Assembly (NCBI GenBank): GCA_903895855.1
Contig: CAITVN010000215.1
Location: 53,331 to 117,330, forward strand
Length of the DNA stretch: 64,000 bases
Reading direction: 5' to 3'
Source: Oligoflexia bacterium
Lineage (GTDB): Bacteria; Bdellovibrionota; UBA1018
Below, piece by piece: positions 1 to 64,000 of the stretch. The notes under the pieces were generated by a model. It saw only the letters and a list, made by a program, of their open reading frames with translations. It was not told the origin of the DNA and ran no database searches. How positions within the stretch are numbered: position 1 is the stretch's first letter; the number at the start of each line of letters is the position of its first letter. Both the position numbers and the translations under genes were made by a program.

Positions 1-554
1 CCACCTTGGCTAAAGAACCAAACGCCTCCAAGGGCTAACGCTGCAAAAAGTGCCAATTTCACTGGTTTAGGTAAACCGGCGCCTGCCGGCGTGCTCGATT
101 TTGCCGCGGATCCTACCGAACGAACTCTCTGCACATGCGCCTGAAAGGCATCGGCTTCTGCCTGGATCTGTTGAGCGCTCTTCATCGGCGCTCGCAAAAT
201 CTGGGTACCGACTTCGGCACCGACGAGTTCTAGCAAGCTCTCACCTAGCCCGATCACATCTCCAGTCCGAAGATTTGTGCTTCGAGTCGCAAGTCCGTTC
301 AAAAGTATTCCATTTGAACTTCCCAGATCATCAACTTTCCAGGCTCCTCCAAAAAAAGTCAATTTCGCGTGTGCCCGAGAAGTCTTCAAATCCGACAACT
401 GAATGTCTGCTTCTTCGCCTCGGCCCATAGTTACCTGCGCTCGATTAACCACAAAAATGGCCCCGACATCAGGCCCCTGAACGACTCTCAGGCGCGCGAG
501 CTCGCCCGATTGCCGAGGTATGTCAGTGTGTTTAAATTTCAACGCGCCCTTCAT
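1..554 (-). CDS. FHA-domain protein, 3' end missing at left window edge
   Basis: This gene is not in the ORF track because it runs off the left edge. Reading the minus strand from the ATG at 554 gives MKGALKFKHTDIPRQ and then a clear forkhead-associated domain (about residues 15-95) with the GRGEEADIQL, SRAHAKL and DDLGSSNGILLNG motifs that form the phosphothreonine-binding loops. After the FHA domain comes a helical linker, and a hydrophobic segment (VKLALFAALALGGVWFF) begins close to the edge, so the protein is probably membrane anchored. A purine-rich stretch, GGGGTAGAAG, lies upstream of the ATG. It starts about 10 bases after the stop of the next FHA protein and probably belongs to the same operon as tadC. 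Its binding partner cannot be told from the sequence. Confidence 0.85.
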   Translation of the reverse strand, partial: MKGALKFKHTDIPRQSGELARLRVVQGPDVGAIFVVNRAQVTMGRGEEADIQLSDLKTSRAHAKLTFFGGAWKVDDLGSSNGILLNGLATRSTNLRTGDVIGLGESLLELVGAEVGTQILRAPMKSAQQIQAEADAFQAHVQRVRSVGSAAKSSTPAGAGLPKPVKLALFAALALGGVWFFSQG

Positions 555-564
555 CTAGTTTCTT

Positions 565-2214
565 CTACCCCTCTTTTTTTAATGCACACATAATATAGCC
601 TTTAACTTGTCCGCCAGTTGCGCCAAGCGCAGCAGACATTAGTTTAAAACCGACACCCGAAAAATCGAAGTCATCGCTCACGCCTTCACTACCGGGCATT
701 GAGCGGTCAAATAGGTCATTGGCCATGGCTCCAAACGACTGGTCTCTAGCAACAGAATTAATGTCACTGCCAATTGCCTGTTCGGCCCTAATTCCAGAAA
801 TCTCTTGCATAGTGTCGTTCATCGAGAGAATGCGTCGATTGCCATCAAGTACAATCATGCCAAAAATGGCAGCCTTTCCGACCATCTGAAGCGGTCCAGA
901 AAACTCTTCAACTCCAGCACCGTCTACGTGCGAGCTTTGTCCACTTGACGAACTTTTTGCGGCACGCTGTAGTGCCGAATTGATAATCTCCCACAGTGAA
1001 TTCATCTCCTCAAATTTGAATTCGTGAGTAACGTGAGCCATTTCACCTCTCAACACGCGATCAATATCATCATTCAGGACTTCAAATGGCTTTAAGGTGA
1101 TTCGATACATGACAGCAAAAATCACCAGAGCCAAGATTGCCACAAAGACTAGGCTTTGTGCATACTTGACACCAATCTCACCCAAAGCCGGAATTGCTAC
1201 TGAAGTATCAATGGTCACCACCGCCATGCCAACCACCACATTCTTCCCGGCACGTGAGTCAAAGACTTTCATCGGCTCTACGGCGACAACCGTTTCCTGC
1301 TCTGAATATTCAAAAAGACGCCCCTTCTCCTCGCCGCTAATAAAAAGCTGCATCGCTTTCACTGCTGCTTTTGCGCCGGTTCCCTCAACATATTTCTGAC
1401 CCATTCTCGACGCTGGCAAAATAATTTGACTGTCCATATCAATTAACATGACCGCCTGAACATTGTATTCTCGCTCGAGTGAGCCCAGCTCCGTTTTCGT
1501 ATAGGCTTTCGCTGAAATGGCAGCCGAATTTCGCTCGACTACTTGCCTCGCTATGACTCGCGCACGCAACTGCATTTCTTTAACTACTGATTCTTTAGCC
1601 TCGTTAAGCACCGGCGACATAGTCAAATACAAACTTCCAAGAACCAGCACTGCAGCCAGTCCAATGATTACCATTTTCCATTCATTTTTGAGCACGAACC
1701 CATAGAAAAAAGGCATTGCTCGATACTCAAATATCCATTTGAGTTTTTCTGGCAACTCACTCGGCATTGCCGGTGGCCCAGAAGGCGCATCACTTACCTG
1801 AACCTGCGGCGCCATCGAGCCATATCCACCTCCCGGCGCTGGAGTAAACGCCGGCGAATCACTTTGCGGAAATGGAATCACATTCTGAAAACTAGGAACT
1901 GACGCGGCGGGTACTTTGGTTTTGATTTGTGGTTTTACCAGCTCTAAGACAAACTCGCCCACACTGATGCGATCTCCCGCTTGCACTTTTCGTGATTTCA
2001 CAAGCACGCCATTTACAAATGTACCGTTAGAACTTCCCAGGTCTTGAACCACGACCTCACTTCCTTGCACATAAAGCGACGCGTGGCGCTTCGATACCTT
2101 TGCCGACGCCAAAACAATCACATTTCCTGTTTGCCTTCCAATTCCGGTCTCCCCCTCCGAAACTGAGAAAGTACTTCCTCGATTCGGGCCAGCGATTACA
2201 GTCAGTTTATACAC
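565..2214 (-). CDS. Membrane FHA-PAS signalling protein
   Basis: The protein has an N-terminal FHA domain (about residues 3-85, with GIGRQTGN, SKRHASL and DLGSSNGTFVNG). A proline-rich linker and a transmembrane segment (WKMVIIGLAAVLVLGSLYL) follow. Next come an extracytoplasmic region of about 130 residues, a second membrane segment (SLVFVAILALVIFAVMY), a HAMP-like stretch and a C-terminal PAS-like domain (MIVLDGNRRILSMNDTMQEI). No kinase, cyclase or phosphatase domain follows, so it is probably a sensor or scaffold. The ORF track opens at 2313, but GTG at 2214 is preferred. It has AGGAG 7 bases upstream and gives VYKLTVIAGP, the usual beginning of an FHA domain. That start overlaps the end of the DUF192 gene by 13 bases, which suggests translational coupling. 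The target is unknown. Confidence 0.85.
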   Translation of the reverse strand: MYKLTVIAGPNRGSTFSVSEGETGIGRQTGNVIVLASAKVSKRHASLYVQGSEVVVQDLGSSNGTFVNGVLVKSRKVQAGDRISVGEFVLELVKPQIKTKVPAASVPSFQNVIPFPQSDSPAFTPAPGGGYGSMAPQVQVSDAPSGPPAMPSELPEKLKWIFEYRAMPFFYGFVLKNEWKMVIIGLAAVLVLGSLYLTMSPVLNEAKESVVKEMQLRARVIARQVVERNSAAISAKAYTKTELGSLEREYNVQAVMLIDMDSQIILPASRMGQKYVEGTGAKAAVKAMQLFISGEEKGRLFEYSEQETVVAVEPMKVFDSRAGKNVVVGMAVVTIDTSVAIPALGEIGVKYAQSLVFVAILALVIFAVMYRITLKPFEVLNDDIDRVLRGEMAHVTHEFKFEEMNSLWEIINSALQRAAKSSSSGQSSHVDGAGVEEFSGPLQMVGKAAIFGMIVLDGNRRILSMNDTMQEISGIRAEQAIGSDINSVARDQSFGAMANDLFDRSMPGSEGVSDDFDFSGVGFKLMSAALGATGGQVKGYIMCALKKEG

Positions 2215-2621
2215 AAAATATCTCCTCGCTGCATTCCAGTCCGAACTATGGTGCCTGCGGGCAATTCTAGCGTATCCGTAGCACCGCGAGCTCCCACTGG
2301 CAGAATCCTCCACGGTCGCAAATTAGGCACCAGCTTGACTACTTCGAATGCCTTTAAATGTTTCACCTGAACGCCTGACTCACACTCAACCGCCTTTACA
2401 AACACAGCATCGATAGAAATTTTCATCCACCACATGTGAATTTCTCGGCAGCGAGTGATGAGTAGCCCTTCACCTTCGCTCATTTCTAACGTACCCATCA
2501 GCCCGACAAATCGAGAGTAAAATGATTCAGCGACTCGGCATCGATCACAGACTAAAACTTGATCTGCCCCGCGGGTGATTCTAAGGGCTTTCTCATTCTG
2601 AGCGCTGCTTAGTTTATTCAT
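2202..2621 (-). CDS. DUF192 family protein
   Basis: This 139-residue protein matches the DUF192 fold. SRFVGLMGTLEMSEGEGLLI, the CREIHMWWMKISIDAVFV block and a C-terminal GATDTLELPAGTI stretch are all characteristic. Family members are small beta proteins of unsettled function, often exported. This copy lacks an obvious signal peptide and begins with MNKLSSAQNEKALRITRGADQ. Its ATG overlaps the stop codon of tadC (TGATG), and its end overlaps the start of the FHA-PAS gene. Genes of this family are often found beside Tad pilus genes, so a role near that apparatus is possible but only inferred. Confidence 0.85.
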   Translation of the reverse strand: MNKLSSAQNEKALRITRGADQVLVCDRCRVAESFYSRFVGLMGTLEMSEGEGLLITRCREIHMWWMKISIDAVFVKAVECESGVQVKHLKAFEVVKLVPNLRPWRILPVGARGATDTLELPAGTIVRTGMQRGDILCIN

Positions 2622-3550
2622 CAGAAACCCGGCCCCCCAGAGATCATAAACCCGACAACAAAGGGTCCGAAAATCATTAAACCGACTGCCGGCAAAATAA
2701 AAATAATGGTGGGCAATATAATCATCTGAGATGCAGTAGCTCCTGCTTTTTCAGCTCGCAGCATTCGATCAACTCGCATTTGTTCTGACTGCTGTCGTAG
2801 AATTTTTCCGATCGAGGCGCCCATCTGGTCGGCCGATATCAAGATAGCGATAAACGAGTTAACCTCTGGCATGTTAATTCTTAGAGACATTTCTCTCATC
2901 GCCTCTCGTCGCGACGAACCAACTTTTATTTCCTTCAAAAGTTGCGAAAACTCATCTACCAACGGACTTGGGTTAGCCTTCTCCACTACTTTTCCGATTG
3001 CCCCAATAAAATCTAGTCCCGCTTCAGTCGAAAGCGCTAGAAGATCAACAATAAATGGCATAGCTCGAATAACGAGCTTGTGACGGTTCTTAATTTTTCC
3101 ATTAACCCAGAAATCGGGATAGAACCACCCTGCGACTCCAGTGCCTAGAATCACCCAATTAGAAAAATCTATGAAATCCCCCGCTTTCAGAAAGGCTCCC
3201 ACAATTGGAAAGAACAGTACTAAAATCATTTTAAGGCCAACAAATTCATCGGCGGTGATTTCGTCTTTCAATCCTCCAGAAATCACCTTTCGTCGATACT
3301 TTACGCGCATTTTTTCAAAAAAAGGACGTGCCCGAATCATCGGGACAAAATACTGTTTGAGAAATGGCTTGGTCAAATTCACCAGTGGATTCGAAGATTT
3401 CTTTAGGGATTTGTCATCTAGATTTTCCTGAGCCGCGCGTAACTCCTGCTCTTGCAATAGCATGCGAGCCAACACAAATACGGCCAAGAAAATTAGCACG
3501 TACGCTGCTGTTATGACATTTTCACCTTTGATGATTGCGTCGAGTTCCAT
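2621..3550 (-). CDS. tadC: Type II secretion/Tad pilus inner-membrane protein, TadC-like
   Basis: This 309-residue protein carries a type II secretion F domain (about residues 155-285). It includes the RAMPFIVDLLALSTEAGLDF stretch and the ISADQMGASIGKILRQQSEQMR segment typical of TadB/TadC platform proteins. Hydrophobic segments lie at the N-terminus (ITAAYVLIFLAVFVLARML), in the middle (MILVLFFPIVGAFL) and at the C-terminus (IFILPAVGLMIFGPFVVGF). TadC works with TadB and the TadA ATPase in the inner membrane to assemble Flp-type pili. It is the first gene of the minus-strand operon here. The next gene upstream is divergent, so tadA and tadB are not adjacent on that side. The symbol is by family resemblance. 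Confidence 0.85.
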   Translation of the reverse strand: MELDAIIKGENVITAAYVLIFLAVFVLARMLLQEQELRAAQENLDDKSLKKSSNPLVNLTKPFLKQYFVPMIRARPFFEKMRVKYRRKVISGGLKDEITADEFVGLKMILVLFFPIVGAFLKAGDFIDFSNWVILGTGVAGWFYPDFWVNGKIKNRHKLVIRAMPFIVDLLALSTEAGLDFIGAIGKVVEKANPSPLVDEFSQLLKEIKVGSSRREAMREMSLRINMPEVNSFIAILISADQMGASIGKILRQQSEQMRVDRMLRAEKAGATASQMIILPTIIFILPAVGLMIFGPFVVGFMISGGPGF

Positions 3551-3652
3551 AAGAGACGTTAAGACTCCTCCACCCGATTTATCGGATAGTTAGTTCAAAT
3601 CCCTTAAATATTTTGATTAAACTTTATCGAAACCTTTGCCGATGGTTTAACT

Positions 3653-4465
3653 GTGAAACCAAATACACTATCGGACACCTACCCAAGTAACTTCACCAAT
3701 TATATCAGACTGATTGGAGTATTTTCGGCCGCCACCTATCTGAGCCTGGCTGCTGCAGCCTGGGCTCAACCTAGCCCTAAGCCGGCAGAGCGATCCCCCA
3801 GTCTACTTTGGGAAGCCTGGTACACGATAACGATTGAAAAAAAAGGCGAAAAGCCGTTTAAGTACGCCTATTATCAAGACAAAATTGAAAAAAAAGACGG
3901 CCGTTATATTTTCTTTAACAAGCTCTGGAAAAAAGAAGACCAGTACATCAATGAGGAGTCGCTTGGCACTTTCTCAAAAGACGACAATGAATTGACGCCG
4001 CTTTTTTTTGATTTCTATTCAAAATATCGCCAAACAGAGACCAAACTTCATGGTGAAATCGACGAAAAAAGACATCTGTCAGTCAAAGGCACAAGAGGCA
4101 ATCAACCCATTCCAGAAGTGAAGAACAAACCGCTAGCCAAAGGGGTAATTCTGTCAGCTGACTTTCCGATCTGGATCAGAACCCACCTCAAAGACCTGCG
4201 CCCCCTTCGCAGTGTCACATTCTTGACTATCTTTGAAGACAACCTAGAACTTGGCTATTCTCCGGTTGCAGGGCACGTAACCCTCGCCCGAATCGACGAT
4301 TACGCTCGCACCAATCAACTCAAGAAACTTGAGGTTGAGTACGATAGTCGAAAAAGCACTTGGTACGTCGACGAAGAGGGTGTAGCTGTACGCATCGAGA
4401 TGCATAGCCTAAACGCCGTCGTCGAAAAAACACCAGAGGCGACCGCCAAACTATTTCTACAATAG
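3653..4465 (+). CDS. Secreted DUF3108-type protein
   Basis: This 270-residue protein has a long N-region followed by a signal peptide (about residues 20-38, IGVFSAATYLSLAAAAWAQ), so it is probably periplasmic or outer-membrane associated. The mature part, with YTITIEKKGEKPFKYAYY and WYVDEEGVAVRIEM, resembles the DUF3108 family of periplasmic beta-rich proteins of unknown role. The GTG at 3653 is the only reasonable start that keeps the signal peptide, and no strong ribosome site precedes it. It is divergent from tadC across about 100 bases and lies 78 bases upstream of nagZ. The family assignment is moderate. Confidence 0.75.
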   Translation: MKPNTLSDTYPSNFTNYIRLIGVFSAATYLSLAAAAWAQPSPKPAERSPSLLWEAWYTITIEKKGEKPFKYAYYQDKIEKKDGRYIFFNKLWKKEDQYINEESLGTFSKDDNELTPLFFDFYSKYRQTETKLHGEIDEKRHLSVKGTRGNQPIPEVKNKPLAKGVILSADFPIWIRTHLKDLRPLRSVTFLTIFEDNLELGYSPVAGHVTLARIDDYARTNQLKKLEVEYDSRKSTWYVDEEGVAVRIEMHSLNAVVEKTPEATAKLFLQ

Positions 4466-4543
4466 GATCTGAGCAAATCAAAACCCTACTTGCGCGACTA
4501 AAACTTTCAAATCAAACGAATTCAATTTAAACTCATTGAACAC

Positions 4544-5659
4544 ATGGACCAAATTGCAGAAGCCAAAAAAGTAGCAGGCCAACTTATTCTGTCAGGATTC
4601 AAGGGATTTGAACCATCAACCGATACCCTGCGATTTTTCAAAGAAGCTGACATTGGTGGTGTCATTTATTTTGGCCACAACTATGAATCGTCGGCCCAAA
4701 TCGCCGAGGCTTCAAATCGCTTTCAAAGTAATCGAAATGGTTTGCCTCTTTGGATTGCAGTTGACCACGAAGGCGGCAAGGTTCAGCGATTTAAAAAACC
4801 ATTCACAAAAATTCCAGACGCGGCGACGCTGTCTCAGGCCGAATCCCCTAAGCTTCTTTTTGAAGTTTCATCGATGATCGCCAGAGAACTCAGAGCGGTA
4901 GGGGTTAACCTCAATTTCGCCCCTGTTGCCGACATTAATACTAACCCGAAAAATCCTGTCATTGGACCTCGCGCCTTCGGTTCAACCGAAGAAGACGTCT
5001 CAAAGGCGGTAACCGCTTTTGTTCGGGGACATTTAGTTGAAAAAGTTCAACCGTGTGTGAAGCATTTTCCGGGACATGGCGACACATCGGTTGACTCTCA
5101 TTTTCACCTACCACGGGTCGACACCGATGTTGAGACATTGAGAGCACGAGAATTCAAAACATTCTCTAAAGCATTCAAGGCGCGGTGTTCAGCAGTCATG
5201 ACAGCTCACGTAATAGTAAGTGCACTCGATAAGGATCGACCGGCAACCCTTTCATCAAAAATTCTGCACGATCTGCTCAGGGTAGAAATGCGCTTCAAGA
5301 AAATTATCTTTTCAGATGACATGGAAATGAAAGCCATTACCGATCATTGGGGTGCTGAACAGGCGCCTGTCTACGCCATCGAAGCAGGTTGCGATCAATT
5401 ACTCTACCGAAGTGAAGAGATGGCAACCCAGGCCTATCAGTCTTTGTTGAACGCATTAGACAAGCGAGCTCTGAGTCCTCTCCGCGTTTTAGAATCAGCG
5501 AAAAGAGTTCGCCTACAAAAGGAGAGCGTCTTATTACCTTTTAACTTCACTGATATCAGCGAGATTCCGAAATATGTTGGACTTGACACCTCGCAGAAGC
5601 TCATTGACGAAATCTGCGGAACCCTGAAAACTCCCCTATTTCCAGGGTCGCTTGTCTAA
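4544..5659 (+). CDS. nagZ: Beta-N-acetylhexosaminidase (glycoside hydrolase family 3)
   Basis: This 371-residue protein is a single-domain GH3 enzyme. The family signatures are visible: AVDHEGGKVQRF near residue 75, VNLNFAPVADI near 125, and KHFPGHGDTSVDSH near 175, which carries the His/Asp acid-base pair of NagZ enzymes. FSDDMEMKAI near 260 has the nucleophile Asp. NagZ removes N-acetylglucosamine from anhydro-muropeptides during peptidoglycan recycling in the cytoplasm. No signal peptide is seen, which fits. ATG at 4544 gives the normal family N-terminus, although no strong Shine-Dalgarno sequence precedes it. The length is slightly above that of the E. coli enzyme. Confidence 0.93.
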   Translation: MDQIAEAKKVAGQLILSGFKGFEPSTDTLRFFKEADIGGVIYFGHNYESSAQIAEASNRFQSNRNGLPLWIAVDHEGGKVQRFKKPFTKIPDAATLSQAESPKLLFEVSSMIARELRAVGVNLNFAPVADINTNPKNPVIGPRAFGSTEEDVSKAVTAFVRGHLVEKVQPCVKHFPGHGDTSVDSHFHLPRVDTDVETLRAREFKTFSKAFKARCSAVMTAHVIVSALDKDRPATLSSKILHDLLRVEMRFKKIIFSDDMEMKAITDHWGAEQAPVYAIEAGCDQLLYRSEEMATQAYQSLLNALDKRALSPLRVLESAKRVRLQKESVLLPFNFTDISEIPKYVGLDTSQKLIDEICGTLKTPLFPGSLV

Positions 5660-5684
5660 GAAAAAAAAGATTTTACCCCAAACT

Positions 5685-6275
5685 CTACTGCCCAACGCCG
5701 ACTCTTGAAATGCCGACTGTTTTACCGAAGACTGTTTTTCTCAAAAACCTAAGAGTTGAAAACGGTTGAGTACCTGAACGTCCCAGCGAATCTGAAACTC
5801 GACTATAAAATCGATCTAGATCGATTTCTGCAAACCAATTGCCACTCTGTTCGCGAGCGACATTCAACTGAACGCTTGCATACTTGCCAGTAATACCGTT
5901 CACCAAAAATGTAAGGGTAAACAAACCACCAGCACTCGGCTTGAAACCTTCCGATTTCAGGGTCACCACATTCCTACCCTGAGTGCTAAATAGAACTTTA
6001 CCTACCAGCAATTCCGACAACGATAAGACCGTAGATCCAGGGCCAGTCTTTGTCCCAAAGGCGACACCAACTGCCTCACCTGTGACCTTATCGGTCACAG
6101 CCCACATAGTCTGTGCAAAACTAGGGTCGGCATCAGTCGATAAATCCAAAAGTGACTGAAATGTTTTATCTGTCGTTTCCACAACGGTTGCACGTGTATC
6201 TTGAAACGAGCTAAACCCAAACACAACTGCCACCACGCCCAACCCACGCAAACCTAAATTGATCCAATTTCGCAT
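5685..6275 (-). CDS. Exported protein of unknown function
   Basis: I do not recognise this 196-residue protein. It has an N-terminal hydrophobic stretch (LGLRGLGVVAVVFGFSSF) that looks like a signal peptide or anchor. The rest is Ser/Thr/Gly-rich and probably beta-stranded, with no catalytic motif that I can see. The start at 6275 is well supported by AGGGGGAAGT directly upstream of the ATG. It is convergent with nagZ and sits 118 bases upstream of nothing but the mutase terminus, so it appears to be transcribed alone. Confidence 0.65.
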   Translation of the reverse strand: MRNWINLGLRGLGVVAVVFGFSSFQDTRATVVETTDKTFQSLLDLSTDADPSFAQTMWAVTDKVTGEAVGVAFGTKTGPGSTVLSLSELLVGKVLFSTQGRNVVTLKSEGFKPSAGGLFTLTFLVNGITGKYASVQLNVAREQSGNWFAEIDLDRFYSRVSDSLGRSGTQPFSTLRFLRKTVFGKTVGISRVGVGQ

Positions 6276-6393
6276 ACTTCCCCCTAAACTATAGAGGGTA
6301 CTAATATCTCAATTTAAGAACGTCAACGATGTCTCACTTTCGGCGAACACTCTCAAAACATGAAATTCGAGAGGCGCACGAAAAACTCTCGAC

Positions 6394-8025
6394 CTAAAGC
6401 CCAGAAACTCCACGATATTCACCAAATACTTCACCAAGTACCGACGAAATTTCACCGAGGGTTGCCCCTCCGGCTTCAACCGCCTGAATGATCAATCCTT
6501 GAAGATTCGCAGCTCCCTGGGCACCCTCTTTTAATGCTTTAAGACTTCTCACATTCTCTGTTTGATTGCGGTTACTTCTGTAGGCTTGTACTCTCAAGAT
6601 CGCCTCTTTCTCTACTAATGGAGATACCCTCAGAATTTCTCGAGCTTCTTTACTCTTATTTTCGTTCTCTGAAGAGTCGAAACAATTAACTCCAACAGCC
6701 GCTAACTCGCCAGACTCGATTTTTCGCTGATCAGAATAAGCCGAGGCCAATATCTCACCTTGAATGTAACCCTGCTCTATACAAGCGACGGTGCCACCCC
6801 TTTTTTCAATCTCATCGAGATATTTCCAAGTTCTTGCCTCAATCTCGTCGGTAAGGCTTTCAACAAACCAGGAGCCTCCGAGGGGATCAACCGTTGATAC
6901 GACATTTGATTCAAAAGCGATGATCTGCTGAGTTCTCAGCGCTGTTCTTGCTGACGATTCAGTGGGTAAAGCGAGTGCCTCATCTAGCGAATTAGTGTGC
7001 AGCGACTGTGTACCACCCAATACTGACGCGAGCGCTTGAAGAGTCACTCTCACGACATTATTTTCTGGCTGCTGCGCAGTCAGAGTCGACCCTGCGGTTT
7101 GCGCATGAAATCGCAACAAAAGGCTGCGCTCATTTTGAGCTCCGAATCGCTCTTTCATTATTTTTGCCCACATTCTTCTTGCGGCCCTGAACTTCGCTAT
7201 TTCTTCAAAAAAATCATTGTGCACATTGAAGAAAAATGAAAGCTGACCGGCAAATTCGTCAATATTTAATCCTAATCGAATCGCCTCAGAAACATAGGTA
7301 AGTGCGTTTGCAAAAGTAAACGCAAGTTCTTGAACGGCGGTCGCTCCGGCCTCTCGGATGTGGTACCCAGAAATACTGATCGGATTCCACTTCGAAGCGT
7401 TCTTCGAACACCAATCGAACATATCGGTCGTAAGCCTGAGAGAACCCTGGGCAGGATAAATATAATTTCCTCTGGCCACATATTCTTTCAAGATATCATT
7501 TTGAACGGTGCCTCTCAGATCTTGTGACTTGACTCCTTGCTCTTTCGCAAGCTCAACGTAAAAAGCAAGAAGCGTGCTGGCTGTTGCATTGATAGTCATT
7601 GAAGTAGATACTTTGCTCAAATCGATTCCTGAAAAGAGGACTCGCATTTCGTCAAGTGTCGAAACGGACACTCCAACTTTTCCAACTTCACCTCTTGCTC
7701 TCGGGTGATCAGGATCAAGACCCAACTGGGTTGGCAAATCAAAAGCTACCGAAAGCCCCATCGTTCCTTGCTTCAACAAATAATGGTAGCGCCTGTTCGA
7801 CTCAGCGGCACTCCCAAATCCAGCGTATTGGCGCATAGTCCAAAGCCTGCCCAAATACATGTCTTTTTGAATACCGCGAGTGAACGGATACGAGCCGGGC
7901 TCGCCTACTCGGTCAACTAACGAGCCTTTCAAATCTTTTTCACCGTAAACAGAGTTTATCTCTATTCCAGAACGGGTGGTTTTAGCATCTCCATTCCCAG
8001 CCTTGAATTTCCTAGTCTTCTCCAT
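6394..8025 (-). CDS. Methylmalonyl-CoA mutase, catalytic (large) subunit without B12 domain
   Basis: This 543-residue protein matches the TIM-barrel catalytic part of acyl-CoA mutases. It has [20 protein letters not shown], then RQYAGF whose Tyr67 corresponds to the Tyr that marks methylmalonyl-CoA mutase (isobutyryl-CoA mutase has Phe). [19 protein letters not shown] and [20 protein letters not shown], with the conserved His, follow, then [14 protein letters not shown]. It converts methylmalonyl-CoA to succinyl-CoA using adenosylcobalamin. The C-terminal cobalamin-binding domain (DxHxxG) is absent, so a separate small subunit must be encoded elsewhere. It is the last gene of the carboxylase operon, 16 bases after the carrier gene, with AAGGA upstream of the ATG. 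Confidence 0.93.
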
Positions 8026-8041
8026 TTTTTTGGATTTCCTT

Positions 8042-8635
8042 TTACTCGATAAAAATCAATTCAGTGCCAGTTTCAACAGCTTGCAGCTCAGTAACCGCAA
8101 TTTTTTTTATCTGACCGTTTGCGGGCGATCGAATCTCATTTTCCATTTTCATCGCCTCCATTACCACCAACGGCTGATCTTTTACGACCTGCGAACCCAA
8201 CTGAACTAATATTTTAACAATTTTTCCTGGCATCTGAGACTTGATCTTGTAACCTTTTTTTCTAGCCGCCTGCGCACCCAGTACATCAGTAGAGCCACTG
8301 TGAGGGCTGAGATTTTTCCAATGTCCCTGGCGCCCTCGCGCAATCAATTCATAATTAGTCTGATTCTCATCACTTTCAGATCGACGAACATCATACCCGA
8401 AAGTTTGATTGCCTGTACTATTCTCAAAAGTAATTCCGTGTTCATCGCGCACCCACTTCAAGGTGGCAGCCCAGGACGATTCAGCGCGAACCATTGAACC
8501 TTCAGAGTTACCTTTAACCTGTTTGATTAAGACCTCTACCTCACCAGAAACCCCATGTGGAATTTGATAAAAATCGATTTGAAAGTTTCCAATAACAGAA
8601 GTGCTCAATACTCGGCGTGAATTCAATGGCTTCAT
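8042..8635 (-). CDS. Biotin carboxyl carrier subunit of acyl-CoA carboxylase
   Basis: The C-terminal 70 residues form a biotinyl domain with the target motif [15 protein letters not shown], whose central Lys is biotinylated. The first 125 residues are poorly conserved, with alternating beta segments, and may link the carrier to the carboxylase. The ORF track opens at 8671, but ATG at 8635 ([11 protein letters not shown]) is preferred because it makes a 4-base ATGA overlap with the biotin carboxylase stop, the same coupling as between the two upstream genes. This gives 197 residues. It should carry CO2 from the biotin carboxylase to the carboxyltransferase encoded in the same operon. Confidence 0.9.
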
Positions 8636-10203
8636 AAACCAACCCCTTCGCGTTTCGCGGTCGCAGACCAAACTTTGCGATGGGTAGCCGCCGGCCCCAC
8701 GCTTTCACCTGCCGCCAAAGAAGGGCCCTGGCTCTGTTTACTCAAAAGATCCAAAACAGCGACGGCCAATACTTCATGGGGCGTCAGCGGAGACGACGAA
8801 TCAGAGGTTAACTCTGGACTATCCGATATCAAATTAGTTGTGGTATTTCCGGAGATCACATCTTCGTGCCTTGATAAACGCTTCAAAAATTCAAGATTGG
8901 TTCCTAAAGACCCTTTAACCTTTGCGGTAGTACTTTTAGGCGGCTCGACTCGGGTTTCATCGAGGGCCACACGCATTCGATTGACAGCATCGCTACGGGT
9001 TGAACCCCAGGTAGAAATTTTTGCGATCATCGGATCATAGTGAACGCTTACCTCACCAGCACCGGTAAACGCAGTATCAACTCGAACAAAAGGACCCGAT
9101 GGAAATTGTATCGCGCCAATTGGCCCGGGCGCAGGCAAAAACCTCTTCGAATCTTCGGCATACAAGCGAACCTCAAGAGCTGATCCTCGACGACTACAAC
9201 CGCCGTCAGCCTCGAGTTCTTGCTTTTTCGGCATTTTCCAAACACCTTGAGCCAACTCAATTTGCCACTTCACCAAATCAACTCCGGTTACCCACTCGGT
9301 GACCGGATGTTCAACCTGCAATCGTGTATTCATTTCCAAGAAGTAGAAATTTCCAGCTTCATCTGCAACAAACTCTAGCGTTCCAGCCCCGGCGTATCGA
9401 ATGTGTGAGGTGATTTTGAGTGCTGTCTCATACATTTTTAATCGCAAATCCAGAAATCTAAGCATCAATGGCGAAGGCGACTCTTCCCAGACTTTTTGAT
9501 GCCGTCTCTGAATTGAACACTCTCGTTCACCCAAGTGCAGGGCTCCACCTTTTCCATCACCAAACACCTGAATTTCGACATGGTGAGGATTCAAAATCAA
9601 TTTCTCAACGTACATCGACCCATCGCCAAATGCATTGAGCGCTTCACGACTCGCACCCTCGAATGCTGCTGCAAGGTCTTTCGGGCCGTCAACCCGTCTC
9701 ATTCCCTTGCCACCCCCACCCGCAGACGCTTTCAATAAAACCGGAAACCCAATTTGCTCGGCGACCTTTAGCGCCTCTGGAGCACCAGAAACCGCACCAG
9801 GCGAGCCCGGAACTCGCGACAAATTCAGAGAGTCTACTGTTTGTCGGGCCCGAATCTTATCGCCCATGACCTCCATGCTCTCGGCAGAGGGCCCAATAAA
9901 TACCAACCCCGCTTTTTCACAAACCCGCACAAACTCGGCTCGCTCACTCAAGAACCCATATCCAGGGTGAACATAGCGGGCACCTGTTTTTCTTGCTGCT
10001 TCAATAATTTTGTCGATATTCAAGTAGCTGTCTTTCGGTGAGACGCCGCCCAGAGCAACCGAGAAGTTCATCGCCTTGACATGTTCAGAAAAACGGTCAG
10101 CATCAGAAAAAACTCCGACCGTCTCAAGGCCCATCGCGCGACAAGTTCTCGCCACACGAATGGCAATTTCACCACGATTTGCAATCAATACTTTTTCACT
10201 CAT
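8632..10203 (-). CDS. Biotin carboxylase subunit of acyl-CoA (propionyl-CoA) carboxylase
   Basis: This 523-residue ATP-grasp protein starts with the family N-terminus [20 protein letters not shown]. It has [15 protein letters not shown], the glycine-rich ATP loop [34 protein letters not shown] and the active-site region [16 protein letters not shown]. It carboxylates biotin on the carrier protein using ATP and bicarbonate. The C-terminal 70 residues after the carboxylase core are low-complexity ([16 protein letters not shown]) and not typical of the enzyme. The ATG overlaps the stop of the carboxyltransferase gene (ATGA). The substrate of the complex is set by the partner subunit. Confidence 0.93.
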
Positions 10204-11762
10204 AGTGGAATATTTCCATGTTTGCGAGAAGGGCGCTTCTCTCGTTTTCCTTCAAGCGCCTCTAGGCACATCGCCAACCGCCGCCTCGTGTCTTCGGGTT
10301 TTATCACCTCGTCAATGTACCCTAATTCAGCCGCTTTATAGGGATTCGCAAACGTTTCTTTGTATTGTTCGAGCAGGCGACTTCGCTCTTCTTGAAGCTT
10401 CTCCTTCTTTTCGGCCTCTGCCAGTTCCTTACGATACAATATATTAATAGCACCCTCTGGGCCCATGACAGCAATTTCGGCTGTTGGATATGCGAAATTA
10501 AAATCAGCCCTAATGTGTTTGGACGACATCACATCATAAGCGCCCCCATAGGCTTTACGAGTAATCACCGTCAACTTCGGCACAGTGGCCTCTGAAAATG
10601 CATAAAGCAATTTTGCTCCATGCTTGATGATGCCTCCATACTCCTGAGCCACTCCTGGCAAAAACCCAGGAACATCGACAAAGGTAACCAGTGGAATATT
10701 AAATGCGTCACAAAATCTCACAAAACGAGCCGCTTTCATTGAAGCAGAAATATCTAAACAACCTGCCAAGTGAGCTGGCTGATTACCAACCACGCCAATC
10801 GTTCGTCCACCCAGGCGAGAAAAGCCCACGATGATATTTTTTGCATATTCAGGCTGAACTTCGAGAAATTCGCCATCATCGACACAATCAGAGATGACCA
10901 ACCTCATGTCATAGGGTTTTGCCGAAGTGTCTGGCATAATTTTAGAAATATTTAGGCAATCGCGATCAACCGGATCTGCGCTTACCGTAGCGCCGAGTGC
11001 GTCCAAATTATTGTGAGGAATGAGGCTCAAGAGTCTTCTCACTCCTTCGATACAAGTTTTTTCAGACGGGTAAACAAAATGGGTCACCCCACTTTTTTCG
11101 GCATGAGTTTCTGCGCCACCGAGTACTTCTTTCGTCACCTCTTCGTGAGTCACGGTCTTAATGACATCTGGGCCTGTCACGAAAAGATACGAGGAACCCT
11201 CAACCATAAAAACAAAATCAGTCATCGCAGGAGAATACACCGCGCCGCCAGCACAGGGCCCTAAGATCACACTAATCTGCGGAATCACGCCGCTAGACTG
11301 AACGTTTCGCCAAAAAATTTCAGCATAACCACCGAGACTTTCAACACCCTCTTGAATCCTTGCCCCTCCAGAATCATTAAGGCCAATCAACGGGCAACCC
11401 GTTTTCAGGGCTAAATCCATTACCTTGCAAATCTTAGAGGCATGGGCGCCAGAGAGACTTCCGCCAAAAACAGTGAAATCCTGAGAAAAAACATAAACGA
11501 TTTTTCCATTCACTTTTCCGTAACCGGTGACGACGCCGTCGCCCAATATTTTCTGTGAAGCCATTTCAAAATCGGTACACCGATGGGTAACAAAGCGATC
11601 GAGCTCAATAAAACTTCCCGGATCCAACAAAGTATCAATTCGTTCGCGCGCCGTCATTTTTCCGGCACTATGCTGCTTTGCAATTCGCTCAGCCCCACCT
11701 CCCAACTCAGATGCCAAAGTTTTGTCTGCCAGTTTTCTCAGTTGCTGCTCTAAAGTTGACAT
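10200..11762 (-). CDS. pccB: Propionyl-CoA carboxylase, carboxyltransferase (beta) subunit
   Basis: This 520-residue protein matches the acyl-CoA carboxylase beta family over its full length. It has [17 protein letters not shown] at the N-terminus, [20 protein letters not shown] and the oxyanion loop [16 protein letters not shown]. Near the C-terminus is [16 protein letters not shown]. The Asp in GGAYDVM is the residue linked to propionyl-CoA preference in the Streptomyces PccB work, and it fits the mutase in the same operon. It transfers the carboxyl group from biotin to propionyl-CoA to give methylmalonyl-CoA. It is the first gene of a four-gene operon. No Shine-Dalgarno sequence is visible before the ATG at 11762. 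Confidence 0.93.
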
Positions 11763-11841
11763 AAGTTATGAATACACGCCCAATGGTGCTCTGTCATATA
11801 GAAACTCATGCATAAGTCTGATACCGTAAAAGAGGTAAGGA

Positions 11842-12570
11842 GTGGCCCTGGTAAAGACAATTCGAGCATTTTTTTGTAATTTTCTTCAACGACCTCTGAC
11901 AGCCAGACATTTAGGAAACCTGATTTCCTTTGGCCTCCCATTAGCTATTGTTTTGCCTGTTCAAAGTGCCCATGCATTCCGGCCTTTTTTTGAACTAGGG
12001 GCCGGTACAGCAAAAATATTAAATCCTTCACCTGGCCTCGACACTTCTAGTTCTCTGTCTTACGGAATGTCCTATGTAGGCGGATTCGGTTTTGAACTCA
12101 CGCCTCCCCAAAAGGCGTTTCAGGTCAATATCGCTGGCCAAGTCAGAACCTCTCACGGAACAAGTGCTGACGTCACCTACTACGGTCTACAAAGCGTTTA
12201 TCCTCAACTCAGATTTGAATACAAGTACCTTTATTTTTGTCTCGGAATGACACCCTATATTCGAACAAGATCAGGCACCACTTCAAGTTTTACCGCATTC
12301 AACAGGGCCACCGGCGCATTAGGATATTTTGCAGAAGCTGGTTACAAAGTGATGGTCACACCAAAAGTCTTCTTCTATGCCACCGCCGCTGGTGAAGTCA
12401 TCAAAACAGGAACTCAGTATGGGCCAAAGCCGGCCCTCGAGATTGTTGGATTTTTGCGATTCTATCTTTTTGGTCCCAGCACGTTGGTAAAAGAATCGAC
12501 AGCTTACGGAGAAAACATGTCCGATGACGACTATGAAGGTTGGCGATACCCTTGGGGACGTGGTCGATAA
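11842..12570 (+). CDS. Outer-membrane beta-barrel-like protein
   Basis: This protein of up to 242 residues has a signal peptide (about residues 25-45, ISFGLPLAIVLPVQSAHA). The rest is rich in alternating aromatic/polar strands (FQVNIAGQVRTSHG, VFFYATAAGEVIKTG), as in small outer-membrane barrels. I do not recognise a family. The start is uncertain. The track uses GTG at 11842, but AAGGAG abuts it, and the CTG two codons later lies at a better distance from that site. It is divergent from pccB across 79 bases. The C-terminus, DDDYEGWRYPWGRGR, is charged and lacks a terminal aromatic residue. Confidence 0.65.
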   Translation: MALVKTIRAFFCNFLQRPLTARHLGNLISFGLPLAIVLPVQSAHAFRPFFELGAGTAKILNPSPGLDTSSSLSYGMSYVGGFGFELTPPQKAFQVNIAGQVRTSHGTSADVTYYGLQSVYPQLRFEYKYLYFCLGMTPYIRTRSGTTSSFTAFNRATGALGYFAEAGYKVMVTPKVFFYATAAGEVIKTGTQYGPKPALEIVGFLRFYLFGPSTLVKESTAYGENMSDDDYEGWRYPWGRGR

Positions 12571-12578
12571 TCAAGTCA

Positions 12579-14222
12579 CTAGGCAACCTCTGACTCTCCT
12601 GATTCAGAAGGCTTCTTACCCGTATCCATGCTACCAGAAGTCAAAGCGGCCGCTTGCCGGGCGATTTTTCGTTTATCTAGGCCATACTTGTCGACTTTCA
12701 TGATGAGTCCTGCTCTCGAAATTCCCAATTCCTTTGCAAGCCGACTCTTATTCCAGTTAGTTCGACGTAGACCTTCTCTAATCATCGTTTTTTCAAGTTC
12801 TTCGAGTGCATCTTTGAGTTTACCTGCGACTCGAACCCCCTGAACCTTATTCTGTTCTCCAAAGTCCCGAATGCGCTGAGAAAGAAGCTCTGCATTGATA
12901 CGCACCTCTTCACCTGACAAAACAATCAACCGCTCAATCTCATTCTCGAGCTCACGAATATTGCCTGGCCAAGCGTAGTCAAAAACCTTTTCCATTGTGC
13001 GTTTAGCGAATGACTTGATTGCTACGCTTTTTTCTTTACAGCCTCGAGCCATAAAATGATCAATCAAAAGGGGAATGTCTTCTTTGCGCTCGCGAAGTGG
13101 TGGCACCACGAGGTTGATGACGTTAATTCTATAATAAAGATCTTCTCGAAACGTGCCTTCTTCAACCATTTCTTTGAGGTCTCTATTGGTGGCTGCTACC
13201 ACCCTAACATCAACCTTCTTTACGTCAGTGCTGCCTACAGGCGTCAACGAACCGTCTTGTAAAACGCGCAACAACTTTACCTGCATGGTTGGCGACATAT
13301 CTCCAATCTCATCCAAGAACAGCGTTCCCTTGTCTGCCGCTTCAAATAACCCTTTTTTGTCTCTAATCGCGCCGGTAAACGACCCCTTCATGTGACCGAA
13401 CAACTCACTGTCTAACAAATTTTCATTAAACGCAGAACAGTTCACAGTCACAAACTGAGCGTCTTTACGCGGAGAATTGTAGTGAATTGCTTTAGCTATG
13501 AGTTCTTTACCAGTACCATTTTCACCTTGAACTAACACGGTTGATTCAGAATTTTTAACTTTATCTAAGAGTGAATAGAGATCTTGCATCGGCTTTGATT
13601 TGCCAATCATAGACCCATAACTGTAGCGCGAACCCAACTCCGAATTGAGGGCATTAATTCTCTCTTCTCGTTTACTAATTTCTGTGTGAAACGTCACAAT
13701 TTCCTGAGCCACTAAATCTACCAGTTCAAAAAAATATTTTCGTTCGCCTTCACTCAAAATTCGCATTCTAGCAAGAGCACTATCAAATAGATCTCCTTCA
13801 AGCCCTAAAGCTTCTATTTGAAGCCTTGCTGATTGTTTGACTTCGGCCGAAATTGGTTTATCGATATATGAATAGGCTAAAACAGTTCCTAAGTAATCGT
13901 TGTCAATTGCGATTCTCGACAGAACCATTTGATCGCATCCAGTTGGCCCCGTCATACTGAGGTGACCCTGCCCACTTTGAAAAAATTTCTCACTGGCAGT
14001 TGCCATCGCTGAAAGCAGAAACTCTCTGCCTTTGTCTTTCGGAAGCAAGTTGGCGCAAATCGGGTTTCTAAATTCCCGCTGCCGATCTAGAGGATCATAA
14101 TTTCGCACATGTCCTTTTTCGTCGAGAAAAAAAATCTCTGTGTGAAACCATTGTCCAAGAATGGTCTCTAGCTTTCTAATGACGTGAATGTGTTTGAGTT
14201 CTTCCCAATTTATAATCGACAT
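12579..14222 (-). CDS. Sigma-54-dependent transcriptional activator
   Basis: This 547-residue protein has three parts. Residues 1-205 form a sensory domain, possibly PocR- or GAF-like (FRNPICANLLPKDKGREFLL, then LSRIAIDNDYLGTVLAYSYI). Residues 210-440 are the AAA+ domain with Walker A GENGTGKE, the sigma-54 contact loop GSFTGA in place of the more usual GAFTGA, Walker B GTLFLDEIGDM and the arginine-finger region PPLRERKEDIPLL. The C-terminus has a Fis-type helix-turn-helix (NWNKSRLAKELGISRAGLI). It should open promoters held by RpoN polymerase in response to an unknown signal. No receiver domain is present. Its target genes are not evident from the neighbours. Confidence 0.92.
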   Translation of the reverse strand: MSIINWEELKHIHVIRKLETILGQWFHTEIFFLDEKGHVRNYDPLDRQREFRNPICANLLPKDKGREFLLSAMATASEKFFQSGQGHLSMTGPTGCDQMVLSRIAIDNDYLGTVLAYSYIDKPISAEVKQSARLQIEALGLEGDLFDSALARMRILSEGERKYFFELVDLVAQEIVTFHTEISKREERINALNSELGSRYSYGSMIGKSKPMQDLYSLLDKVKNSESTVLVQGENGTGKELIAKAIHYNSPRKDAQFVTVNCSAFNENLLDSELFGHMKGSFTGAIRDKKGLFEAADKGTLFLDEIGDMSPTMQVKLLRVLQDGSLTPVGSTDVKKVDVRVVAATNRDLKEMVEEGTFREDLYYRINVINLVVPPLRERKEDIPLLIDHFMARGCKEKSVAIKSFAKRTMEKVFDYAWPGNIRELENEIERLIVLSGEEVRINAELLSQRIRDFGEQNKVQGVRVAGKLKDALEELEKTMIREGLRRTNWNKSRLAKELGISRAGLIMKVDKYGLDKRKIARQAAALTSGSMDTGKKPSESGESEVA

Positions 14223-14329
14223 TTTTCGTGGCTCTCCGAATTACCTATCGGCATGAGTGCCAAAAAATTGAACACTAATTAACAATTAATTGGCGCACGA
14301 AACCTAACAATGAATTCAAGCCCTTGCAG

Positions 14330-15355
14330 TTAGAGTGACCAAACCTTCATCGCACGATGAACACATTCCATCGAAATACTTGTTATTGCAGAGTTTTCAA
14401 TTGGATCCCCGTCGACCTCGATAAACGACGTCTTTTCGCCGGTCTCAGACGTGGTGGGCATTTCACTAGCAATATCAGATAGCTCGATATCCCATTTTCT
14501 GGCTGACCCAACGGTCACTCCAGGCACGTTTTTCCACCATCGAAAGGGCAATTCCTTGAGCCACTGAGGCAAACGAACTATGAATTTTTCGCGACTTTGC
14601 CACTCGAATGCAATCAAATCAAGAAAGCCATCATCGATGTGACAACCTTTTAGCCACTCAACCCCTCCCGCATTAAATCGACCATTTAGAAAAAAACCGC
14701 TAAACAAGGGGCCTTCAAAAACGATCTGGCCGTCGCCGGTGATTCGCACGTTTGTCGGGCTCACTTCTGGAAGACCGGTGATCGTCTGCAAGAGATAAGC
14801 AAGGCCAGTTGCACCCAGAAAAGAGCGCCCTAATATTCCCACCCGATCTTTGGCTCTTTGAACTACCCTACCCCCATAACCAAAACTGGAAACATTGACC
14901 AAAGCCCTTCTAGATAAAAGCTTCTTATTCTTATCAAAAAAATCAACTCGAACAACATCAACTTCCCTGGCCATCTTCTTCTCAATCGCACCCAGAGCCA
15001 ATTTCAGACGGTTTTTTTCAGATATCATGCTCTTACCGGCCAAAGTTCTGAAAAAATCATTCCCTCTACCGAAAGGAATGATGCCAATACTAATTTGATT
15101 TCCAAGCCACTCACCCGAAGTCGAAAATAGTGATGAAGCCACATCTGAAACTGTCCCATCGCCGCCAATGAGCACTATTTTATCAACTCCACGTGCAAGA
15201 AAAGATTCAACTTGGCTTCGAATTTCGCCTTTCTTCGTCCACTCAATTTCACAGCTCGCATCGCCTAGACTTTCGAGAACCCTCGGTTCGAATAAATCCC
15301 ATGCATTAGACGCCCCACCTGAAGCAGGGTTCACGAGTATCACTGTGCGATTCAT
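14330..15355 (-). CDS. Diacylglycerol kinase-family lipid kinase
   Basis: This 341-residue protein carries the DAGK catalytic domain. The N-terminus VILVNPASGGA and the GGDGTVSDV nucleotide loop are typical, followed by ISIGIIPFGRGNDFFRTLAG. The C-terminal half has GRFNAGGVEWLKGCHIDDGFLDL, as in YegS/DagK-like enzymes. These kinases phosphorylate diacylglycerol or related lipids, and the exact substrate cannot be read from sequence. Its ATG overlaps the stop codon of the Fe-S protein gene (ATGA). Together with the AGPS-like oxidase two genes upstream, this suggests a joint role in lipid metabolism. Confidence 0.9.
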   Translation of the reverse strand: MNRTVILVNPASGGASNAWDLFEPRVLESLGDASCEIEWTKKGEIRSQVESFLARGVDKIVLIGGDGTVSDVASSLFSTSGEWLGNQISIGIIPFGRGNDFFRTLAGKSMISEKNRLKLALGAIEKKMAREVDVVRVDFFDKNKKLLSRRALVNVSSFGYGGRVVQRAKDRVGILGRSFLGATGLAYLLQTITGLPEVSPTNVRITGDGQIVFEGPLFSGFFLNGRFNAGGVEWLKGCHIDDGFLDLIAFEWQSREKFIVRLPQWLKELPFRWWKNVPGVTVGSARKWDIELSDIASEMPTTSETGEKTSFIEVDGDPIENSAITSISMECVHRAMKVWSL

Positions 15356-16314
15356 AATTTATCTAAACTTTCTTGCGACAAAATATCGAAACACTGATCA
15401 GACCTCAACCCAACAGACAAGCGAAAATGACTCAAGCACCGATCACCAAATCCAATGACTCCGTCACAGCGAGACCTCACTTTTTCCCAAATTTCTCGAG
15501 CCATTTGCTTAGATTCACGCTCAAATAAGTAGCGATAAGCACCCTCACCCCCGCAATCAATGCAGTCTTTTCCGTGCTCAAAATCAATCACCAACTCAAT
15601 TCCTCGCTTTTTTGCAGCCTCAATAAACCGGTTAACTTCTTCAAACCTCGCGAGTCGCCTCGAAAAGAATACCGACTCGTGCAAATACCATCTCTTGCCT
15701 TCTAGTTTTCTCCAGTCCAAACGCTCCCAGTCAAAAATCAAGTCTGACTTGATTCCTAGTTCTTTCAAAACATAAGCTATTTTTGGCTCAAATACCTCAA
15801 CCTTCCTCGTACCATCGGCATGGTATCCGGCATTGTTCAACTGAACTTCTAAGCGTTTTTGCCCAATAGCCGTTTCGCCTAATTCAAATGCAAGATCACC
15901 CCACAAATCTAACTGATCACTCAACTGCAAAACAACTTCTCGGGCTTTCGACCATTTGAATCGAGTTCGGGCCGCCACCAAATTCTTACCCACATCTACT
16001 TTGTGAAGGCAATACTCTGTACAACGCCCGCAGCCGGTGCAAGCGTATATCGGCCACAACTCACCTAATGATGTCTGGCTCGCCGGCCACTTCGCTTCTT
16101 TGTACAATACCGAATTTTTATTACACGGAGTCACAGCATCCGATCCGGTTACCACCGCAACGGGGCAACTAAAGCGGCAAAGCTCAGGGCAAAACACACA
16201 GGCCACAGTATCAGCAGTTTGTTCATTGGCCGAAAACTGAAGCAGCCAATGGTGAACGAGCTGCTTAGAGGCCCATTTTGCCGGGATTAAAGCGATTTTC
16301 CGGATCGAATCCAT
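15352..16314 (-). CDS. Iron-sulfur protein of GlcF/heterodisulfide-reductase type
   Basis: The N-terminal third of this 320-residue protein holds two cysteine clusters. One is CVFCPELCRFSCP near residue 38, and the other is CTGCGRCTEYC near residue 93, a 4Fe-4S ferredoxin pattern of the kind that accompanies FAD oxidases such as GlcD. The C-terminal part has scattered cysteines (KDCIDCGGEGAY) but not the full CCG motif of heterodisulfide reductase. It probably passes electrons from the neighbouring FAD protein. The gene starts 50 bases inside that FAD gene and overlaps the kinase gene by 4 bases, so the three genes form one unit. Confidence 0.85.
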   Translation of the reverse strand: MDSIRKIALIPAKWASKQLVHHWLLQFSANEQTADTVACVFCPELCRFSCPVAVVTGSDAVTPCNKNSVLYKEAKWPASQTSLGELWPIYACTGCGRCTEYCLHKVDVGKNLVAARTRFKWSKAREVVLQLSDQLDLWGDLAFELGETAIGQKRLEVQLNNAGYHADGTRKVEVFEPKIAYVLKELGIKSDLIFDWERLDWRKLEGKRWYLHESVFFSRRLARFEEVNRFIEAAKKRGIELVIDFEHGKDCIDCGGEGAYRYLFERESKQMAREIWEKVRSRCDGVIGFGDRCLSHFRLSVGLRSDQCFDILSQESLDKL

Positions 16315-17836
16315 TCTTCACCTTTTCAAATATTGAAATAAACGATTTTTTTTCTTTTCTCATCCACTCTGATTTTTGAAGTCCAACTCCGTGATGGTGA
16401 CTCAATGTCGCACCAGCCTCAAGAGCCGCCGCCAAAATTTTATTCCAAACCTCATCATAATGGCTGACAGAATTTTCTTTTCCAGCACTGTGGGCAACTA
16501 GCGTAAAATAGATATTCGCTCCGGTGTGATAGAAATGGCTTAAGTGAGCCATGATCATTCCAAAACCAACTGATACACTTTTCACTGCACGATACACTTC
16601 ATTCAAATTCTTCCAGCTAGCTGCAATCTCAAAAGTGTCCAAAATCATGTGATCGTGACTTAAGATAAGTTGTTGCTTGTACGAAACATCGTAGCGGTGT
16701 TGCCACCAATGCTCGCCAATACTCGGCCCGAGCCACTCAATTTCCATTTCGCTCGCGATTTGGCGAAGCTCTTGTTCTTGAGCCTCCATCAGACGTTGAG
16801 ACGACTCTTCAAACACTGTGACAATTGCAGCTCCCGATTTGAATCCAGAGTCTTTCAAAACCTTCGAGTTCAAAGCCATCGATGTTTCAAGAGGATCATA
16901 AATTCGAAAAACCGACGGTCTCAAGCCACGCTGAATGGCAGCTCTTGAAAAATCAATTGCTTGATCAATACCTTTAGCCGACCAACCTGCAAAAACACGC
17001 TTGATATCATCGAATCGGTGAATCTGCAGACAGGCTGCTGTGAGAAACCCCAGAGTGCCTTCGCTCCCCAAGAGAAGTTGAGTCCAATCGGGACCCATCG
17101 CGCTGCGCGGAGCCCTACCCGTGGTAATCACTTCTCCACTGGGTAAAACAATTTCGAGACTTAAAACCATGTCTTCAATTTTTCCGTACTTAGTCGAGAG
17201 TTGGCCAGCCGAACGCGACGCCAGATATCCGCCCAACGAGCTGCAGTAAATCGAGGATGGAAAATGCCCTAACGTGTATCCTTGAGAATTCAACTCTCGC
17301 TCGAGATTTTCACCAATCCAACCAGCCTCAGCCCAAACTGTTTGAGAGATCTCGTCGAGTTCCCTAATTTTTCGCATTTTCTTGAGATCAACAATGACTC
17401 TGGGTCTAGATTCCCAATCAGGAGGAATGGTGCCACCACAGACCCCTGACCCAGCGCCATACGGAAACAAGCTCACATTAACCCGATTTGCCCACTCGCA
17501 AATTGCACTCACCTCTTCAACGGTTCTTGGCCAAATGACCATATCAACCGGATATTCATCAACTGAGAGCGGCCCATTTTCTCTCAATTCCAACAGCTTT
17601 CTTGGCCAGAGGTCTTGCGAATAGCTACTCAATTGAAACGAATCGAAGCTATAAACCTCTTCAGCAAGCGAAGCCGAAAATAATGACTCAGACCTCAATT
17701 TCGATTTTGACTTGCCATCCTTGTTTTCCTGAGTTCGAGACCCACGAGATAACTGCCCCCCCAGTTCAACGAGTTCTTTGATTTTAGTTTTTCTTTCAAG
17801 CGCCGACATAACGTCTCTCTTTCCAACCAGACCCAT
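16265..17836 (-). CDS. FAD-binding oxidase resembling alkylglycerone-phosphate synthase
   Basis: This 523-residue protein has the PCMH FAD-binding fold: WPRTVEEVSAICEWANRVNV, then FPYGAGSGVCGG and the GQLSTKYGKIEDMV block. A C-terminal SHHHGVGLQKSEWM resembles the active-site histidines of alkyl-dihydroxyacetonephosphate synthase rather than those of glycolate or lactate oxidase. It could make ether lipids or oxidise a 2-hydroxyacid, and the neighbours (Fe-S protein, lipid kinase) do not settle which. The track start at 17836 has no clear ribosome site. ATG at 17809 (MSALERKTKIKE) with GGAAAGAGAG upstream is a good alternative. Confidence 0.85.
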   Translation of the reverse strand: MGLVGKRDVMSALERKTKIKELVELGGQLSRGSRTQENKDGKSKSKLRSESLFSASLAEEVYSFDSFQLSSYSQDLWPRKLLELRENGPLSVDEYPVDMVIWPRTVEEVSAICEWANRVNVSLFPYGAGSGVCGGTIPPDWESRPRVIVDLKKMRKIRELDEISQTVWAEAGWIGENLERELNSQGYTLGHFPSSIYCSSLGGYLASRSAGQLSTKYGKIEDMVLSLEIVLPSGEVITTGRAPRSAMGPDWTQLLLGSEGTLGFLTAACLQIHRFDDIKRVFAGWSAKGIDQAIDFSRAAIQRGLRPSVFRIYDPLETSMALNSKVLKDSGFKSGAAIVTVFEESSQRLMEAQEQELRQIASEMEIEWLGPSIGEHWWQHRYDVSYKQQLILSHDHMILDTFEIAASWKNLNEVYRAVKSVSVGFGMIMAHLSHFYHTGANIYFTLVAHSAGKENSVSHYDEVWNKILAAALEAGATLSHHHGVGLQKSEWMRKEKKSFISIFEKVKNGFDPENRFNPGKMGL

Positions 17837-17888
17837 TTTGTGATTGGCTTACTTCCCTCTTCACAGTAGTGATCGTCTCAAACAAGTC

Positions 17889-19193
17889 ATGGAATCACCC
17901 ATTCACTCTTCAGTTCACTCTTCAGGAAAACCAAACCTTGATTCAAGGTACCGATTCTTCGATGCGGCCTCAACGACAAAGTGCTGCGAAGAGGCGCTTG
18001 AGACATTTCGTCATTACTCGCAAGTTGAGTTTGCGAATCCATCAAGCCAGCATCTGGCGGGCCGAGCAGCAAGCTCCATCATTGACAAGGCTCGAGCTAC
18101 GTTTGCTCAACACTTCAAAGTCGAACCGAACCAGGTCATTTTTACTAGCGGCGGGACCGAATCAGATAATCTGGCGATTTTGGGCGTCGTAGCTAGTGTC
18201 AAAAGCAACAAAGAGGCCCTAAAAATTTTCTACTCCTCAACTGAACATCCTGCCGTTACCCAGTGCTGTGCGTCGCTCAAGAGTGATGGACTTCATGCGC
18301 AACCGATCGACGTTGACAGTCGGGGGCAAATTGTCAAAGCGGCACTCGATCAGGCGATTGCTTCAATAGTGCTCGACCCGACCCCTTTGGCTCTTTTCTC
18401 TATTCACCACGTCAATAACATTACAGGGGCCTTAATCCCGATTGAGTTTCTGGCACAACACATCAAGTCACAGATCCCCTCAGCCGTATTTCACTCCGAT
18501 TGCGTCCAGTCCTTCTGCAAAACCGCCACCCCAGTTAGCCACAAAAATCAGCCAATTGACCTGCTGTCGATCTCGGGCCACAAGGTACACTCACCCAAGG
18601 GCATAGGCGCACTCATCGTTCTCAACAAAGACCTGCTCAATTCCAAACCAAAAAGCGGGCAGGGCCTACGGCTACTTCCTACTTCTTTCGGCGGAGGACA
18701 AGAAGGCGGATTTCGCTCCGGTACTCAAAGCCCCGCACTCATCGCCGCTTTTGCCGAGGGCATGAAATACACGTTCAGAAATCAACAGCAACTATTTAAC
18801 ACTGCATTGACCTTCAATCTTGAAATGCGCAAATTTTCACAAGAGCGCAAACTGGGCATTCACTTCAATTCGGGGCTGGCCGACTCAAAATTAACAAAGA
18901 GTGAGTTCATTCCGCACATCATTAACCTCTCAGTACCCGGCTTTCCGGGCGCCACGATTGCACGGTTATTAGAAGAAAAGGGCTTCCTCGTCTCGACCGG
19001 CAGCGCCTGCCATTCAAGCGAAACAAAGCCTGACCCAGTACTCGAAGCCATGAAACTGAAAAAAGATCTAACCACCTCCGCCATTCGGGTATCTATCGGA
19101 GACACGCTCGATTCTCAAGACTTCCCCCCATTCCTAATAGCTCTAGAAGAGGTCATCATTCGCTTAAGAGCCCTAAAGCCTGGCCGACGCTAA
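17889..19193 (+). CDS. Cysteine desulfurase (NifS/IscS family)
   Basis: This PLP enzyme takes sulfur from cysteine to form a persulfide. The family landmarks are clear: RFFDAASTTKCCEEAL at the N-terminus, TSGGTESDNLAI, HSDCVQSF, the PLP lysine in SISGHKVHSPKGIGAL, and the persulfide cysteine in STGSACHSSE. It lies 78 bases upstream of thiI, so it probably supplies sulfur to ThiI. The ORF track opens at a TTG (17844) only 7 bases from the divergent gene. ATG at 17889 gives a normal family N-terminus and leaves room for a promoter, so I prefer it, although neither start has a strong ribosome site. Confidence 0.88.
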   Translation: MESPIHSSVHSSGKPNLDSRYRFFDAASTTKCCEEALETFRHYSQVEFANPSSQHLAGRAASSIIDKARATFAQHFKVEPNQVIFTSGGTESDNLAILGVVASVKSNKEALKIFYSSTEHPAVTQCCASLKSDGLHAQPIDVDSRGQIVKAALDQAIASIVLDPTPLALFSIHHVNNITGALIPIEFLAQHIKSQIPSAVFHSDCVQSFCKTATPVSHKNQPIDLLSISGHKVHSPKGIGALIVLNKDLLNSKPKSGQGLRLLPTSFGGGQEGGFRSGTQSPALIAAFAEGMKYTFRNQQQLFNTALTFNLEMRKFSQERKLGIHFNSGLADSKLTKSEFIPHIINLSVPGFPGATIARLLEEKGFLVSTGSACHSSETKPDPVLEAMKLKKDLTTSAIRVSIGDTLDSQDFPPFLIALEEVIIRLRALKPGRR

Positions 19194-19271
19194 GGGTAAT
19201 GCAAAATCTCGGGTCACCCACGATCCAAAGGTTGCTAATTCGGCAGTGTCTTTGGTATCTCGTCAATTTCA

Positions 19272-20489
19272 ATGAATGTCCTTGAGCCCACCACTTTCTT
19301 ACTTCGCTATCATGAAATCGCCATAAAAGGTGACAACCGGTCCTGGTTTGAAAAACGTCTTCTCGACAATGTGAATAAACTACTCGACCGCCACTTTGCG
19401 AAAGAAGGCCTTCCAAAACGGCCGTTTCGAACTTGGCGTGAGCACGGCCGTATTTTTGTTGAGGCGATTGACTCACCCGAACTTCGCGACGTTCTCATTT
19501 GTAACTTCGGAATGACCAGCTTCAGTCCTACCCACATTGTGCCCACCGACCTTTCAATTCTGAAAGATCGCGCCGTTGAAATTTGTGAGCAAATTTTCAA
19601 AACGCGATCGGCTGAGCAACTCAAGGGACTCACCTTTCGAGTTCTCACACGAAGAAGCGAAAAGGCGCTGAAAGAGACTTCTACCGAAATTGATTGTGAG
19701 GTTGGCTCAGCCATTCAACTCAAATTTCCTGAACTGAAAGTAGATTTGAAGAATGCGAAATTCACCCTAGGCATTGAGATTCGCAATCGAAGATCCTATA
19801 TTTGGACTGAAAAAGTAAAAACTCACGGGGGCCTTCCTGCTGCAACGCAAGGCCATCTATTAGCCCTACTTTCAGGCGGTATTGACTCACCAGTTGCTGC
19901 GATTCAACTCATCAAACGGGGCGCCATTTGCTCTTTTATTCATTTTTATGGTGCACCATTTATTGGTCCCGAAGCTCTCGAAAAAGTCATGGCGTTGGCC
20001 AAGATCGTCAATCGTTACCAGCCCAAACCCCAACCTGTCTACGTAGTGAGATTCGGAGAAATTCAAGAAGAAATTGCGAAGCTGGTTGACCCAAAAATGC
20101 TAACCCTTCTCTATCGGCGACTCATGTTTGGTATCGCTGAGAGAATTGCCGCCCAAATCAATGCGCAAGCTCTAGTGACAGGTGAAGCTCTCGGACAGGT
20201 CGCAAGCCAAACCCTTGATAATATCGAAAGTGTCAGCAGCGGTCGCGCCATTAGCATCTTGAGGCCTCTGATTGCTCACGATAAAGAAGAAATTGTTGAT
20301 CTGGCAAAGAAATTCAAAACTTATGAAACTTCAATCATTGAGTCGGCCGATTGCTGCACTTTATTTGCTGACCGCCACCCAATGATTCGTTGTTCGATTG
20401 AAAAAATTCTCAAAGTCGAAGAGCTGATCAGTCTAGAATCATTGATACAAAAAGGGCTAGAAAACACAGTAGCGGCTTCAGCCACCTAG
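19272..20489 (+). CDS. thiI: tRNA 4-thiouridine synthetase ThiI, rhodanese-less form
   Basis: This 405-residue protein has a ferredoxin-like/THUMP N-terminus (about residues 1-170) and a PP-loop ATPase with LLSGGIDSPVAAIQLIKRG near residue 195. It ends soon after ADCCTLFADRHP, which holds the cysteine pair of this region. The C-terminal rhodanese domain of the E. coli enzyme is missing, as in the shorter ThiI proteins of Bacillus. It thiolates U8 of tRNA using sulfur from a cysteine desulfurase. The neighbouring desulfurase gene fits that role. ATG at 19272 gives MNVLEPTTFLLRYHEIAIKG, the expected beginning. Confidence 0.93.
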   Translation: MNVLEPTTFLLRYHEIAIKGDNRSWFEKRLLDNVNKLLDRHFAKEGLPKRPFRTWREHGRIFVEAIDSPELRDVLICNFGMTSFSPTHIVPTDLSILKDRAVEICEQIFKTRSAEQLKGLTFRVLTRRSEKALKETSTEIDCEVGSAIQLKFPELKVDLKNAKFTLGIEIRNRRSYIWTEKVKTHGGLPAATQGHLLALLSGGIDSPVAAIQLIKRGAICSFIHFYGAPFIGPEALEKVMALAKIVNRYQPKPQPVYVVRFGEIQEEIAKLVDPKMLTLLYRRLMFGIAERIAAQINAQALVTGEALGQVASQTLDNIESVSSGRAISILRPLIAHDKEEIVDLAKKFKTYETSIIESADCCTLFADRHPMIRCSIEKILKVEELISLESLIQKGLENTVAASAT

Positions 20490-20515
20490 TCCGTTGTCAC
20501 CACCATATTTTTGTC

Positions 20516-21175
20516 TTATTTTCTAGCAATCTCTTTGAGCTTGCTAACGATTGGATCAGACTTCCAGTCCTGGGTTCCCACCCATTTCATCGCGATCTTA
20601 CCCTGACCGTTGATTGCGTAGGTTTCAGGAAACTGAAAACTGCCAAAAGTTTCGGGAATTTCCATGGCAGTATCAATGAGCGAAATCGCATTCGCCGGCA
20701 AATCAGAATCTTTTAATATCTTGCTTGCCGAATCCCAGGATGAATCAAGACTCACCGCAATCCAGGAAATTCCTAGAGACTCAAGGTCTTTGGCCGCCTT
20801 CAACCATTGCGGAATTTCGTCAATACAAGGCGCACACCAACTCGCCCAAAAATGAAGCACCACAGGCTTAGAAGCATAATCTGAAAGCTTGACTTCTTTA
20901 CCCTTTGAATCTTTCAACTTAAAATCTGGCGCTTGCTGAAGCACCTTGATTTCGGCCACAGCATTTCCAGCCAAAGTTTGCTGAGAATTTGCGCCCGGAG
21001 CATTCACCGTGGCTCCGACAGTTGCCCTACCCTGAGAGGTATTTAGGCCAGCTGCAACTTGCGTATTCTTAGACGCAGAATCAAAACATCCACCTACTAG
21101 AATAGACAATGCACCCATCATCACAATCACTGCCAAACCGCTGAATTTCGTCAAACCGTGCGATAAAATAGTCAC
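20516..21175 (-). CDS. TlpA/ResA-like thioredoxin-fold lipoprotein
   Basis: This 219-residue protein has an N-terminal hydrophobic segment ending in the lipobox LVGGC at Cys30, so it is probably a membrane-anchored lipoprotein. After a low-complexity linker comes a thioredoxin fold with the redox motif WASWCAPCIDEIP, preceded by APDFKLKDSKGKEVKLSDYA. Proteins of this type reduce or isomerise disulfides outside the cytoplasm, for example during cytochrome c maturation. No cytochrome genes are near. It is convergent with thiI. Confidence 0.88.
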   Translation of the reverse strand: MTILSHGLTKFSGLAVIVMMGALSILVGGCFDSASKNTQVAAGLNTSQGRATVGATVNAPGANSQQTLAGNAVAEIKVLQQAPDFKLKDSKGKEVKLSDYASKPVVLHFWASWCAPCIDEIPQWLKAAKDLESLGISWIAVSLDSSWDSASKILKDSDLPANAISLIDTAMEIPETFGSFQFPETYAINGQGKIAMKWVGTQDWKSDPIVSKLKEIARK

Positions 21176-21316
21176 TTTTATTAAACCTCTCTAGTGTCAA
21201 ATTTAAATCAGCCATAAGATAATCATGTAACCCCTTTTTTTTCAACAAGTTATGTCTCACACAGCACACCAAATCAGACGCTTGCAGGTTCTCAAATAAT
21301 TACTCATAATAGGGGT

Positions 21317-21844
21317 ATGAATCCAGCCCTCGTACTGAATGCGGGCTTCGAACCATTACACATTGTTTCATGGCAAAAAGCCATGCAGCTACTCTTCCAG
21401 GGCAAAGTCGAAGTCATAGAAGAATACGACCGTGAAGTGAGAACAGTGAGAGTTTCCTTTAGGCTCCCCTCTGTGCTTCGGCTCATTGATTACATCCCAA
21501 CAAAGAAGAAAAGGCAGATTGTTCGCTTTTCAAGAACAAATGTCTTCATCCGCGATAGGCACACCTGCCAATACTGCGGACAAAAGTTCCAAAAAAACCA
21601 CCTTACGCTAGACCATGTGGTTCCCGTTGTTCAAGGCGGTGGACGATCATGGTCAAACATGGTGACCGCTTGCAAGACCTGCAACCAAAAAAAGGGGGGA
21701 AGAACCCCCGCTCAAGCTGGAATGAAGCTACTCATGACGCCCCGGCAGCCCACTTGGCTTCCTGCAACCTCATTTCGACTCGAAGTGGTGATTTGTCATC
21801 AATCTTGGAAACTCTACCTTGAGAAGAGAACCGAGTACGGTTAG
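21317..21844 (+). CDS. HNH endonuclease-family protein
   Basis: This 175-residue protein contains a complete HNH motif. RDRHTCQYCGQKFQKNHLTL gives the first zinc Cys pair, DHVVPVVQGGGRSWSNMV the His-Asn part, and ACKTCNQKKGGRTP the second Cys pair. The N-terminus (MNPALVLNAGFEPLHIVSW) is conserved in a widespread chromosomal group of such proteins, whose DNA target is unknown. AGGGGT precedes the ATG. It ends 3 bases before the next gene, so the two may be cotranscribed. No restriction partner genes are present. Confidence 0.88.
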   Translation: MNPALVLNAGFEPLHIVSWQKAMQLLFQGKVEVIEEYDREVRTVRVSFRLPSVLRLIDYIPTKKKRQIVRFSRTNVFIRDRHTCQYCGQKFQKNHLTLDHVVPVVQGGGRSWSNMVTACKTCNQKKGGRTPAQAGMKLLMTPRQPTWLPATSFRLEVVICHQSWKLYLEKRTEYG

Positions 21845-21847
21845 CCT

Positions 21848-23422
21848 GTGACAACCTTGATAAAGTTCTCAAAAAAGAAAAAATCTAGACCCACTAACCC
21901 CTCTACGAGCGAGAAACCCTTTGATCGCCACTTAGAACTCATTTGGGATTTCATCTATTCTATCGTTTGGAATCAACGTGGGGCTCGAGCCATCTTTAAG
22001 ATAGAAACCCGAAAAATTTCGCACTTCAGAACCGTCAGACATGTCCAATCAGAAACCCCTGACTTTCAAAGAAATTGGATCCTCAAGCAGACGTGGGAAG
22101 TGCTATCCAAGAACTATGACTCTCATCAGAAAAAACTATCAGCCTCTGAGCAAGTCATGCTCGATTCTCTTTTTGAACCCGAACTGAGGCTAAAAAACTT
22201 TGAATCGTATTTTCATCGCCTGAACCTAAAAGAAAAAGCGGTGCTGCTCTTTCGTGACAAATACGGTTTTTCAACCTCAGAAGTGGCGTCAATTCTGAGT
22301 ATTTCCGAAGGTTCTCTGAAGCTTTTGAGGCAAGAAGCCCTCAGTTCGGTAGAACAGTGGATTTGGCCCTCACTGGTCGACAAATTCGCATTAAGTTCGC
22401 CCGATAGGTCAAGCGCTGCAAACGCCGTATTTTCTCTGAATATCTCCCCCGTAGAACAGCAACCGCCTTCGTTTAACTGCTCGCAGCTGGAGAATTCAAT
22501 CTGTGATCTCATCGATGGAACCCTAAGACCTGTTGTACGGGAAAATGCATTAAAACACCTCGATAATTGCCCTGCGTGCCAGAAATATTTTAAACACCTT
22601 CAATCAATCATGACGGCATTGAAAAACATCAAAAGGCACCCACTTCCGGTCCACCTCGCCCAAACAAAAAGACCAGAAAACTCTAGCCAACTACTCAAAC
22701 TTCAGTTGAGAAGAATATCAGAGTCCGGCCGCTTTAAGCTCCTCACGCGAACAGTGATTGAAGGAACCACCCTATGTGCTGTAATTATCGCGGGATTCGC
22801 CATACTTCCCAAAATACCGTCACTCTTTGTAAAAAAATCTTCATCTGAAGTCTGGAATTATGAACTGAAAGACCTGCTCAGCCCGAATCAAAACAGTCCA
22901 TCAAAAGACAAACAAGCCGCGATTCAATCCGCGGCCATCATTAACCCAACTGGCGGAATGAATCTAATCGATGACCATGAATCTGTTGATGAGTTCGAGG
23001 AAGACGCCGTTGACGAAGCTGAGTCTGAAGATATTTCAAAAATCATCGCAAAGAGCGGCGAAATTTGGCGATTTAATTTTAAATCACACACCCCAAGCGA
23101 GCTGAAAACCCGGGTAATCACACGTATCGAAAAACTCTCCAATCACCTAAATCAAAAAGATTTTAAGATCTCTGAAGTGCCGGGAGGCATCCAAATCGAC
23201 CTAATCGCACCGACCAAAGTAACTCAAGACATCTTTAATGACCTTACTCGCGACGGGGCAGACCAATTACTCCGGGCATCTGCAGATCAAAAAACGACAA
23301 AGCTTACAGCAGGCATATTAACCTCCTCTGAAGGAAGTGAGTTTACCTGGTACAGAAACAAATCAAAAAAACCGATTCCTCAGGGCTCGGCACGTATCGT
23401 TTTTTGGCTCTCGCAAATATAA
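21848..23422 (+). CDS. Apparent fusion of ECF sigma-like region and membrane anti-sigma factor
   Basis: This 524-residue protein looks composite. The first ~190 residues resemble an ECF sigma factor, with a weak region 2 and a region-4 helix-turn-helix (LNLKEKAVLLFRDKYGFSTS, then EVASILSISEGSLKLLRQEA). Residues ~205-250 resemble a zinc-binding anti-sigma domain (CSQLENSICDLIDG, then HLDNCPACQKYF). A membrane segment follows near residue 310 (GTTLCAVIIAGFAILPKIP), then an acidic linker and a C-terminal extracytoplasmic domain of about 130 residues. The start is GTG at 21848, 3 bases after the HNH stop. A single-chain sigma/anti-sigma switch is my inference. The sigma part may be degenerate. 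Confidence 0.7.
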   Translation: MTTLIKFSKKKKSRPTNPSTSEKPFDRHLELIWDFIYSIVWNQRGARAIFKIETRKISHFRTVRHVQSETPDFQRNWILKQTWEVLSKNYDSHQKKLSASEQVMLDSLFEPELRLKNFESYFHRLNLKEKAVLLFRDKYGFSTSEVASILSISEGSLKLLRQEALSSVEQWIWPSLVDKFALSSPDRSSAANAVFSLNISPVEQQPPSFNCSQLENSICDLIDGTLRPVVRENALKHLDNCPACQKYFKHLQSIMTALKNIKRHPLPVHLAQTKRPENSSQLLKLQLRRISESGRFKLLTRTVIEGTTLCAVIIAGFAILPKIPSLFVKKSSSEVWNYELKDLLSPNQNSPSKDKQAAIQSAAIINPTGGMNLIDDHESVDEFEEDAVDEAESEDISKIIAKSGEIWRFNFKSHTPSELKTRVITRIEKLSNHLNQKDFKISEVPGGIQIDLIAPTKVTQDIFNDLTRDGADQLLRASADQKTTKLTAGILTSSEGSEFTWYRNKSKKPIPQGSARIVFWLSQI

Positions 23423-23466
23423 ACCCTAGTATTCCGAGCAGCACGATCCCAGCCCCAGCTGTGAAT

Positions 23467-23501
23467 AAAAAAAAGCCCCTCAGACGAACCGTCCAAGGGG
23501 C
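23467..23501 (-). terminator. Rho-independent terminator after rplQ
   Basis: On the minus strand GCCCCTTGGACG and CGTCTGAGGGGC form a 12-bp stem with two G-T pairs and a 3-base loop, followed by a run of eight T. It lies 27 bases after the rplQ stop and should end the S10-spc-alpha transcript. On the plus strand there is no T run directly after the stem. Confidence 0.88.
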
Positions 23502-23527
23502 CTCTCAAATTTTTACCTATCCACGAC

Positions 23528-24031
23528 CTACTTAGCCTTCTTTTCCTCGACCTTTTCAGTCTTTTTCTTCGAAGAAAACATCTTCTTAAAACGAGCTAAT
23601 GGATCTGGCGTCGCCACTTCTTCCGAAGCCGAAGTTTTGAGGCTCTTTGGAGCCTTCTTTCTCTTAAGCTCAGGATGATCAACTAATTCGATCAACGCCA
23701 TCTCAGCCGCATCTCCCCAACGGGTGTCACTCAGCTTTAAAACTCGTGTATAACCACCATCTCTGGCCTTATACCGACTCGACAACTCACCAAACAGCTT
23801 CTGCACAACATCCCTGTCCCGAGTCCTGTCGAACGCAAGTCGCTTAGCTGCCATCGAATCCTTCTTGCCCAGCGTGATCAATCGATCGACGACTCGTCTG
23901 ACCTCTTTGGCCTTCTGAACCGAAGTGATCATCTGCTCACCCTTGATGAGTGAGTTAGCCATGTTCCTAAACATAGCCATCCTGTGCGAAGTATTTCTAC
24001 CAAATTTTCTACCGTCTACTGCATGTCTCAT
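23528..24031 (-). CDS. rplQ: 50S ribosomal protein L17
   Basis: [21 protein letters not shown], then [20 protein letters not shown], is the L17 N-terminus that binds 23S rRNA. At 167 residues it is longer than the usual ~120. The extra 45 residues at the C-terminus are Lys/Glu/Ser-rich ([19 protein letters not shown]) and probably disordered. It is the last gene of the superoperon, 12 bases after rpoA, and a strong terminator follows it. Confidence 0.96.
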
Positions 24032-24043
24032 AATTCACCTAAA

Positions 24044-25126
24044 TTAATCTTCCGAATCATCATCTGATTCGTCAAATTCCTCGTCTTTGGCTCTCTCGCC
24101 GCTAAGCTTACTCTCATCAACATCTGAATCTGCTGGTTTAGGGGGCTGTGATGGCGCAACAAACCCATCTAGCTTCATTCCTAAGCTCAAACCCATCTCT
24201 GAAAGAATATCTTTGATCTCGTTAAGAGATTTTCGACCAAAGTTTTTGGTTTTTAACATCTCGGCTTCAGTTTTCTGAACGAGTTCGTAAATATACTTAA
24301 TTGAAGCATTTTGAAGGCAATTCGCAGACCTAACCGAAAGTTCAAGCTCTTCAACCGACCTATATAGGTTAGGGTTAAATTGCGGTGCACCTTCATCTTT
24401 AGTCTGAACAACAGGCTCGGGCTCTTCTTCAAAATTCAAGAACACTGAAAGCTGATCCTTCAAAATTTTAGAACCGAGAGCGACTGCATCCTCAGGATGA
24501 ACAGAGCTATCGGTCCACACCTCAAAAGTCAGCTTATCAAAATCAGTTCGCTGTCCAACCCGACTCTGCGTAACTGTATAATTAACACGGCGGATAGGCG
24601 AAAAGAAACTATCAATAGGAACCCAACCGATCCCCAAATCATCTGCCTTATTGTTTTCAGCCGAAACATAGCCTCTTCCCCGGGACACGCGAAGCTCACC
24701 CTTAAGTTTGCCTCCAGCTCCCAAAGTGGCAACAACCTGATCCGGATTCAAGATTTCAGCCTGAGCGCCAGTATTCAGATCAGAAGCGCGAACAACACAG
24801 GGTCCTACTTTGTCGACAGTCATGATGACCACTTCTGAGTGCAACCTGAAACGTACTTCCTTCAAATTCAGTATAATTTCAGCCACATCTTCGGTCACAT
24901 CCGGCATCGCCGTAAATTCGTGAACTACGCCTTCGATCTTCACTGCGGTTACTGCTGCCCCTTGAAGAGAAGACAACAAGACCCTGCGAAGTGAATTTCC
25001 TAACGTTAAACCGAACCCTCTTTCGAGAGGCTTCGCAACAAATTTGCCATAACCTGTACTTAAAGACTCTTTATCAACATCAAGCGCCTTCGGCTTGATA
25101 AGATCTCTCCAGTTTTTCTCTAACAT
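24044..25126 (-). CDS. rpoA: RNA polymerase alpha subunit
   Basis: The N-terminal domain is clear ([20 protein letters not shown], then [20 protein letters not shown]), followed by the linker and the C-terminal DNA/activator-binding domain ([20 protein letters not shown], with [15 protein letters not shown]). At 360 residues it is longer than the typical ~330. The surplus is a Pro-rich then strongly acidic tail ending [11 protein letters not shown]. RpoA nucleates polymerase assembly. It follows rpsD after a 134-base gap with no terminator that I can see. Confidence 0.97.
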
Positions 25127-25260
25127 CGAATTTCCTTACCTTTCAACTGCCAACTCTCGTCTTAGTCTCCACCAAGCCAATGCGAGTCCGTCTAATGCCC
25201 CGGGCAAAATAACCCAGAGCACATTTTTGCTCTACTCCTTCAAAGCAAAAACTAGAAAAC

Positions 25261-25887
25261 TTATTTCGAATACAATTCTACGACCAAGCGCTCTTCAAGA
25301 GGAATCGTTACATCATCCCGTGTAGGCAGGTCTCTGACGCGTCCTTTAAGAGAGGCCGCATCTAGCTCAAGCCATTGTGGAATTTCACGTCTCTTGACTG
25401 ACTCAAGAGCAGAAAGAATTCTCGGTATATTCCTACTTGACTCACGAACTTCAAGTAAGTCACCCTTTCCGACCATAAAGGAAGGAATGTCAACCCTCTT
25501 ACCGTTGATTGAAAAGTGCCCATGTCTAACTAACTGCCTAGCCTCAGCCCTTGAATTGGCGAAACCAGCGCGATAAGCAACGTTATCCAACCGTCTCTCT
25601 AACATTGAAAGCATGTTAGCTCCAGTAATTCCCTTACGGCGCTCTGCCTCTTCAAAAACTCCACGAAACTGTCCTTCAAGCAAACCGTACATTCTCTTGA
25701 TCTTCTGCTTCTCGCGAAGCTGAAGGCCATACTCAGAAAACTTAATCCGACCTTGTCCGTGCTGCCCAGGTGGATAAGCACGCCTCTCAAAAGAACACTT
25801 CTCCGAGAAACAACGGTCACCCTTCAAGAATAACTTTTGATTTTCCCGCCGACAAATCCGACAAACTGCTCCAGAATACCTAGCCAT
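25261..25887 (-). CDS. rpsD: 30S ribosomal protein S4
   Basis: [16 protein letters not shown] plus [19 protein letters not shown] is the S4 N-terminus with four cysteines (C-x2-C ... C-x4-C), so this is a zinc-binding form. The S4 RNA-binding domain follows ([20 protein letters not shown], then [16 protein letters not shown]). The length of 208 is normal. S4 is a primary 16S-binding protein and in many bacteria represses the alpha operon. It sits 5 bases after rpsK. Confidence 0.97.
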
Positions 25888-25892
25888 ACAAA

Positions 25893-26330
25893 CTACACCC
25901 TTCTTCTCTTAGGAGGCCTACAACCGTTATGTGGAATTGGCGTGACATCTTCAATGTACGTCACCCTAACTCCCGCAGATGCTATTGCCCGCAGTGCCGA
26001 CTCACGCCCAGCACCAGGTCCACTGACGAAAACTTGTGCAGACCGCAGTCCGCTTTCAAACGCTCGCCTAGCCGCATCTTCAGCTGCCACCTGCGCTGCA
26101 AAAGGAGTATTCTTTCTAGATCCACGAAAGCCCTTTCCACCTGCACTAGCCCAGCAAACTGCATTCCCCATCGTATCCGTCACCGTAACGATAGTATTAT
26201 TAAAAGAAGACAATACATGAATGTTTCCGGTAGAAACTGACTTCTTGCCCTTCTTAACTTTCTTAACAGTACCTTCAGCTACAACTGCAGGTGCCGCCTC
26301 TTTTTTTATTTCAGTCTTTTGCTCGCTCAT
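25893..26330 (-). CDS. rpsK: 30S ribosomal protein S11
   Basis: The S11 core ([20 protein letters not shown], then [15 protein letters not shown] and [13 protein letters not shown]) ends with the conserved [13 protein letters not shown]. The protein is 145 residues. The first ~30 ([20 protein letters not shown]) are a Lys/Ala/Glu-rich extension not found in E. coli S11. It lies in the 30S platform at the mRNA exit and follows rpsM by 21 bases. Confidence 0.96.
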
Positions 26331-26351
26331 TTTAAATTACCTCAGAAAACC

Positions 26352-26735
26352 TTATTTCATCGCCTTAACAGACTTCTTACCAGCAATCGCAACAGCAGGG
26401 CCTTTTCTAGTCCTAGCGTTCGAGTGCGTTCTTTGGCCTCTTACAGGGAGACCTCTACGATGACGTACCCCTCTGTAGCAACCAAGATCAACCAATCGTT
26501 TAATATTTAGACTGATCTCTCTTCGAAGATCTCCTTCAACCTTAAGAGTCCGGTCGATAATCTCTCGAATTTTCGCCACTTCGGCTTCGGTCAATTGATC
26601 TGATTTTTTATCCAGACCAATACCAGCTTCGTCCAACATTTTTTTCGACGTAGTTTTACCAACACCAAAAATGTAAGTCAAAGCGACCTCCATTCTCTTA
26701 TTTCTAGGAAGATCTACTCCCGCTATCCGTGCCAC
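26352..26735 (-). CDS. rpsM: 30S ribosomal protein S13
   Basis: [20 protein letters not shown], then [14 protein letters not shown] and [20 protein letters not shown], identify S13 in the head of the small subunit, contacting the P-site tRNA and 50S bridge. The C-terminus ends in a basic [21 protein letters not shown] tail. The length of 127 is slightly above E. coli S13. It lies in the order infA-rpmJ-rpsM-rpsK, as in most bacteria. Confidence 0.97.
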
Positions 26736-26761
26736 AAAAATACCTACCTTTCAAATCTGAA

Positions 26762-26875
26762 TTAACCTTGACGCTGTTTATGTCGTGGATTTGCGCAAAT
26801 TATCCTAACAACACCCTGACGTCTAACAACTTTACACTTTTCACAAATTTTCTTTACTGATGCTCTTACTTTCAT
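26762..26875 (-). CDS. rpmJ: 50S ribosomal protein L36
   Basis: The 37-residue [20 protein letters not shown], then [17 protein letters not shown], is L36 with the zinc ligands C-x2-C ... C-x4-H. The ORF track opens at 26956 inside infA, but the ATG at 26875 with GAGAGGAACAA upstream is the family start. Confidence 0.96.
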
Positions 26876-26915
26876 TTGTTCCTCTCTATTACTCAAAATT
26901 AAATTTTTTCCAAAT

Positions 26916-27134
26916 TTATTTTGCTCTGTAAGTGATCCTTCCGCGAGACAAGTCATAAGGCGACAATTCCACTGTCACTTTATCGCCAGGAAGTATCTTA
27001 ATATAAAACATCCTCATTTTTCCGGAAATATGAGCCAAAATTTTATGGCCGTTAGGTAGTTCAACCTTAAACATTGCATTAGGCAATGGCTCAAGAACAG
27101 TACCCTCAACCTGAATGGTTTCTTCCTTCGACAT
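26916..27134 (-). CDS. infA: Translation initiation factor IF-1
   Basis: This 72-residue S1-like OB-fold protein ([20 protein letters not shown], then [20 protein letters not shown]) is IF-1, which binds the ribosomal A site during initiation. GGAG lies 11 bases upstream of the ATG. It is separated from adk by 385 bases where map often sits in other bacteria. Confidence 0.96.
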
Positions 27135-27519
27135 TTTTCACCAAACTCCAAAAAAACTTTTCAACAACCCGTACAAAAACCCACAGACCTTTTTAGGCAT
27201 CTCCACCAGATACTCAATTCGAGCAACAAGTGATACTCAGCAAAAACGGTGGTCCACCCGTCACTTAACACTCTTGTTCTACAACTTCCAGCATTTTACC
27301 ATTGGCATAAAGGCTAGAACCACTTCGACCTACACTAGCATTCGATTGCACCGAATTGCGAAGTTTATCGGTTTAGGTTCTTTGCGAAGAGTTACTCCAA
27401 TCCCATGACTGACGAACTCCCTTAACACGCTGAATCCCTGACCTTCAACATAATTCTACACTGAACAACCGATATCAGAACTCAATTTTCTTCAACTCAC
27501 GTTTCGAAGCCGAAATTGC
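27135..27519. other. 385-base gap between adk and infA
   Basis: No known gene is seen here. map, which commonly lies between adk and infA, is absent and I see no remnant. The minus strand has a 20-codon open frame at 27138-27200 (MPKKVCGFLYGLLKSFFGVW) ending 3 bases before infA, whose reality is uncertain. A GGTGGACCACC near-palindrome (27249-27259) is followed on the minus strand by GTTTTTG but is too tight to be a good terminator. A promoter for infA onward could lie here, but I cannot point to a convincing one. Confidence 0.5.
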
Positions 27520-28161
27520 CTAAGAAACCAACTTAGAAATTTTTTCAAAAACCACGGTAGGATCCAACGAGGCGTCAATCTTCACCAACAGGCCCCTCTT
27601 TTCATAATAGCCTGCAACGGGCTCCGTCTGCTCCCGATACACCTGAAGGCGTTTCTTAATAATCTCTGGCTTGTCATCATCTCTTTGAATAGTGAGTCCA
27701 CCGCACTTATCACACTTGTCCGTGACCTTAGTTGGCGAAAAACTAATGTGATACATAGCACTACAACTAGAACAAGTCCTTCTACCCGTTAAACGGTTCA
27801 AAAGCTCATTTTCATCAATACTAAATAAAACTACTTTACCTACGGCTTTGCCAGACTTCTTCAACATCTCACTCAAAGATTCTGCTTGTGAAACCGTTCT
27901 CGGAAAGCCATCCAAAATGAAGCCCCGCTCACAATCACTATTCAATACTCGCTCATGAATGAGATCAACAACCAGCTGATCTGGAACCAACGCCCCACGA
28001 TTCATGTAATCTTTGGCCTTAATACCCAGGTCGGTGTTTCCGGTGATCGCTGTTCTCAGCATGTCTCCAGTAGAGAGCTGCGGCCAGCCCCTCTCAGCAG
28101 AGACTTTCTTAGCTTGGGTTCCCTTACCTGATCCCGGAGGGCCTAAAAAAATAACTATCAT
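27520..28161 (-). CDS. adk: Adenylate kinase
   Basis: The P-loop GPPGSGKGTQAKKVS opens this 213-residue enzyme. FILDGFPRTVSQAESL and the lid domain with CSSCSAMY and CDKCGG follow. The four lid cysteines make this a zinc-containing long-form adenylate kinase. It balances ATP, ADP and AMP. It starts 2 bases after secY, in the usual secY-adk order. Confidence 0.97.
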   Translation of the reverse strand: MIVIFLGPPGSGKGTQAKKVSAERGWPQLSTGDMLRTAITGNTDLGIKAKDYMNRGALVPDQLVVDLIHERVLNSDCERGFILDGFPRTVSQAESLSEMLKKSGKAVGKVVLFSIDENELLNRLTGRRTCSSCSAMYHISFSPTKVTDKCDKCGGLTIQRDDDKPEIIKKRLQVYREQTEPVAGYYEKRGLLVKIDASLDPTVVFEKISKLVS

Positions 28162-28163
28162 TT

Positions 28164-29462
28164 TTATGCTGTTCTCCCCTTAAGTCGACTATGCTTCATG
28201 AAGCCTTCATAGTTTCTAGTCAGAAGAAATGTCTCAATCTGTGCAGTCGTATCAAGGGCGACACCGACCAAAATCATCACGCTAGTTCCACCAAACTGAA
28301 AAGGTACCTTTAAGAACTGGCTAAAGAGCGTAGGAAGTATGCAGATAGAGGCCATATAGATTGCACCACCCAAAGTTATTCTAGACAAAACGAAATCGAT
28401 ATACTCAACAGTAGGTGCGCCAGGGCGAATGCCAGGAATAAACCCGCCATATTTCTTCAGATTCTCAGCCACGTCGTCAGTCTTAAAAGTGACAGCTGTA
28501 TAGAAATAGGCAAAGAAAACAATCAAGCCCACGAACAAGATATCGTACAACAACGCACCAGGAGCCAACGCCTGGGTTACAGCCTGCATAAGTGCACCCG
28601 GAAGAAAGATTGCAATTGTAGCTGGAAACCCAATAAGCGAAGATGCGAAAATAGGTGGAATAACACCAGAAGTATTCACTTTCAAAGGCAAATGGGTATT
28701 CTGCCCGCCATACACCTTGCGACCAACGATACGTTTCGCGTACTGAACAGGAATACGCCGAGCCCCTCGTTCAAAAAAGATAATGATGTAAAATGTTGCC
28801 ACTATTATAGCTAGTACAAGCAGAATAGTGAAAAACTTAATTTCGCCGGAGCGATATAGACTCAACGCACTACCAACACCTGACGGTATTCTAGCGGCGA
28901 TCCCTGCGTAAATGATCAAAGAAATACCGTTTCCAATACCTCTTTCCGAGATCTGCTCTCCAACCCACATCAGAAACATTGTCCCGGTCGCCAGTGTGAC
29001 CATCGACAATAATCTAAAGGCTAGCCCAGGTACCAGAACTACCGTTGGGTTGTGAATCTGTTCCAAACCTGTAGCTATCCCGTAACCCTGAACCAACGCT
29101 AACAAAAGAGTCCCGTACCGGGTGTACTGGGTGATCTTCTTTCTTCCATGATCGCCTTCCTTCTGTAGGTCATGAAGGTATGGCCAAATAACAGTCAAAA
29201 GTTGAAAGATAATCGAACTACTAATATAAGGTGTAACGGCCAACGCAAAAATACTAAAACGCTCTAGGGCCCCGCCACTGAATAAATTGAACCACCCAAA
29301 AATAGTCCCCTTCATATTGGCAAAAACTTGCTGCAATGCGGCTCCATCCACCCCTGGAGTCGGTACATGTACCCCAATTCGATAGACCGTGAGCATTAGA
29401 AGAGTAAAAATAATTCGGTTCTTTAAATCTTTAACTTTCCAAAGACCAGTTACGCCAGACAT
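28164..29462 (-). CDS. secY: Preprotein translocase subunit SecY
   Basis: This 432-residue protein has ten hydrophobic segments and the SecY landmarks. They are the plug and TM2 region (FNLFSGGALERFSIFALAVT), GIGNGISLIIYAGIAARIPS and the cytoplasmic loop RRIPVQYAKRIVGRKVYGGQ. It forms the protein-conducting channel with SecE and SecG. It lies 80 bases after rplO. Confidence 0.97.
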   Translation of the reverse strand: MSGVTGLWKVKDLKNRIIFTLLMLTVYRIGVHVPTPGVDGAALQQVFANMKGTIFGWFNLFSGGALERFSIFALAVTPYISSSIIFQLLTVIWPYLHDLQKEGDHGRKKITQYTRYGTLLLALVQGYGIATGLEQIHNPTVVLVPGLAFRLLSMVTLATGTMFLMWVGEQISERGIGNGISLIIYAGIAARIPSGVGSALSLYRSGEIKFFTILLVLAIIVATFYIIIFFERGARRIPVQYAKRIVGRKVYGGQNTHLPLKVNTSGVIPPIFASSLIGFPATIAIFLPGALMQAVTQALAPGALLYDILFVGLIVFFAYFYTAVTFKTDDVAENLKKYGGFIPGIRPGAPTVEYIDFVLSRITLGGAIYMASICILPTLFSQFLKVPFQFGGTSVMILVGVALDTTAQIETFLLTRNYEGFMKHSRLKGRTA

Positions 29463-29542
29463 TTAATTGGAATCTCCCTAACATTTAGTAGATGGTTAAA
29501 GAATCAAACTACAGGAAGAAACCATCTTACGAAAGGTGCGGC

Positions 29543-30034
29543 CTAAGCAACCCTTTTCTTCTTTTTCCCAGTAAATTTGGGAAGGCTCAACTTATTAATT
29601 GTGCCACCAGCACTCAAGATCTGTGCTTCAGCAGCTTTTGTCACCTTATGGGCGGTTAGAGAAAGTTTTTTTGTTAACTTTCCATTACCCAAAACAACCA
29701 AACGGTCGTAACGACCTTTGACAATACCACAGTCAACCAAGGTCGCCAGAGTTACTTCAGATCCACCGTTCGAAGCAAATTTTTCAAGATCACTTAGGTT
29801 TACTTCAGCCCACTCGCGCTCCATAGGGTTAGTGAACCCCTTTTTTGGAATACGTCGATAAAGGGGCATCTGACCGCCCTCGAAACCAGGGCGAACGTGT
29901 CCGCCTGACCTTTGAAGCTGACCCTTGTCACCTTTTCCGGCAGTCGGACCGTGACCAGAACCTGATCCCCGACCCAATCTTTTTTTCTTCTTTGTCGCTC
30001 CAGGATGCGCCTTAATTGTATTCAACCTCAACAT
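29543..30034 (-). CDS. rplO: 50S ribosomal protein L15
   Basis: LRLNTIKAHPGATKKKKRLG, then the glycine-rich RGSGSGHGPTAGKGDKGQ, is the L15 N-terminus. The ORF track opens at 30061, but ATG at 30034 has GGAGAAGATTTT upstream and gives the family start, so the protein is 163 residues. It ends in a basic KFTGKKKKRVA tail. It lies between rpmD and secY as usual. Confidence 0.95.
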   Translation of the reverse strand: MLRLNTIKAHPGATKKKKRLGRGSGSGHGPTAGKGDKGQLQRSGGHVRPGFEGGQMPLYRRIPKKGFTNPMEREWAEVNLSDLEKFASNGGSEVTLATLVDCGIVKGRYDRLVVLGNGKLTKKLSLTAHKVTKAAEAQILSAGGTINKLSLPKFTGKKKKRVA

Positions 30035-30069
30035 AAAATCTTCTCCAAAAATTACTGACAATCCGAAAC

Positions 30070-30270
30070 CTAGGTCTCCGAAACTACCTCAACCAAGTGC
30101 AAAACTTTTTTAATCATGCCGCGAACCGATGGGGTATTTTCCAATACCGTCACCTGCTCACGTCTCTTTAATCCTAACCCTTGCAGAGTTGCTCGCTGAG
30201 TCGGATTACAGGCAATCGAGCCTTTTTTTAACTTTACAGTAATGACTTTTTTTGTTGCTTTAGCAGCCAT
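30070..30270 (-). CDS. rpmD: 50S ribosomal protein L30
   Basis: This 66-residue protein has the L30 pattern: [20 protein letters not shown], then [21 protein letters not shown] short basic N-terminal lead (MAAKATKKV) precedes it. It sits between rpsE and rplO. Confidence 0.93.
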
Positions 30271-30299
30271 AGTAACTCCACAATTCCGTTAAATTAAGT

Positions 30300-30818
30300 T
30301 TAACCCAACATTTCTTGAATGGTTTTTCCACGATTCTGAGCAATCTGAGAAAAACTTCTTAGCCCGAGAAGAGCATCAAATGTCGCCTTAACCACATTGT
30401 GCGGATTATCTCTTCTTAAAGATTTAGTCAGAATATTTTGAACTCCGGCGACTTCCAAAATAGCTCGGACTACTGAACTTGCAATAATTCCGGTACCTTC
30501 TGGAGCCGGCCGCAACAAAACCTGACTTGCACCCCAATGCCCCACTGCTTCGTGCGGTATAGAATGCCCAACATCAAGAGGCACCCTGATCAAATTCTTT
30601 TTGGCCTGTTTTCCGGCCTTTTTAATCGCTTCAGGAACTTCACCGGCCTTACCTAAACCAACTCCAACTTGGCCTTTTTTGTCGCCGACAACCACGATGG
30701 CGGCAAAACTAAACCTTCGGCCACCCTTTACCACTTTCGCACATCGATTGATGTGAATGACTCTATCTTCGAATTCCGAATCTTCTTGCTGGCGTCCAGT
30801 ATTGCTTTTCGTTGCCAT
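30300..30818 (-). CDS. rpsE: 30S ribosomal protein S5
   Basis: The S5 double-stranded RNA-binding domain is present ([20 protein letters not shown], then [19 protein letters not shown]), and the C-terminal half has [20 protein letters not shown]. At 172 residues it is of normal length. It acts in translational accuracy near the decoding centre. Confidence 0.97.
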
Positions 30819-30860
30819 TATTTTCTCCCGTTTCCTTTTAGTAGCTGTCGATTAGTAGCT

Positions 30861-31238
30861 TTAGAACTTCAAACCCGCTTCACGTGCGCCATCAGCAAGT
30901 GCTTTGATTTGCCCGTGGTAAAGATAACCACTACGATCAAAAACTACAGACGAAATTTTCTTCGCCAATGCCCTTTTCGCCACTAGAGCTCCAACTTCTT
31001 TCGCTCCCCCGACAGTGCCGTGACACTTCTTTCTCAATTCTTCTTCTTGGGTCGACGCTGAAACCAGGGTCACTCCCTTTAGATCATCAACTAATTGAGC
31101 ATAAATGTGTCGATTCGAACGGAACACCGAAAATCTCGGCTTCTCACTATCGCCCTCAACTTTCGACCTAATACGGGTTTTCCGCTTAAATCGAATCTGC
31201 TGTTTTTCACTTGAACGACTTCTAACTTTTGTAGCCAT
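30861..31238 (-). CDS. rplR: 50S ribosomal protein L18
   Basis: [20 protein letters not shown], then [20 protein letters not shown] and the C-terminal [20 protein letters not shown], identify L18, which binds 5S rRNA. The length is 125. It lies between rplF and rpsE. Confidence 0.96.
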
Positions 31239-31254
31239 AACTCATCAACCTCTA

Positions 31255-31800
31255 TTACTTAGCCCCAGCAGCTTTACCCTGTTTACGAACAATGTGCTCG
31301 TTAACGTATTTAATCCCTTTTCCTTGATAAGGTTCAGGCTTCCTAAATGATCTAATTTTTGCTGCGACCATTCCAACCAAAACTTTATCAGCGCCACTCA
31401 CCACTAACCTCGTGTTATTTTCTACCTTGGCTGAAATTCCAGCCGGCAATTCATAGTCAACAGCATGAGAGTAACCAAGGGTCAAACTCAAGCTATTGCC
31501 CTTTGAAGCAGCGCGAAATCCAACCCCTACGATGTCTAATTCTTTCGTAAAACCGACATGAACTCCTGTCACCATATTAGCAATCAGAGTTCTAGACAGA
31601 CCAAAGAGGGCTGCAGCTTTTTCGCTCTCAGCTTCAACTTTCTCTACGATAATAGTTCCGGCCTCGATCTTGGCGCGAACTCCCGCAGGTAACTTATGTG
31701 AAAGCTTCCCTTTTGGGCCCTCTACACTGACGAGTCCATCCTTGATATCTACTTTAACACCTTGAGCGATCTTGACAGGCACTTTTCCTACACGCGACAT
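31255..31800 (-). CDS. rplF: 50S ribosomal protein L6
   Basis: MSRVGKVPVKIAQGVKVDIK, then VSVEGPKGKLSHKLP and a C-terminal PEPYQGKGIKYVNEHIVRKQ, are L6. At 181 residues it has both tandem L6 domains. It is located near the sarcin-ricin loop and lies 4 bases after rpsH. Confidence 0.97.
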   Translation of the reverse strand: MSRVGKVPVKIAQGVKVDIKDGLVSVEGPKGKLSHKLPAGVRAKIEAGTIIVEKVEAESEKAAALFGLSRTLIANMVTGVHVGFTKELDIVGVGFRAASKGNSLSLTLGYSHAVDYELPAGISAKVENNTRLVVSGADKVLVGMVAAKIRSFRKPEPYQGKGIKYVNEHIVRKQGKAAGAK

Positions 31801-31804
31801 ATAA

Positions 31805-32203
31805 TCACCATACCTCAGCTAGAACTTCGCCACCCAACCGTTGAGCCCGCGCTCTTTGTCCGGCCATGACTCCTTTTGAAGTCGACACGATAGCAATCCC
31901 TGCGCCACTTAGCGGCCTCGGAATCCCTTCAAAACCAGTGTATTGACGCAAGCCAGGTCGGCTTACTCGACGAATTCCACGAATGACTGAACTTCCGTCA
32001 TCGGCGTACTTCAAATACAACTTGATGGTCGGAATACCACCATCACGCTGAAGTCGAAAATTACGAATGTAACCTTCATCTTTCAACACCCGAACAACAT
32101 TTGCCTTCAAACGAGACGCAGGCACTTCTACCTTTTCGTGCTTCTCTTGAGTGGCATTTCTTATTCTAGTCAACAAATCTGCAATTGGATCAGTCATGCT
32201 CAT
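31805..32203 (-). CDS. rpsH: 30S ribosomal protein S8
   Basis: MTDPIADLLTRIRNATQEKH and the C-terminal GIAIVSTSKGVMAGQRARAQ identify S8, a primary 16S-binding protein and in E. coli the repressor of the spc operon. The protein has 132 residues. MSMT and MT are both possible starts, two codons apart. Confidence 0.96.
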   Translation of the reverse strand: MSMTDPIADLLTRIRNATQEKHEKVEVPASRLKANVVRVLKDEGYIRNFRLQRDGGIPTIKLYLKYADDGSSVIRGIRRVSRPGLRQYTGFEGIPRPLSGAGIAIVSTSKGVMAGQRARAQRLGGEVLAEVW

Positions 32204-32216
32204 AAAATTTAAACTC

Positions 32217-32402
32217 CTACCAACTTGACTTCGTTACACCCGGAAGCTGCCCCTTCAGAGCTAACCCACGGAAACATAGCCTACACATATTAAAGCGCCT
32301 CATATAAGCCCGTGGTCGACCACAGAGTCCGCATCTATTTCTGACGCGCACTGCAAATTTTTTCTTTTCACCGATTTTTGTAAATTTAGCGAGTGTTGAC
32401 AA
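32217..32402 (-). CDS. rpsN: 30S ribosomal protein S14, zinc-type
   Basis: This 61-residue short S14 has two C-x2-C pairs ([20 protein letters not shown], then RLCF), the zinc-binding type Z form, and ends in the conserved [11 protein letters not shown]. It lies between rplE and rpsH. Confidence 0.96.
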
Positions 32403-32415
32403 GATCTACTCCTTA

Positions 32416-33162
32416 TTACTTACGAAATGGCATGCCCAATTCAGCCAAAACTGCTCTCGCATGCTCATTGTTTTTCGCACTAGTCGTGATTGTTACAGTC
32501 AAACCATGAATTTTTTCGACCGCATCATAGTTGATCTCCGGAAAGATAATCTGTTCTTTAATTCCAAAAGAATAATTACCCCGACCATCGAAGGCTTTTG
32601 GGCTAACTCCTTTGAAATCTCGAACACGTGCAAGCGCAACATTCATCAGGCGATCTAAAAACTCGTACATTCTCGCGCGACGTAAAGTAACCATAACACC
32701 TATGGTATTCCCCTTACGCAACTTGAAGGCCGCAATAGCTTTTTTTGCCTTGGTCAACACTGGCTTTTGACCAGTAATTGCCATGATTTCATCGACTACA
32801 CTGTCAAGAATCTTTGGATTTCCAACAGCATCTTTCAATGCACAGTTAATCGAAATCTTTTCGATTCTAGGTACTTCCATAATATTCCCGAACTGAAATT
32901 GCTTCATCATCTCAGGAACAACTTTTTCTCGATACATCTTGTGAAGCCTTGGCTCTTTTGATGGAGACACTTTGGTTTCACCAGCAGCCGCAATCGTTAC
33001 CGATCCGCCACTCGTTTCTTTCTTTCGATTCTTACCTCGCGCCGCTCCGTCTGCACTCTTCTTCTGACTCTTTTGCCCAGCGTCAGATTCTGTTGCAGCC
33101 TTCTTTTCTTTCGAAGCATCGCCAGAGTTCTTTGTCTTTGATTCACTACCTACGTCAGCCAC
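32416..33162 (-). CDS. rplE: 50S ribosomal protein L5 with long N-terminal extension
   Basis: The C-terminal ~180 residues are standard L5 ([20 protein letters not shown], then [20 protein letters not shown] and [20 protein letters not shown]). About 70 extra residues precede them, rich in Lys, Ser, Ala and Gly ([20 protein letters not shown]) and probably disordered. The extension looks real: GGAGG sits 8 bases upstream of the GTG at 33162, and there is no comparable signal at the core start. The track start, TTG at 33168, lies too close to that GGAGG. L5 binds 5S rRNA. Confidence 0.94.
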
Positions 33163-33186
33163 AACCAAAACCTCCGTTACCTACTA

Positions 33187-33540
33187 TTAGACAGCATCCA
33201 AACTTGATGAACACCGTTTACAAATTCGAGTCTTTTTAACTTCCTTAGAAGTTCCTTTTTTCTCAAGCTTAATGCCATGTCGAACACCGCGCTTACACTT
33301 GCCGCAAAAAAGCAAAACATTTGAAACACTAATAGGAAGCTCTTTTTCAATAATGCCCCCATTTGGATTCTTCTGCGATGGCTTAACATGTTTAGAAACC
33401 AAATTAAGCTTTTCAACGGTGACGCGCATCGTCTTCGCGTTAATCCCGATAACTTTCCCAGTCTTGCTTTTCTCTTTACCAGCAATAACCTGAACAAGAT
33501 CGTTCTTCTTTAAACCAGTTTTTGGCAATTTTACATTCAT
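33187..33540 (-). CDS. rplX: 50S ribosomal protein L24
   Basis: The KOW motif is clear (LVQVIAGKEKSKTGKVIGIN), with NLVSKHVKPSQKNPNGGIIE after it. The C-terminal part has two C-x2-C pairs (LFCGKCKRGVRHG and RICKRCSSSLD), which suggests a zinc-binding tail of the kind found in many bacterial L24 proteins. The length is 117. Confidence 0.95.
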   Translation of the reverse strand: MNVKLPKTGLKKNDLVQVIAGKEKSKTGKVIGINAKTMRVTVEKLNLVSKHVKPSQKNPNGGIIEKELPISVSNVLLFCGKCKRGVRHGIKLEKKGTSKEVKKTRICKRCSSSLDAV

Positions 33541-33557
33541 AAAAATACGTCCTTCGC

Positions 33558-33932
33558 TTAAATCACTTCAGGGGCTAATGAAATAATTTTTGTAAATGCC
33601 CTTGCGCGTAACTCTCTCGCAACTGGTCCAAAAATTCGTGTTCCAATAGGTTCATTTTGAGCGTTAATCAAAACGGCCGAATTGACGTCAAAACGGATAT
33701 AGCTTCCATCGTGCCGATTAATTTCTTTCTTGGTTCGAACGATGACAGCCTTCACGACGTCACCCTTCTTAACTTTGGCGTTTGATGAAGCGTCCTTAAC
33801 AGTCACTACAATCACATCACCAACCGACGCATACTTTCGTCGAGTTCCACCCAATACTTTTATACACATTACCGACTTGGCGCCGGAATTGTCCGCCACA
33901 TCAAGGCGAGTACGCATCTGAATCATACTCAA
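33558..33932 (-). CDS. rplN: 50S ribosomal protein L14
   Basis: [20 protein letters not shown], then [19 protein letters not shown] and [20 protein letters not shown], give L14 at 124 residues (122 if the second Met is used). It lies at the subunit interface. It follows rpsQ by 37 bases. Confidence 0.97.
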
Positions 33933-33969
33933 TCTCCTATAAAAACTTTTTCAATAGTTTCTTTTATTC

Positions 33970-34362
33970 TCAAACCCCTAGTTCAGCATCAGACCCAACT
34001 AGCGCTGTTCTGATAATTTTCTTGAGAGCCCATCGCTTTTCTTTACTCAACGGTCTGCTTTCAATCAAACTTACCAAATCACCATTTTTAGCCGAATTTT
34101 TCTCATCATGAGCCTTATATCGCTCTGACTTCGTAACATATTTTTTATATAAACGATGCCTAACTTGACGATCAACCTTAACGACAATCGTTTTGGTCAT
34201 TTTATCAGAAACAACCAACCCTACGAGCTCTCTACGGTTGCCGATACCATCTACAACTGGGGCTACGGCGGCAGTCTTAACAACGGACTTCTCATCAACC
34301 TTAGACTTTGATGCGGCTGGCTTACTCGACTGACTTTTACTCGACTTAACTTTCTTTTCCAT
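33970..34362 (-). CDS. rpsQ: 30S ribosomal protein S17 with N-terminal extension
   Basis: The S17 OB fold ([20 protein letters not shown], then [20 protein letters not shown]) starts about 42 residues in. The lead ([20 protein letters not shown]) is Lys/Ser/Ala-rich. GGAGAGAAA right before the ATG supports the long form. The total is 130 residues against ~85 in E. coli. Confidence 0.95.
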
Positions 34363-34394
34363 TTTCTCTCCAAACTAAAGAAACGATCTGGCAA

Positions 34395-34592
34395 TTACTT
34401 AGTCGACACACTCAGCAACATCTTTACCCGAGAAATATTTTTTCTCAGCTTCCACAACTGCGCCGTGTTCTCAAGCTGTCCAGTCACACTCTTCATCTTG
34501 GCCTGAAACCAATCTGACTCGAGCCCCCGTAGCTTGACGTTCAACTCATCTTTTGTAAGATTCCGAAGTTCCTTTATCGACTTATTTGACAT
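34395..34592 (-). CDS. rpmC: 50S ribosomal protein L29
   Basis: This 65-residue two-helix protein (SIKELRNLTKDELNVKLRGL, then ENTAQLWKLRKNISRVKMLL) matches L29, which sits near the exit tunnel and helps bind trigger factor and SRP. It lies between rplP and rpsQ. Confidence 0.95.
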   Translation of the reverse strand: MSNKSIKELRNLTKDELNVKLRGLESDWFQAKMKSVTGQLENTAQLWKLRKNISRVKMLLSVSTK

Positions 34593-34612
34593 ATAGCAAT
34601 ACCCCTAAAAAC

Positions 34613-35089
34613 TTATTTAACTGCCGCGGCAGCAGCTTTCAACGCCACAGCCTTTTTTAACTTCTCAACTGCAACCATTTCAGTGTCTTTGCCGACTGCT
34701 TTACACTTAATTGGCAACTTATGTCCAGCTAGACGCAGCGCTTCAAATGCCTCAACCTTTGTAATGCCTGACATTTCAAACACAATTCGCCCTGGCTTAA
34801 TCACAGCAGCCCATTCCTCGACGTTTCCTTTACCAGAACCCATTCGAGTCTCGGCAGCCTTCTTGGTGAGGGGCTTATCCGGGAATATCCGAACCCAAAC
34901 CTGTCCACCACGTTTGATGTATCGCGTCATAGCGACTCGAGAAGCCTCAATTTGACGTGCTGTGATCTTACCGCAACCTGTTGCTTGAAGGCCAAACTCA
35001 CCGAAGAAAAGACAACCTCCTCGGTCAGCTTTGCCTCTCATTTTACCCTTCTGAACTTTTCTCCACTTAACTCTTTTTGGTGCTAACAT
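34613..35089 (-). CDS. rplP: 50S ribosomal protein L16
   Basis: [20 protein letters not shown], then [20 protein letters not shown] and [20 protein letters not shown], are L16. It has 158 residues, about 20 more than usual, from an Ala/Lys C-terminal tail ([14 protein letters not shown]). L16 organises the A-site tRNA region. Confidence 0.96.
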
Positions 35090-35103
35090 CGTTGGTCCCC
35101 TTC

Positions 35104-35787
35104 TTAAGCGCGACCTTCGCCAGTTTGATGAGCCCGCTGTTCAACCAGTGCTTGCTTCTTAAGCGTCGGCGCCTCACCGTTATATACCCAAGCCTTCACC
35201 CCAATAACGCCATACGTCGTATGAGCTTCAGCTGTTCCGTAGTCAATATTGGCCCGAAGAGTATGAAGAGGTACACTGTCTTCACTGTACCACTCGGTTC
35301 TCGCAATTTCGGCACCACCAAGTCGTCCAGAAACTCGAATCTTGATTCCTTTAATTCCCTGTTTGAAAGCGGCCGTCATACACTTCTTCATCGCCCTACG
35401 AAATGCTACTCGCTTCTCTAATTGTGAGGCGACATTTTCGGCGATCAAAGTTGCGTTTGCTTCTGCTTTCTTAACTTCAATAATGTTCAGGAATACTTCA
35501 TTCTTCGATAGTTTTTGAACCTCAGCCTTCAAAACTTCTACGCCAGCTCCCTTTTTACCGATAACGATACCGGGCCTTGCAGTGTGAACATTCACTTTAA
35601 CTTTATTGGCAGCTCGCTCGATATCGATTTTCGCGATCCCAGCGCTGTACAATTTCTTCTTAAGAAATTCACGAAGCTTAAGATCTTCATGCAATAGCCG
35701 CGAGTAATCTTTCTTGGAATACCAACGACTGTCCCAAGTTCTAGTTACACCGAGCCGAAAACCAATTGGATTAACCTTCTGACCCAT
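35104..35787 (-). CDS. rpsC: 30S ribosomal protein S3
   Basis: [20 protein letters not shown] opens S3, followed by the KH domain ([20 protein letters not shown]) and the C-terminal region with [12 protein letters not shown]. The length is 227. S3 lines the mRNA entry tunnel. It lies between rplV and rplP. Confidence 0.97.
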
Positions 35788-35811
35788 CGTCTTTCCTCAT
35801 TTCCTCAAAAA

Positions 35812-36147
35812 TTACTTCTCGGCCAATGTCACACTGACATGGCAAGTTCTTTTATTAATACGAAAAGCTGACCCCTTTGCGCGTGGTCTAAATCTTTTCA
35901 AAATTGTTCCATTTCCAACCAAAAGCTCTTTAATGAAAAGCTGGTCAATATCGACCGTACCCTTCTGATTTGCATTAGAAGAAGCACTTTTTAACAAAGT
36001 AAAAAGAACTCCCGCCGTACGCTTACGACTCGAAAGCTGTAGGTAATTGAGTGCTTCATTCACACCCTTTCCTCTCACTTCGTCAGCGAGCATTCCCATT
36101 TTTCTGGATGTAATTCGCACTGAACTGACTTTTGCTGTAAAACTCAT
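35812..36147 (-). CDS. rplV: 50S ribosomal protein L22
   Basis: MSFTAKVSSVRITSRKMGML, then ADEVRGKGVNEALNYL and the tunnel hairpin region FRPRAKGSAFRINKRTCHVS, identify L22. It has 111 residues and a beta-hairpin reaching the exit tunnel. It lies between rpsS and rpsC. Confidence 0.96.
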   Translation of the reverse strand: MSFTAKVSSVRITSRKMGMLADEVRGKGVNEALNYLQLSSRKRTAGVLFTLLKSASSNANQKGTVDIDQLFIKELLVGNGTILKRFRPRAKGSAFRINKRTCHVSVTLAEK

Positions 36148-36170
36148 ATTTACCTCACCCTATTCCTGAA

Positions 36171-36503
36171 TTACTTCGCAGCCGGAGCCGCGGCCTTAGC
36201 TGGTGCTGCACCTGAAGGCGCCGGAGCGTCTGCAGCTTTTTTATCAGCAGGAGTATGACCATGAAAGGTACGTGTAGGTGCAAATTCACCCATCTTGTGG
36301 CCTACCATATTTTCAGTCACATAAACCGGCACAAACTTTTTACCATTGTGGACTGCGAAGGTTAGCCCGACAAAATCCGGAAGGACAGTCGAACGCCTAG
36401 ACCAGGTCTTAATTACTTTTCTATCTTGCGTCTGTTTAGCAGTTGTTACTTTTTTTGCTAAATGATCATCACAAAATGGGCCTTTTTTAATTGATCGAGC
36501 CAC
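36171..36503 (-). CDS. rpsS: 30S ribosomal protein S19
   Basis: [20 protein letters not shown], then [20 protein letters not shown] and the [16 protein letters not shown] core, give S19. Its 110 residues include a ~20-residue Ala/Pro-rich C-terminal extension ([19 protein letters not shown]) absent from standard S19. Confidence 0.96.
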
Positions 36504-36524
36504 AGTTTATCTCCTTCTCAAAAA

Positions 36525-37358
36525 TCACTTACGTCTTTTGATAATAAACGCATCAGTTCGCTTATTATTCCGTGTTTTATAACCCTTAGCTGGTTGTCCC
36601 CAAGGAGAACGTGGGTGTCCACCTCCCGAAGATTTTCCTTCACCACCACCATGAGGATGGTCAATCGGATTCATCGAAACGCCTCTGTTAGTTGGACGAA
36701 TGCCCAACCAACGGGTTCGGCCCGCTTTACCAATCGTAATATTCTCATTGTCAGTATTCGAAAGCTGCCCAATAGATGCCTTGCAAGTCGAATGCAACAA
36801 TCGCATCTCACCGCTTGGCATCTTAACTTGGCAATACTCACCTTCTTTAGCCATCAACTGAGCGTAACCGCCAGCAGACCGGGCTAGTTTGCCACCTTGG
36901 CCCGGCAATACTTCGACATTGTGAATCAGAGTTCCCACTGGAATTGATGACAACATCAAATTGTTGGCCGGCTTAATATCGGCAGACTCGCTCGCAAGAA
37001 CTTTATCTCCGACAACAAGGTTCAATGGAGCCAAAATGAACCGCTTATCGCCATCGGCATAATTCAATAGAGCAATGTACGCCGTTCTATTAGGATCATA
37101 CTCAATTGATGCGACCGTAGCCGGTACGTCTCTCTTATCTCTAAGAAAATCTACCATTCGATACTTACGCTTATGACCCCCGCCTCTATGGCGAACCGTC
37201 ATTTTACCTAGGGAATTTCTTCCACCAGTTGAAGACTTGGCTTGCACCAAACGTCGTGGGCGCGATGGTAATTCACTTCGAGGAGTCAAAACTGTGAAAT
37301 CAGCCACAGTCTTGTATCTCATTGAGGGAGTTGTTGGTTTAAAAGATTTTACTGCCAT
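36525..37358 (-). CDS. rplB: 50S ribosomal protein L2
   Basis: L2 is identified by [20 protein letters not shown], then [20 protein letters not shown] and the peptidyl-transferase-proximal [20 protein letters not shown]. The length of 277 is normal. It binds 23S rRNA near the catalytic centre. Confidence 0.97.
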
Positions 37359-37381
37359 AAATTTAGCCTCTCAATAACCGC

Positions 37382-37672
37382 CTATTTAGTTTGAAAAAAA
37401 TCGATCTTCTGGCCTTCAGCCAATGTCACGAAAGCTTTCTTCCAATTTGGGTTTTTTCGCTCAAATTTTCCTGCTTTTTTCACTTTGCCGTGAACAACCA
37501 GGGTTCGAACTTGACGGACTCGAACATTGAATAATTGTTGAACTGCATCTCTAATTTCATTTTTATTGGCAGCAGCAGTCACTTCAAATACATACTGACC
37601 GGCCAATTCAGAAAGGGCAGTACTTTTTTCACTTATAATTGGTCTTTTAATGACTTCATAAACTGATCGCAT
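37382..37672 (-). CDS. rplW: 50S ribosomal protein L23
   Basis: VYEVIKRPIISEKSTALSEL, then YVFEVTAAANKNEIRDAVQQ and FNVRVRQVRTLVVHGK, are L23, which sits at the tunnel exit and docks trigger factor. It has 96 residues and lies between rplD and rplB. Confidence 0.96.
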   Translation of the reverse strand: MRSVYEVIKRPIISEKSTALSELAGQYVFEVTAAANKNEIRDAVQQLFNVRVRQVRTLVVHGKVKKAGKFERKNPNWKKAFVTLAEGQKIDFFQTK

Positions 37673-37682
37673 ACATTACCCC

Positions 37683-38318
37683 TTAATTACCACTCGTGGT
37701 CAAACGAGCTTCAATCGCCTGAACAGCTTTCTTTGAAACAACGATCCACTCATACTTCACAAGATCGTATGTATTCAAACCATCGGTTCTAAGAACTTTC
37801 AGATTTGGAATATTCTTTCCTGCTTGCTCCAAAACTTTATTAGTTTCATCGATCACAAGAACCTTTGAAGTAAGAGCAAACTTGCCCCTCACCACATCAA
37901 ACAAGACTTTAGTTTTCGCAGCCGAAAGATTGAATTCATCAACAACCAATAATCGCTTTGAGAAAAATCGATCAGAAAGAGCCGACCTTAAAGCACCACG
38001 AACCATCTCTTTCGGTGTACCTTGAAAATAACAACGAGGCCTTGGTCCGAAGTTCTGACCACCACCAACATTCAATGATGAACGAGTCGAACCCTGACGA
38101 GCATTACCAGTGCCTTTTTGCTTGAATGGCTTTTTTCCGCCGCCGCGAACTTCGCTCTTAGTAAGAGTCTTCGCCGTCCCCTGACGTCGGGTAGCCAATT
38201 GACCTTTGATCACCTGATGAACCAGTGGGTAATTCACTTTTGTCGAAAAAACGCTATCATCTAGGTCTAACGTTCCAACTTTTTTCTTATTCAAATCTAT
38301 AATTTCAATCGTTGGCAT
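37683..38318 (-). CDS. rplD: 50S ribosomal protein L4
   Basis: L4 is identified by GQLATRRQGTAKTLTKSEVR, then GGGKKPFKQKGTGNARQGST and LRSALSDRFFSKRLLVVDEF. It has 211 residues. In E. coli L4 also represses the S10 operon; whether it does so here is unknown. Confidence 0.97.
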   Translation of the reverse strand: MPTIEIIDLNKKKVGTLDLDDSVFSTKVNYPLVHQVIKGQLATRRQGTAKTLTKSEVRGGGKKPFKQKGTGNARQGSTRSSLNVGGGQNFGPRPRCYFQGTPKEMVRGALRSALSDRFFSKRLLVVDEFNLSAAKTKVLFDVVRGKFALTSKVLVIDETNKVLEQAGKNIPNLKVLRTDGLNTYDLVKYEWIVVSKKAVQAIEARLTTSGN

Positions 38319-38346
38319 ATGCCCTCAACTCCATCTCTGAATCAGA

Positions 38347-39057
38347 CTATAAACTTTTAACCGCTTTACGAACTGTAATAACACCGCTTCTTGGTCCTGG
38401 AACACTTCCGTGAACCAAGATCAATCCATTCTCAACATCAACCTTAACAACTTTAATGTTTTGGACGGTTACCTTTACATTGCCCATTTGGCCAGGCATT
38501 TTCTTATTTTTGAAACATTTTCCGGGATCGGCTCGATTTCCGATAGAACCTAGCGATCGATGATTCACAGAGGCACCGTGGGTCTTGTGTCCACCAGCCA
38601 TATGAAAGCGCTTCATACCGCCCTGAAATCCTTTACCCTTACTCACTGAGGTCACATCAACGAGATCGCCGTCTTTTAGAAAGTCAAGACCCAGCTCATT
38701 GCCAACAGTCAAACCGTCAAGCTTGTCGTCAGCCGACACGCGAAACTCTTGATAGTGATAGAAGCCAGTAGCATTTACTTTCTTCGCAATGCCAGCTTCT
38801 GGTTTTGTGGTATTTTTAGCTTTTTTCTCAATAAAGCCCACTTGAACAGCTGAATAACCCTCTTTGGTTTTAGACTTCAACTGTGTGATCACATTTGATC
38901 GTAACTCGATAACCGTGACAGCCTGAAGGGCTCCATCAGCAGTGTACACTTGAGTCATTCCAGCCTTCACACCTAAGATTCCGCCACGGCCACTTGCAAG
39001 CGTACTCTTAGCGCGATTTGTGGTACTAGACACACTTTTAGCGTTCTGGTTTTCCAT
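38347..39057 (-). CDS. rplC: 50S ribosomal protein L3
   Basis: L3 is clear from GILGVKAGMTQVYTADGALQ, then DVTSVSKGKGFQGGMKRFHM and KKMPGQMGNVKVTVQN. The track start is GTG at 39096. ATG at 39057 (MENQNAKSVSSTTNRAKS) lies 11 bases after GGAG and clears the inverted repeat upstream, so I prefer it, giving 236 residues. About 25 residues before the core are lineage-specific. The gene follows a gap of over 300 bases after rpsJ. Confidence 0.93.
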   Translation of the reverse strand: MENQNAKSVSSTTNRAKSTLASGRGGILGVKAGMTQVYTADGALQAVTVIELRSNVITQLKSKTKEGYSAVQVGFIEKKAKNTTKPEAGIAKKVNATGFYHYQEFRVSADDKLDGLTVGNELGLDFLKDGDLVDVTSVSKGKGFQGGMKRFHMAGGHKTHGASVNHRSLGSIGNRADPGKCFKNKKMPGQMGNVKVTVQNIKVVKVDVENGLILVHGSVPGPRSGVITVRKAVKSL

Positions 39058-39395
39058 AGTTTCCCGCACTCCAATTTCTACATCTACGTTCTTCACGTGC
39101 CTCAGAAATCTGAGACACTTGATTGACTAAGCTTTTCTCACAGTAGCATCACCGGGAAGCCGTCAGTTATGACGTCAAGGCCGCCGGATGCTTGCACTGT
39201 AAAACCGGTCAAGTTGACTTACCAATTCGGAAAGGATTACCTTTGGAAGTGAGCAGTATCGACTTAACCACCTAATTTAATATTGCTGCTAGCTTTGGGG
39301 TCTAAGAGCAAAAACTTCACCAAGTTTAAAACACATTTTGAGGAAGAGTACTCTAATTAGAGGTTGTTCCCCAAAAATTCAAGAGAAAATTTAAA
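39058..39395. other. Long gap between rpsJ and rplC
   Basis: In most bacteria these two genes are nearly touching, whereas here ~340 bases separate them. No ORF is evident. On the minus strand a small hairpin AAACTT-GGTG-AAGTTT followed by TT lies at 39309-39328. Close to rplC there is a perfect-but-one inverted repeat (39097-39118). I could not find a convincing sigma-70 promoter. Confidence 0.6.
39097..39118 (-). promoter_or_regulatory. 22-base inverted repeat upstream of rplC
   Basis: The minus strand reads GTGTCTCAGATTTCTGAGGC then AC. The arms GTGTCTCAG and CTGAGGCAC pair over 9 bases with one T-G pair. It ends 40 bases before the preferred rplC start and could be a leader hairpin in the mRNA or a protein-binding site in DNA. 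Its role is not known. Confidence 0.5.
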
Positions 39396-39707
39396 TTAAG
39401 ACTTAATTTCTACATCTACACCGGCAGACAGATCGAGTTTCATCAATGAATCGACGGTTTGTTGTGTAGGTTCTACAATATCTAGTAATCTTTTATGTGT
39501 TCTCACTTCGAATTGTTCGCGCGATTTTTTATCAATGTGCGGAGAACGAAGTACGCAATATTTATTGATAACGGTAGGAAGAGGAATCGGGCCTCTCACG
39601 GTAGCGCCAGTGCGCTTAGCTGTTTCAACGATCTCGAAGACCGACTGATCTAATACTCGGTGGTCAAAAGCTTTTAATTTAATACGAATTTTGTGTTCTA
39701 GAGCCAT
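39396..39707 (-). CDS. rpsJ: 30S ribosomal protein S10
   Basis: [20 protein letters not shown], then [20 protein letters not shown] and [20 protein letters not shown], identify S10 at 103 residues, also known as NusE in transcription antitermination. It opens the S10 set 174 bases after fusA. No tuf gene lies between them. AAAGGGACTGCAAA precedes the ATG. Confidence 0.97.
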
Positions 39708-39760
39708 TTTGCAGTCCCTTTCGATTGGTTTTTAACCATTTAAAGCCAAGGTCGAGTTCC

Positions 39761-39788
39761 CTCAGCGAGAGAAGGTATTCTCGTTGAG
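39761..39788 (-). promoter_or_regulatory. Leader hairpin upstream of rpsJ
   Basis: On the minus strand CTCAACGAGA and TCTCGCTGAG pair over about 9 of 10 positions with an 8-base loop, 54 bases before the rpsJ ATG. There is no T run, so it is not a terminator. It could be a leader structure, but nothing in the sequence proves a function. Confidence 0.35.
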
Positions 39789-39815
39789 CAATTTCATTAT
39801 TGGCGTAGTTGTTCG

Positions 39816-39845
39816 TCTATAGAGGTAGTCAACCCGAAGATGCAA
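39816..39845 (-). promoter_or_regulatory. Possible sigma-70-type promoter before rpsJ
   Basis: On the minus strand TTGCAT and TATAGA are 18 bases apart, about 110 bases upstream of rpsJ. Matches to consensus are partial. rpsJ may instead be transcribed from the fusA promoter, because no terminator is seen between fusA and rpsJ. Confidence 0.3.
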
Positions 39846-39881
39846 GAAGAATCGATCGCATCAGCGCGAAAACAAACACAG

Positions 39882-41963
39882 TTATCGAATCAGCACCCCA
39901 GCTTTTACCAAGATATCTTCAGCAGCAGCCTGAGGAACAGGCTCGTAGTGCGAAAACTCCATCGTGTAGTTTGCCCTACCCTGAGAGGCTGACCGCAACG
40001 CTGTGGAATAACCAAACATTTGCGCCAGAGGAACCTCGGCCTTGATTATCTGAAGACCATGACGCATTGCCATATTTAATATCTTACCGCGTCGTGAATT
40101 CAAGTCGCCGATGACTCCACCCATATAGGCCTCGGGGCAGCTCACCTCGCAACTCATCACAGGCTCAAGAAGCGTCGGGCCCCCTTTTTGGCAGGCCTCT
40201 TTAAATGCAATCGACGCGGCGATTTTATATGCAATTTCTGTTGAATCGGTCTCATGCGAAGAACCATCTAAGAGGGTCGCCTTCATGTCGACAGCTGGAA
40301 ATCCAGCCAGAACTCCGCCTAGCATCGCCTCTTGAACCCCTTTTTCGATCGCAGGAATGAACTCTCTTGGAATTTTGTCTGGCATAATCGAATTCACAAA
40401 CTGAAAGCCTTTTCCTCGAGCTATTGGCTCAAAAAGCAAAACGACATGCCCATACTGACCTTTACCTCCAGCATCGCGAATAAATTTTCCTTCGCCCTTT
40501 GCCGAGGCGCCGATAGTCTCTTTATACGCAACCTGAGGTTTACCAATGTTTCCTTCGACTTTAAACTCGCGCTTCATGCGGTCGACGATGATCTCAAGGT
40601 GCAGCTCGCCCATACCGCTGATCAAAGTCTGACCGGTATCTTCATTCACTGTGACTCTGAACGATGGGTCTTCCATCGCAAGCCTCTGCAACGCAGAACC
40701 CAATTTTTCTTGATCGGCTTTCGTCTTAGGCTCGATCGCAATTGAAATAACTGGTTCAGGAAATTCGATTTTCTCAAGCAAAATTGGCTCTTTTTCACTA
40801 CAAATCGTATCACCGGTGGTGCTAAAACGCATACCAACCGCAGCCGCAATCTCACCGATCGACACTTTATTAATGTCTTCGCGCTTATTGGCGTGCATCT
40901 GTAACAAACGCCCAATTCTCTCTCGCTTACCTTTTGCTGAATTGAGAACCATCTGACCAGTCTCTACCGAGCCAGAGTAGACTCGAAAAAATGTTAGGGT
41001 GCCAACAAACGGATCGTTCATGATCTTAAACGCAAGAGCCGAAAATGGCTCATCTAGTGCTGGCTTTCTTTTTAGCACAAATTCAAGCTTTTCTGGGTCA
41101 TGACCTTCGACTGGCTTAATATCTAACGGTGACGGTAAATAATCTAAGATAGCATCTAGCAGCGCTTGAACGCCTTTATTCTTGAAGCTCGCCCCACAAA
41201 GAACCGGAACCATCTTGAGCGAGATACACCCCTTACGAATAGCCGCATTGATTGAAGCTTCTGAAATCGCGCCACCCGACAAAAAAGCATCCATCAAGGT
41301 GTCATCGTACTCTGAAACAGCCTCGAGTAAAATTTCACGCGACTGTGCCGCTTCTTCTTTCAAGTTATCTGGGATTTCAATTTCATGAGGGGGTTTGTCG
41401 TTTGACTCCCAAACCAGAGCCTTCATTCTAACCAAATCAACATAGCCACTAAAGGTATCTTCAGCACCAATAGGAATTTGAATCGGAATCGCATTAGCAC
41501 CAAGACGCTCACGCATTTCGGTGACAACATCTGAAAAGTTAGCTCCGACTCGATCCATTTTATTGACAAAAGCAATTCGCGGAACATGGTATTTATTCGC
41601 CTGGCGCCAGACGGTTTCTGACTGGGGCTCAACCCCTCCGACAGCACAGAACACACCAATTGCTCCATCTAGCACTCGAAGAGATCTTTCAACTTCAATA
41701 GTGAAGTCAACATGCCCAGGGGTATCGATAATATTGATGCGGTAATCTTTCCAAAAGCAGGTCGTAGCAGCCGAAGTAATGGTAATACCTCGTTCTTGTT
41801 CTTGAGGCATCCAGTCCATGACAGTATTGCCTTCATGAACTTCGCCCATTTTATGAACTTTACCAGTGTAAAATAGAATTCGCTCAGTGGTCGTGGTCTT
41901 GCCAGCGTCGATGTGAGCCATGATTCCGATGTTACGAATTTTCAAAAGGTCGACTGAACTCAT
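39882..41963 (-). CDS. fusA: Elongation factor G
   Basis: This 693-residue GTPase has the G1 loop [19 protein letters not shown], the switch II region [14 protein letters not shown] and G4 NKMDRVG, plus domains II-V ([18 protein letters not shown], then [20 protein letters not shown]). It drives translocation. AAGGACTTAAA precedes the ATG. A strong terminator separates it from rpsG upstream, so it probably has its own promoter. Confidence 0.98.
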
Positions 41964-42055
41964 TTTAAGTCCTTATTCAAATATTTCATTTACCCGAAGT
42001 GTAATCAAAGGATTCAATTTTGACCACACTTCTCAGGTGTCCAAAGTCTGCTCAC

Positions 42056-42095
42056 AAAACAAAAACCCCTTTGATCGTATCCGACCAAAGGGGTT
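42056..42095 (-). terminator. Rho-independent terminator between rpsG and fusA
   Basis: On the minus strand AACCCCTTTGGTC and GATCAAAGGGGTT form a 13-base stem (one G-T pair) with a 6-base loop, followed by TTTGTTTTG. It lies about 45 bases after the rpsG stop and should end the rpsL-rpsG transcript before fusA. Confidence 0.85.
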
Positions 42096-42139
42096 GATAA
42101 AAGTCTTACATAAAAGATTTTCTAACCAGCCGCTAGCAA

Positions 42140-42610
42140 TTACCAGCGATAATGAGCGAAAGCTTTATTGGCTTCTGCCATTTTGTGAACGTCTTCACGT
42201 TTCTTAATAGCCCCACCACGACCGTTAGCTGCATCAATCACTTCGCCAGCCAATCGCTCTGCCATTGAATGTTCAGGGCGACCACGAGCTGAATCGATCA
42301 ACCAACGTGAACCGAGAGACTGTCTACGAGCAGGCTTCACTTCAACAGGAACCTGATAGTTAGCACCACCGACTCGGCGAGATTTCACTTCTAAAACCGG
42401 CTTGACGTTCTCAAGGGCTTTTTTGAAAATTTTCACGCCTTCTTCGCTAGTTTTTTCAGTGATGATGTCTAAGCAACCGTAGAAAATTCTTTCTGCAGTT
42501 GATTTCTTACCATCCTGAAGAAGACTGGAGATAAACTTAGTTACCACCACATCATTAAACTTCGGATCAGGGAGAATTTCGCGCTTTCTAACAACTTTTT
42601 TACGACCCAT
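42140..42610 (-). CDS. rpsG: 30S ribosomal protein S7
   Basis: [20 protein letters not shown], then [20 protein letters not shown] and the C-terminal [19 protein letters not shown], give S7 at 156 residues. S7 nucleates the 30S head and in E. coli represses the str operon. It follows rpsL by 23 bases. Confidence 0.97.
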
Positions 42611-42633
42611 GGTATTTCCTTACTATCTGATTA

Positions 42634-43029
42634 TTATTTTGCGGCTGCTGCGGCTCCGGCAGCAACTTTCTTGGTGCCGTATTTTGAACGGCTTTGTTTT
42701 CTGTTAGCAACGCCTTGAGTATCAAGGGTACCGCGAACAGTGTGGTAACGAACACCGGGAAGATCTTTCACACGACCTCCACGAATCAACACGATCGAGT
42801 GTTCTTGAAGATTGTGGCCAACGCCAGGAATGTATGAAGTCACTTCGTATCCGTTAGAAAGTCTGACACGGCAAACTTTACGGAGAGCTGAATTCGGCTT
42901 CTTCGGAGTTGTTGTATAAACGCGTGTACAAACGCCGCGCTTTTGAGGGCAACTATTCAAAGCTGGAGATTTGGTCTTCCAAAGCTTCTTTCCACGACCC
43001 TTACGGACGAGCTGGTTAATTGTGGGCAT
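42634..43029 (-). CDS. rpsL: 30S ribosomal protein S12
   Basis: [20 protein letters not shown], then [20 protein letters not shown] and [20 protein letters not shown], are S12 at 131 residues. The lysines that change in streptomycin-resistant mutants (in TTPKKPNS and GRVKDLPG) are the wild-type ones. AAAGGAATTG lies upstream of the ATG. A strong promoter is visible just upstream. Confidence 0.97.
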
Positions 43030-43057
43030 GCTAAATCAATTCCTTTCGAGAACGCCG

Positions 43058-43086
43058 AAAATAGACGAGCGGGCCATCAGGGTCAA
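43058..43086 (-). promoter_or_regulatory. Sigma-70-type promoter of rpsL-rpsG
   Basis: On the minus strand TTGACC (43086-43081) and TATTTT (43063-43058) are separated by exactly 17 bases. The predicted start of transcription is near 43051, leaving a leader of about 20 bases that holds the rpsL ribosome site. The spacer is GC-rich (GGCCCGCTCG), similar to the discriminator-rich promoters of translation genes. Confidence 0.75.
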
Positions 43087-43229
43087 GGCTTAAATCAAAA
43101 ATGAATCATGAAATGAGAAAGAAAGTGGGCATTTTCGCGCATTATTTTGTGTGTAGCAGCCTCGAAAGCACGATGATACGGTGCGTCGTAGAAGAAACAA
43201 CCCAGTTCTTAAATAAAGGAGACCCCCAA

Positions 43230-43682
43230 ATGTTATTCAAATTAGCAATCACTACCGCAATCGTCGCCGCGATCACCGTGGCATCAACAGCCAGCGCAGA
43301 TGTTGGATCTGTTTCATTTCATTCAAATGATGCAATCAAAAGAACCAAGGTCATGTACACAGTCGACGCAGCTACTGGCAACGTCTACGCGAAGGTTACA
43401 GCTTACGCTCGAACCCTCAACTCAATGCCGAAAGGCCCGACCTATCATGAGCAAAAAATCGGAAGTGGAAAAGTTCTGCTTTCAAGCCTGAAATACGATG
43501 CAGCTAAAGAAGTCATTACCGCTCCGGGAATGCAAGCCGTTTGCGCTACCGTTCGTGATGCTCACTGGCCTTTTGGCGGCATCGTTATCGAACCAACTGG
43601 TGAGTGCCCAATCTCAACGACAGTTTCGAAAACTGGCCGCGGCAGTTACGAAGTGTCAGTTTCCTTGGGATTCAACAAGTAA
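43230..43682 (+). CDS. Small exported protein of unknown function
   Basis: The ORF track opens at 43101, but the ATG at 43230 is the likely start. AAAGGAGACCCCCAA precedes it, and it begins a typical signal peptide (MLFKLAITTAIVAAITVAST, cleaved after SASA). The mature part is about 128 residues, with two cysteines (AVCATVRD, GECPIS) that could form a disulfide. I do not recognise a family. It is divergent from rpsL and followed by a strong hairpin. Confidence 0.75.
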   Translation: MLFKLAITTAIVAAITVASTASADVGSVSFHSNDAIKRTKVMYTVDAATGNVYAKVTAYARTLNSMPKGPTYHEQKIGSGKVLLSSLKYDAAKEVITAPGMQAVCATVRDAHWPFGGIVIEPTGECPISTTVSKTGRGSYEVSVSLGFNK

Positions 43683-43714
43683 AGACTGATCAAAACCTGA
43701 CAACGTGACGAATG

Positions 43715-43790
43715 GGGCCCCAGAAGGTGCTGCTGAATCGGTGATTCACTTCATTATACAGCCGACAAACTGGGGCCCTTTTCTTTTTTC
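43715..43790 (+). terminator. Long-armed terminator after the small exported protein
   Basis: GGGCCCCAG (43715-43723) and CTGGGGCCC (43770-43778) are perfect reverse complements, followed by TTTTCTTTTTTC. The ~46-base interior contains a smaller hairpin, GAATC-GGT-GATTC. This probably ends the exported-protein transcript, although the large loop is unusual. Confidence 0.6.
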
Positions 43791-43818
43791 GAATTCGTGA
43801 TACTGAATTCTCATCACC

Positions 43819-44844
43819 ATGAATAAAATTCGCCACGACATTTCTCGAATTCGCGTTGCTATCGTTTCAATTGTAGCCGGCTTGCTCATCTTAGGCTTAA
43901 AGTGGATCGCGTACAACTTAACCGGCTCTTCAGCGCTCAAATCTGATGCATTAGAAAGCATCGTGAATGTCGTTGCGGCATGCTTTGCTCTCGGCGCATT
44001 GATCTTTGCTGATCAACCGGCAGACAAAGACCATCCGTATGGACACGGCAAAATAGAATTTTTTTCAGCCGCCTTTGAAGGTGGATTGATTTCACTCGCC
44101 GCTATTTTGATTATATTCGACGCAGGCAAAACCCTTTACGAAGGCGCCCACTTGATGCAGCTCGAAAAAGGCCTTGGCATCAACTTGGTTGCAGGCCTGC
44201 TGAACGGCTTACTTGGCTGGTACCTCGTTCGACGCGGCAAACAAACCCACTCAGAAGCACTCACCGCTGACGGTCAACATGTGCTTTCAGATTTTTATAC
44301 CACTTTAGGCTTACTCGCCGGCCTGTGTTTGGTTTGGATCACCGGATATCATTGGCTTGATCCGGTCATTGCACTCGGGGTCGGACTGATGCTGGTTCGC
44401 ACTGGTTTCAAGTTAGTTTCAAAATCAGCAGACGCCCTACTCGACAAGCAAGACTTAACCCTGCTTGGTCAAATCGTAGGCCTAATTGAAAGCACTAAGC
44501 CAAAAGAGATTATTGCCCTTCACGAAATGCGGGCAATGAGATCAGGACATCACTCTCACATCGATGTGCATGTGGTGGTACCTGAGTACTTTACCATCGC
44601 CAAGGCCCACGACCTTGTCGAATTTTATGGGGAGTCTATCATTAAACAAGCCGGAATTTCGGGCGAATTTCATTCACACGTTGACCCCTGCGGACGCCTC
44701 TACTGCGCAAGCTGCGATTTGAGCGAATGCAAGATCAGAACTGAACCCCTGAAATCGGCATTCAAGGTGAACATTGAAACCGTTCAACAGCTCGGCCATA
44801 ATCACTCGAGCGCTGAAACAGCGAGCGTTTCGGTTAACGGTTAA
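43819..44844 (+). CDS. Cation diffusion facilitator family transporter
   Basis: This 341-residue protein has about six membrane segments and CDF signatures: SSALKSDALESIVNVVAACF in TM2, DKDHPYGHGKIEFFSAAFEG in the TM2-TM3 loop, and GQHVLSDFYTTLGLLAG in TM5. The C-terminal cytoplasmic domain (RSGHHSHIDVHVVVPEYFT) is rich in His. These antiporters export divalent metals such as Zn, Fe, Mn or Co. TM2 has E-S-I-V-N and TM5 has H-V-L-S-D, so the metal choice is uncertain. A cysteine cluster (YCASCDLSEC) near the C-terminus is an addition that may bind metal. Confidence 0.9.
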   Translation: MNKIRHDISRIRVAIVSIVAGLLILGLKWIAYNLTGSSALKSDALESIVNVVAACFALGALIFADQPADKDHPYGHGKIEFFSAAFEGGLISLAAILIIFDAGKTLYEGAHLMQLEKGLGINLVAGLLNGLLGWYLVRRGKQTHSEALTADGQHVLSDFYTTLGLLAGLCLVWITGYHWLDPVIALGVGLMLVRTGFKLVSKSADALLDKQDLTLLGQIVGLIESTKPKEIIALHEMRAMRSGHHSHIDVHVVVPEYFTIAKAHDLVEFYGESIIKQAGISGEFHSHVDPCGRLYCASCDLSECKIRTEPLKSAFKVNIETVQQLGHNHSSAETASVSVNG

Positions 44845-44880
44845 TGCGCTCGGACAGCCCTCAGTAAGTTACAGTTCGGC

Positions 44881-45594
44881 CTATTTATCTTTCTCAAGTC
44901 GAAGGTTATTTTGCTGAAGCAATCGAATGGCCTTTTGACTGGCCAAATTAGCTGAGCCTGGCAAACCCATGTCATTTAACAAACGCCAAGATGCATGACT
45001 GTGAGGAAATTTCAGGTCTTTTTTTGCTTCGGCGGTAAATTTACGAAACAACCTCTTCGCACTTTTCGCTGCGATCAGTTCTGCCAGTTTAGCGCGATAC
45101 TCGAGATTGACCGGGGATAACCCAGGAAAGCGCTGGTAATCACTGAAATGTTGAGCTTCGTGGTTCAAGTATGAGACTCGAAACGCCTCACTTGAAAACC
45201 GATATTTGTAGGCTTGCGCAACACAATAAAGAGCATCTGTATTCGTCACCGTATTTCGAACTCGGCTCTTCTTGATGGCTACGCTCTGGTTGCCCAAGAT
45301 AATTGATCCTGGCTGATTCCCCCAACGCGTCATTGTCTCGTTTCCGTGCTGATAGCGTGCCCCGCACAACTTGGTCACCTCAGACTCACATTCTTCGAGA
45401 AAAGCCTTCACGGCCGGTGGCAATAACATCGAAATCAAGAGGTGCTGCGAGTCAATCACAGAGCCATCCTTGCCCTCGATGAGATTATCTTGGAATTCTT
45501 TACGCCCAACTGGCTTCGCAAACTTCTTCTTGCTGGGTTCTTTAACTGCGTGTAATCCTGACATGGAGTGGTTCCTTTTCTGACTCGAGTTCAC
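44881..45594 (-). CDS. Chimeric ORF: IS256-like transposase N-terminus joined to HEXXH protein fragment
   Basis: Residues ~50-115 (EECESEVTKLCGARYQHG, then RWGNQPGSIILGNQSVAIKK and SRVRN) resemble the N-terminal region of mutator/IS256-type transposases. The catalytic DDE part of a transposase is absent. From about residue 120 the protein instead reads ALYCVAQAYKYRFSSEAFRV, then NHEAQHFSDYQRFPGL and LEYRAKLAEL, with a HEXXH motif (HEAQH) as in zinc metalloproteases. The reading frame is open throughout. The likeliest explanation is a deletion that fused the two, leaving a product of doubtful function. The assignment of the first half is by motif recall. Confidence 0.6.
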   Translation of the reverse strand: MNSSQKRNHSMSGLHAVKEPSKKKFAKPVGRKEFQDNLIEGKDGSVIDSQHLLISMLLPPAVKAFLEECESEVTKLCGARYQHGNETMTRWGNQPGSIILGNQSVAIKKSRVRNTVTNTDALYCVAQAYKYRFSSEAFRVSYLNHEAQHFSDYQRFPGLSPVNLEYRAKLAELIAAKSAKRLFRKFTAEAKKDLKFPHSHASWRLLNDMGLPGSANLASQKAIRLLQQNNLRLEKDK

Positions 45595-45827
45595 TCTCGG
45601 GTCGTTGAGTTATCTTTCAGTTTTGACAACCGAAAGAATGAACCACTCAACTTTTAATTTCAACTAGACTTGGGACATCCCCAGTTTTCAGGCTCCATCG
45701 CAAAACCACCGCCGCCCATCACAAATAATTGTCGTATCATTGATAGATGAGTACGCTGAGGTCGCTTCGAAAATCAAGGCGATCGAAAATCTTATCGCCA
45801 AAAATTAACCGCGCTGACTGAAGCGGT

Positions 45828-46199
45828 TTACTTGAATTCGCCAATTTCAATCCAGTTGCCATCGAAATCTTTCAGAACCTGATACCGATGAACTGGAGTC
45901 GTCTGGATTTCGCCGTAGAGCTCAACTTGGTGATTCTTCAATTTTTGCCGTTTCTCTTCAATATTGTGTACTCGAAATATCGGAACGATTCGACAGTCTT
46001 CACGACTGACTCGGCTTGGTTTATAACCTTCATGCAAAGTAAGGTAAGCGCCCTCGTTTTTCAATATAAGCATTCCGGCTTCTACGGACATGTCATTGAC
46101 TACCTGCAACTCGAGAAGATCGACGTAAAGGCACTTGGCTTTTTCTAAAGAACTGACGAAAATCATCACTTGTCCGACACCCGAAGTAGTCATCGCCAT
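45828..46199 (-). CDS. VOC (glyoxalase/bleomycin-resistance) family protein
   Basis: The ~123-residue product matches a single VOC domain. It begins GVGQVMIFVSSLEKAKCLYV and includes YLTLHEGYKPS, FRVHNIEEKRQKLKNHQVEL and the C-terminal VLKDFDGNWIEIGEFK, which has the usual metal-ligand region. The ORF track opens at a TTG (46352) within a 29-base repeat carrying GGAGG. The 51 residues between that TTG and ATG at 46199 show no VOC similarity, so I use the ATG. The substrate is unknown. Confidence 0.7.
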   Translation of the reverse strand: MAMTTSGVGQVMIFVSSLEKAKCLYVDLLELQVVNDMSVEAGMLILKNEGAYLTLHEGYKPSRVSREDCRIVPIFRVHNIEEKRQKLKNHQVELYGEIQTTPVHRYQVLKDFDGNWIEIGEFK

Positions 46200-46344
46200 T
46201 ATTACCGACCCCGATCTTTCTAGAGGTTCGTTTAGCATCGCAACGCTGAGTGAACAAGAACCGATTGGTTCGATTTTGTCGTTGATTCGTGAACCGACAA
46301 CCCTTTTCAAACTGCCTAGAAATGTCAGTGATTCATTTGGCATA

Positions 46345-46373
46345 GTTACCAAAAGTACCTCCGCAGCGGCGGT
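46345..46373. repeat. 29-base direct repeat, copy 1
   Basis: GTTACCAAAAGTACCTCCGC, then AGCGGCGGT, is identical to the copy at 47689-47717. Similarity falls off on both sides, with a few matches in the next ten bases. It contains the short palindrome CCGCAGCGG and, on the minus strand, GGAGG. Both copies lie in the scar-like zone. Confidence 0.8.
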
Positions 46374-46416
46374 AAATTGCGGACATCAATTCAGGTGAAG
46401 GCATAGTAAAACTGGG

Positions 46417-46797
46417 TTAGACCGCCTCTCGTCCTAGTCCAATGATTCTCTTTCTAGGAATCGACTGAATTGACACCAGCTCTCGAATCGCATCAAAAAC
46501 CAATTTGAACTGACCATCATACTTGAGTTCAAGCATAGCGACCCCCTGCTCGGTGAATGCCATCGGTGGTGTTCGACTACCTCCCCAAGTCGAACTTGAG
46601 GTCGCAAATTGCGACCTCAAGATTGCAACCTACTGTTTTGAAAGGATAAACATAAAGTCTAAAGGAAACCGAGTTAAATTGCGCTTAACTTGCTCGTTGA
46701 GACGCTTAGTGGGAACCTCATAAAGTTTTGCTAAGTCATGACCCAGTAAGACTTTTTCTCCGCGGATTAGAAAAACCTGAGATTCGATATCAATAAT
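46417..46797 (-). pseudogene. Decayed ORF6N-domain gene
   Basis: The minus strand reads, in one frame, [20 protein letters not shown], then [20 protein letters not shown] and [19 protein letters not shown] stop at 46630-46632 follows, then VAILRSQFATSSSTWGGSRT, PPMAFTEQGVAML and a tail ending KLVFDAIRELVSI. This is the layout of ORF6N proteins, which are common in phages and mobile elements. The stop interrupts it, the part normally between VAML and the QFKLVFDAIREL tail is missing, and no start is seen before a terminator at its 5' side. The track's 46417-46620 ORF is only its second half. Confidence 0.75.
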
Positions 46798-46826
46798 GCG
46801 TTCTCGCCAAGGCGACGGCAGGTTAA

Positions 46827-46868
46827 CAAAAAACTAAAAACCGCCTACTCCCTATCGGGAGAAGGCGG
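46827..46868 (-). terminator. Rho-independent terminator after the 177-residue exported protein
   Basis: On the minus strand CCGCC-TT-CTCCC and GGGAG-TA-GGCGG form a stem with an internal mismatch and a short loop, followed by TTTTTAGTTTTTTG. It lies about 50 bases after the stop at 46919. Confidence 0.8.
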
Positions 46869-46918
46869 CCAAAAAAATAACAGTTCAATACTAATCTAAA
46901 AAAATACTGAAGTAACTA

Positions 46919-47452
46919 CTATTTGATTACGCAAGTACGGGGCATCGGATAGCCACCGGCATTGCCATTAAACGAAAGAGTCGGTTGACCATTAGCAGTC
47001 GCACCGAGCGAAATTTCTGCACTCACTGGGTAAGAGCCAACACCAAACTCCTGCGACGCAAACGTGCCGGCAACCGTTACTTTGATTGATCGGCTAACAG
47101 ATGAAACCGAACCCGTGCCCTTTGCCGTCGAAGTAAAGGTCTTTACAATTTCATTTCCTTTTTTAGAATTATGAATTGTTGCCATATTGGCGGTGACATC
47201 GATAACTTTTCCTTTTTCGTAATTCACAGTCACATCTGACCAACTGGTGGTACCCCAACAATTTTCGCAAGCCCCGACAAAATATCCTTTATCGTTAGTT
47301 CCAGTTGTAGTGCCCGCTCCAGTACACCTGAACTCAAATTTGCCATCGGGCACCCCTTGGGTGCAAACCACAGTGCCGGCTTGCGCTGCACTCAAAAAAC
47401 CCAAACCAATTGCCATTGATAAAACCAAAAAAGCCTTGCTTGAAAAAATCAT
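46919..47452 (-). CDS. Exported protein of unknown function
   Basis: This 177-residue protein has a clear signal peptide (FLVLSMAIGLGFLSAAQAG) and a Gly/Thr-rich mature part with five cysteines, among them VVCTQ, FRCTGAG and ACENCWG. They suggest disulfides. I do not recognise a family. CGGAGAAAAA precedes the ATG, so translation looks efficient. A terminator follows. The neighbours are mobile-element scars. Confidence 0.7.
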   Translation of the reverse strand: MIFSSKAFLVLSMAIGLGFLSAAQAGTVVCTQGVPDGKFEFRCTGAGTTTGTNDKGYFVGACENCWGTTSWSDVTVNYEKGKVIDVTANMATIHNSKKGNEIVKTFTSTAKGTGSVSSVSRSIKVTVAGTFASQEFGVGSYPVSAEISLGATANGQPTLSFNGNAGGYPMPRTCVIK

Positions 47453-47780
47453 TTTTTCTCCGTTCTACTATTCGTATTTATGGTGAGATTATAACCCAGC
47501 GCCAACCTGACGCCGAAAGTCTCACTCGATTTATTATACCCCCCCCCCACCAACCGTGGGCAAGGAAAAAAGCTACCGAATGCTTACTCGCAGCCCCTAG
47601 AGGGCCACTGTGGGTTGTCAAAAAAGTGGCAACTTTTGAGTTCATTCCCCTTGTTATGGAATGCTCATTTTCAAAGTTGACCTCAGCGGTTACCAAAAGT
47701 ACCTCCGCAGCGGCGGTGAATGACGGCAACGACCGCACGCGCTACTGGACACGAAAAAAATCAATGTCGAAGCTAAAACC
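47453..47780. other. Intergenic stretch with poly-C tract
   Basis: This region between two minus-strand genes holds a run of ten C (47539-47548) and the second copy of the 29-base repeat. The 86-residue minus-strand ORF at 47478-47738 lacks a recognisable family and a ribosome site, and I do not accept it as a gene. Confidence 0.5.
47689..47717. repeat. 29-base direct repeat, copy 2
   Basis: This copy is identical to 46345-46373 over 29 bases. It lies about 70 bases beyond the stop of the methyltransferase gene, 1344 bases from copy 1 and in the same orientation. No terminal inverted repeats or target duplications are visible around it. Confidence 0.8.
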
Positions 47781-48551
47781 CTAATCTCTCTTTTCGGCCT
47801 CAATGCACATGAAGGTCGGTATTCGAGAGTATTTTTCAAATCGGGAGGCATCAACTTCTTTGAGTGCTCCGACCGGTTTGGTGTCGGTGACTCGCACCAA
47901 TGAAAAACCAGCCTGCAGTAAGGGATTAACAATCTCTTCGAATGATCGGTAATAATCGGGCACGACTACTGGCTCGCCACCAAATCCACTCCACTTGGCT
48001 TCAACATAGTGTACTCCAAATGCTGTCGGTGGATTGTACCAAAGGTACGCCCCTAACGGATGCTGAACCGTGAAAACTAAACGACCTCGAGGTTTGAGCG
48101 CTCGATGAAATTCACGAAGTGGATTTGCCCAATCACGAACGTAATCAATCGCGAGTGACGAAGCGACCAAATCAAAATGACCAGACTCTAAGAATTCGAG
48201 AGGCCTTGCCATGTCGGCGACATGCAGCTTTGCTTTGCCTTGGGTTCTTAGGTGCGCTAGCTCGACCATCTTGGGGCTCACATCAAACGCGGTTACTTCA
48301 GCACCTTGCGAAATTAAATAAGCACTCAGAATGCCGGGACCACAGCCTGCGTCGACAATTTTTAGTTTTGCGACGTCACCGAGTTGCTGCCGAATGGCAG
48401 GGTGCTCGATGTATCCGTTTTCGGCCTTGGTCTCGGCCAGTGCCGAATACCGAACGGCTAACGCTTCGTAGGCATCGATTGCGATGGGGCGGTCGTTGCT
48501 CTTATTGTCATTCGTAGTCATGGAATGACCATAGCTATGCGAGTGATTCAT
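47781..48551 (-). CDS. SAM-dependent methyltransferase
   Basis: This class I methyltransferase has motif I in LKIVDAGCGPGILSAYLISQ, then GAEVTAFDVSPKMVELAHLR and motif IV FDLVASSLAIDYVRDW. FHRALKPRGRLVFTVQHPLG follows. It probably methylates a small molecule, and the substrate cannot be told. The ORF track opens at a TTG (48560). ATG at 48551 gives 256 residues, and ATG at 48521 (MTTNDNKS) is also possible. None has a strong ribosome site. Confidence 0.87.
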   Translation of the reverse strand: MNHSHSYGHSMTTNDNKSNDRPIAIDAYEALAVRYSALAETKAENGYIEHPAIRQQLGDVAKLKIVDAGCGPGILSAYLISQGAEVTAFDVSPKMVELAHLRTQGKAKLHVADMARPLEFLESGHFDLVASSLAIDYVRDWANPLREFHRALKPRGRLVFTVQHPLGAYLWYNPPTAFGVHYVEAKWSGFGGEPVVVPDYYRSFEEIVNPLLQAGFSLVRVTDTKPVGALKEVDASRFEKYSRIPTFMCIEAEKRD

Positions 48552-48644
48552 GAAAAGCAAAATTCGAACTGCACGGGGCCGGTCAGTCCCGCGCGTGCAA
48601 ACGGGCGGGCATGGGTTAACGCAGAAAGTTTGCTCGGGCTTGAC

Positions 48645-50891
48645 TTACGCTTCAAAACTAGACGGTTTCGGAAAATAACGTTCGAGCATCGCTCGTACCG
48701 AAAACGCCACTCGCTTCGATAAGACCGGATCAATCATCGCGTCGTTTAGGCAAAAAAAGCTCGGACGCTTATTCAGTATTTCTTCGATCCAACCGTCTAA
48801 CTTGTCAACATCGTGATCTCGAAGGGTTTTGAATAAGTACTCGTCAGAACCATTTGAAAGGGTTCGCAGACGATACGGGGTCTGCCCCTCAAAAACCTCT
48901 GAGGCAAAAACCGGGTAAAGAACAGACACCTTCACGTTTTCTGCTCGCCGAAATCGACTCACCTGAGTCTCGCTGACTTCTTTCTGGTAAGCCGCATTGA
49001 GCTGAGAAAGTAATTTTCGACTATAAAGCTGTGGCACGTGACTGGGATTTCGAAATTCTGACAAAGTGGTCACCTTGGTTTGAAGCAACTGGTGATTGTA
49101 ACGATGGCACCGCTTCATGAGATCGTCACCTCGCAACGTGGTGAACCACCGGCTGCGGGGAGCCGGCAATTTAAAGCGATCAACCGAAAAAACAGGGCGC
49201 CCTTGAGAAGTAAAGAAACTCTCTTTGGTCAAATGGTCTCCGATAAAAAAATCATCGTTGAGATAGAGAAAATATTCTGAAAGTCCGGGAATTCGAAAGA
49301 GATTAGTCTCAATCGCCAAAGAATTAAAGGTCGGCAATGCCGATAAGTCTTCAAAAATTTCACGATGGGTCACTACTCTCAAGCGTGGATGCGTGCGTTT
49401 GAGCCAGGCAGGAATTTGCCCATTGGTGACAAGAATAACATTTCTCACCCAAGGGGCATACGTCTCAAGTGAGCGAAGTGAAAACATGAGTTCATCGCTG
49501 TCTCTAAAACGTTGCGACCAAGCGCCCTCTTCGTGGGCATTTCGATAGCGAGATAATGAGTTAGCAAAATCGGGGTCGCTTTCATCGCACCACGTGTAAA
49601 CGGCATCAATCGCTTCGCTGTCTGACCTAACACTTGCGATCGCCAGCTCTGGTGCGCCGAGCTCAGTTGCCGAAATGAGATCGCTCACAGTTTCAGACCA
49701 ACGGTGAGGCCTGAATCCCTGGATTAGCAATTTCAGCTCTGCGCTAAATTCACCATCGCTAAAGAATTTTAAGACAAGTCGCCTCAATTGTTCTGGGTCT
49801 TTCGGGTCAAAATATTCGACAAAATGCTGGGCCACTTCAGGCACTCCACCGACAGCTGAAGCAAAACAAGGGCAACCCAATTGCAGAGATTCAGACACCG
49901 GTAATCCAAACCCCTCATTTAAAGAAGGCAGTATCGACAACTGGGCGCCTCGATAGAGATCAAATAGTTTTTCGTCTTCAACCGCCCCGAGTAGAGTTAC
50001 GTTTTTTCGAAGCGCTTCACTCGAACGAATCTTCTTTTTAAGCCTTCTAGTCTCAGAACCTTTTTGCCCGATAATAAGCAATGGAACTTTCAGCTGACCT
50101 GAGATCCAAAGGGGTTCGATGGCATCAAGTAAAAACACTTGGTTTTTTCTTCTATCGTTGGTCCCGACCGATACAACCCCAGAGCGCTGCTCAGCCTGCG
50201 TGCGTGTTTTCAGTTCGGGCAAACAGTCTATCTGGCTTCCGAAACGAACCGACCTAATACTCTTATTACCCGAAACGTGCTTTGACACCGCCTCGGCCAC
50301 CGACTGCGAATTGGTCATGATACGGTCTGAAACCCGATTGAGAAAACCAATCCATTCTCTGAACTCGAGTCGAAACACAAAGCCCGCTTGCTTCGGAAAA
50401 TCGATCGGAATCACATCGTGCACCAAACTCACAATCTCGAAACCTTTCAAGTGACCCTTTATATGGGTGAGCTCACGACCATAGTACGGAATCGAAGTGA
50501 GATTCAAATCAATCAAGTAAAGCGCATCGGACGAACTAAACTCTACCACCGAGCCAGAGCCTTTTAAAAACTCGATTCGCCTAGAGAAGGTCAGTTGAAC
50601 TTTCTTGATCGCCAACTTAAGAAAATCGCTAAACCCAAGCAAATAGGCGATTTTATCTGCGCCGGCACCCATCGCCCGACCAGTTCTGCTGATCAACGTC
50701 TCGCTGGGTAGGACAGACAGAGGCACAAAATGAGCAAGTTGATACCACCGCCGATCATTCGGATTAAAGACAACTGGCCTAATTTGATATGCCAGCGCAG
50801 CCGAGCATAACCCAAAAAGCGAACGCGCCACGCCCGTCGGAACTCGATTCGCTTTTAAATAGGTTCGTGACACATCAAAGTAAATCGCCAA
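48645..50891 (-). CDS. Bifunctional GT4 glycosyltransferase-Stealth phosphotransferase
   Basis: This 748-residue protein joins two enzymes. Residues 1-~415 form a GT-B, GT4-type transferase with VSVGTNDRRKNQVFLLDAIE and the nucleotide-sugar motif EGFGLPVSE. Residues ~440-740 are a Stealth domain with all four conserved regions: IDAVYTWCDESDPDFANSLS (CR1), RFRDSDELMFSLRSLETYAP (CR2), LPTFNSLAIETNLFRIPGLS then FLYLNDDFF (CR3), and CLNDAMIDP with ERYFPKPSSFE (CR4). Stealth enzymes transfer hexose-1-phosphate in capsule synthesis. The gene overlaps its GT8 neighbour by 17 bases. Confidence 0.88.
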   Translation of the reverse strand: MAIYFDVSRTYLKANRVPTGVARSLFGLCSAALAYQIRPVVFNPNDRRWYQLAHFVPLSVLPSETLISRTGRAMGAGADKIAYLLGFSDFLKLAIKKVQLTFSRRIEFLKGSGSVVEFSSSDALYLIDLNLTSIPYYGRELTHIKGHLKGFEIVSLVHDVIPIDFPKQAGFVFRLEFREWIGFLNRVSDRIMTNSQSVAEAVSKHVSGNKSIRSVRFGSQIDCLPELKTRTQAEQRSGVVSVGTNDRRKNQVFLLDAIEPLWISGQLKVPLLIIGQKGSETRRLKKKIRSSEALRKNVTLLGAVEDEKLFDLYRGAQLSILPSLNEGFGLPVSESLQLGCPCFASAVGGVPEVAQHFVEYFDPKDPEQLRRLVLKFFSDGEFSAELKLLIQGFRPHRWSETVSDLISATELGAPELAIASVRSDSEAIDAVYTWCDESDPDFANSLSRYRNAHEEGAWSQRFRDSDELMFSLRSLETYAPWVRNVILVTNGQIPAWLKRTHPRLRVVTHREIFEDLSALPTFNSLAIETNLFRIPGLSEYFLYLNDDFFIGDHLTKESFFTSQGRPVFSVDRFKLPAPRSRWFTTLRGDDLMKRCHRYNHQLLQTKVTTLSEFRNPSHVPQLYSRKLLSQLNAAYQKEVSETQVSRFRRAENVKVSVLYPVFASEVFEGQTPYRLRTLSNGSDEYLFKTLRDHDVDKLDGWIEEILNKRPSFFCLNDAMIDPVLSKRVAFSVRAMLERYFPKPSSFEA

Positions 50892-51933
50892 AGGTAAAGT
50901 CTCCTGAATGAGTGCAAAAATGCTTCATATCGGCCACACGACGAGCGCTAACTCTAAGCTTTTTTCTGATCTGATTTGCTTGTCGATAGCACCTTAGTCG
51001 AAAAGAGTTTTTGCTCATTCTACCGAAAATATCGCTGAGCCACGATCGACGCTCATGCGATGCCCATAAAGTCAGACCCAAAAAATGATCGTAGAGTTTT
51101 CGATGAGGGTGAAACTTTTTTCTGTCATGCCAGGGTTTGCTTCTTGATAAGAAATGAACAAACTTTGGCTCGCTCAAAGCCCCAATGACTTCTTCATGCG
51201 AGTAAACCTGGTCTCGAAGTGACGGATACGAATGAATGAGCAAGTGTCGAAAATTGCAGTTCCAAGAAAGAGGCAGAGGCTCCCATTCGCCCTGAAATAC
51301 CGAATTGAGAAGTGACTGATCTGCGTACAGCGCTCTGCCTGGGTGCTGCTCTGCAAGCTTGATGCATCGCTCAGATATTTTTTTTTCTCTCCACAGTTTG
51401 AGATTCACTAGCATGAGACCAGAATTAAAATAAGGCGCGTCTTGATCACCGGACCGAAGAAAAGATGAAGAGTCATGACTCAAATTAGGAACGCACGGAT
51501 CTCGCACCGCCATGACACAATAGTTTTCGTGCGAAAAATTCCATAACTCTGCCACATCGCCTAGCATGACCGCGTCGCAATCGAGAGTGATGACTCGCTC
51601 AATTTGTGTGGGTAGGTAACGGTCAATCAGTAATCGCGTGTAGGCTGCCCTCGAAAGGTAATTGACCTGAGCAAAACTCTTTGCGTACTGATCTAGATCG
51701 ACGTCAAGCCAATGAACCGTGACTCGATCAGCTGGCCAACTTCGGACCATAGTTCGCTTGATTTCGTCACTGAGGTCTATTGCCAAAACAAAAAGATTTA
51801 AGTGAGACATTGAGTTTTCGAGAACAGAACGAACCATGACTGTCGCTGGAGCCGCATAGTTGGCGTCGAGATAAATCAGTAGGTTGACCTTTGAGGCCTC
51901 GCTACCTATGTCTAGATTTCTTGCGGTCTCCAT
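50875..51933 (-). CDS. GT8-family glycosyltransferase
   Basis: This 352-residue protein begins with VNLLIYLDANYAAPATVMVR, typical of GT8 enzymes. It has the metal-binding DxD in RVITLDCDAVMLGDVAELWN, the AYFNSGLMLVNLKLWRE-type block (here APYFNSGLMLVNLKLWREKK) and ALYADQSLLNSVFQGEW. These are retaining transferases, often galactosyl or glucosyl, that build lipopolysaccharide or capsule. It is upstream of and overlaps the GT4-Stealth gene, so both probably act in one pathway. It is divergent from the next gene across 22 bases. Confidence 0.9.
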   Translation of the reverse strand: METARNLDIGSEASKVNLLIYLDANYAAPATVMVRSVLENSMSHLNLFVLAIDLSDEIKRTMVRSWPADRVTVHWLDVDLDQYAKSFAQVNYLSRAAYTRLLIDRYLPTQIERVITLDCDAVMLGDVAELWNFSHENYCVMAVRDPCVPNLSHDSSSFLRSGDQDAPYFNSGLMLVNLKLWREKKISERCIKLAEQHPGRALYADQSLLNSVFQGEWEPLPLSWNCNFRHLLIHSYPSLRDQVYSHEEVIGALSEPKFVHFLSRSKPWHDRKKFHPHRKLYDHFLGLTLWASHERRSWLSDIFGRMSKNSFRLRCYRQANQIRKKLRVSARRVADMKHFCTHSGDFTFGDLL

Positions 51934-51955
51934 ATCACTACCGTATCATACAAAA

Positions 51956-52852
51956 ATGCCTTCGATGAATTCAAAGCGCGACGATCGGCGGTTTGCTGTC
52001 TCGTTTACGACCATACCGACGCGGTTGCACCACCTTGAAGCGTTCATCAAAAAAATTGATGAATGGACAGTGCCACCCAATCGCATTTTTCTCACTCTCA
52101 GCCGCCACTACTTGCGGTTCAATCAAGAATTAAACGCAGAACGAATTCCAGATGCCGTACTAAAACATCCGAATCTCGAAATTCTTTGGAGAGACGACCT
52201 AGGGCCAATCAATAAATTATTTTGGGTACTTTTAGAGAAGCGAAGCGAATTTGATTTTATTCTCTCTTTAGATGACGACCGCGATTACCCACCGTCAACC
52301 TCTAAAGATCTTTTAGACGGAGCTAAAAAATTAAAAGACTCTGTCGTGTGCTTCGGCGGAAGGGTTTTCAAAAGCGCTCAAGAGATCAAATTTGATCAAA
52401 CAGTTGCGTTACGTGTGGGCAGCCACTCTGACATGACTCGATTAGAGCAGCAAGAATCGACAGAGATCGACATTCTTCTCGGAACCGACGGCGTACTGTA
52501 CCCAACCCATCTTTTTGATTCGAATTTTTTTGACACCTACTTACAACAGGTTGCCAAATTACCGTCACTTCGCTTTGTTGATGATATCTATATTTCAGGC
52601 TATTTGGCTTCACGCGACATTTCGATCAGGTTGGTGCCTAGCAGTTCACCGGTTAAAAATTTTCCGCGTTGGTCTTTTAAACGTGACCTATCGAGAGTGC
52701 TGTTTCGATTTTTTCGAAATGGATATTTCGAAGATCGCCTGTGGGCTATCAATAAAGACGGCCACCACCACGACCTGGCCATTGCCTTCTGGAGCAAAAG
52801 CTGGAGAATTCAGAAAAATAGCTCGATCGTCAACGAAATGACTAGAAATTAA
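51956..52852 (+). CDS. Glycosyltransferase-like protein of the glycan locus
   Basis: This ~298-residue protein resembles GT-A nucleotide-sugar enzymes. RRFAVSFTTIPTRLHHLEAF opens it, DFILSLDDDRDYPP contains a DxD-type metal site, and FVDDIYISGYLASRDISIRL lies in the acceptor region. I cannot name the family. The ORF track opens at 51884, inside the divergent GT8 gene. ATG at 51956 or 51965 avoids that overlap. Its place within the glycan genes supports a role in the same polymer. Confidence 0.65.
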   Translation: MPSMNSKRDDRRFAVSFTTIPTRLHHLEAFIKKIDEWTVPPNRIFLTLSRHYLRFNQELNAERIPDAVLKHPNLEILWRDDLGPINKLFWVLLEKRSEFDFILSLDDDRDYPPSTSKDLLDGAKKLKDSVVCFGGRVFKSAQEIKFDQTVALRVGSHSDMTRLEQQESTEIDILLGTDGVLYPTHLFDSNFFDTYLQQVAKLPSLRFVDDIYISGYLASRDISIRLVPSSSPVKNFPRWSFKRDLSRVLFRFFRNGYFEDRLWAINKDGHHHDLAIAFWSKSWRIQKNSSIVNEMTRN

Positions 52853-52959
52853 GGTCAAGAGACTCTGAGTTGATTTCGTAATGCAGTTCACTACTAGACT
52901 GATTATTTATCTCAGTGTCACGATAGCGCTGAACACTGGTTAATGCTAAATTTGAGGAG

Positions 52960-54696
52960 GTGCAAATAACTAGAAACCTGCGGCAGGTCGCTGTTTTTTT
53001 TGGCTCGCGCTTAACCCTACTGGCGATGGGATCAATCGCCGTTGGAATCTCGCTTTTCGCTATCGAAGTCGCCCTCGCTCTTTCACTTCAAACCTTTCTA
53101 TTTTCTTTGGCTGGCACCCAAAATTTTACGTTAAGCGTCGGCGCAAGTGTGATTGGTTTTGCCGTCATTCGCGGCCTAGTCATTTGGTTAAACAGCTTTC
53201 TGAGTGGATTCACATTTGAACAGTTCAAATTTCTACAAAGGTCGCGACTCGCAACTCAGATTTTGCAAGACCCAACCCTAAATCATGCGAGCTCGAACGT
53301 GAACCGATCAAACTTCATTTTTAACGAATTGATTCAAAATGCATCGCTAGCGGTACTCAATCTGCAATCAAGCGTGGTGGCCGCGACTAACGGATTTTTG
53401 CTTCTGTCTTTTGTTTTTTGGCAACTACCGCGGGTAAGCCTAGTGGCCGCGACCGCGGCCCTGGTGTGCGCTTTGCCCATTCGGTGGCTGAACCGAACGA
53501 TTCGATTGCAAAGTAGAAGTGCGCTGCAACAGTCTGCGAAGAGCAATGACCGTTTTCAGTCTATTTTTAAAAACCTCACCCTAATTCGTATTTACAATTT
53601 AAGAGAACGAGAAAGGCAACACCTGAACGCCCTGCTTTCTCGAAATTTAGAAACGAGCTCGAAACTAAAGGCCTATGTCGGACTCGCTTTGGCCTACCCG
53701 CAGACGGTAGCCGTCATTGTACTGTGTTTCATTGCCTCTACTTTTCGTGCAGATTCAGGCCTCATTGAAAGTGGCTTTATTTCGTTTATTTACCTGCTTT
53801 ACCGAATTTTAGGCCAGTCTTCGACACTCTCTTTTTCGGTTTCGTCTTTTTACGCTGGCCTGCCGCACCTAAAATCTGTTTACTCTTTGTGGCTAGCGAA
53901 CCAAGAACCGCTGAACACGAGACCCCCAGAAATCAAATTAGAGTCACCAGCGACACAATCAGAGACCATGGGTTGGGTACTCAACAAAGTTTCTTACCGA
54001 TACCCAGAATCTCAGGCACAGCCGATCACCGAGTTGAGCGCAGAGATAAAGCCGAAAACCTTAGTCGTGCTCACGGGAGCTACGGGTAGCGGCAAAAGCA
54101 CCCTCATCTCGTTGCTGCTCGGTGAACTTGCCCCTTCGAGCGGAGACCTGAAAGTTACTTTTGGACAGACCGCAATTACAATAGAAGAAGCACGATCGGC
54201 TTTGCTAGAATCTGTCGGCTATGTCGGCCCAGAAAGCCTACTCTTTGAAGGATCAGTACTTGAAAACCTGCTGTATGGTACTTCGCCAGGTACATTGCCC
54301 ACACAGCAAGCTCTCAATCGGGCCCTGGAACTCGCCGACTGTCGATTTCTCTATGATCTCAATCAGGGCCTAAACCATCGAATTGCTGATCAGGGTATTG
54401 GGTTGTCAACTGGACAAAAACAAAAAATCTCGTTTGCGCGCGCGCTCTTGCGAAATCCTAAAATCTTAATTCTCGATGAAGCCAGCGCCAACTTTGACCA
54501 GCGCTCTGAAGAACACTTTATTGAAACTCTCTTAGAGCTCAAAGAAACCACGACCATTGTTCTTGCCACACATCGCAAATCATTTTTGCGAATCGCAGAC
54601 TCACACATCAGTCTTGTCGAAGAAAAGAACCTACCCGAGTTTTACGAATCATCGCCCCGCTTGCATATATCAGGTGTGTCCGATACCCTTTTATAA
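52960..54696 (+). CDS. ABC exporter, fused membrane and ATPase domains (MsbA-like)
   Basis: This 578-residue half-transporter has a six-helix membrane domain (about residues 1-320) and a nucleotide-binding domain. Walker A is TGATGSGKSTLISLLLG, the signature is LSTGQKQKISFARALL, Walker B is ILILDEASANFD, and the switch His is in LATHR. It probably flips a lipid-linked glycan, by analogy with MsbA/PglK and its neighbours. The start is awkward: GTG at 52960 directly abuts GAGGAG. A 8-codon ORF (MLNLRRCK) overlaps the region, and ATA or a later codon might be used. The gene leads an operon through 58693. Confidence 0.9.
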   Translation: MQITRNLRQVAVFFGSRLTLLAMGSIAVGISLFAIEVALALSLQTFLFSLAGTQNFTLSVGASVIGFAVIRGLVIWLNSFLSGFTFEQFKFLQRSRLATQILQDPTLNHASSNVNRSNFIFNELIQNASLAVLNLQSSVVAATNGFLLLSFVFWQLPRVSLVAATAALVCALPIRWLNRTIRLQSRSALQQSAKSNDRFQSIFKNLTLIRIYNLRERERQHLNALLSRNLETSSKLKAYVGLALAYPQTVAVIVLCFIASTFRADSGLIESGFISFIYLLYRILGQSSTLSFSVSSFYAGLPHLKSVYSLWLANQEPLNTRPPEIKLESPATQSETMGWVLNKVSYRYPESQAQPITELSAEIKPKTLVVLTGATGSGKSTLISLLLGELAPSSGDLKVTFGQTAITIEEARSALLESVGYVGPESLLFEGSVLENLLYGTSPGTLPTQQALNRALELADCRFLYDLNQGLNHRIADQGIGLSTGQKQKISFARALLRNPKILILDEASANFDQRSEEHFIETLLELKETTTIVLATHRKSFLRIADSHISLVEEKNLPEFYESSPRLHISGVSDTLL

Positions 54697-54699
54697 TCT

Positions 54700-55833
54700 A
54701 TGAAAAGCTGCACGTTTAGGTACAGTCAGTCACTTTTTTGCCTCTTAGCCGCTAGTTACTGCCAATTGAGCTTTGCAGCTACTTCTGACGAACTGAAGAC
54801 ACCCGATGCAGAAAATTCAAACCCGGGGGTTAATTCGGCGGTCAATTCGCCTTTAGATCTTACTAGGGGCGGACTCTACTACACTCGCTACATGCAAAGT
54901 AACGGTTCAAACAGCAATAGCGCGCTTCTTCTCTGGTCGCCGTCGTATTCGTTGGGTAACACGGCAAACGATGGGTTCACTTTAATTGCCGATTTGGGCG
55001 GGGCCCTTCTCAACACACGTGAAGAAATGTTCGTCGCTCTTCAGTTTTCGGCCAGGGCTGCTTACCACCTCGATTCGAATTACTCGATCGACCTCAGCGC
55101 AGGCATTCAAGACTGGACAAAAGTGGGATCAGTCTATGCGATGGCAGGTCTCGGGCTTTCACGCCGTCTAGATTTTTCAGCTCTCGACTTCACGAAGCCT
55201 ATGCATTCGTCACTCAGAGCGGCAGTGCAATACATCGCTAACTCTGAGTTTCCGACGTGGCAAGCGCTATTGGGACTAGAAGTTTATTTTGAGCCGACGC
55301 CCAAGCCTATCGTCGCAGCCCCGGTGGCACCTCAACCCGAACCCGTTCGTGAGCCGGTTATCGTTGAAAAGAGCCCAGAAACAGCCGCCGATCCATTCGC
55401 TCAGATTAGCGCAGAAGGACTCAAGCTCACGCTCTCATCTAAACGTCTGGCGTTTGCTACGGCCAAAGCTTCAATTGATACAGAAGCCGAAAGGTATTTG
55501 CAAACGATTGGGCGAGCGTTTGTACAGTTAAACTCGAACTGGACCTCGCTGAAAATAGCAGGCCACACTGACAGTTCTGGCGACCCCAAAAGAAACGAGC
55601 GCCTCTCGCTACGAAGAGCCGAAACTATCGCAAACGTATTTAAAAAGGCGGGCATCACCGTCACAAAACTCAAAGTGCGTGGGGCCGGTTCTTCTGAGCC
55701 GGTAGGATCTAACGAAACCCCAGAAGGAATGGGGCAAAATCGAAGGGTAGAAATATTGATTGAGGCTGATCCTAAAAATGCAGCTGAATTGGCTGAAAAA
55801 TTCAACGAAATTGACAAAGCTTTCACCAAATGA
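54700..55833 (+). CDS. OmpA-family outer-membrane protein
   Basis: This 377-residue protein has a signal peptide (SLFCLLAASYCQLSFAA), a beta-strand-rich N-terminal region of about 190 residues, a Pro/Val-rich linker (PVAPQPEPVREPVIVEK) and a C-terminal OmpA-like peptidoglycan-binding domain. That domain reads LKIAGHTDSSGDPKRNERLS, then RAETIANVFKKAG and GMGQNRRVEI. It probably links the outer membrane to the cell wall. It begins 3 bases after the ABC gene and overlaps the next gene by 4 (ATGA), so it belongs to the glycan operon. Confidence 0.9.
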   Translation: MKSCTFRYSQSLFCLLAASYCQLSFAATSDELKTPDAENSNPGVNSAVNSPLDLTRGGLYYTRYMQSNGSNSNSALLLWSPSYSLGNTANDGFTLIADLGGALLNTREEMFVALQFSARAAYHLDSNYSIDLSAGIQDWTKVGSVYAMAGLGLSRRLDFSALDFTKPMHSSLRAAVQYIANSEFPTWQALLGLEVYFEPTPKPIVAAPVAPQPEPVREPVIVEKSPETAADPFAQISAEGLKLTLSSKRLAFATAKASIDTEAERYLQTIGRAFVQLNSNWTSLKIAGHTDSSGDPKRNERLSLRRAETIANVFKKAGITVTKLKVRGAGSSEPVGSNETPEGMGQNRRVEILIEADPKNAAELAEKFNEIDKAFTK

Positions 55834-57170
55834 CCAGGTCGCGAAAAAAAATGAAGACAGGGCAAAATGTTTCAGTAGAGCCAACGCTCGCCTCACGCTT
55901 GAGCTCGATCGTTATTTTCTTGGCCATACTTTGCTGCTTGGTTCCGGGAGAAATTGAAAATTTAGTGATCCCCTATTTGACCGTTTTGGCGATTGTGACT
56001 TTACTGATTTCGGTGATGGGCCGGAAGAACCGAGCACCTAGCATCGGTAAAAATTCGACAAAAATGGCCCAACAGTGGTTTCTGGGGTTTGCCATTTTTG
56101 CTCTCGGGTACACCCTAAGCCTGATTTGTGGGGTTTACGGTTCTCGGCACGGTTTTGATTTGAACGCTCGCGAAGTGGCGTTTTACTGCAGGTTACTTTT
56201 AGTGCCAATACTCAGCTTTTTGTGGCTGCAGTTTCAATTCGCTTGGAGCAGACAAATTTTCTTCGGTTTAACCCTCGCATTTTGTACTTTTGGACTCTGG
56301 GGGTTAGCGCAATTTTTGAACGCTTCTTTTCACTGGGAACTTACTCTTTTTTCGTTCTCCGGCCCACTCGATTCTGGTGCGGCGCGACTCTACCACCACC
56401 GCCCCATCGCATTTGCTTGGCAACTCTCATTGTGGCTCATACCTGGCTTTTTCTTGCTGAAATTAAATCGTGAATTCATTTCCCGTTCGGTACCAGTCTG
56501 GCTGTTTAAATTTAGCCTTCTGACGACTTTCTTGGCTGGGCTCGCCACCGGAAATCGAAGTTTCGTCGTATTGTCTTTCGTGGCCTTAGTAACAGAGGGT
56601 TACCTGTCGATTGGCTCATCACTTAAGAAAAAGCCGGTCAAGAGTTCACTTGTTATCGCAGCAACTCTTTTGGCACTCATGATCTTTTCGCCAGGAATGA
56701 GTCGCTTAAAGAATTTCGAGCAAGGTTCAGCGGGTGGGTTTGACCGAGCTGCAGTATTTCAGGCGCAGGCTCGAGCTTTTTTGAGTAGTCCTCTCTATGG
56801 GGTCGGCAGAAGCTTCAATCGCTTCGCTTTGTATTCTGATTTTTTACCTGAACACCCCTTTCAGGGACCGCCTAAGGCCTGGAATGCCCACAATCTGCTT
56901 CTCGATCTCTTAGCCAGTATGGGCTTACTCGGCACCGTTGGATTTTTAGCCATCTTTTTTCCGGCACCTAGGCGCACGAGTGATCTCATCTTCAGAAAAT
57001 CTCAAAACCGGCCCAACTGGCTGAAAATCTGGTGCCTCAGCACTCTGGTTTGGTTTTGCTTCTCAATGATTCAGTCGCCGCTTGAGACTCCGAACATGCT
57101 CATGATTGCTGTTTTATTGGCGAGCTACCTCAACTCAAAATTGCTCAGTAATGCCCAACACAAAGCCTAA
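55830..57170 (+). CDS. O-antigen ligase/polymerase-like membrane protein
   Basis: This 446-residue protein has about ten or more hydrophobic segments. The periplasmic loop near residues 310-350 (FLSSPLYGVGRSFNRFALYS, then PKAWNAHNLLLDLLASMGLL) carries the H-N-x-x-L pattern typical of WaaL/Wzy-type proteins (PF04932). It should ligate or polymerise a lipid-linked glycan in the periplasm. Translation is coupled to the OmpA gene by ATGA. No separate Wzx flippase is seen, so the ABC exporter may serve that step. Confidence 0.85.
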   Translation: MTRSRKKMKTGQNVSVEPTLASRLSSIVIFLAILCCLVPGEIENLVIPYLTVLAIVTLLISVMGRKNRAPSIGKNSTKMAQQWFLGFAIFALGYTLSLICGVYGSRHGFDLNAREVAFYCRLLLVPILSFLWLQFQFAWSRQIFFGLTLAFCTFGLWGLAQFLNASFHWELTLFSFSGPLDSGAARLYHHRPIAFAWQLSLWLIPGFFLLKLNREFISRSVPVWLFKFSLLTTFLAGLATGNRSFVVLSFVALVTEGYLSIGSSLKKKPVKSSLVIAATLLALMIFSPGMSRLKNFEQGSAGGFDRAAVFQAQARAFLSSPLYGVGRSFNRFALYSDFLPEHPFQGPPKAWNAHNLLLDLLASMGLLGTVGFLAIFFPAPRRTSDLIFRKSQNRPNWLKIWCLSTLVWFCFSMIQSPLETPNMLMIAVLLASYLNSKLLSNAQHKA

Positions 57171-57173
57171 AGC

Positions 57174-57938
57174 TTGTGTTCGAGATTTTTATTCTATACT
57201 TTAATACGAGTGAATAGTGCGGAACTACAAAGCCAACTGACTCTTGGGTCGCCTGAGTCGCCGAAGTTACCTATGTCAAAAGACCAGCCCTGGTTGAGCG
57301 GTCGTCACTCGAGGACGCAGACTTACCTTTATTTCAAACGGGGCATCGATCTATTTGGCTCGTTGAGTCTGCTCATCGTGCTATCGCCCTTCATGCTTTT
57401 GATTTGTGCGCTCATTAAGCTTGAAGATGGGGGACCGGTTTTATTCACGCAGCTTCGGCCAGGCGAGAAGAGAAAGCTTTTCAAAATCTACAAATTTCGT
57501 TCACTGAAAAGTTACAGCGACGTTTCACCGGGGCAAACCTCTCAACAAACGCGGGTCGGCGCATTCTTGAGAAATTGGAAACTCGACGAAACTCCGCAGC
57601 TATTCAATGTCTATTTAGGCCAAATGTCACTGGTAGGGCCACGCCCCTGCACAGAACAAGATCACCATCGCTACGACAACTCTAAAACCTCAATTCGCTA
57701 CTTGGCAAAACCAGGAATGACGGGTTTGTGGCAGGCTTACCGATCAAACCAGATACCGCTAACACACAAGTTTCGTTTTGATGCGTGGTATGTCAGGCGC
57801 GCAAGCTTCGCCCTTGACTGCACGATCAGTCTAAAAACGTTGGCGGTACTTTTAGAAGGCGAGAAAAAAACGTCACTAAAAATGCACCATCGAAAATTTT
57901 GTAATAACCCTGATGGCCCACCCCAATCATGCGCATAG
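57174..57938 (+). CDS. Phosphoglycosyl transferase (bacterial sugar transferase family)
   Basis: This ~254-residue protein matches the short monotopic PGT family. It has an N-terminal membrane hairpin (GIDLFGSLSLLIVLSPFMLL), VLFTQLRPGEKRKLFKIYKF and the catalytic stretch LDETPQLFNVYLGQMSLVGP, with the Asp-Glu dyad, ending near KPGMTGLWQA. It starts glycan assembly by moving a sugar phosphate from UDP-sugar to undecaprenyl phosphate. The TTG at 57174 is 3 bases after the ligase stop; GTG 57210 and ATG 57273 are possible later starts. Confidence 0.9.
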   Translation: MCSRFLFYTLIRVNSAELQSQLTLGSPESPKLPMSKDQPWLSGRHSRTQTYLYFKRGIDLFGSLSLLIVLSPFMLLICALIKLEDGGPVLFTQLRPGEKRKLFKIYKFRSLKSYSDVSPGQTSQQTRVGAFLRNWKLDETPQLFNVYLGQMSLVGPRPCTEQDHHRYDNSKTSIRYLAKPGMTGLWQAYRSNQIPLTHKFRFDAWYVRRASFALDCTISLKTLAVLLEGEKKTSLKMHHRKFCNNPDGPPQSCA

Positions 57939-58693
57939 CTGTCGTCATTGCTAGCAGAAACAGTGTCGGTACGCTTAAAAATGCCTTAGAGTCAGTGAAC
58001 GCACAGACTTTCGCCGCTACTGAAGTTTGGGTCATTGACGATGCTTCAAGTGACGACACTCAAGGTTTTCTCACTCACTACAAGATTCAAAACCCCAGAC
58101 TAAACAGTGAACATTTAGAAAGCTCTCGAGGACCAGGGGGAGCGCGAAATAAAATTCTGAGCCGACTCAACGCCGATTGGATTTTACCCCTAGACGCAGA
58201 TGATCGATTGATCCCTTCAGCTTTAGCGAGCTTTGCAAGTTGCGCCGAACACCACCAAGCAGATGTTTACTACGGAGACATTGTTGAAATTAAGGGTAAC
58301 CTTCGAACCTGCGTGAGCTACCCGCAAATTCAGCCAGGAACTCGGGGGATTCGAACCCTACTCTCGCGACCCAGGATTCCATTCAAGCACTCGGCCTGCC
58401 TAATTCGCCTTTCGGCACTGAGTGCTTTGAGTGGATATGACGAGTCACTTGAAATGAAATCTGATGTTGATTTGATGCTTCGAATGCTCGCGTCGCACCG
58501 AGTGTTCAAAGCTGTTCACGAGCCTGTGCTAGAACACTTCATTCACCCATTACAAATGAGCATCAAACGATTCAGAGGAATTGCGAGTTATTATTCGATC
58601 ATCAGGCGGCTCGAGATGCCGTTCATTCAAAAACTCAGTTGCTTGATTCAAAGAATATTTTGGGAGTGCGTGAAGGCGCTTGTGAGACGATAA
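57929..58693 (+). CDS. GT2-family glycosyltransferase
   Basis: This 254-residue protein has the GT2/GT-A fold: MRIAVVIASRNSVGTLKNAL, then VWVIDDASSDDTQGFLTHYK and LPLDADDRLIPSALASF, whose DADD is the metal site. The C-terminal part, YDESLEMKSDVDLMLRMLAS, has the acceptor-side ED-like acids. It probably adds one sugar to the lipid-linked glycan begun by the PGT gene, which it overlaps by 10 bases. Confidence 0.92.
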   Translation: MRIAVVIASRNSVGTLKNALESVNAQTFAATEVWVIDDASSDDTQGFLTHYKIQNPRLNSEHLESSRGPGGARNKILSRLNADWILPLDADDRLIPSALASFASCAEHHQADVYYGDIVEIKGNLRTCVSYPQIQPGTRGIRTLLSRPRIPFKHSACLIRLSALSALSGYDESLEMKSDVDLMLRMLASHRVFKAVHEPVLEHFIHPLQMSIKRFRGIASYYSIIRRLEMPFIQKLSCLIQRIFWECVKALVRR

Positions 58694-58705
58694 AATCCGT
58701 GGCGG

Positions 58706-61700
58706 TTATTGACAAGCACCGCTGCTCCAAGTGCAAGACAATGCCGAAGCAGCGCACATGTTTTGGTCTGGAATTTGGGCACAAGTTGAATAAAAATTGT
58801 AGGAATCGAACAGGGTTGGATACACTCCTGCGCCCAATTTCCAAATGGTAGTGCTGTTCCAACTAGCCCCAGTAAAAGTCGCTGTGGTTTTCATTTGTGC
58901 AGTTGTTTTACCTGTGCCGCCACCCGAGGTGGTTGCGACACCACTGGTTTCGGTATCCCAAAACGAACCCGATCCTGCAGTGCCTGATTCATTAGCCCCC
59001 ACTAATCCGCCGCGGCCAGTTGTTCCGCCACCCGTAAAAGTAACAGTGCCTGTCGAATAACAGTTGGCGAGGGTCGCACAGTTACTACCGTCGTCATGTA
59101 AGTAGCCAACCAAACCACCAATCGACTGATAGCCACTCACTGCGCCAGTGAAATAAGAATTACTGAGACTGCCATAGGCGCTAATCCAACCCAAGATTCC
59201 GCCGACCGTATTGCTGCCACTCACCGTGCATGACGCTCTAGCTTTGTTGATGACGCCCCAAGACCCCCGTAGGGCACCGACTACGCAGCCGACGTAGTCA
59301 GTACCAGTGACGGTACCACTCACATAAACATTAGACATCGTTCCGCCTGATCCACCCGCAATCGCCCCGACATCGTGACCACCCACAACGTTCACATTGG
59401 TGAGCGCCAGGTCGTGAATATTGCCCTCACTGTACCCGTAAAGCCCCACTACCTGCGCGTCAGAGGTATCTGAATAACTGAAATTTGAGATTGTTTTTGA
59501 GTTACCATCAAAGATGCCGGAGAAACCTGAAATCAGCCTGAATTGCCTGCCAGTGTAGTCTGCGAGACTGATGTTTTGAGTCAATTTAAAATATTTACTC
59601 CAACTACAAGGTGCCGTACCGATGCTTCTCATTTGAGCTGCGGTCGAAATGAGAAAAGGATCACCTGCTGTTCCAGAGCCGCCGCCAAACGCAAGCCCAA
59701 CCCCACCATTGCAATGAACATAATAGCTTACCCCATAACCGTCGGTAAAAATTTCGGTATGGCTGAGGTCATTAAAGAGTGCGTAGCCTTCGACGATCCC
59801 ATAAGATGACGGTGAACCAATTGACGAAGAAGAATCGTTGAATACGGCATTCCCTTTGATCGTCGCATAATTTTCACTCACACCCTGAAATGTGGCCGTA
59901 GGGGTAGAGTTTGCCATAGTTCCATACCACTTTTGAATGTAAGTCGCATTGCCTGCCACTCCCATGAGTAGAGCCCCTCCGGCCGCAATATTCACATTCG
60001 AAGTGACAGTTCCTGCTGAGCTATCAAGAGCCTGACTTAAGCCAGAGGTATCAAATCTTGCCACAGTAAGAGCGGCACTTGGACCGGTGTCAGGAGCCAC
60101 TGCGCCTTTTAAGTAAACCGCTTCGCCTGTTTGTGGAATCGAAGATGCAGCCGTGGTGCAAGCAGAATTTGTGAACCAGTTTGCAAGAGTGTTCCAGTGA
60201 GGAAGTGTTCCCCCTGGTGCTGCGCTATTATTAAAATACTTGGGCACCGGCATCTGTGCAGCGGTACGCAGTGTCGGATACGAACCGTCGACGATATTCC
60301 AAACGTAGGTATTGTCCCATCCAGCTCCAGTATAATTAATTGCGGTTTTCATGAGCGAAGTACTCAGACCATTTCCGCCACTTGCGCTCATCGCTCGGCC
60401 ACTAGTCTGAGTATCCCAAAATGAATGAGGAGCGACATCGTTACCCATTCCTCCTCCGGTCACCGTACCTGAGTAACCATCGACGTCACCGATCAGTCCA
60501 CCGACATCGGTCGAACTGGTGAGTGACGTTACTGATCCTGTTGAATAAGAATAATTGACTGAGCCGAAAGTCCCCGAATTATCGCGGGTGGTTCCGCTAA
60601 TGCCGCCTAGGCCGTAATCACCAACTACCGAACCCGTGAAATACGAATTCGTAATCGAAGGAAATTCACCTAGCAAGCCAACTAGGCCTCCTAAATAACT
60701 GCTGCCTGCCGCTCCAACGACTGCACACGAAGCATGCGACCTTGACATCGTAGAGTTGCCCCGCATGTTTCCTACTATGCAACCTACATTGCTCACCCCA
60801 GCGACGGTTCCGCTCACATAAACATTAGAAATGCTTCCGCCTCCGCCAAGTGAACTGGCTATAGCGCCACCACCGTTGCCCACCAAGTTTACGTTAGATA
60901 GAGTAAGATCGTGTACGCTACCCAACGAATAACCGTAGAGGCCAATAGTGGCATTTGTAGAACTAAAGTCTGAAATCGTCTTTGAATTTCCGTCAAAATC
61001 ACCGCTAAAATCGAATCCACCATGAAACTGAGTGCCAGTGTAAGCCGACAGACTAATATTTGCCGTGAGTTTAAAATATTTATCCCAAAGACAAGATGAG
61101 GTACCGATGCTGTCCATTTGAGCTGCAGTCGAAACGAGATAAGGATCGCCGCTAGTGCCAGCGCCCCCTGCGAATGCAATGTTGCAACCGTTGGTGCCTG
61201 TTATGGTGGCTGAGGTCACGGCACTTGAATAGAGGGCGCCATCATAGGCTTTCACTTTAACTAAACAGGTAGCGCCAAGCCCAGGAGCCGTGAATGTCGC
61301 ATTACCCGTTGAACTGTTTACTACCACACCAGCGCAAGTGCTCGCAGCGTCGGCATATGAAACGGTGTCACCCTCAGGATCTGTGGGAGAGGCAGCCGTA
61401 AGAGTGCAACCATTGCCCGTACTCGCCGGATACGGTGCAGTCATGCATTGAATTGCTGTCGGCGTGGTCGGCGCAGTATTGGCCGACGCTACTGCTCCCG
61501 TAATCGTGCTTGAAGTAACAGTGCCTGAATAAGCAGTGCCATCGTAAGATTTTACCTTAACCAGACAAGTCGCGCTCAGCGCCGGTGCTGTATATGTTGC
61601 ATTTCCGGTCGAGCTATTCACCACCACACTCGTGCACGTGCTGCTCGAGTCTGAATACGAAACCGTATCACCGTCAGGGTCTGTCGGCGACGCCGCCGTG

Positions 61701-63778
61701 AGTGTGCAGGCATTGCCAGTGCTCGCAGCCGTCGGACTAGTCGTGCAAGCAATCGATGTCGGAGTGCTCGGTGAGTTGTTAGCTCCCGTAATCGTGCTTG
61801 AGGTCACCGTACCCGAGTAGGCCGTACCGTCGTAGGCCCTCACCTTGACTAGACAAGTTGCTCCTTTAGCAGGCGCAGTGAATGTTGCATTTCCGGTTGA
61901 ACTATTCACCACCACACTCGTGCACGTGCTGCTTGAATCTGAATACGAAACCGTATCACCATCGGGGTCTGTCGGCGACGCCGCCGTGAGTGTGCAGGCG
62001 TTGCCGGTGCTCGCAGCCGTTGGACTAGTCGTGCACGAAATCGATGTCGGAGTGCTCGGTGAATTGTTAGCACTAGCTGCAGTACCGGTAATGGTACTTG
62101 AGGTCACTGTACCCGAGTACGCCGTACCATCGTAAGCTTTTACTTTCACTAAACAGCTCGCGCCATTGGCAGGAGCTGTAAATGTTGCATTTCCGGTAGA
62201 GCTATTCACCACCACGCTCGAGCACGTGCTGCTTGAATCTGAATACGAAACCGTATCGCCATCTGGGTCTGTTGGCGACGCGGCCATGAGTGTGCAGGCG
62301 TTGCCGGTGCTAGATCCTACTGGGCTCGTTGCGCATGAAATCGATGTCGGAGTGGTCGGTGAATTGTTGGCTCCCGTAATCGTGCTTGATGTCACCGCAC
62401 TCGAATAGTCAGTGCCATCGTACGCTCTCACCTTCACTAAACAAGTCGCGCCTTTAGCGGGAGCTGTAAAAGTTGCATTACCGGTTGAGCTATTCACTGC
62501 AACGCCAGTGCAGGTGCTGCTCGCATCAGCATAGGTAACCGTGTCACTGTCAGCATCTGTCGGAGACGCCGCTGTGAGCGTGCAAGCGTTGCCGGTGCTA
62601 GCTGCAACTGGACTCGTTGCGCATGAAATCGATGTCGGAGTGCTTGGCGCGTGATTTTCTGCGGCCGCCCTCACGATACTGAGCGTGTAGGTTTTTGTGC
62701 TCGATTCATTGTTAGAAGTCACCACGACAGTGACCGTATTGGTACCCACACTCATCGAAAGAGCCGACGATGCAGTGCCTGAATTCACGGTAGTTCCGTT
62801 CACAGTCACGGTCGCGCCGGTATACACAACGGGTGCGGTGACTGTGAGCGAAGCGATCGAGCTATCAATCGAAACAGAGTACCAAAGAGTGTCAGCCGAA
62901 AAACTGGGAGTGAGCGAACCAGAAGACAGACTAAGATCTGACAGATGGGCATCATCTTCGAGTGGGTTACTCTCTTCTGTAAAACCAGGATTCAATGGAT
63001 TGGCGATAAAATCAGCAGTCGACGAAGCGAGCTCTGTCACGCTTGGGGTTGCGGTTCCACCATCTGTCAACGGAATCTCAACCGTTCCGGCCTCACCTGT
63101 GCCGTTGATGTTTCCGTCAAACGCGAAATCAGTGACTAGCGCACTGACCAAATCGGTGGTACTCGCGCCGACATTTTTCGCGTACTGAGACATTGCAGAT
63201 AAGACTAAACCATATTTCGCATCATTACTGGTCTGATCAGTCGGCGCCAACGTCGCATCTGAACTCACCGAAGTGATGTCAGTTAGATTAAATGCCGTTG
63301 CGATGTCACTATTTGCTGCATCGATTTGATCTTTGAGTGAGCCAGCCAATTGCTTCGCCCGCTGAACTGCCATTTCGGTCAGAGCAGAAATCGCAACTCG
63401 CCTCGACGGCGGCACGGCCGTCAATCTGGTTCTCATCTTAAAAGTACCCAACGGCACCGTCAATCCGGTCGCCTCGTCATAGTAGGTACCGCCAGAAAGC
63501 TCGAACTCCATCGCTGAGCTTCCGGGGTCTGAAGTGATCTCACAAGTTGCCGCAGCGATTGAACAACTACCCAAAACTTTGTCTTGATCACCATTATCAG
63601 CCAGTGAGTACATGGTCACAACTGCGCCATTAATCGTGCCCTTCATGCCATAAACAGTGATAGGCAAAAGGCCCGAACTCAATGCTGAAGCCCGGTAATT
63701 AAGCCCAATACCGCAATTGGTGAGGCTCACCAGTGCGAAAAAGAGCGAAATCAGCTTAAGTTTTCTCATGCAATTCAT
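58706..63778 (-). CDS. Giant surface lipoprotein with Ig/cadherin-like repeats and GLUG beta-helix regions
   Basis: This 1690-residue protein has a signal peptide and lipobox (ALVSLTNC, Cys22; Asn at -1 is atypical). About residues 280-370 resemble a cadherin-like beta-sandwich (SSIASLTVTAPVVYTGATVT). Five ~95-residue repeats follow, each with SPTDPDGDTVSYSDSSSTC and VVVNSSTGNATFTAPA-type segments and a paired cysteine. Then come two GLUG-type regions (GGFDFSGDFDGNSKTISDFS; IYVSGTV-like YVSGTVTGTDYVGCVVGAL), separated by a Thr/Ser-rich part. The C-terminus has six cysteines (STCAQIPDQNMCAASALSC). It is probably an adhesin on the cell surface. No sortase or autotransporter domain is seen. Confidence 0.82.
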   Translation of the reverse strand: MNCMRKLKLISLFFALVSLTNCGIGLNYRASALSSGLLPITVYGMKGTINGAVVTMYSLADNGDQDKVLGSCSIAAATCEITSDPGSSAMEFELSGGTYYDEATGLTVPLGTFKMRTRLTAVPPSRRVAISALTEMAVQRAKQLAGSLKDQIDAANSDIATAFNLTDITSVSSDATLAPTDQTSNDAKYGLVLSAMSQYAKNVGASTTDLVSALVTDFAFDGNINGTGEAGTVEIPLTDGGTATPSVTELASSTADFIANPLNPGFTEESNPLEDDAHLSDLSLSSGSLTPSFSADTLWYSVSIDSSIASLTVTAPVVYTGATVTVNGTTVNSGTASSALSMSVGTNTVTVVVTSNNESSTKTYTLSIVRAAAENHAPSTPTSISCATSPVAASTGNACTLTAASPTDADSDTVTYADASSTCTGVAVNSSTGNATFTAPAKGATCLVKVRAYDGTDYSSAVTSSTITGANNSPTTPTSISCATSPVGSSTGNACTLMAASPTDPDGDTVSYSDSSSTCSSVVVNSSTGNATFTAPANGASCLVKVKAYDGTAYSGTVTSSTITGTAASANNSPSTPTSISCTTSPTAASTGNACTLTAASPTDPDGDTVSYSDSSSTCTSVVVNSSTGNATFTAPAKGATCLVKVRAYDGTAYSGTVTSSTITGANNSPSTPTSIACTTSPTAASTGNACTLTAASPTDPDGDTVSYSDSSSTCTSVVVNSSTGNATYTAPALSATCLVKVKSYDGTAYSGTVTSSTITGAVASANTAPTTPTAIQCMTAPYPASTGNGCTLTAASPTDPEGDTVSYADAASTCAGVVVNSSTGNATFTAPGLGATCLVKVKAYDGALYSSAVTSATITGTNGCNIAFAGGAGTSGDPYLVSTAAQMDSIGTSSCLWDKYFKLTANISLSAYTGTQFHGGFDFSGDFDGNSKTISDFSSTNATIGLYGYSLGSVHDLTLSNVNLVGNGGGAIASSLGGGGSISNVYVSGTVAGVSNVGCIVGNMRGNSTMSRSHASCAVVGAAGSSYLGGLVGLLGEFPSITNSYFTGSVVGDYGLGGISGTTRDNSGTFGSVNYSYSTGSVTSLTSSTDVGGLIGDVDGYSGTVTGGGMGNDVAPHSFWDTQTSGRAMSASGGNGLSTSLMKTAINYTGAGWDNTYVWNIVDGSYPTLRTAAQMPVPKYFNNSAAPGGTLPHWNTLANWFTNSACTTAASSIPQTGEAVYLKGAVAPDTGPSAALTVARFDTSGLSQALDSSAGTVTSNVNIAAGGALLMGVAGNATYIQKWYGTMANSTPTATFQGVSENYATIKGNAVFNDSSSSIGSPSSYGIVEGYALFNDLSHTEIFTDGYGVSYYVHCNGGVGLAFGGGSGTAGDPFLISTAAQMRSIGTAPCSWSKYFKLTQNISLADYTGRQFRLISGFSGIFDGNSKTISNFSYSDTSDAQVVGLYGYSEGNIHDLALTNVNVVGGHDVGAIAGGSGGTMSNVYVSGTVTGTDYVGCVVGALRGSWGVINKARASCTVSGSNTVGGILGWISAYGSLSNSYFTGAVSGYQSIGGLVGYLHDDGSNCATLANCYSTGTVTFTGGGTTGRGGLVGANESGTAGSGSFWDTETSGVATTSGGGTGKTTAQMKTTATFTGASWNSTTIWKLGAGVYPTLFDSYNFYSTCAQIPDQNMCAASALSCTWSSGACQ
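61195..62650 (-). repeat. Five tandem ~300-base repeats in the giant lipoprotein gene
   Basis: Unit junctions recur near 61195, 61465, 61765, 62065 and 62355, each marked by a short ANNSPTTPTSISC-type joint. The middle units are the most alike at the DNA level. The same shadow ORF (HVLLESEYETVSPSGSVGDA) appears on the plus strand in three of them. Such identity can allow copy-number change by recombination. Confidence 0.75.
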
Positions 63779-63896
63779 GACATTATCGTTTCGGTATTCG
63801 ACCTCATGAACTTAAGATTTTTTGACGGGGCGAATTGAATTTCCTCAGCGAGAGCGCACAACGTGTTGCCTCATTGAAAAATGCCGGTGAACGCTC

Positions 63897-64000
63897 TTAA
63901 GCAGCTTGGGTTAGCTGATCTTGACTAAAAAGATCGTAAAATTCCTTCAATTTCTTCTCCAGACCCAACTGTAAGGCAATTGGGTCTAAAGATTGATACT
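63897..64000 (-). CDS. C-terminal end of an unidentified gene, cut by right edge
   Basis: The minus strand enters from the right edge in an open frame, YQSLDPIALQLGLEKKLKEF, then YDLFSQDQLTQAA, ending TAA at 63897-63899. It is not in the ORF track because its start is outside. The sequence is helical and charged and resembles the tail of a longer protein. I cannot name it. Confidence 0.5.
   Translation of the reverse strand, partial: YQSLDPIALQLGLEKKLKEFYDLFSQDQLTQAA

Follow-up and report, generated by a model that had tools for sequence, protein, structure and literature searches.

An AGPS-superclade flavoprotein encoded with an Fe-S protein and a lipid kinase in an Oligoflexia bacterium suggests a redox unit of glycerol-phosphate and lipid metabolism

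The window analysed here, a stretch of 64,000 nucleotides from a contig of an Oligoflexia bacterium, contains three overlapping genes on its minus strand, encoding a FAD protein that resembles alkylglycerone-phosphate synthase (AGPS), an Fe-S protein and a lipid kinase. A sequence-only reading had proposed that the three might make or modify an ether lipid, with the Fe-S protein taking electrons. This raises the question of whether the FAD protein is an ether-lipid synthase or an enzyme of another kind, and what an electron carrier and a lipid kinase would be doing beside it. Our comparisons of sequences and predicted folds suggest that the locus may encode a so far undescribed redox unit working in the metabolism of glycerol phosphates and lipids; a search of the literature, covering mainly open-access work, found no paper describing the FAD/Fe-S pair.

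Gene layout and its conservation

The FAD gene (positions 16,265–17,836, 523 aa) encodes FAD_binding_4 (PF01565) and FAD-oxidase_C (PF02913) domains, both well over their cut-offs, and is followed on the minus strand by the genes for the Fe-S protein (15,352–16,314, 320 aa, with two 4Fe-4S motifs) and the kinase of the DAG-kinase family (14,330–15,355, 341 aa, PF00781). The overlaps of 50 and 4 bases claimed previously for these minus-strand reading frames are exact, lying at 16,265–16,314, where both frames are coding, and at 15,352–15,355 (ATGA). In seven of seven relatives compared (L003, L004, L006–L010) the FAD/Fe-S overlap is likewise exactly 50 bases, with the Fe-S start codon lying this same distance ahead of where the FAD stop codon ends, and each frame keeps its own protein sequence. 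As the length, the place of the start codon and the coding of both frames are all shared, we conclude that this layout is inherited and under selection, and, together with the fusions described below, it rules out chance adjacency of the three genes. The FAD start codon was called mechanically and falls only 7 bases away from the start called for a divergent gene at 17,844, thus the true start may lie further inside.

A gene for a sigma-54-dependent activator (12,579–14,222) lies on the same strand approximately 107 bases downstream of the kinase gene and is kept at the corresponding place in L032/L159, L033 and L035; its product may be a regulator. The window genome (5.4 Mb in 244 contigs, 93% complete) has Bdellovibrionales/Oligoflexia MAGs as its named near relatives. 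The FAD gene is patchily distributed, being present at high similarity in 5 of 35 genomes of the window's own family, with four more in two sister families.

Family placement and active site of the FAD protein

Sequence match, tree and predicted fold agree in placing the FAD protein within the AGPS superclade, and the resemblance to AGPS reported earlier is thus well founded; the tree puts it outside AGPS proper. Among solved structures the AGPS entry 2uuu (E 3e-59) ranks above the D-lactate dehydrogenases, and in fold comparison the structure predicted for the FAD protein (pLDDT 85) is closest to AGPS (TM about 0.81), then to D-LDH (mLDHD entries, TM about 0.73). We built a maximum-likelihood tree including Dictyostelium and guinea-pig AGPS, five solved GlcD/D-LDH-type proteins and 76 others, a phylogeny of the kind that the sequence-only reading had proposed as a check. 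All GlcD, D-lactate and D-2-hydroxyglutarate rows fall on one side of it with 100/100 support, and the FAD protein does not group with the D-lactate/glycolate oxidases. The AGPS-proper rows group in a clade apart (100/99); the window protein is not among them and belongs instead to a clade of eight (100/99), which adjoins AGPS plus L011/L012 with moderate support (85/88). The best tree points to AGPS being nested among Fe-S-linked proteins, although this is unproven, as a topology with AGPS outside them is not rejected (p-AU 0.307).

In Dictyostelium AGPS the residues R352, Y508 and R447 are reported to be important for catalysis, their guinea-pig counterparts being Arg419, Y578 and Arg515, respectively (PMC3509576). 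The counterparts of R352 and Y508 are kept in the window protein and in practically all related rows of our alignment, and the HHH motif of AGPS is also present, within the SHHHGVG motif noticed previously; the window residues are Arg311, Tyr436 and His480–482. At the place of Arg447, by contrast, all nine window-clade rows carry Gln, and L011/L012 carry Lys. Arg occupies this position in 8 of 11 AGPS-clade rows (Gln in the other three) and in none of the 77 other superclade rows outside AGPS, 31 of which are gapped there in this alignment. Counted from Arg352 to the following conserved Arg, the segment spans 70 residues in the window protein compared to 88–89 in the two AGPS references, and is longer in the Myxococcota group; judged by this length, the window protein lacks the AGPS-specific insertion (lid/gate region). 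Finally, the metal-site pattern known from the D-lactate/D-2-hydroxyglutarate group (His + GEHG) is replaced: Glu, His and EH are invariant in 29 of 29 GlcD/D-LDH rows, and the window protein has Arg for Glu, Tyr for His and HHHG for GEHG/AEHG. On the evidence of the residue at Arg447, the metal-site pattern and the segment length, we place the FAD protein outside both AGPS proper and the GlcD-type hydroxyacid dehydrogenases; membership in AGPS proper and in the glycolate/D-lactate oxidases is in each case ruled out by tree and residues.

It could still be argued that the protein acts as a true alkylglycerone-phosphate synthase, the kinase phosphorylating alkylglycerol, the Fe-S protein serving as an accessory and ether lipids being made. 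The top match in both sequence and fold is AGPS, the Tyr, HHH and Arg352 are conserved, the window clade adjoins AGPS and L011/L012, and three AGPS-clade rows share the Gln at Arg447. We nevertheless consider this rather unlikely, given the exclusion of the window protein from the AGPS clade, the uniform Gln in its own clade and the restriction of Arg447 to AGPS. AGPS is moreover redox-neutral, carrying out no net redox chemistry and requiring oxidised flavin (PMC3509576), so an electron carrier would serve it no purpose. Furthermore, where this phylum has AGPS-proper genes they belong to operons of another kind, in which AGPS adjoins a GlpD-type gene (four loci, G068, G075, G082 and G088) and, at L156, is also followed by a thioester-reductase-like SDR, and no Fe-S gene of the window type is present at these loci. 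This AGPS-GlpD arrangement resembles a genuine ether-lipid operon. The proposed ether-lipid role of the three genes is therefore unsupported, as the protein lies outside the AGPS clade, lacks Arg447 and has the shorter segment, and it is further disfavoured by the separate AGPS-GlpD operons and the electron-carrier partner. Matches to PF07993 (FAR-like) in the window genome are reading frames of 327–564 aa, none of multidomain ElbD size, and CarF has no match there, which carries no weight as the control genomes were equally silent.

Electron carrier, kinase and neighbourhoods among relatives

An alignment of 27 rows shows the eight cysteines of the two 4Fe-4S motifs (C39/42/46/50 and C92/95/98/102) to be kept in 90% of rows or more, and the Pfam Fer4_8 match of the window protein lies just below cut-off. 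CCG domains are present in the Fe-S proteins of relatives (e.g. L056, L081) and reduced to a remnant in the window branch; in the window protein their cysteines are lost, a profile search gave no PF02754 match and only a DCIDCGGEG remnant is left. The nearest folds to its predicted structure (pLDDT 89) are EtfD, LutA and HdrB. It is related to the GlpC/GlcF/HdrD/EtfD type, with remnant CCG domains. GlpC, GlcF and EtfD are held to pass electrons to the quinone pool.

Two natural fusions tie this partner to the lipid kinase and to GlpA. L035 encodes Fe-S protein and kinase as a single in-frame fusion of 605 aa, in which the Fe-S part reaches its usual C-terminus and continues through a short linker into the kinase; this normal C-terminus and the many stops in the other two frames rule out an assembly frameshift. 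At L081 an in-frame fusion joins Fe-S, BON and GlpA (DAO + BFD) parts, the GlpA being of the glycerol-3-phosphate (G3P) dehydrogenase type. The kinase had been assigned previously to the DAGK family, correctly, as PF00781 scores 66.9 bits against a cut-off of 23.6 and GGDGT is present; it falls below the cut-off of TIGR00147 (YegS/Rv2252/BmrU subfamily; 62 bits versus 118.65) and is the only PF00781 match over cut-off in the window genome.

Relatives were gathered with a window protein from a genome collection, the best 80 of 281 candidate stretches being kept, so that the counts describe relatives of that protein and not AGPS homologues at large; the loci are mostly MAG-derived and organisms are named as in the sequence records. 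Of the 74 loci that extend 2.5 kb or more downstream, 55 have a same-strand Fe-S gene after the related FAD gene. The pair occurs in Bdellovibrionota, Myxococcota, Asgard archaea, Thermoplasmatota, Planctomycetes and Verrucomicrobia, and at 18 FAD-Fe-S loci, mostly from Bdellovibrionota, Myxococcota and other 'Deltaproteobacteria', the lipid kinase is also present. In Myxococcota a gene for a 330-aa GlcE-like FAD protein lies between the FAD and Fe-S genes. In Polyangiaceae a FAD reading frame of 660–700 aa stands alone, with no Fe-S gene detected downstream, and at some archaeal loci none was detected downstream of the FAD gene either. Genes of glycerol-phosphate metabolism recur in these neighbourhoods: glpA and glpB lie upstream on the same strand at nine loci (L040–L042, L044, L050, L055, L056, L154, L155), glpB lies upstream of the FAD gene at L079, the thermoplasmatotal L067 has the order FAD, Fe-S, GlpA/GlpO-like, Pyr_redox, GlpK, and at L011/L012 only a short ferredoxin stands next to GlpAB.

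FGGY kinases occur near 26 of 84 loci, and in a branch with the motif NEHHG (Verrucomicrobia, Planctomycetes) the neighbours are xylulokinase-like kinases, KduI/IolB, a class II aldolase and a sugar isomerase, so that different branches may have different substrates. These neighbours would fit a polyol- or sugar-phosphate dehydrogenase that hands its product to a kinase, glycerol being one of several substrates of the superclade. For the window we regard this as improbable, since its branch carries SHHHGVG and a lipid kinase, with no FGGY kinase near the window locus.

Proposed function and relation to known systems

Our preferred reading, which we hold tentatively, is that the three genes may form a flavin/Fe-S dehydrogenase unit that works on a substrate of the glycerol-phosphate or lysolipid type and is coupled to a lipid kinase. 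The FAD protein is probably an Fe-S-coupled dehydrogenase: a conserved and sometimes fused electron carrier argues for this when set against the redox-neutral AGPS, and the same pairing and fusions support the earlier suggestion that the Fe-S protein takes electrons. If so, a substrate of the glycerol-phosphate or lysolipid class is somewhat favoured by the links to GlpA, GlpB, GlpK and the lipid kinase. The connection with glycerol phosphate is drawn from relatives, as no glpA-glpB lies beside the window operon and the GlpD-type match of this genome is on another contig. The FAD protein would most likely oxidise a free sn-glycerol phosphate, or a 1-acyl- or 1-alkyl-glycerol 3-phosphate, to the corresponding dihydroxyacetone phosphate, using an AGPS-type active site with Tyr436 as base together with His480–482 and Arg311, and the reduced flavin would pass electrons via the two-cluster Fe-S protein to the quinone pool. 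The kinase could phosphorylate diacyl-, monoacyl- or alkylglycerol released in lipid turnover, a step that would feed or complement the dehydrogenase. The loss of the CCG cysteines, which bears on how electrons are handed on, and the Polyangiaceae and archaeal loci with no detected downstream Fe-S gene count against this dehydrogenase-kinase reading. A D-2-hydroxyacid dehydrogenase of the GlcD-GlcE-GlcF or D-lactate type with the kinase as a passenger is the least probable of the alternatives, for although the Myxococcota layout copies glcDEF and TIGR00387 (glcD) is the top NCBIfam match (188 bits, far below the cut-off of 568), the tree separates the two sides at 100/100, the Glu, His and EH invariant in that family are replaced by Arg, Tyr and HHHG, and Fe-S-kinase and Fe-S-GlpA fusions exist.

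It is conceivable, if doubtful, that the window protein represents an undescribed class of Fe-S-coupled flavodehydrogenases of bacteria and archaea, acting in glycerolipid turnover on substrates of the lysophosphatidate or alkyl-glycerol-phosphate type or on sn-glycerol-1-phosphate, and ancestral to AGPS. AGPS would then have arisen when the Fe-S partner was lost and Arg447 gained, and L011/L012, with Lys at that place, a short ferredoxin and GlpAB, would resemble intermediates. The family also makes it possible to test how glycerol-3-phosphate oxidation, lipid kinases and the origin of AGPS are connected.

There is also a practical consequence, as the ability of microbes to make ether lipids is predicted from AGPS homologues. 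A Black Sea survey using blastp to M. xanthus Agps (E < 1e-30, at least 30% identity) obtained matches even in archaea (PMC11868695). The window FAD protein shares 32% identity (204 bits), and its archaeal relatives 27–32%, with a myxobacterial AGPS-clade protein that differs from the survey's query, so this comparison is an indication only. Proteins of the window type lie at the survey's cut-off, and part of such predictions may therefore concern another enzyme. A simple first filter is to ask which residue stands at the place of Arg447 and whether an Fe-S gene accompanies the FAD gene.

Among known systems, the Myxococcus xanthus ether-lipid operon MXAN_1676–1674 (PMC9131029) also combines an AGPS-family gene with lipid enzymes, but its partners are FAR/GNPAT-like and epimerase-like and it contains neither an Fe-S gene nor a lipid kinase. 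With AGPS/ADPS themselves (2uuu, 4bby) the window protein shares the superclade, the FAD fold (TM about 0.8), the catalytic Tyr, HHH and Arg352, and differs in its Gln for Arg447, shorter segment, Fe-S partner, operon and clade. GlcDEF and the D-lactate dehydrogenases have the same FAD_binding_4/FAD-oxidase_C architecture and an Fe-S partner subunit, and GlcDEF also the GlcE-like third subunit seen in Myxococcota relatives, whereas their metal-site pattern (His, GEHG) is replaced in the window and the tree sets them apart (100/100). Rv2251 of Mycobacterium tuberculosis, which we take to be AGPS-like, is a further parallel, although we know of no Fe-S gene at the Rv2251/Rv2252 locus. These neighbouring locus tags designate a flavoprotein and a diacylglycerol kinase, respectively (PMC6689984). 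GlpABC differs in that the window flavoprotein is of the AGPS/VAO and not the GlpA (DAO) type and has no glpAB at its locus, but the two share a two-cluster Fe-S carrier of the GlpC type, and among relatives glpA-glpB lie in the same clusters and the Fe-S partner is once fused to GlpA itself.

Surroundings of the FAD gene and its Fe-S partner

A sigma-54 activator (window 12579-14222) lies directly downstream of the operon, a position kept in relatives, and its N-terminal region, about 200 residues long, has no Pfam match. On the other side (window 17844-20489) the operon is flanked by thiI and by a divergently oriented gene for a cysteine-desulfurase-like protein, a class-V aminotransferase. 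Relatives L032-L035 retain the aminotransferase gene, and L033-L035 retain thiI; by the called starts, almost no intergenic space separates the divergent genes at 17844.

Further afield, aspS lies upstream of the FAD/Fe-S cluster in Myxococcota, one deltaproteobacterial MAG and Bdellovibrionota family f11 (loci L048, L049, L052, L054, L056 and L154). This distribution suggests that these groups share an ancient locus in which aspS, glpA and glpB, in this order, preceded the FAD gene.

In one Verrucomicrobia/Planctomycetes branch (L090, L096, L098, L101 and similar loci) NEHHGIG or NEHHGVG replaces SHHHGVG. Some members of this branch have an Fe-S partner with missing cysteines, and the neighbouring genes encode a sugar kinase, an aldolase and an isomerase.

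Other candidate sources of ether lipids

BadF/BcrAD and DUF2229 domains occur together in an open frame of 1484 residues that the window's genome also encodes (at G000:C205:23896-24555, locus L172). This is the architecture of PlsA/Ger-type proteins, which act in the anaerobic formation of ether lipids. Should such lipids occur in the organism, the encoded protein is a further candidate source.

In Bdellovibrionota, a GlpD/GlpO-type G3P dehydrogenase gene adjoins the AGPS-proper gene in each of the four genomes covered (L156:4278-8544; G068:C34; G082:C105; G088:C67), followed in L156 by a thioester-reductase-like SDR gene. This gene set is likely an ether-lipid operon, and it differs from the ether-lipid operons of myxobacteria.

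Follow-up and report, generated by a model that had tools for sequence, protein, structure and literature searches.

Single polypeptides that unite a sigma factor with its anti-sigma factor have been published for IutY (PMC5411451) and for the groups ECF36, ECF48, ECF52 and ECF53 (PMC8999054, PMC5826349), so that this class of architecture is already known. IutY of Pseudomonas putida (ECF243) is an active sigma factor which is released by Prc and RseP in a siderophore response (PMC5411451, PMC8999054), and ECF52 proteins, which are confined to Actinobacteria, show a full ECF domain match (TIGR02937) together with a proline-rich region and a carbohydrate-binding domain (PMC5826349). A preliminary description of the gene studied here regarded its single-chain arrangement as unusual, which is true for most ECF sigma factors, but not for IutY, ECF52 and the others already published. 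An earlier study of Bdellovibrio sigma factors names other genes (PMC3464611), and literature searches retrieved no paper describing the family of the present protein. What is new here is this protein family, its degenerate sigma-2 domain, its undescribed outer domain, and a series of split and fused forms.

The gene lies in a window of 64,000 nucleotides, the whole stretch of DNA that was analysed, and its reading frame is open from a GTG start codon onwards. The locus comprises the following features.

21282..21310, + strand: conserved promoter of sigma70 type (TTGCA-N18-CATAAT), which ends 6 nt ahead of the HNH start codon
21317..21844, + strand: gene with an HNH endonuclease domain, the constant upstream neighbour within the order (PF14279/PF01844, synteny)
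21848..23422, + strand: single ORF of 524 aa with sigma-like, anti-sigma-like, transmembrane and extracytoplasmic parts (ORF, Pfam, AF2)
21917..22126, + strand: sigma-2-like domain, aa 24-93 (AF2, Foldseek, hhalign, column comparison)
22136..22165, + strand: conserved linker LSASEQVMLD between the sigma domains (alignment)
22211..22363, + strand: sigma-4 helix-turn-helix, aa 122-172 (PF08281, AF2, Foldseek)
22367..22471, + strand: linker, aa 174-208, between the parts that most family members encode as two genes (alignment, start-codon scan)
22472..22624, + strand: class I anti-sigma domain with zinc motif (PF13490, partial TIGR03988 match, motif, AF2)
22754..22831, + strand: transmembrane helix, aa ~303-328 (hydropathy, alignment, AF2)
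23060..23416, + strand: extracytoplasmic alpha/beta domain, aa 405-523 (alignment, AF2, Pfam/PDB searches)

The preliminary description had proposed that a sigma-type part, a zinc anti-sigma part, a membrane helix and an outer domain are covalently joined, and this proved right. No in-frame ATG, GTG or TTG occurs between residues 160 and 255 of the window ORF; thus, the anti-sigma domain is not separately translatable from a standard start and the two halves form one chain. In the window's own family, most genomes divide these parts between two neighbouring genes that overlap or abut, the first encoding a sigma-like protein of ~150-200 aa and the second a zinc-finger membrane protein of ~300 aa. 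Homologues that are single ORFs were found in genomes G015, where the zinc motif is intact, and G023; almost all the remaining families of the order and class have them too, almost invariably lacking the zinc motif, and an eroded form is present in G012. A fusion created by assembly or sequencing from two overlapping genes might be suspected in a draft genome of 244 contigs whose close relatives have the two-gene form. However, the join holds ~35 codons without counterpart in the two-gene forms, which is more than one indel would produce, and the independent genomes G015 and G023 as well as all outgroup families also carry single ORFs. On the grounds of this linker and of the independently fused genomes, a frameshift or assembly artefact was dismissed as highly improbable.

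Hydropathy analysis revealed one hydrophobic segment (residues ~303-328) located within the AF2 helix 296-342, and the AF2 model showed a folded alpha/beta domain at ~405-523, both as expected from the membrane helix and extracytoplasmic domain originally described. A Glu near the start of the transmembrane helix is conserved across the aligned family, and a charged stretch of low AF2 confidence lies between this helix and the folded outer domain. The membrane topology was assigned on the assumption that the sigma half, by its nature, is cytoplasmic.

For the class I zinc anti-sigma signature a published rule was followed (PMC7406223). The zf-HC2 profile (PF13490) matched residues 211-245 of the window protein with an E-value of 4e-4 and 20.8 bits, just below the cut-off of 22.2, and matched a split relative above the cut-off (E 3.9e-7). 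The zinc motif itself is intact, C211 upstream being followed by H237-x3-C241-x2-C244 (C..Hx3Cx2C), and AF2 placed the helices of this domain at 211-259 with a pLDDT of about 95. The profile match and the Hx3Cx2C motif together assign the domain to the class I zinc anti-sigma proteins, confirming the motif (HLDNCPAC) noticed earlier. The motif is kept in 24 of 25 split proteins versus 2 of 18 fused ones, the window protein being one of the two fused forms seen with it intact and that of G015 the other; as only about 2-4 independent contrasts underlie these counts, no significance can be claimed for an association between fusion and zinc loss. One two-gene relative (L070 4977-5873, equal to L025 1940-2836) encodes an anti-sigma-like protein without the zinc ligands, which its close relative L020 keeps.

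In the N-terminal half, Sigma70_r4_2 (PF08281) matched residues 122-165 in Pfam (E 5.8e-5), with a score of 25.6-25.8 bits in a one-genome search against a cut-off of 25.7, and was detected in the N parts of 25 of 27 relatives (best E 7e-9), which substantiates the ECF-like region-4 helix-turn-helix of the preliminary description. Sigma70_r2 (PF04542) matched neither the window protein nor the N parts of the 27 relatives, so that two of the three profiles proposed for such a search, Sigma70_r4_2 and zf-HC2, were detected. The weak single-sequence matches are not due to chance, given the Sigma70_r4_2 hits in 25 of 27 relatives, the zf-HC2 hit above the cut-off in a split relative and the conserved gene order; a weak-profile artefact was excluded by these far better scores in relatives and by synteny. 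Two more Sigma70_r4_2 matches above the cut-off were observed elsewhere in the window's genome, at G000:C79:23507-23644 (L086) and G000:C93:34543-34656 (L087), in frames of 234 and 218 aa, respectively, that lack a Sigma70_r2 match.

A single-sequence PDB search with the window protein yielded noise only and was later replaced by a profile search, in which the N-part profile aligned end to end with SigW, its best sequence match (E 1.2e-6). When a profile of 25 two-gene members was compared by hhalign with 20 true ECF sigma factors, drawn from the same genomes and their relatives, 153 columns were aligned with 98% probability and an E-value of 1.6e-14. In the AlphaFold model of the window protein, residues 24-172 are predicted with confidence except for one loop, with sigma-2-like helices at 24-40, 43-61 and 71-93, and Foldseek aligned both sigma domains with the sigma chain of SigW-RsiW and CnrH-CnrY, and with PhyR. 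The SigW profile match, the hhalign result and the structural comparisons indicate a complete ECF fold in the N part. The N-terminus is therefore not devoid of sigma homology, the outcome that would have spoken against the original description, as region 4 matches its profile and profile-profile and fold comparisons recover both sigma domains. The linker between these domains, with the consensus L-T-P-S-E-Q-x-M-L-D, is specific to the family.

Region 2.2 residues of sigma factors contact the beta-prime clamp helices, and residues of regions 2.3-2.4 act at the -10 element. In a single merged alignment, the basis of the residue-loss argument, the region 2.2 Gln was present in 20/20 true ECF sigma factors as against 1/25 split relatives, where Arg mostly takes its place; the 25 split relatives likewise do not conserve the acidic residue that precedes this Gln by three positions (20/20 true ECFs) or, in region 2.4, Asp and Arg (19/20 and 18/20, respectively). 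The signatures [DE]xxQ of region 2.2 and D..R of region 2.4 are thus lost family-wide, while the sigma-4 helix-turn-helix persists, as do structural positions, for example the Trp of region 2. As a positive control, PF04542 recovered sigma factors in 20/20 genomes, many of them ECF-sized and no family member among them, with true ECFs of the same genomes scoring about 23-65 bits. As the profile misses the family but finds true ECFs, and as split members have lost the residues too, the loss is a property of the whole family and not specific to fused forms. The sigma region 2 that had been called weak indeed has no profile match, but weak is too mild a term, its fold being kept and its signature residues lost. 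Measured against ECF sigma factors, the protein possesses the sigma-4 helix-turn-helix and the sigma-2 fold and lacks the sigma-2 core-binding and -10 signature.

With these residues gone, the cytoplasmic half most likely carries out no normal sigma transcription start. We consider it moderately probable that the protein is a membrane transducer derived from a sigma/anti-sigma pair, with a pseudo-sigma domain, and not a conventional sigma factor. The domains, their homology, the synteny, the residue loss, the split and fused forms and the vegetative-type promoter are directly supported. The ancestors would have been a sigma factor of the ECF type and the cognate class I zinc anti-sigma factor, brought into one chain, in which the complete two-domain sigma-like fold may be clamped in cis by its own anti-sigma domain. 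The membrane helix would link this cytoplasmic half to the family-specific outer domain, probably the input, and upon a signal the pseudo-sigma domain would be exposed or released by conformational change or proteolysis, and might then alter another partner or a sigma-4 DNA site. Against a pseudo-sigma domain it can be argued that the basic residues of sigma-4 and the intact fold in two-gene members are not what one would expect of a dead domain, and that a divergent sigma-2 could bind polymerase via other residues.

The sigma-4 recognition helix also bears on a further alternative, a membrane-anchored one-component DNA-binding regulator that uses the sigma-4 helix-turn-helix alone. Its basic residues are conserved in two-gene members and partly kept in the window protein, as such a regulator would predict, but in several fused relatives the recognition helix has no basic residues or is undetectable, and we regard this alternative as quite improbable.

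The neighbours of the window gene are the HNH, redoxin, rplQ and rpoA genes. The two-gene form sits behind the HNH gene wherever the contig extends that far, and in many two-gene relatives rpoA is found on the same contig, a few kilobases off. Sites resembling TTGCA-N18/19-TATAAT were present upstream of the HNH gene in all 20 scorable regions (window 21282-21316, L035, L051-L079), 18 of them with at most one mismatch versus 0.26 expected, and the -10 box mostly ends 6 nt before the HNH start codon; from the sequence, the HNH operon mRNA is predicted to be possibly leaderless. The ECF-type bipartite motif was not found in the HNH upstream regions (0 versus 1.2 expected from shuffles), and autoregulation through an ECF-type promoter was rejected on this count. 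As sigma70-type sites occur in all the scored regions and ECF motifs are absent, the unit looks vegetatively transcribed, unlike typical autoregulated ECF operons.

These data also bear on whether the protein is a working single-chain sigma/anti-sigma factor of the IutY/ECF52 type, in which a periplasmic signal would trigger RseP/Prc-like cleavage and the freed sigma would transcribe despite its unusual sigma-2. The order of parts is that of ECF52 (PMC5826349), the overall plan is that of IutY (PMC5411451), and the sigma fold is intact by AF2 and Foldseek. The core-binding and -10 signature is, however, lost family-wide, the region 2 profile has no match although it recognizes true ECFs of the same genomes, and the operon has no ECF-type promoter, so that we hold this explanation to be unlikely. 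The genome does encode a strong M50 site-2-type protease, but to our knowledge M50 proteases are universal and the gene thus does not discriminate in favour of such a mechanism. A sigma factor that is released from its own anti-sigma factor to act, as first envisaged, is doubtful because the sigma-2 contact residues are missing even in two-gene members, and the lack of an ECF-type promoter adds to this doubt; the fallback offered with it, a membrane regulator that arose from a sigma/anti-sigma pair, agrees best with the data.

The gene was found in 45 of 58 related genomes by one search and by a profile search in 52 of the 58 and in 33 of 35 good genomes, essentially as a single copy; within its class (Bdellovibrionota), almost every genome has one copy. 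The named relatives are genomes from metagenomes that bear the labels Oligoflexia, Bdellovibrionales, Bacteriovoracaceae or Bdellovibrio, and thus belong to the Bdellovibrionota. On a species tree built from rpoA, rpsD, rplQ and rpsK and rooted on family f15, at least four changes between split and fused forms were counted, all forced by supported branches, and every outgroup is fused. This suggests that the single chain is ancient, and that fission of it may have given rise to the two genes seen in the window's family, with later fusions. On the window's own branch, the old fusion may have been kept, or the two genes may have been joined anew at a later time. The window gene has diverged faster than its neighbours: identities to the split relatives are 78-83% for RpoA (median among split relatives 83%) and 63-72% for the HNH protein (76% among split relatives), versus 31-40% for the N part (47%) and 26-34% for the C part (42%).

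Scores of the sigma part were about 180-250 bits in the family's split forms, 148 in the window, 134-179 in G015 and G023, 76-107 in G036 and G039 and <35 in the other fused rows, whereas the membrane/outer part scored 37-250 bits throughout the same rows; since the sigma part of a split protein of family f4 reached 97 bits, distance also contributes to this fall. By profile comparison, fused forms of f2 keep a whole sigma homologue, those of f5 only sigma-4 and those of f15 at most a helix-turn-helix; Pfam finds no sigma part in f5 and f15, and in the class outgroup G057 sigma-4 exceeds the Pfam cut-off in a fused chain. In f15, a family of the same phylum with a single ORF of about 435 aa, the N-terminus (L183-L188, L190-L200) is Trp-rich and helical, with a weak helix-turn-helix and no zinc motif; this resemblance would be a weak sign of sigma ancestry.

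No part of the family is better conserved than the outer domain, which has a mean column identity of 53% among 28 members and is modelled as a folded alpha/beta domain (pLDDT 86) that matched neither Pfam nor PDB sequences or folds. Its conserved stretch WRFxLKTDSP...APGGIQFDL...FTWYKNKS...VVIWLSQ (window 23060-23416; L051-L079, L183-L200) extends beyond the class into f15, and the domain is still recognizable where the sigma part erodes. A vestigial cytoplasmic half, with the conserved function residing in the membrane helix and outer domain in an envelope role, would agree with the constancy of the outer domain from the window to f15, with the sigma part undetectable by Pfam in f5 and f15, and with the absence of the zinc motif from 16/18 fused forms. 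Sigma-4 and the zinc motif are nevertheless maintained in the window and in two-gene members, so that the cytoplasmic half has not decayed in the window organism, and we give this explanation little credence.

Bdellovibrionota are the phylum of bacterial predators. The family provides them with a regulator-like membrane protein that is conserved, almost universal and, as it seems, so far undescribed, and whose gene lies next to the ribosomal operon of rpoA. Its forms, which comprise separate gene pairs, fused chains with zinc, fused chains lacking zinc and chains whose sigma part has nearly gone, make up a natural series useful for studying how sigma/anti-sigma pairs fuse and then lose their original function, and the sigma fold without a polymerase-binding signature is a testable case. 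Tentatively, and with rather less confidence than for the window protein itself, we propose a phylum-wide family in which an ECF sigma factor became a pseudo-sigma that would have ceased to engage polymerase but would still pair with its own anti-sigma in cis or in trans and relay a signal from an undescribed periplasmic domain. If so, repeated fusion or fission with graded loss of zinc and sigma features would trace a transcription factor becoming a membrane protein.

Compared with known systems, the window protein shares with IutY a plan of one chain in which a cytoplasmic ECF sigma-type domain, a membrane helix and a periplasmic region are combined with anti-sigma function. It differs in having lost the sigma-2 signature and in carrying a zinc anti-sigma domain, and at the locus level an outer-membrane receptor adjoins IutY, whereas the neighbours here are the HNH and rplQ/rpoA genes. 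The order sigma, zf-HC2, transmembrane helix and extracytoplasmic domain is that of ECF52, as in SCO4117 of Streptomyces, but region 2 is degenerate, TIGR02937 reached 18-20 bits against a cut-off of 42.9 and over region 4 only, and the outer domain belongs to no known family, with no Pfam or PDB match to a carbohydrate-binding domain. The sigma-like domain of PhyR, the anti-anti-sigma factor of the general stress response, binds an anti-sigma factor and not polymerase. Its sigma fold matches the window model structurally (Foldseek); PhyR, however, is soluble and, as a response regulator, contains a receiver domain, for which the window protein has no Pfam match. From SigW-RsiW the window protein differs in its fused form, in its lost sigma-2 contact residues and in the vegetative-type promoter of its operon, yet this pair, with its Hx3Cx2C motif, provides the best sequence match of the N part and ranks with its best fold matches, and the two-gene form of ECF/class I anti-sigma pairs is common in the window's own family too.
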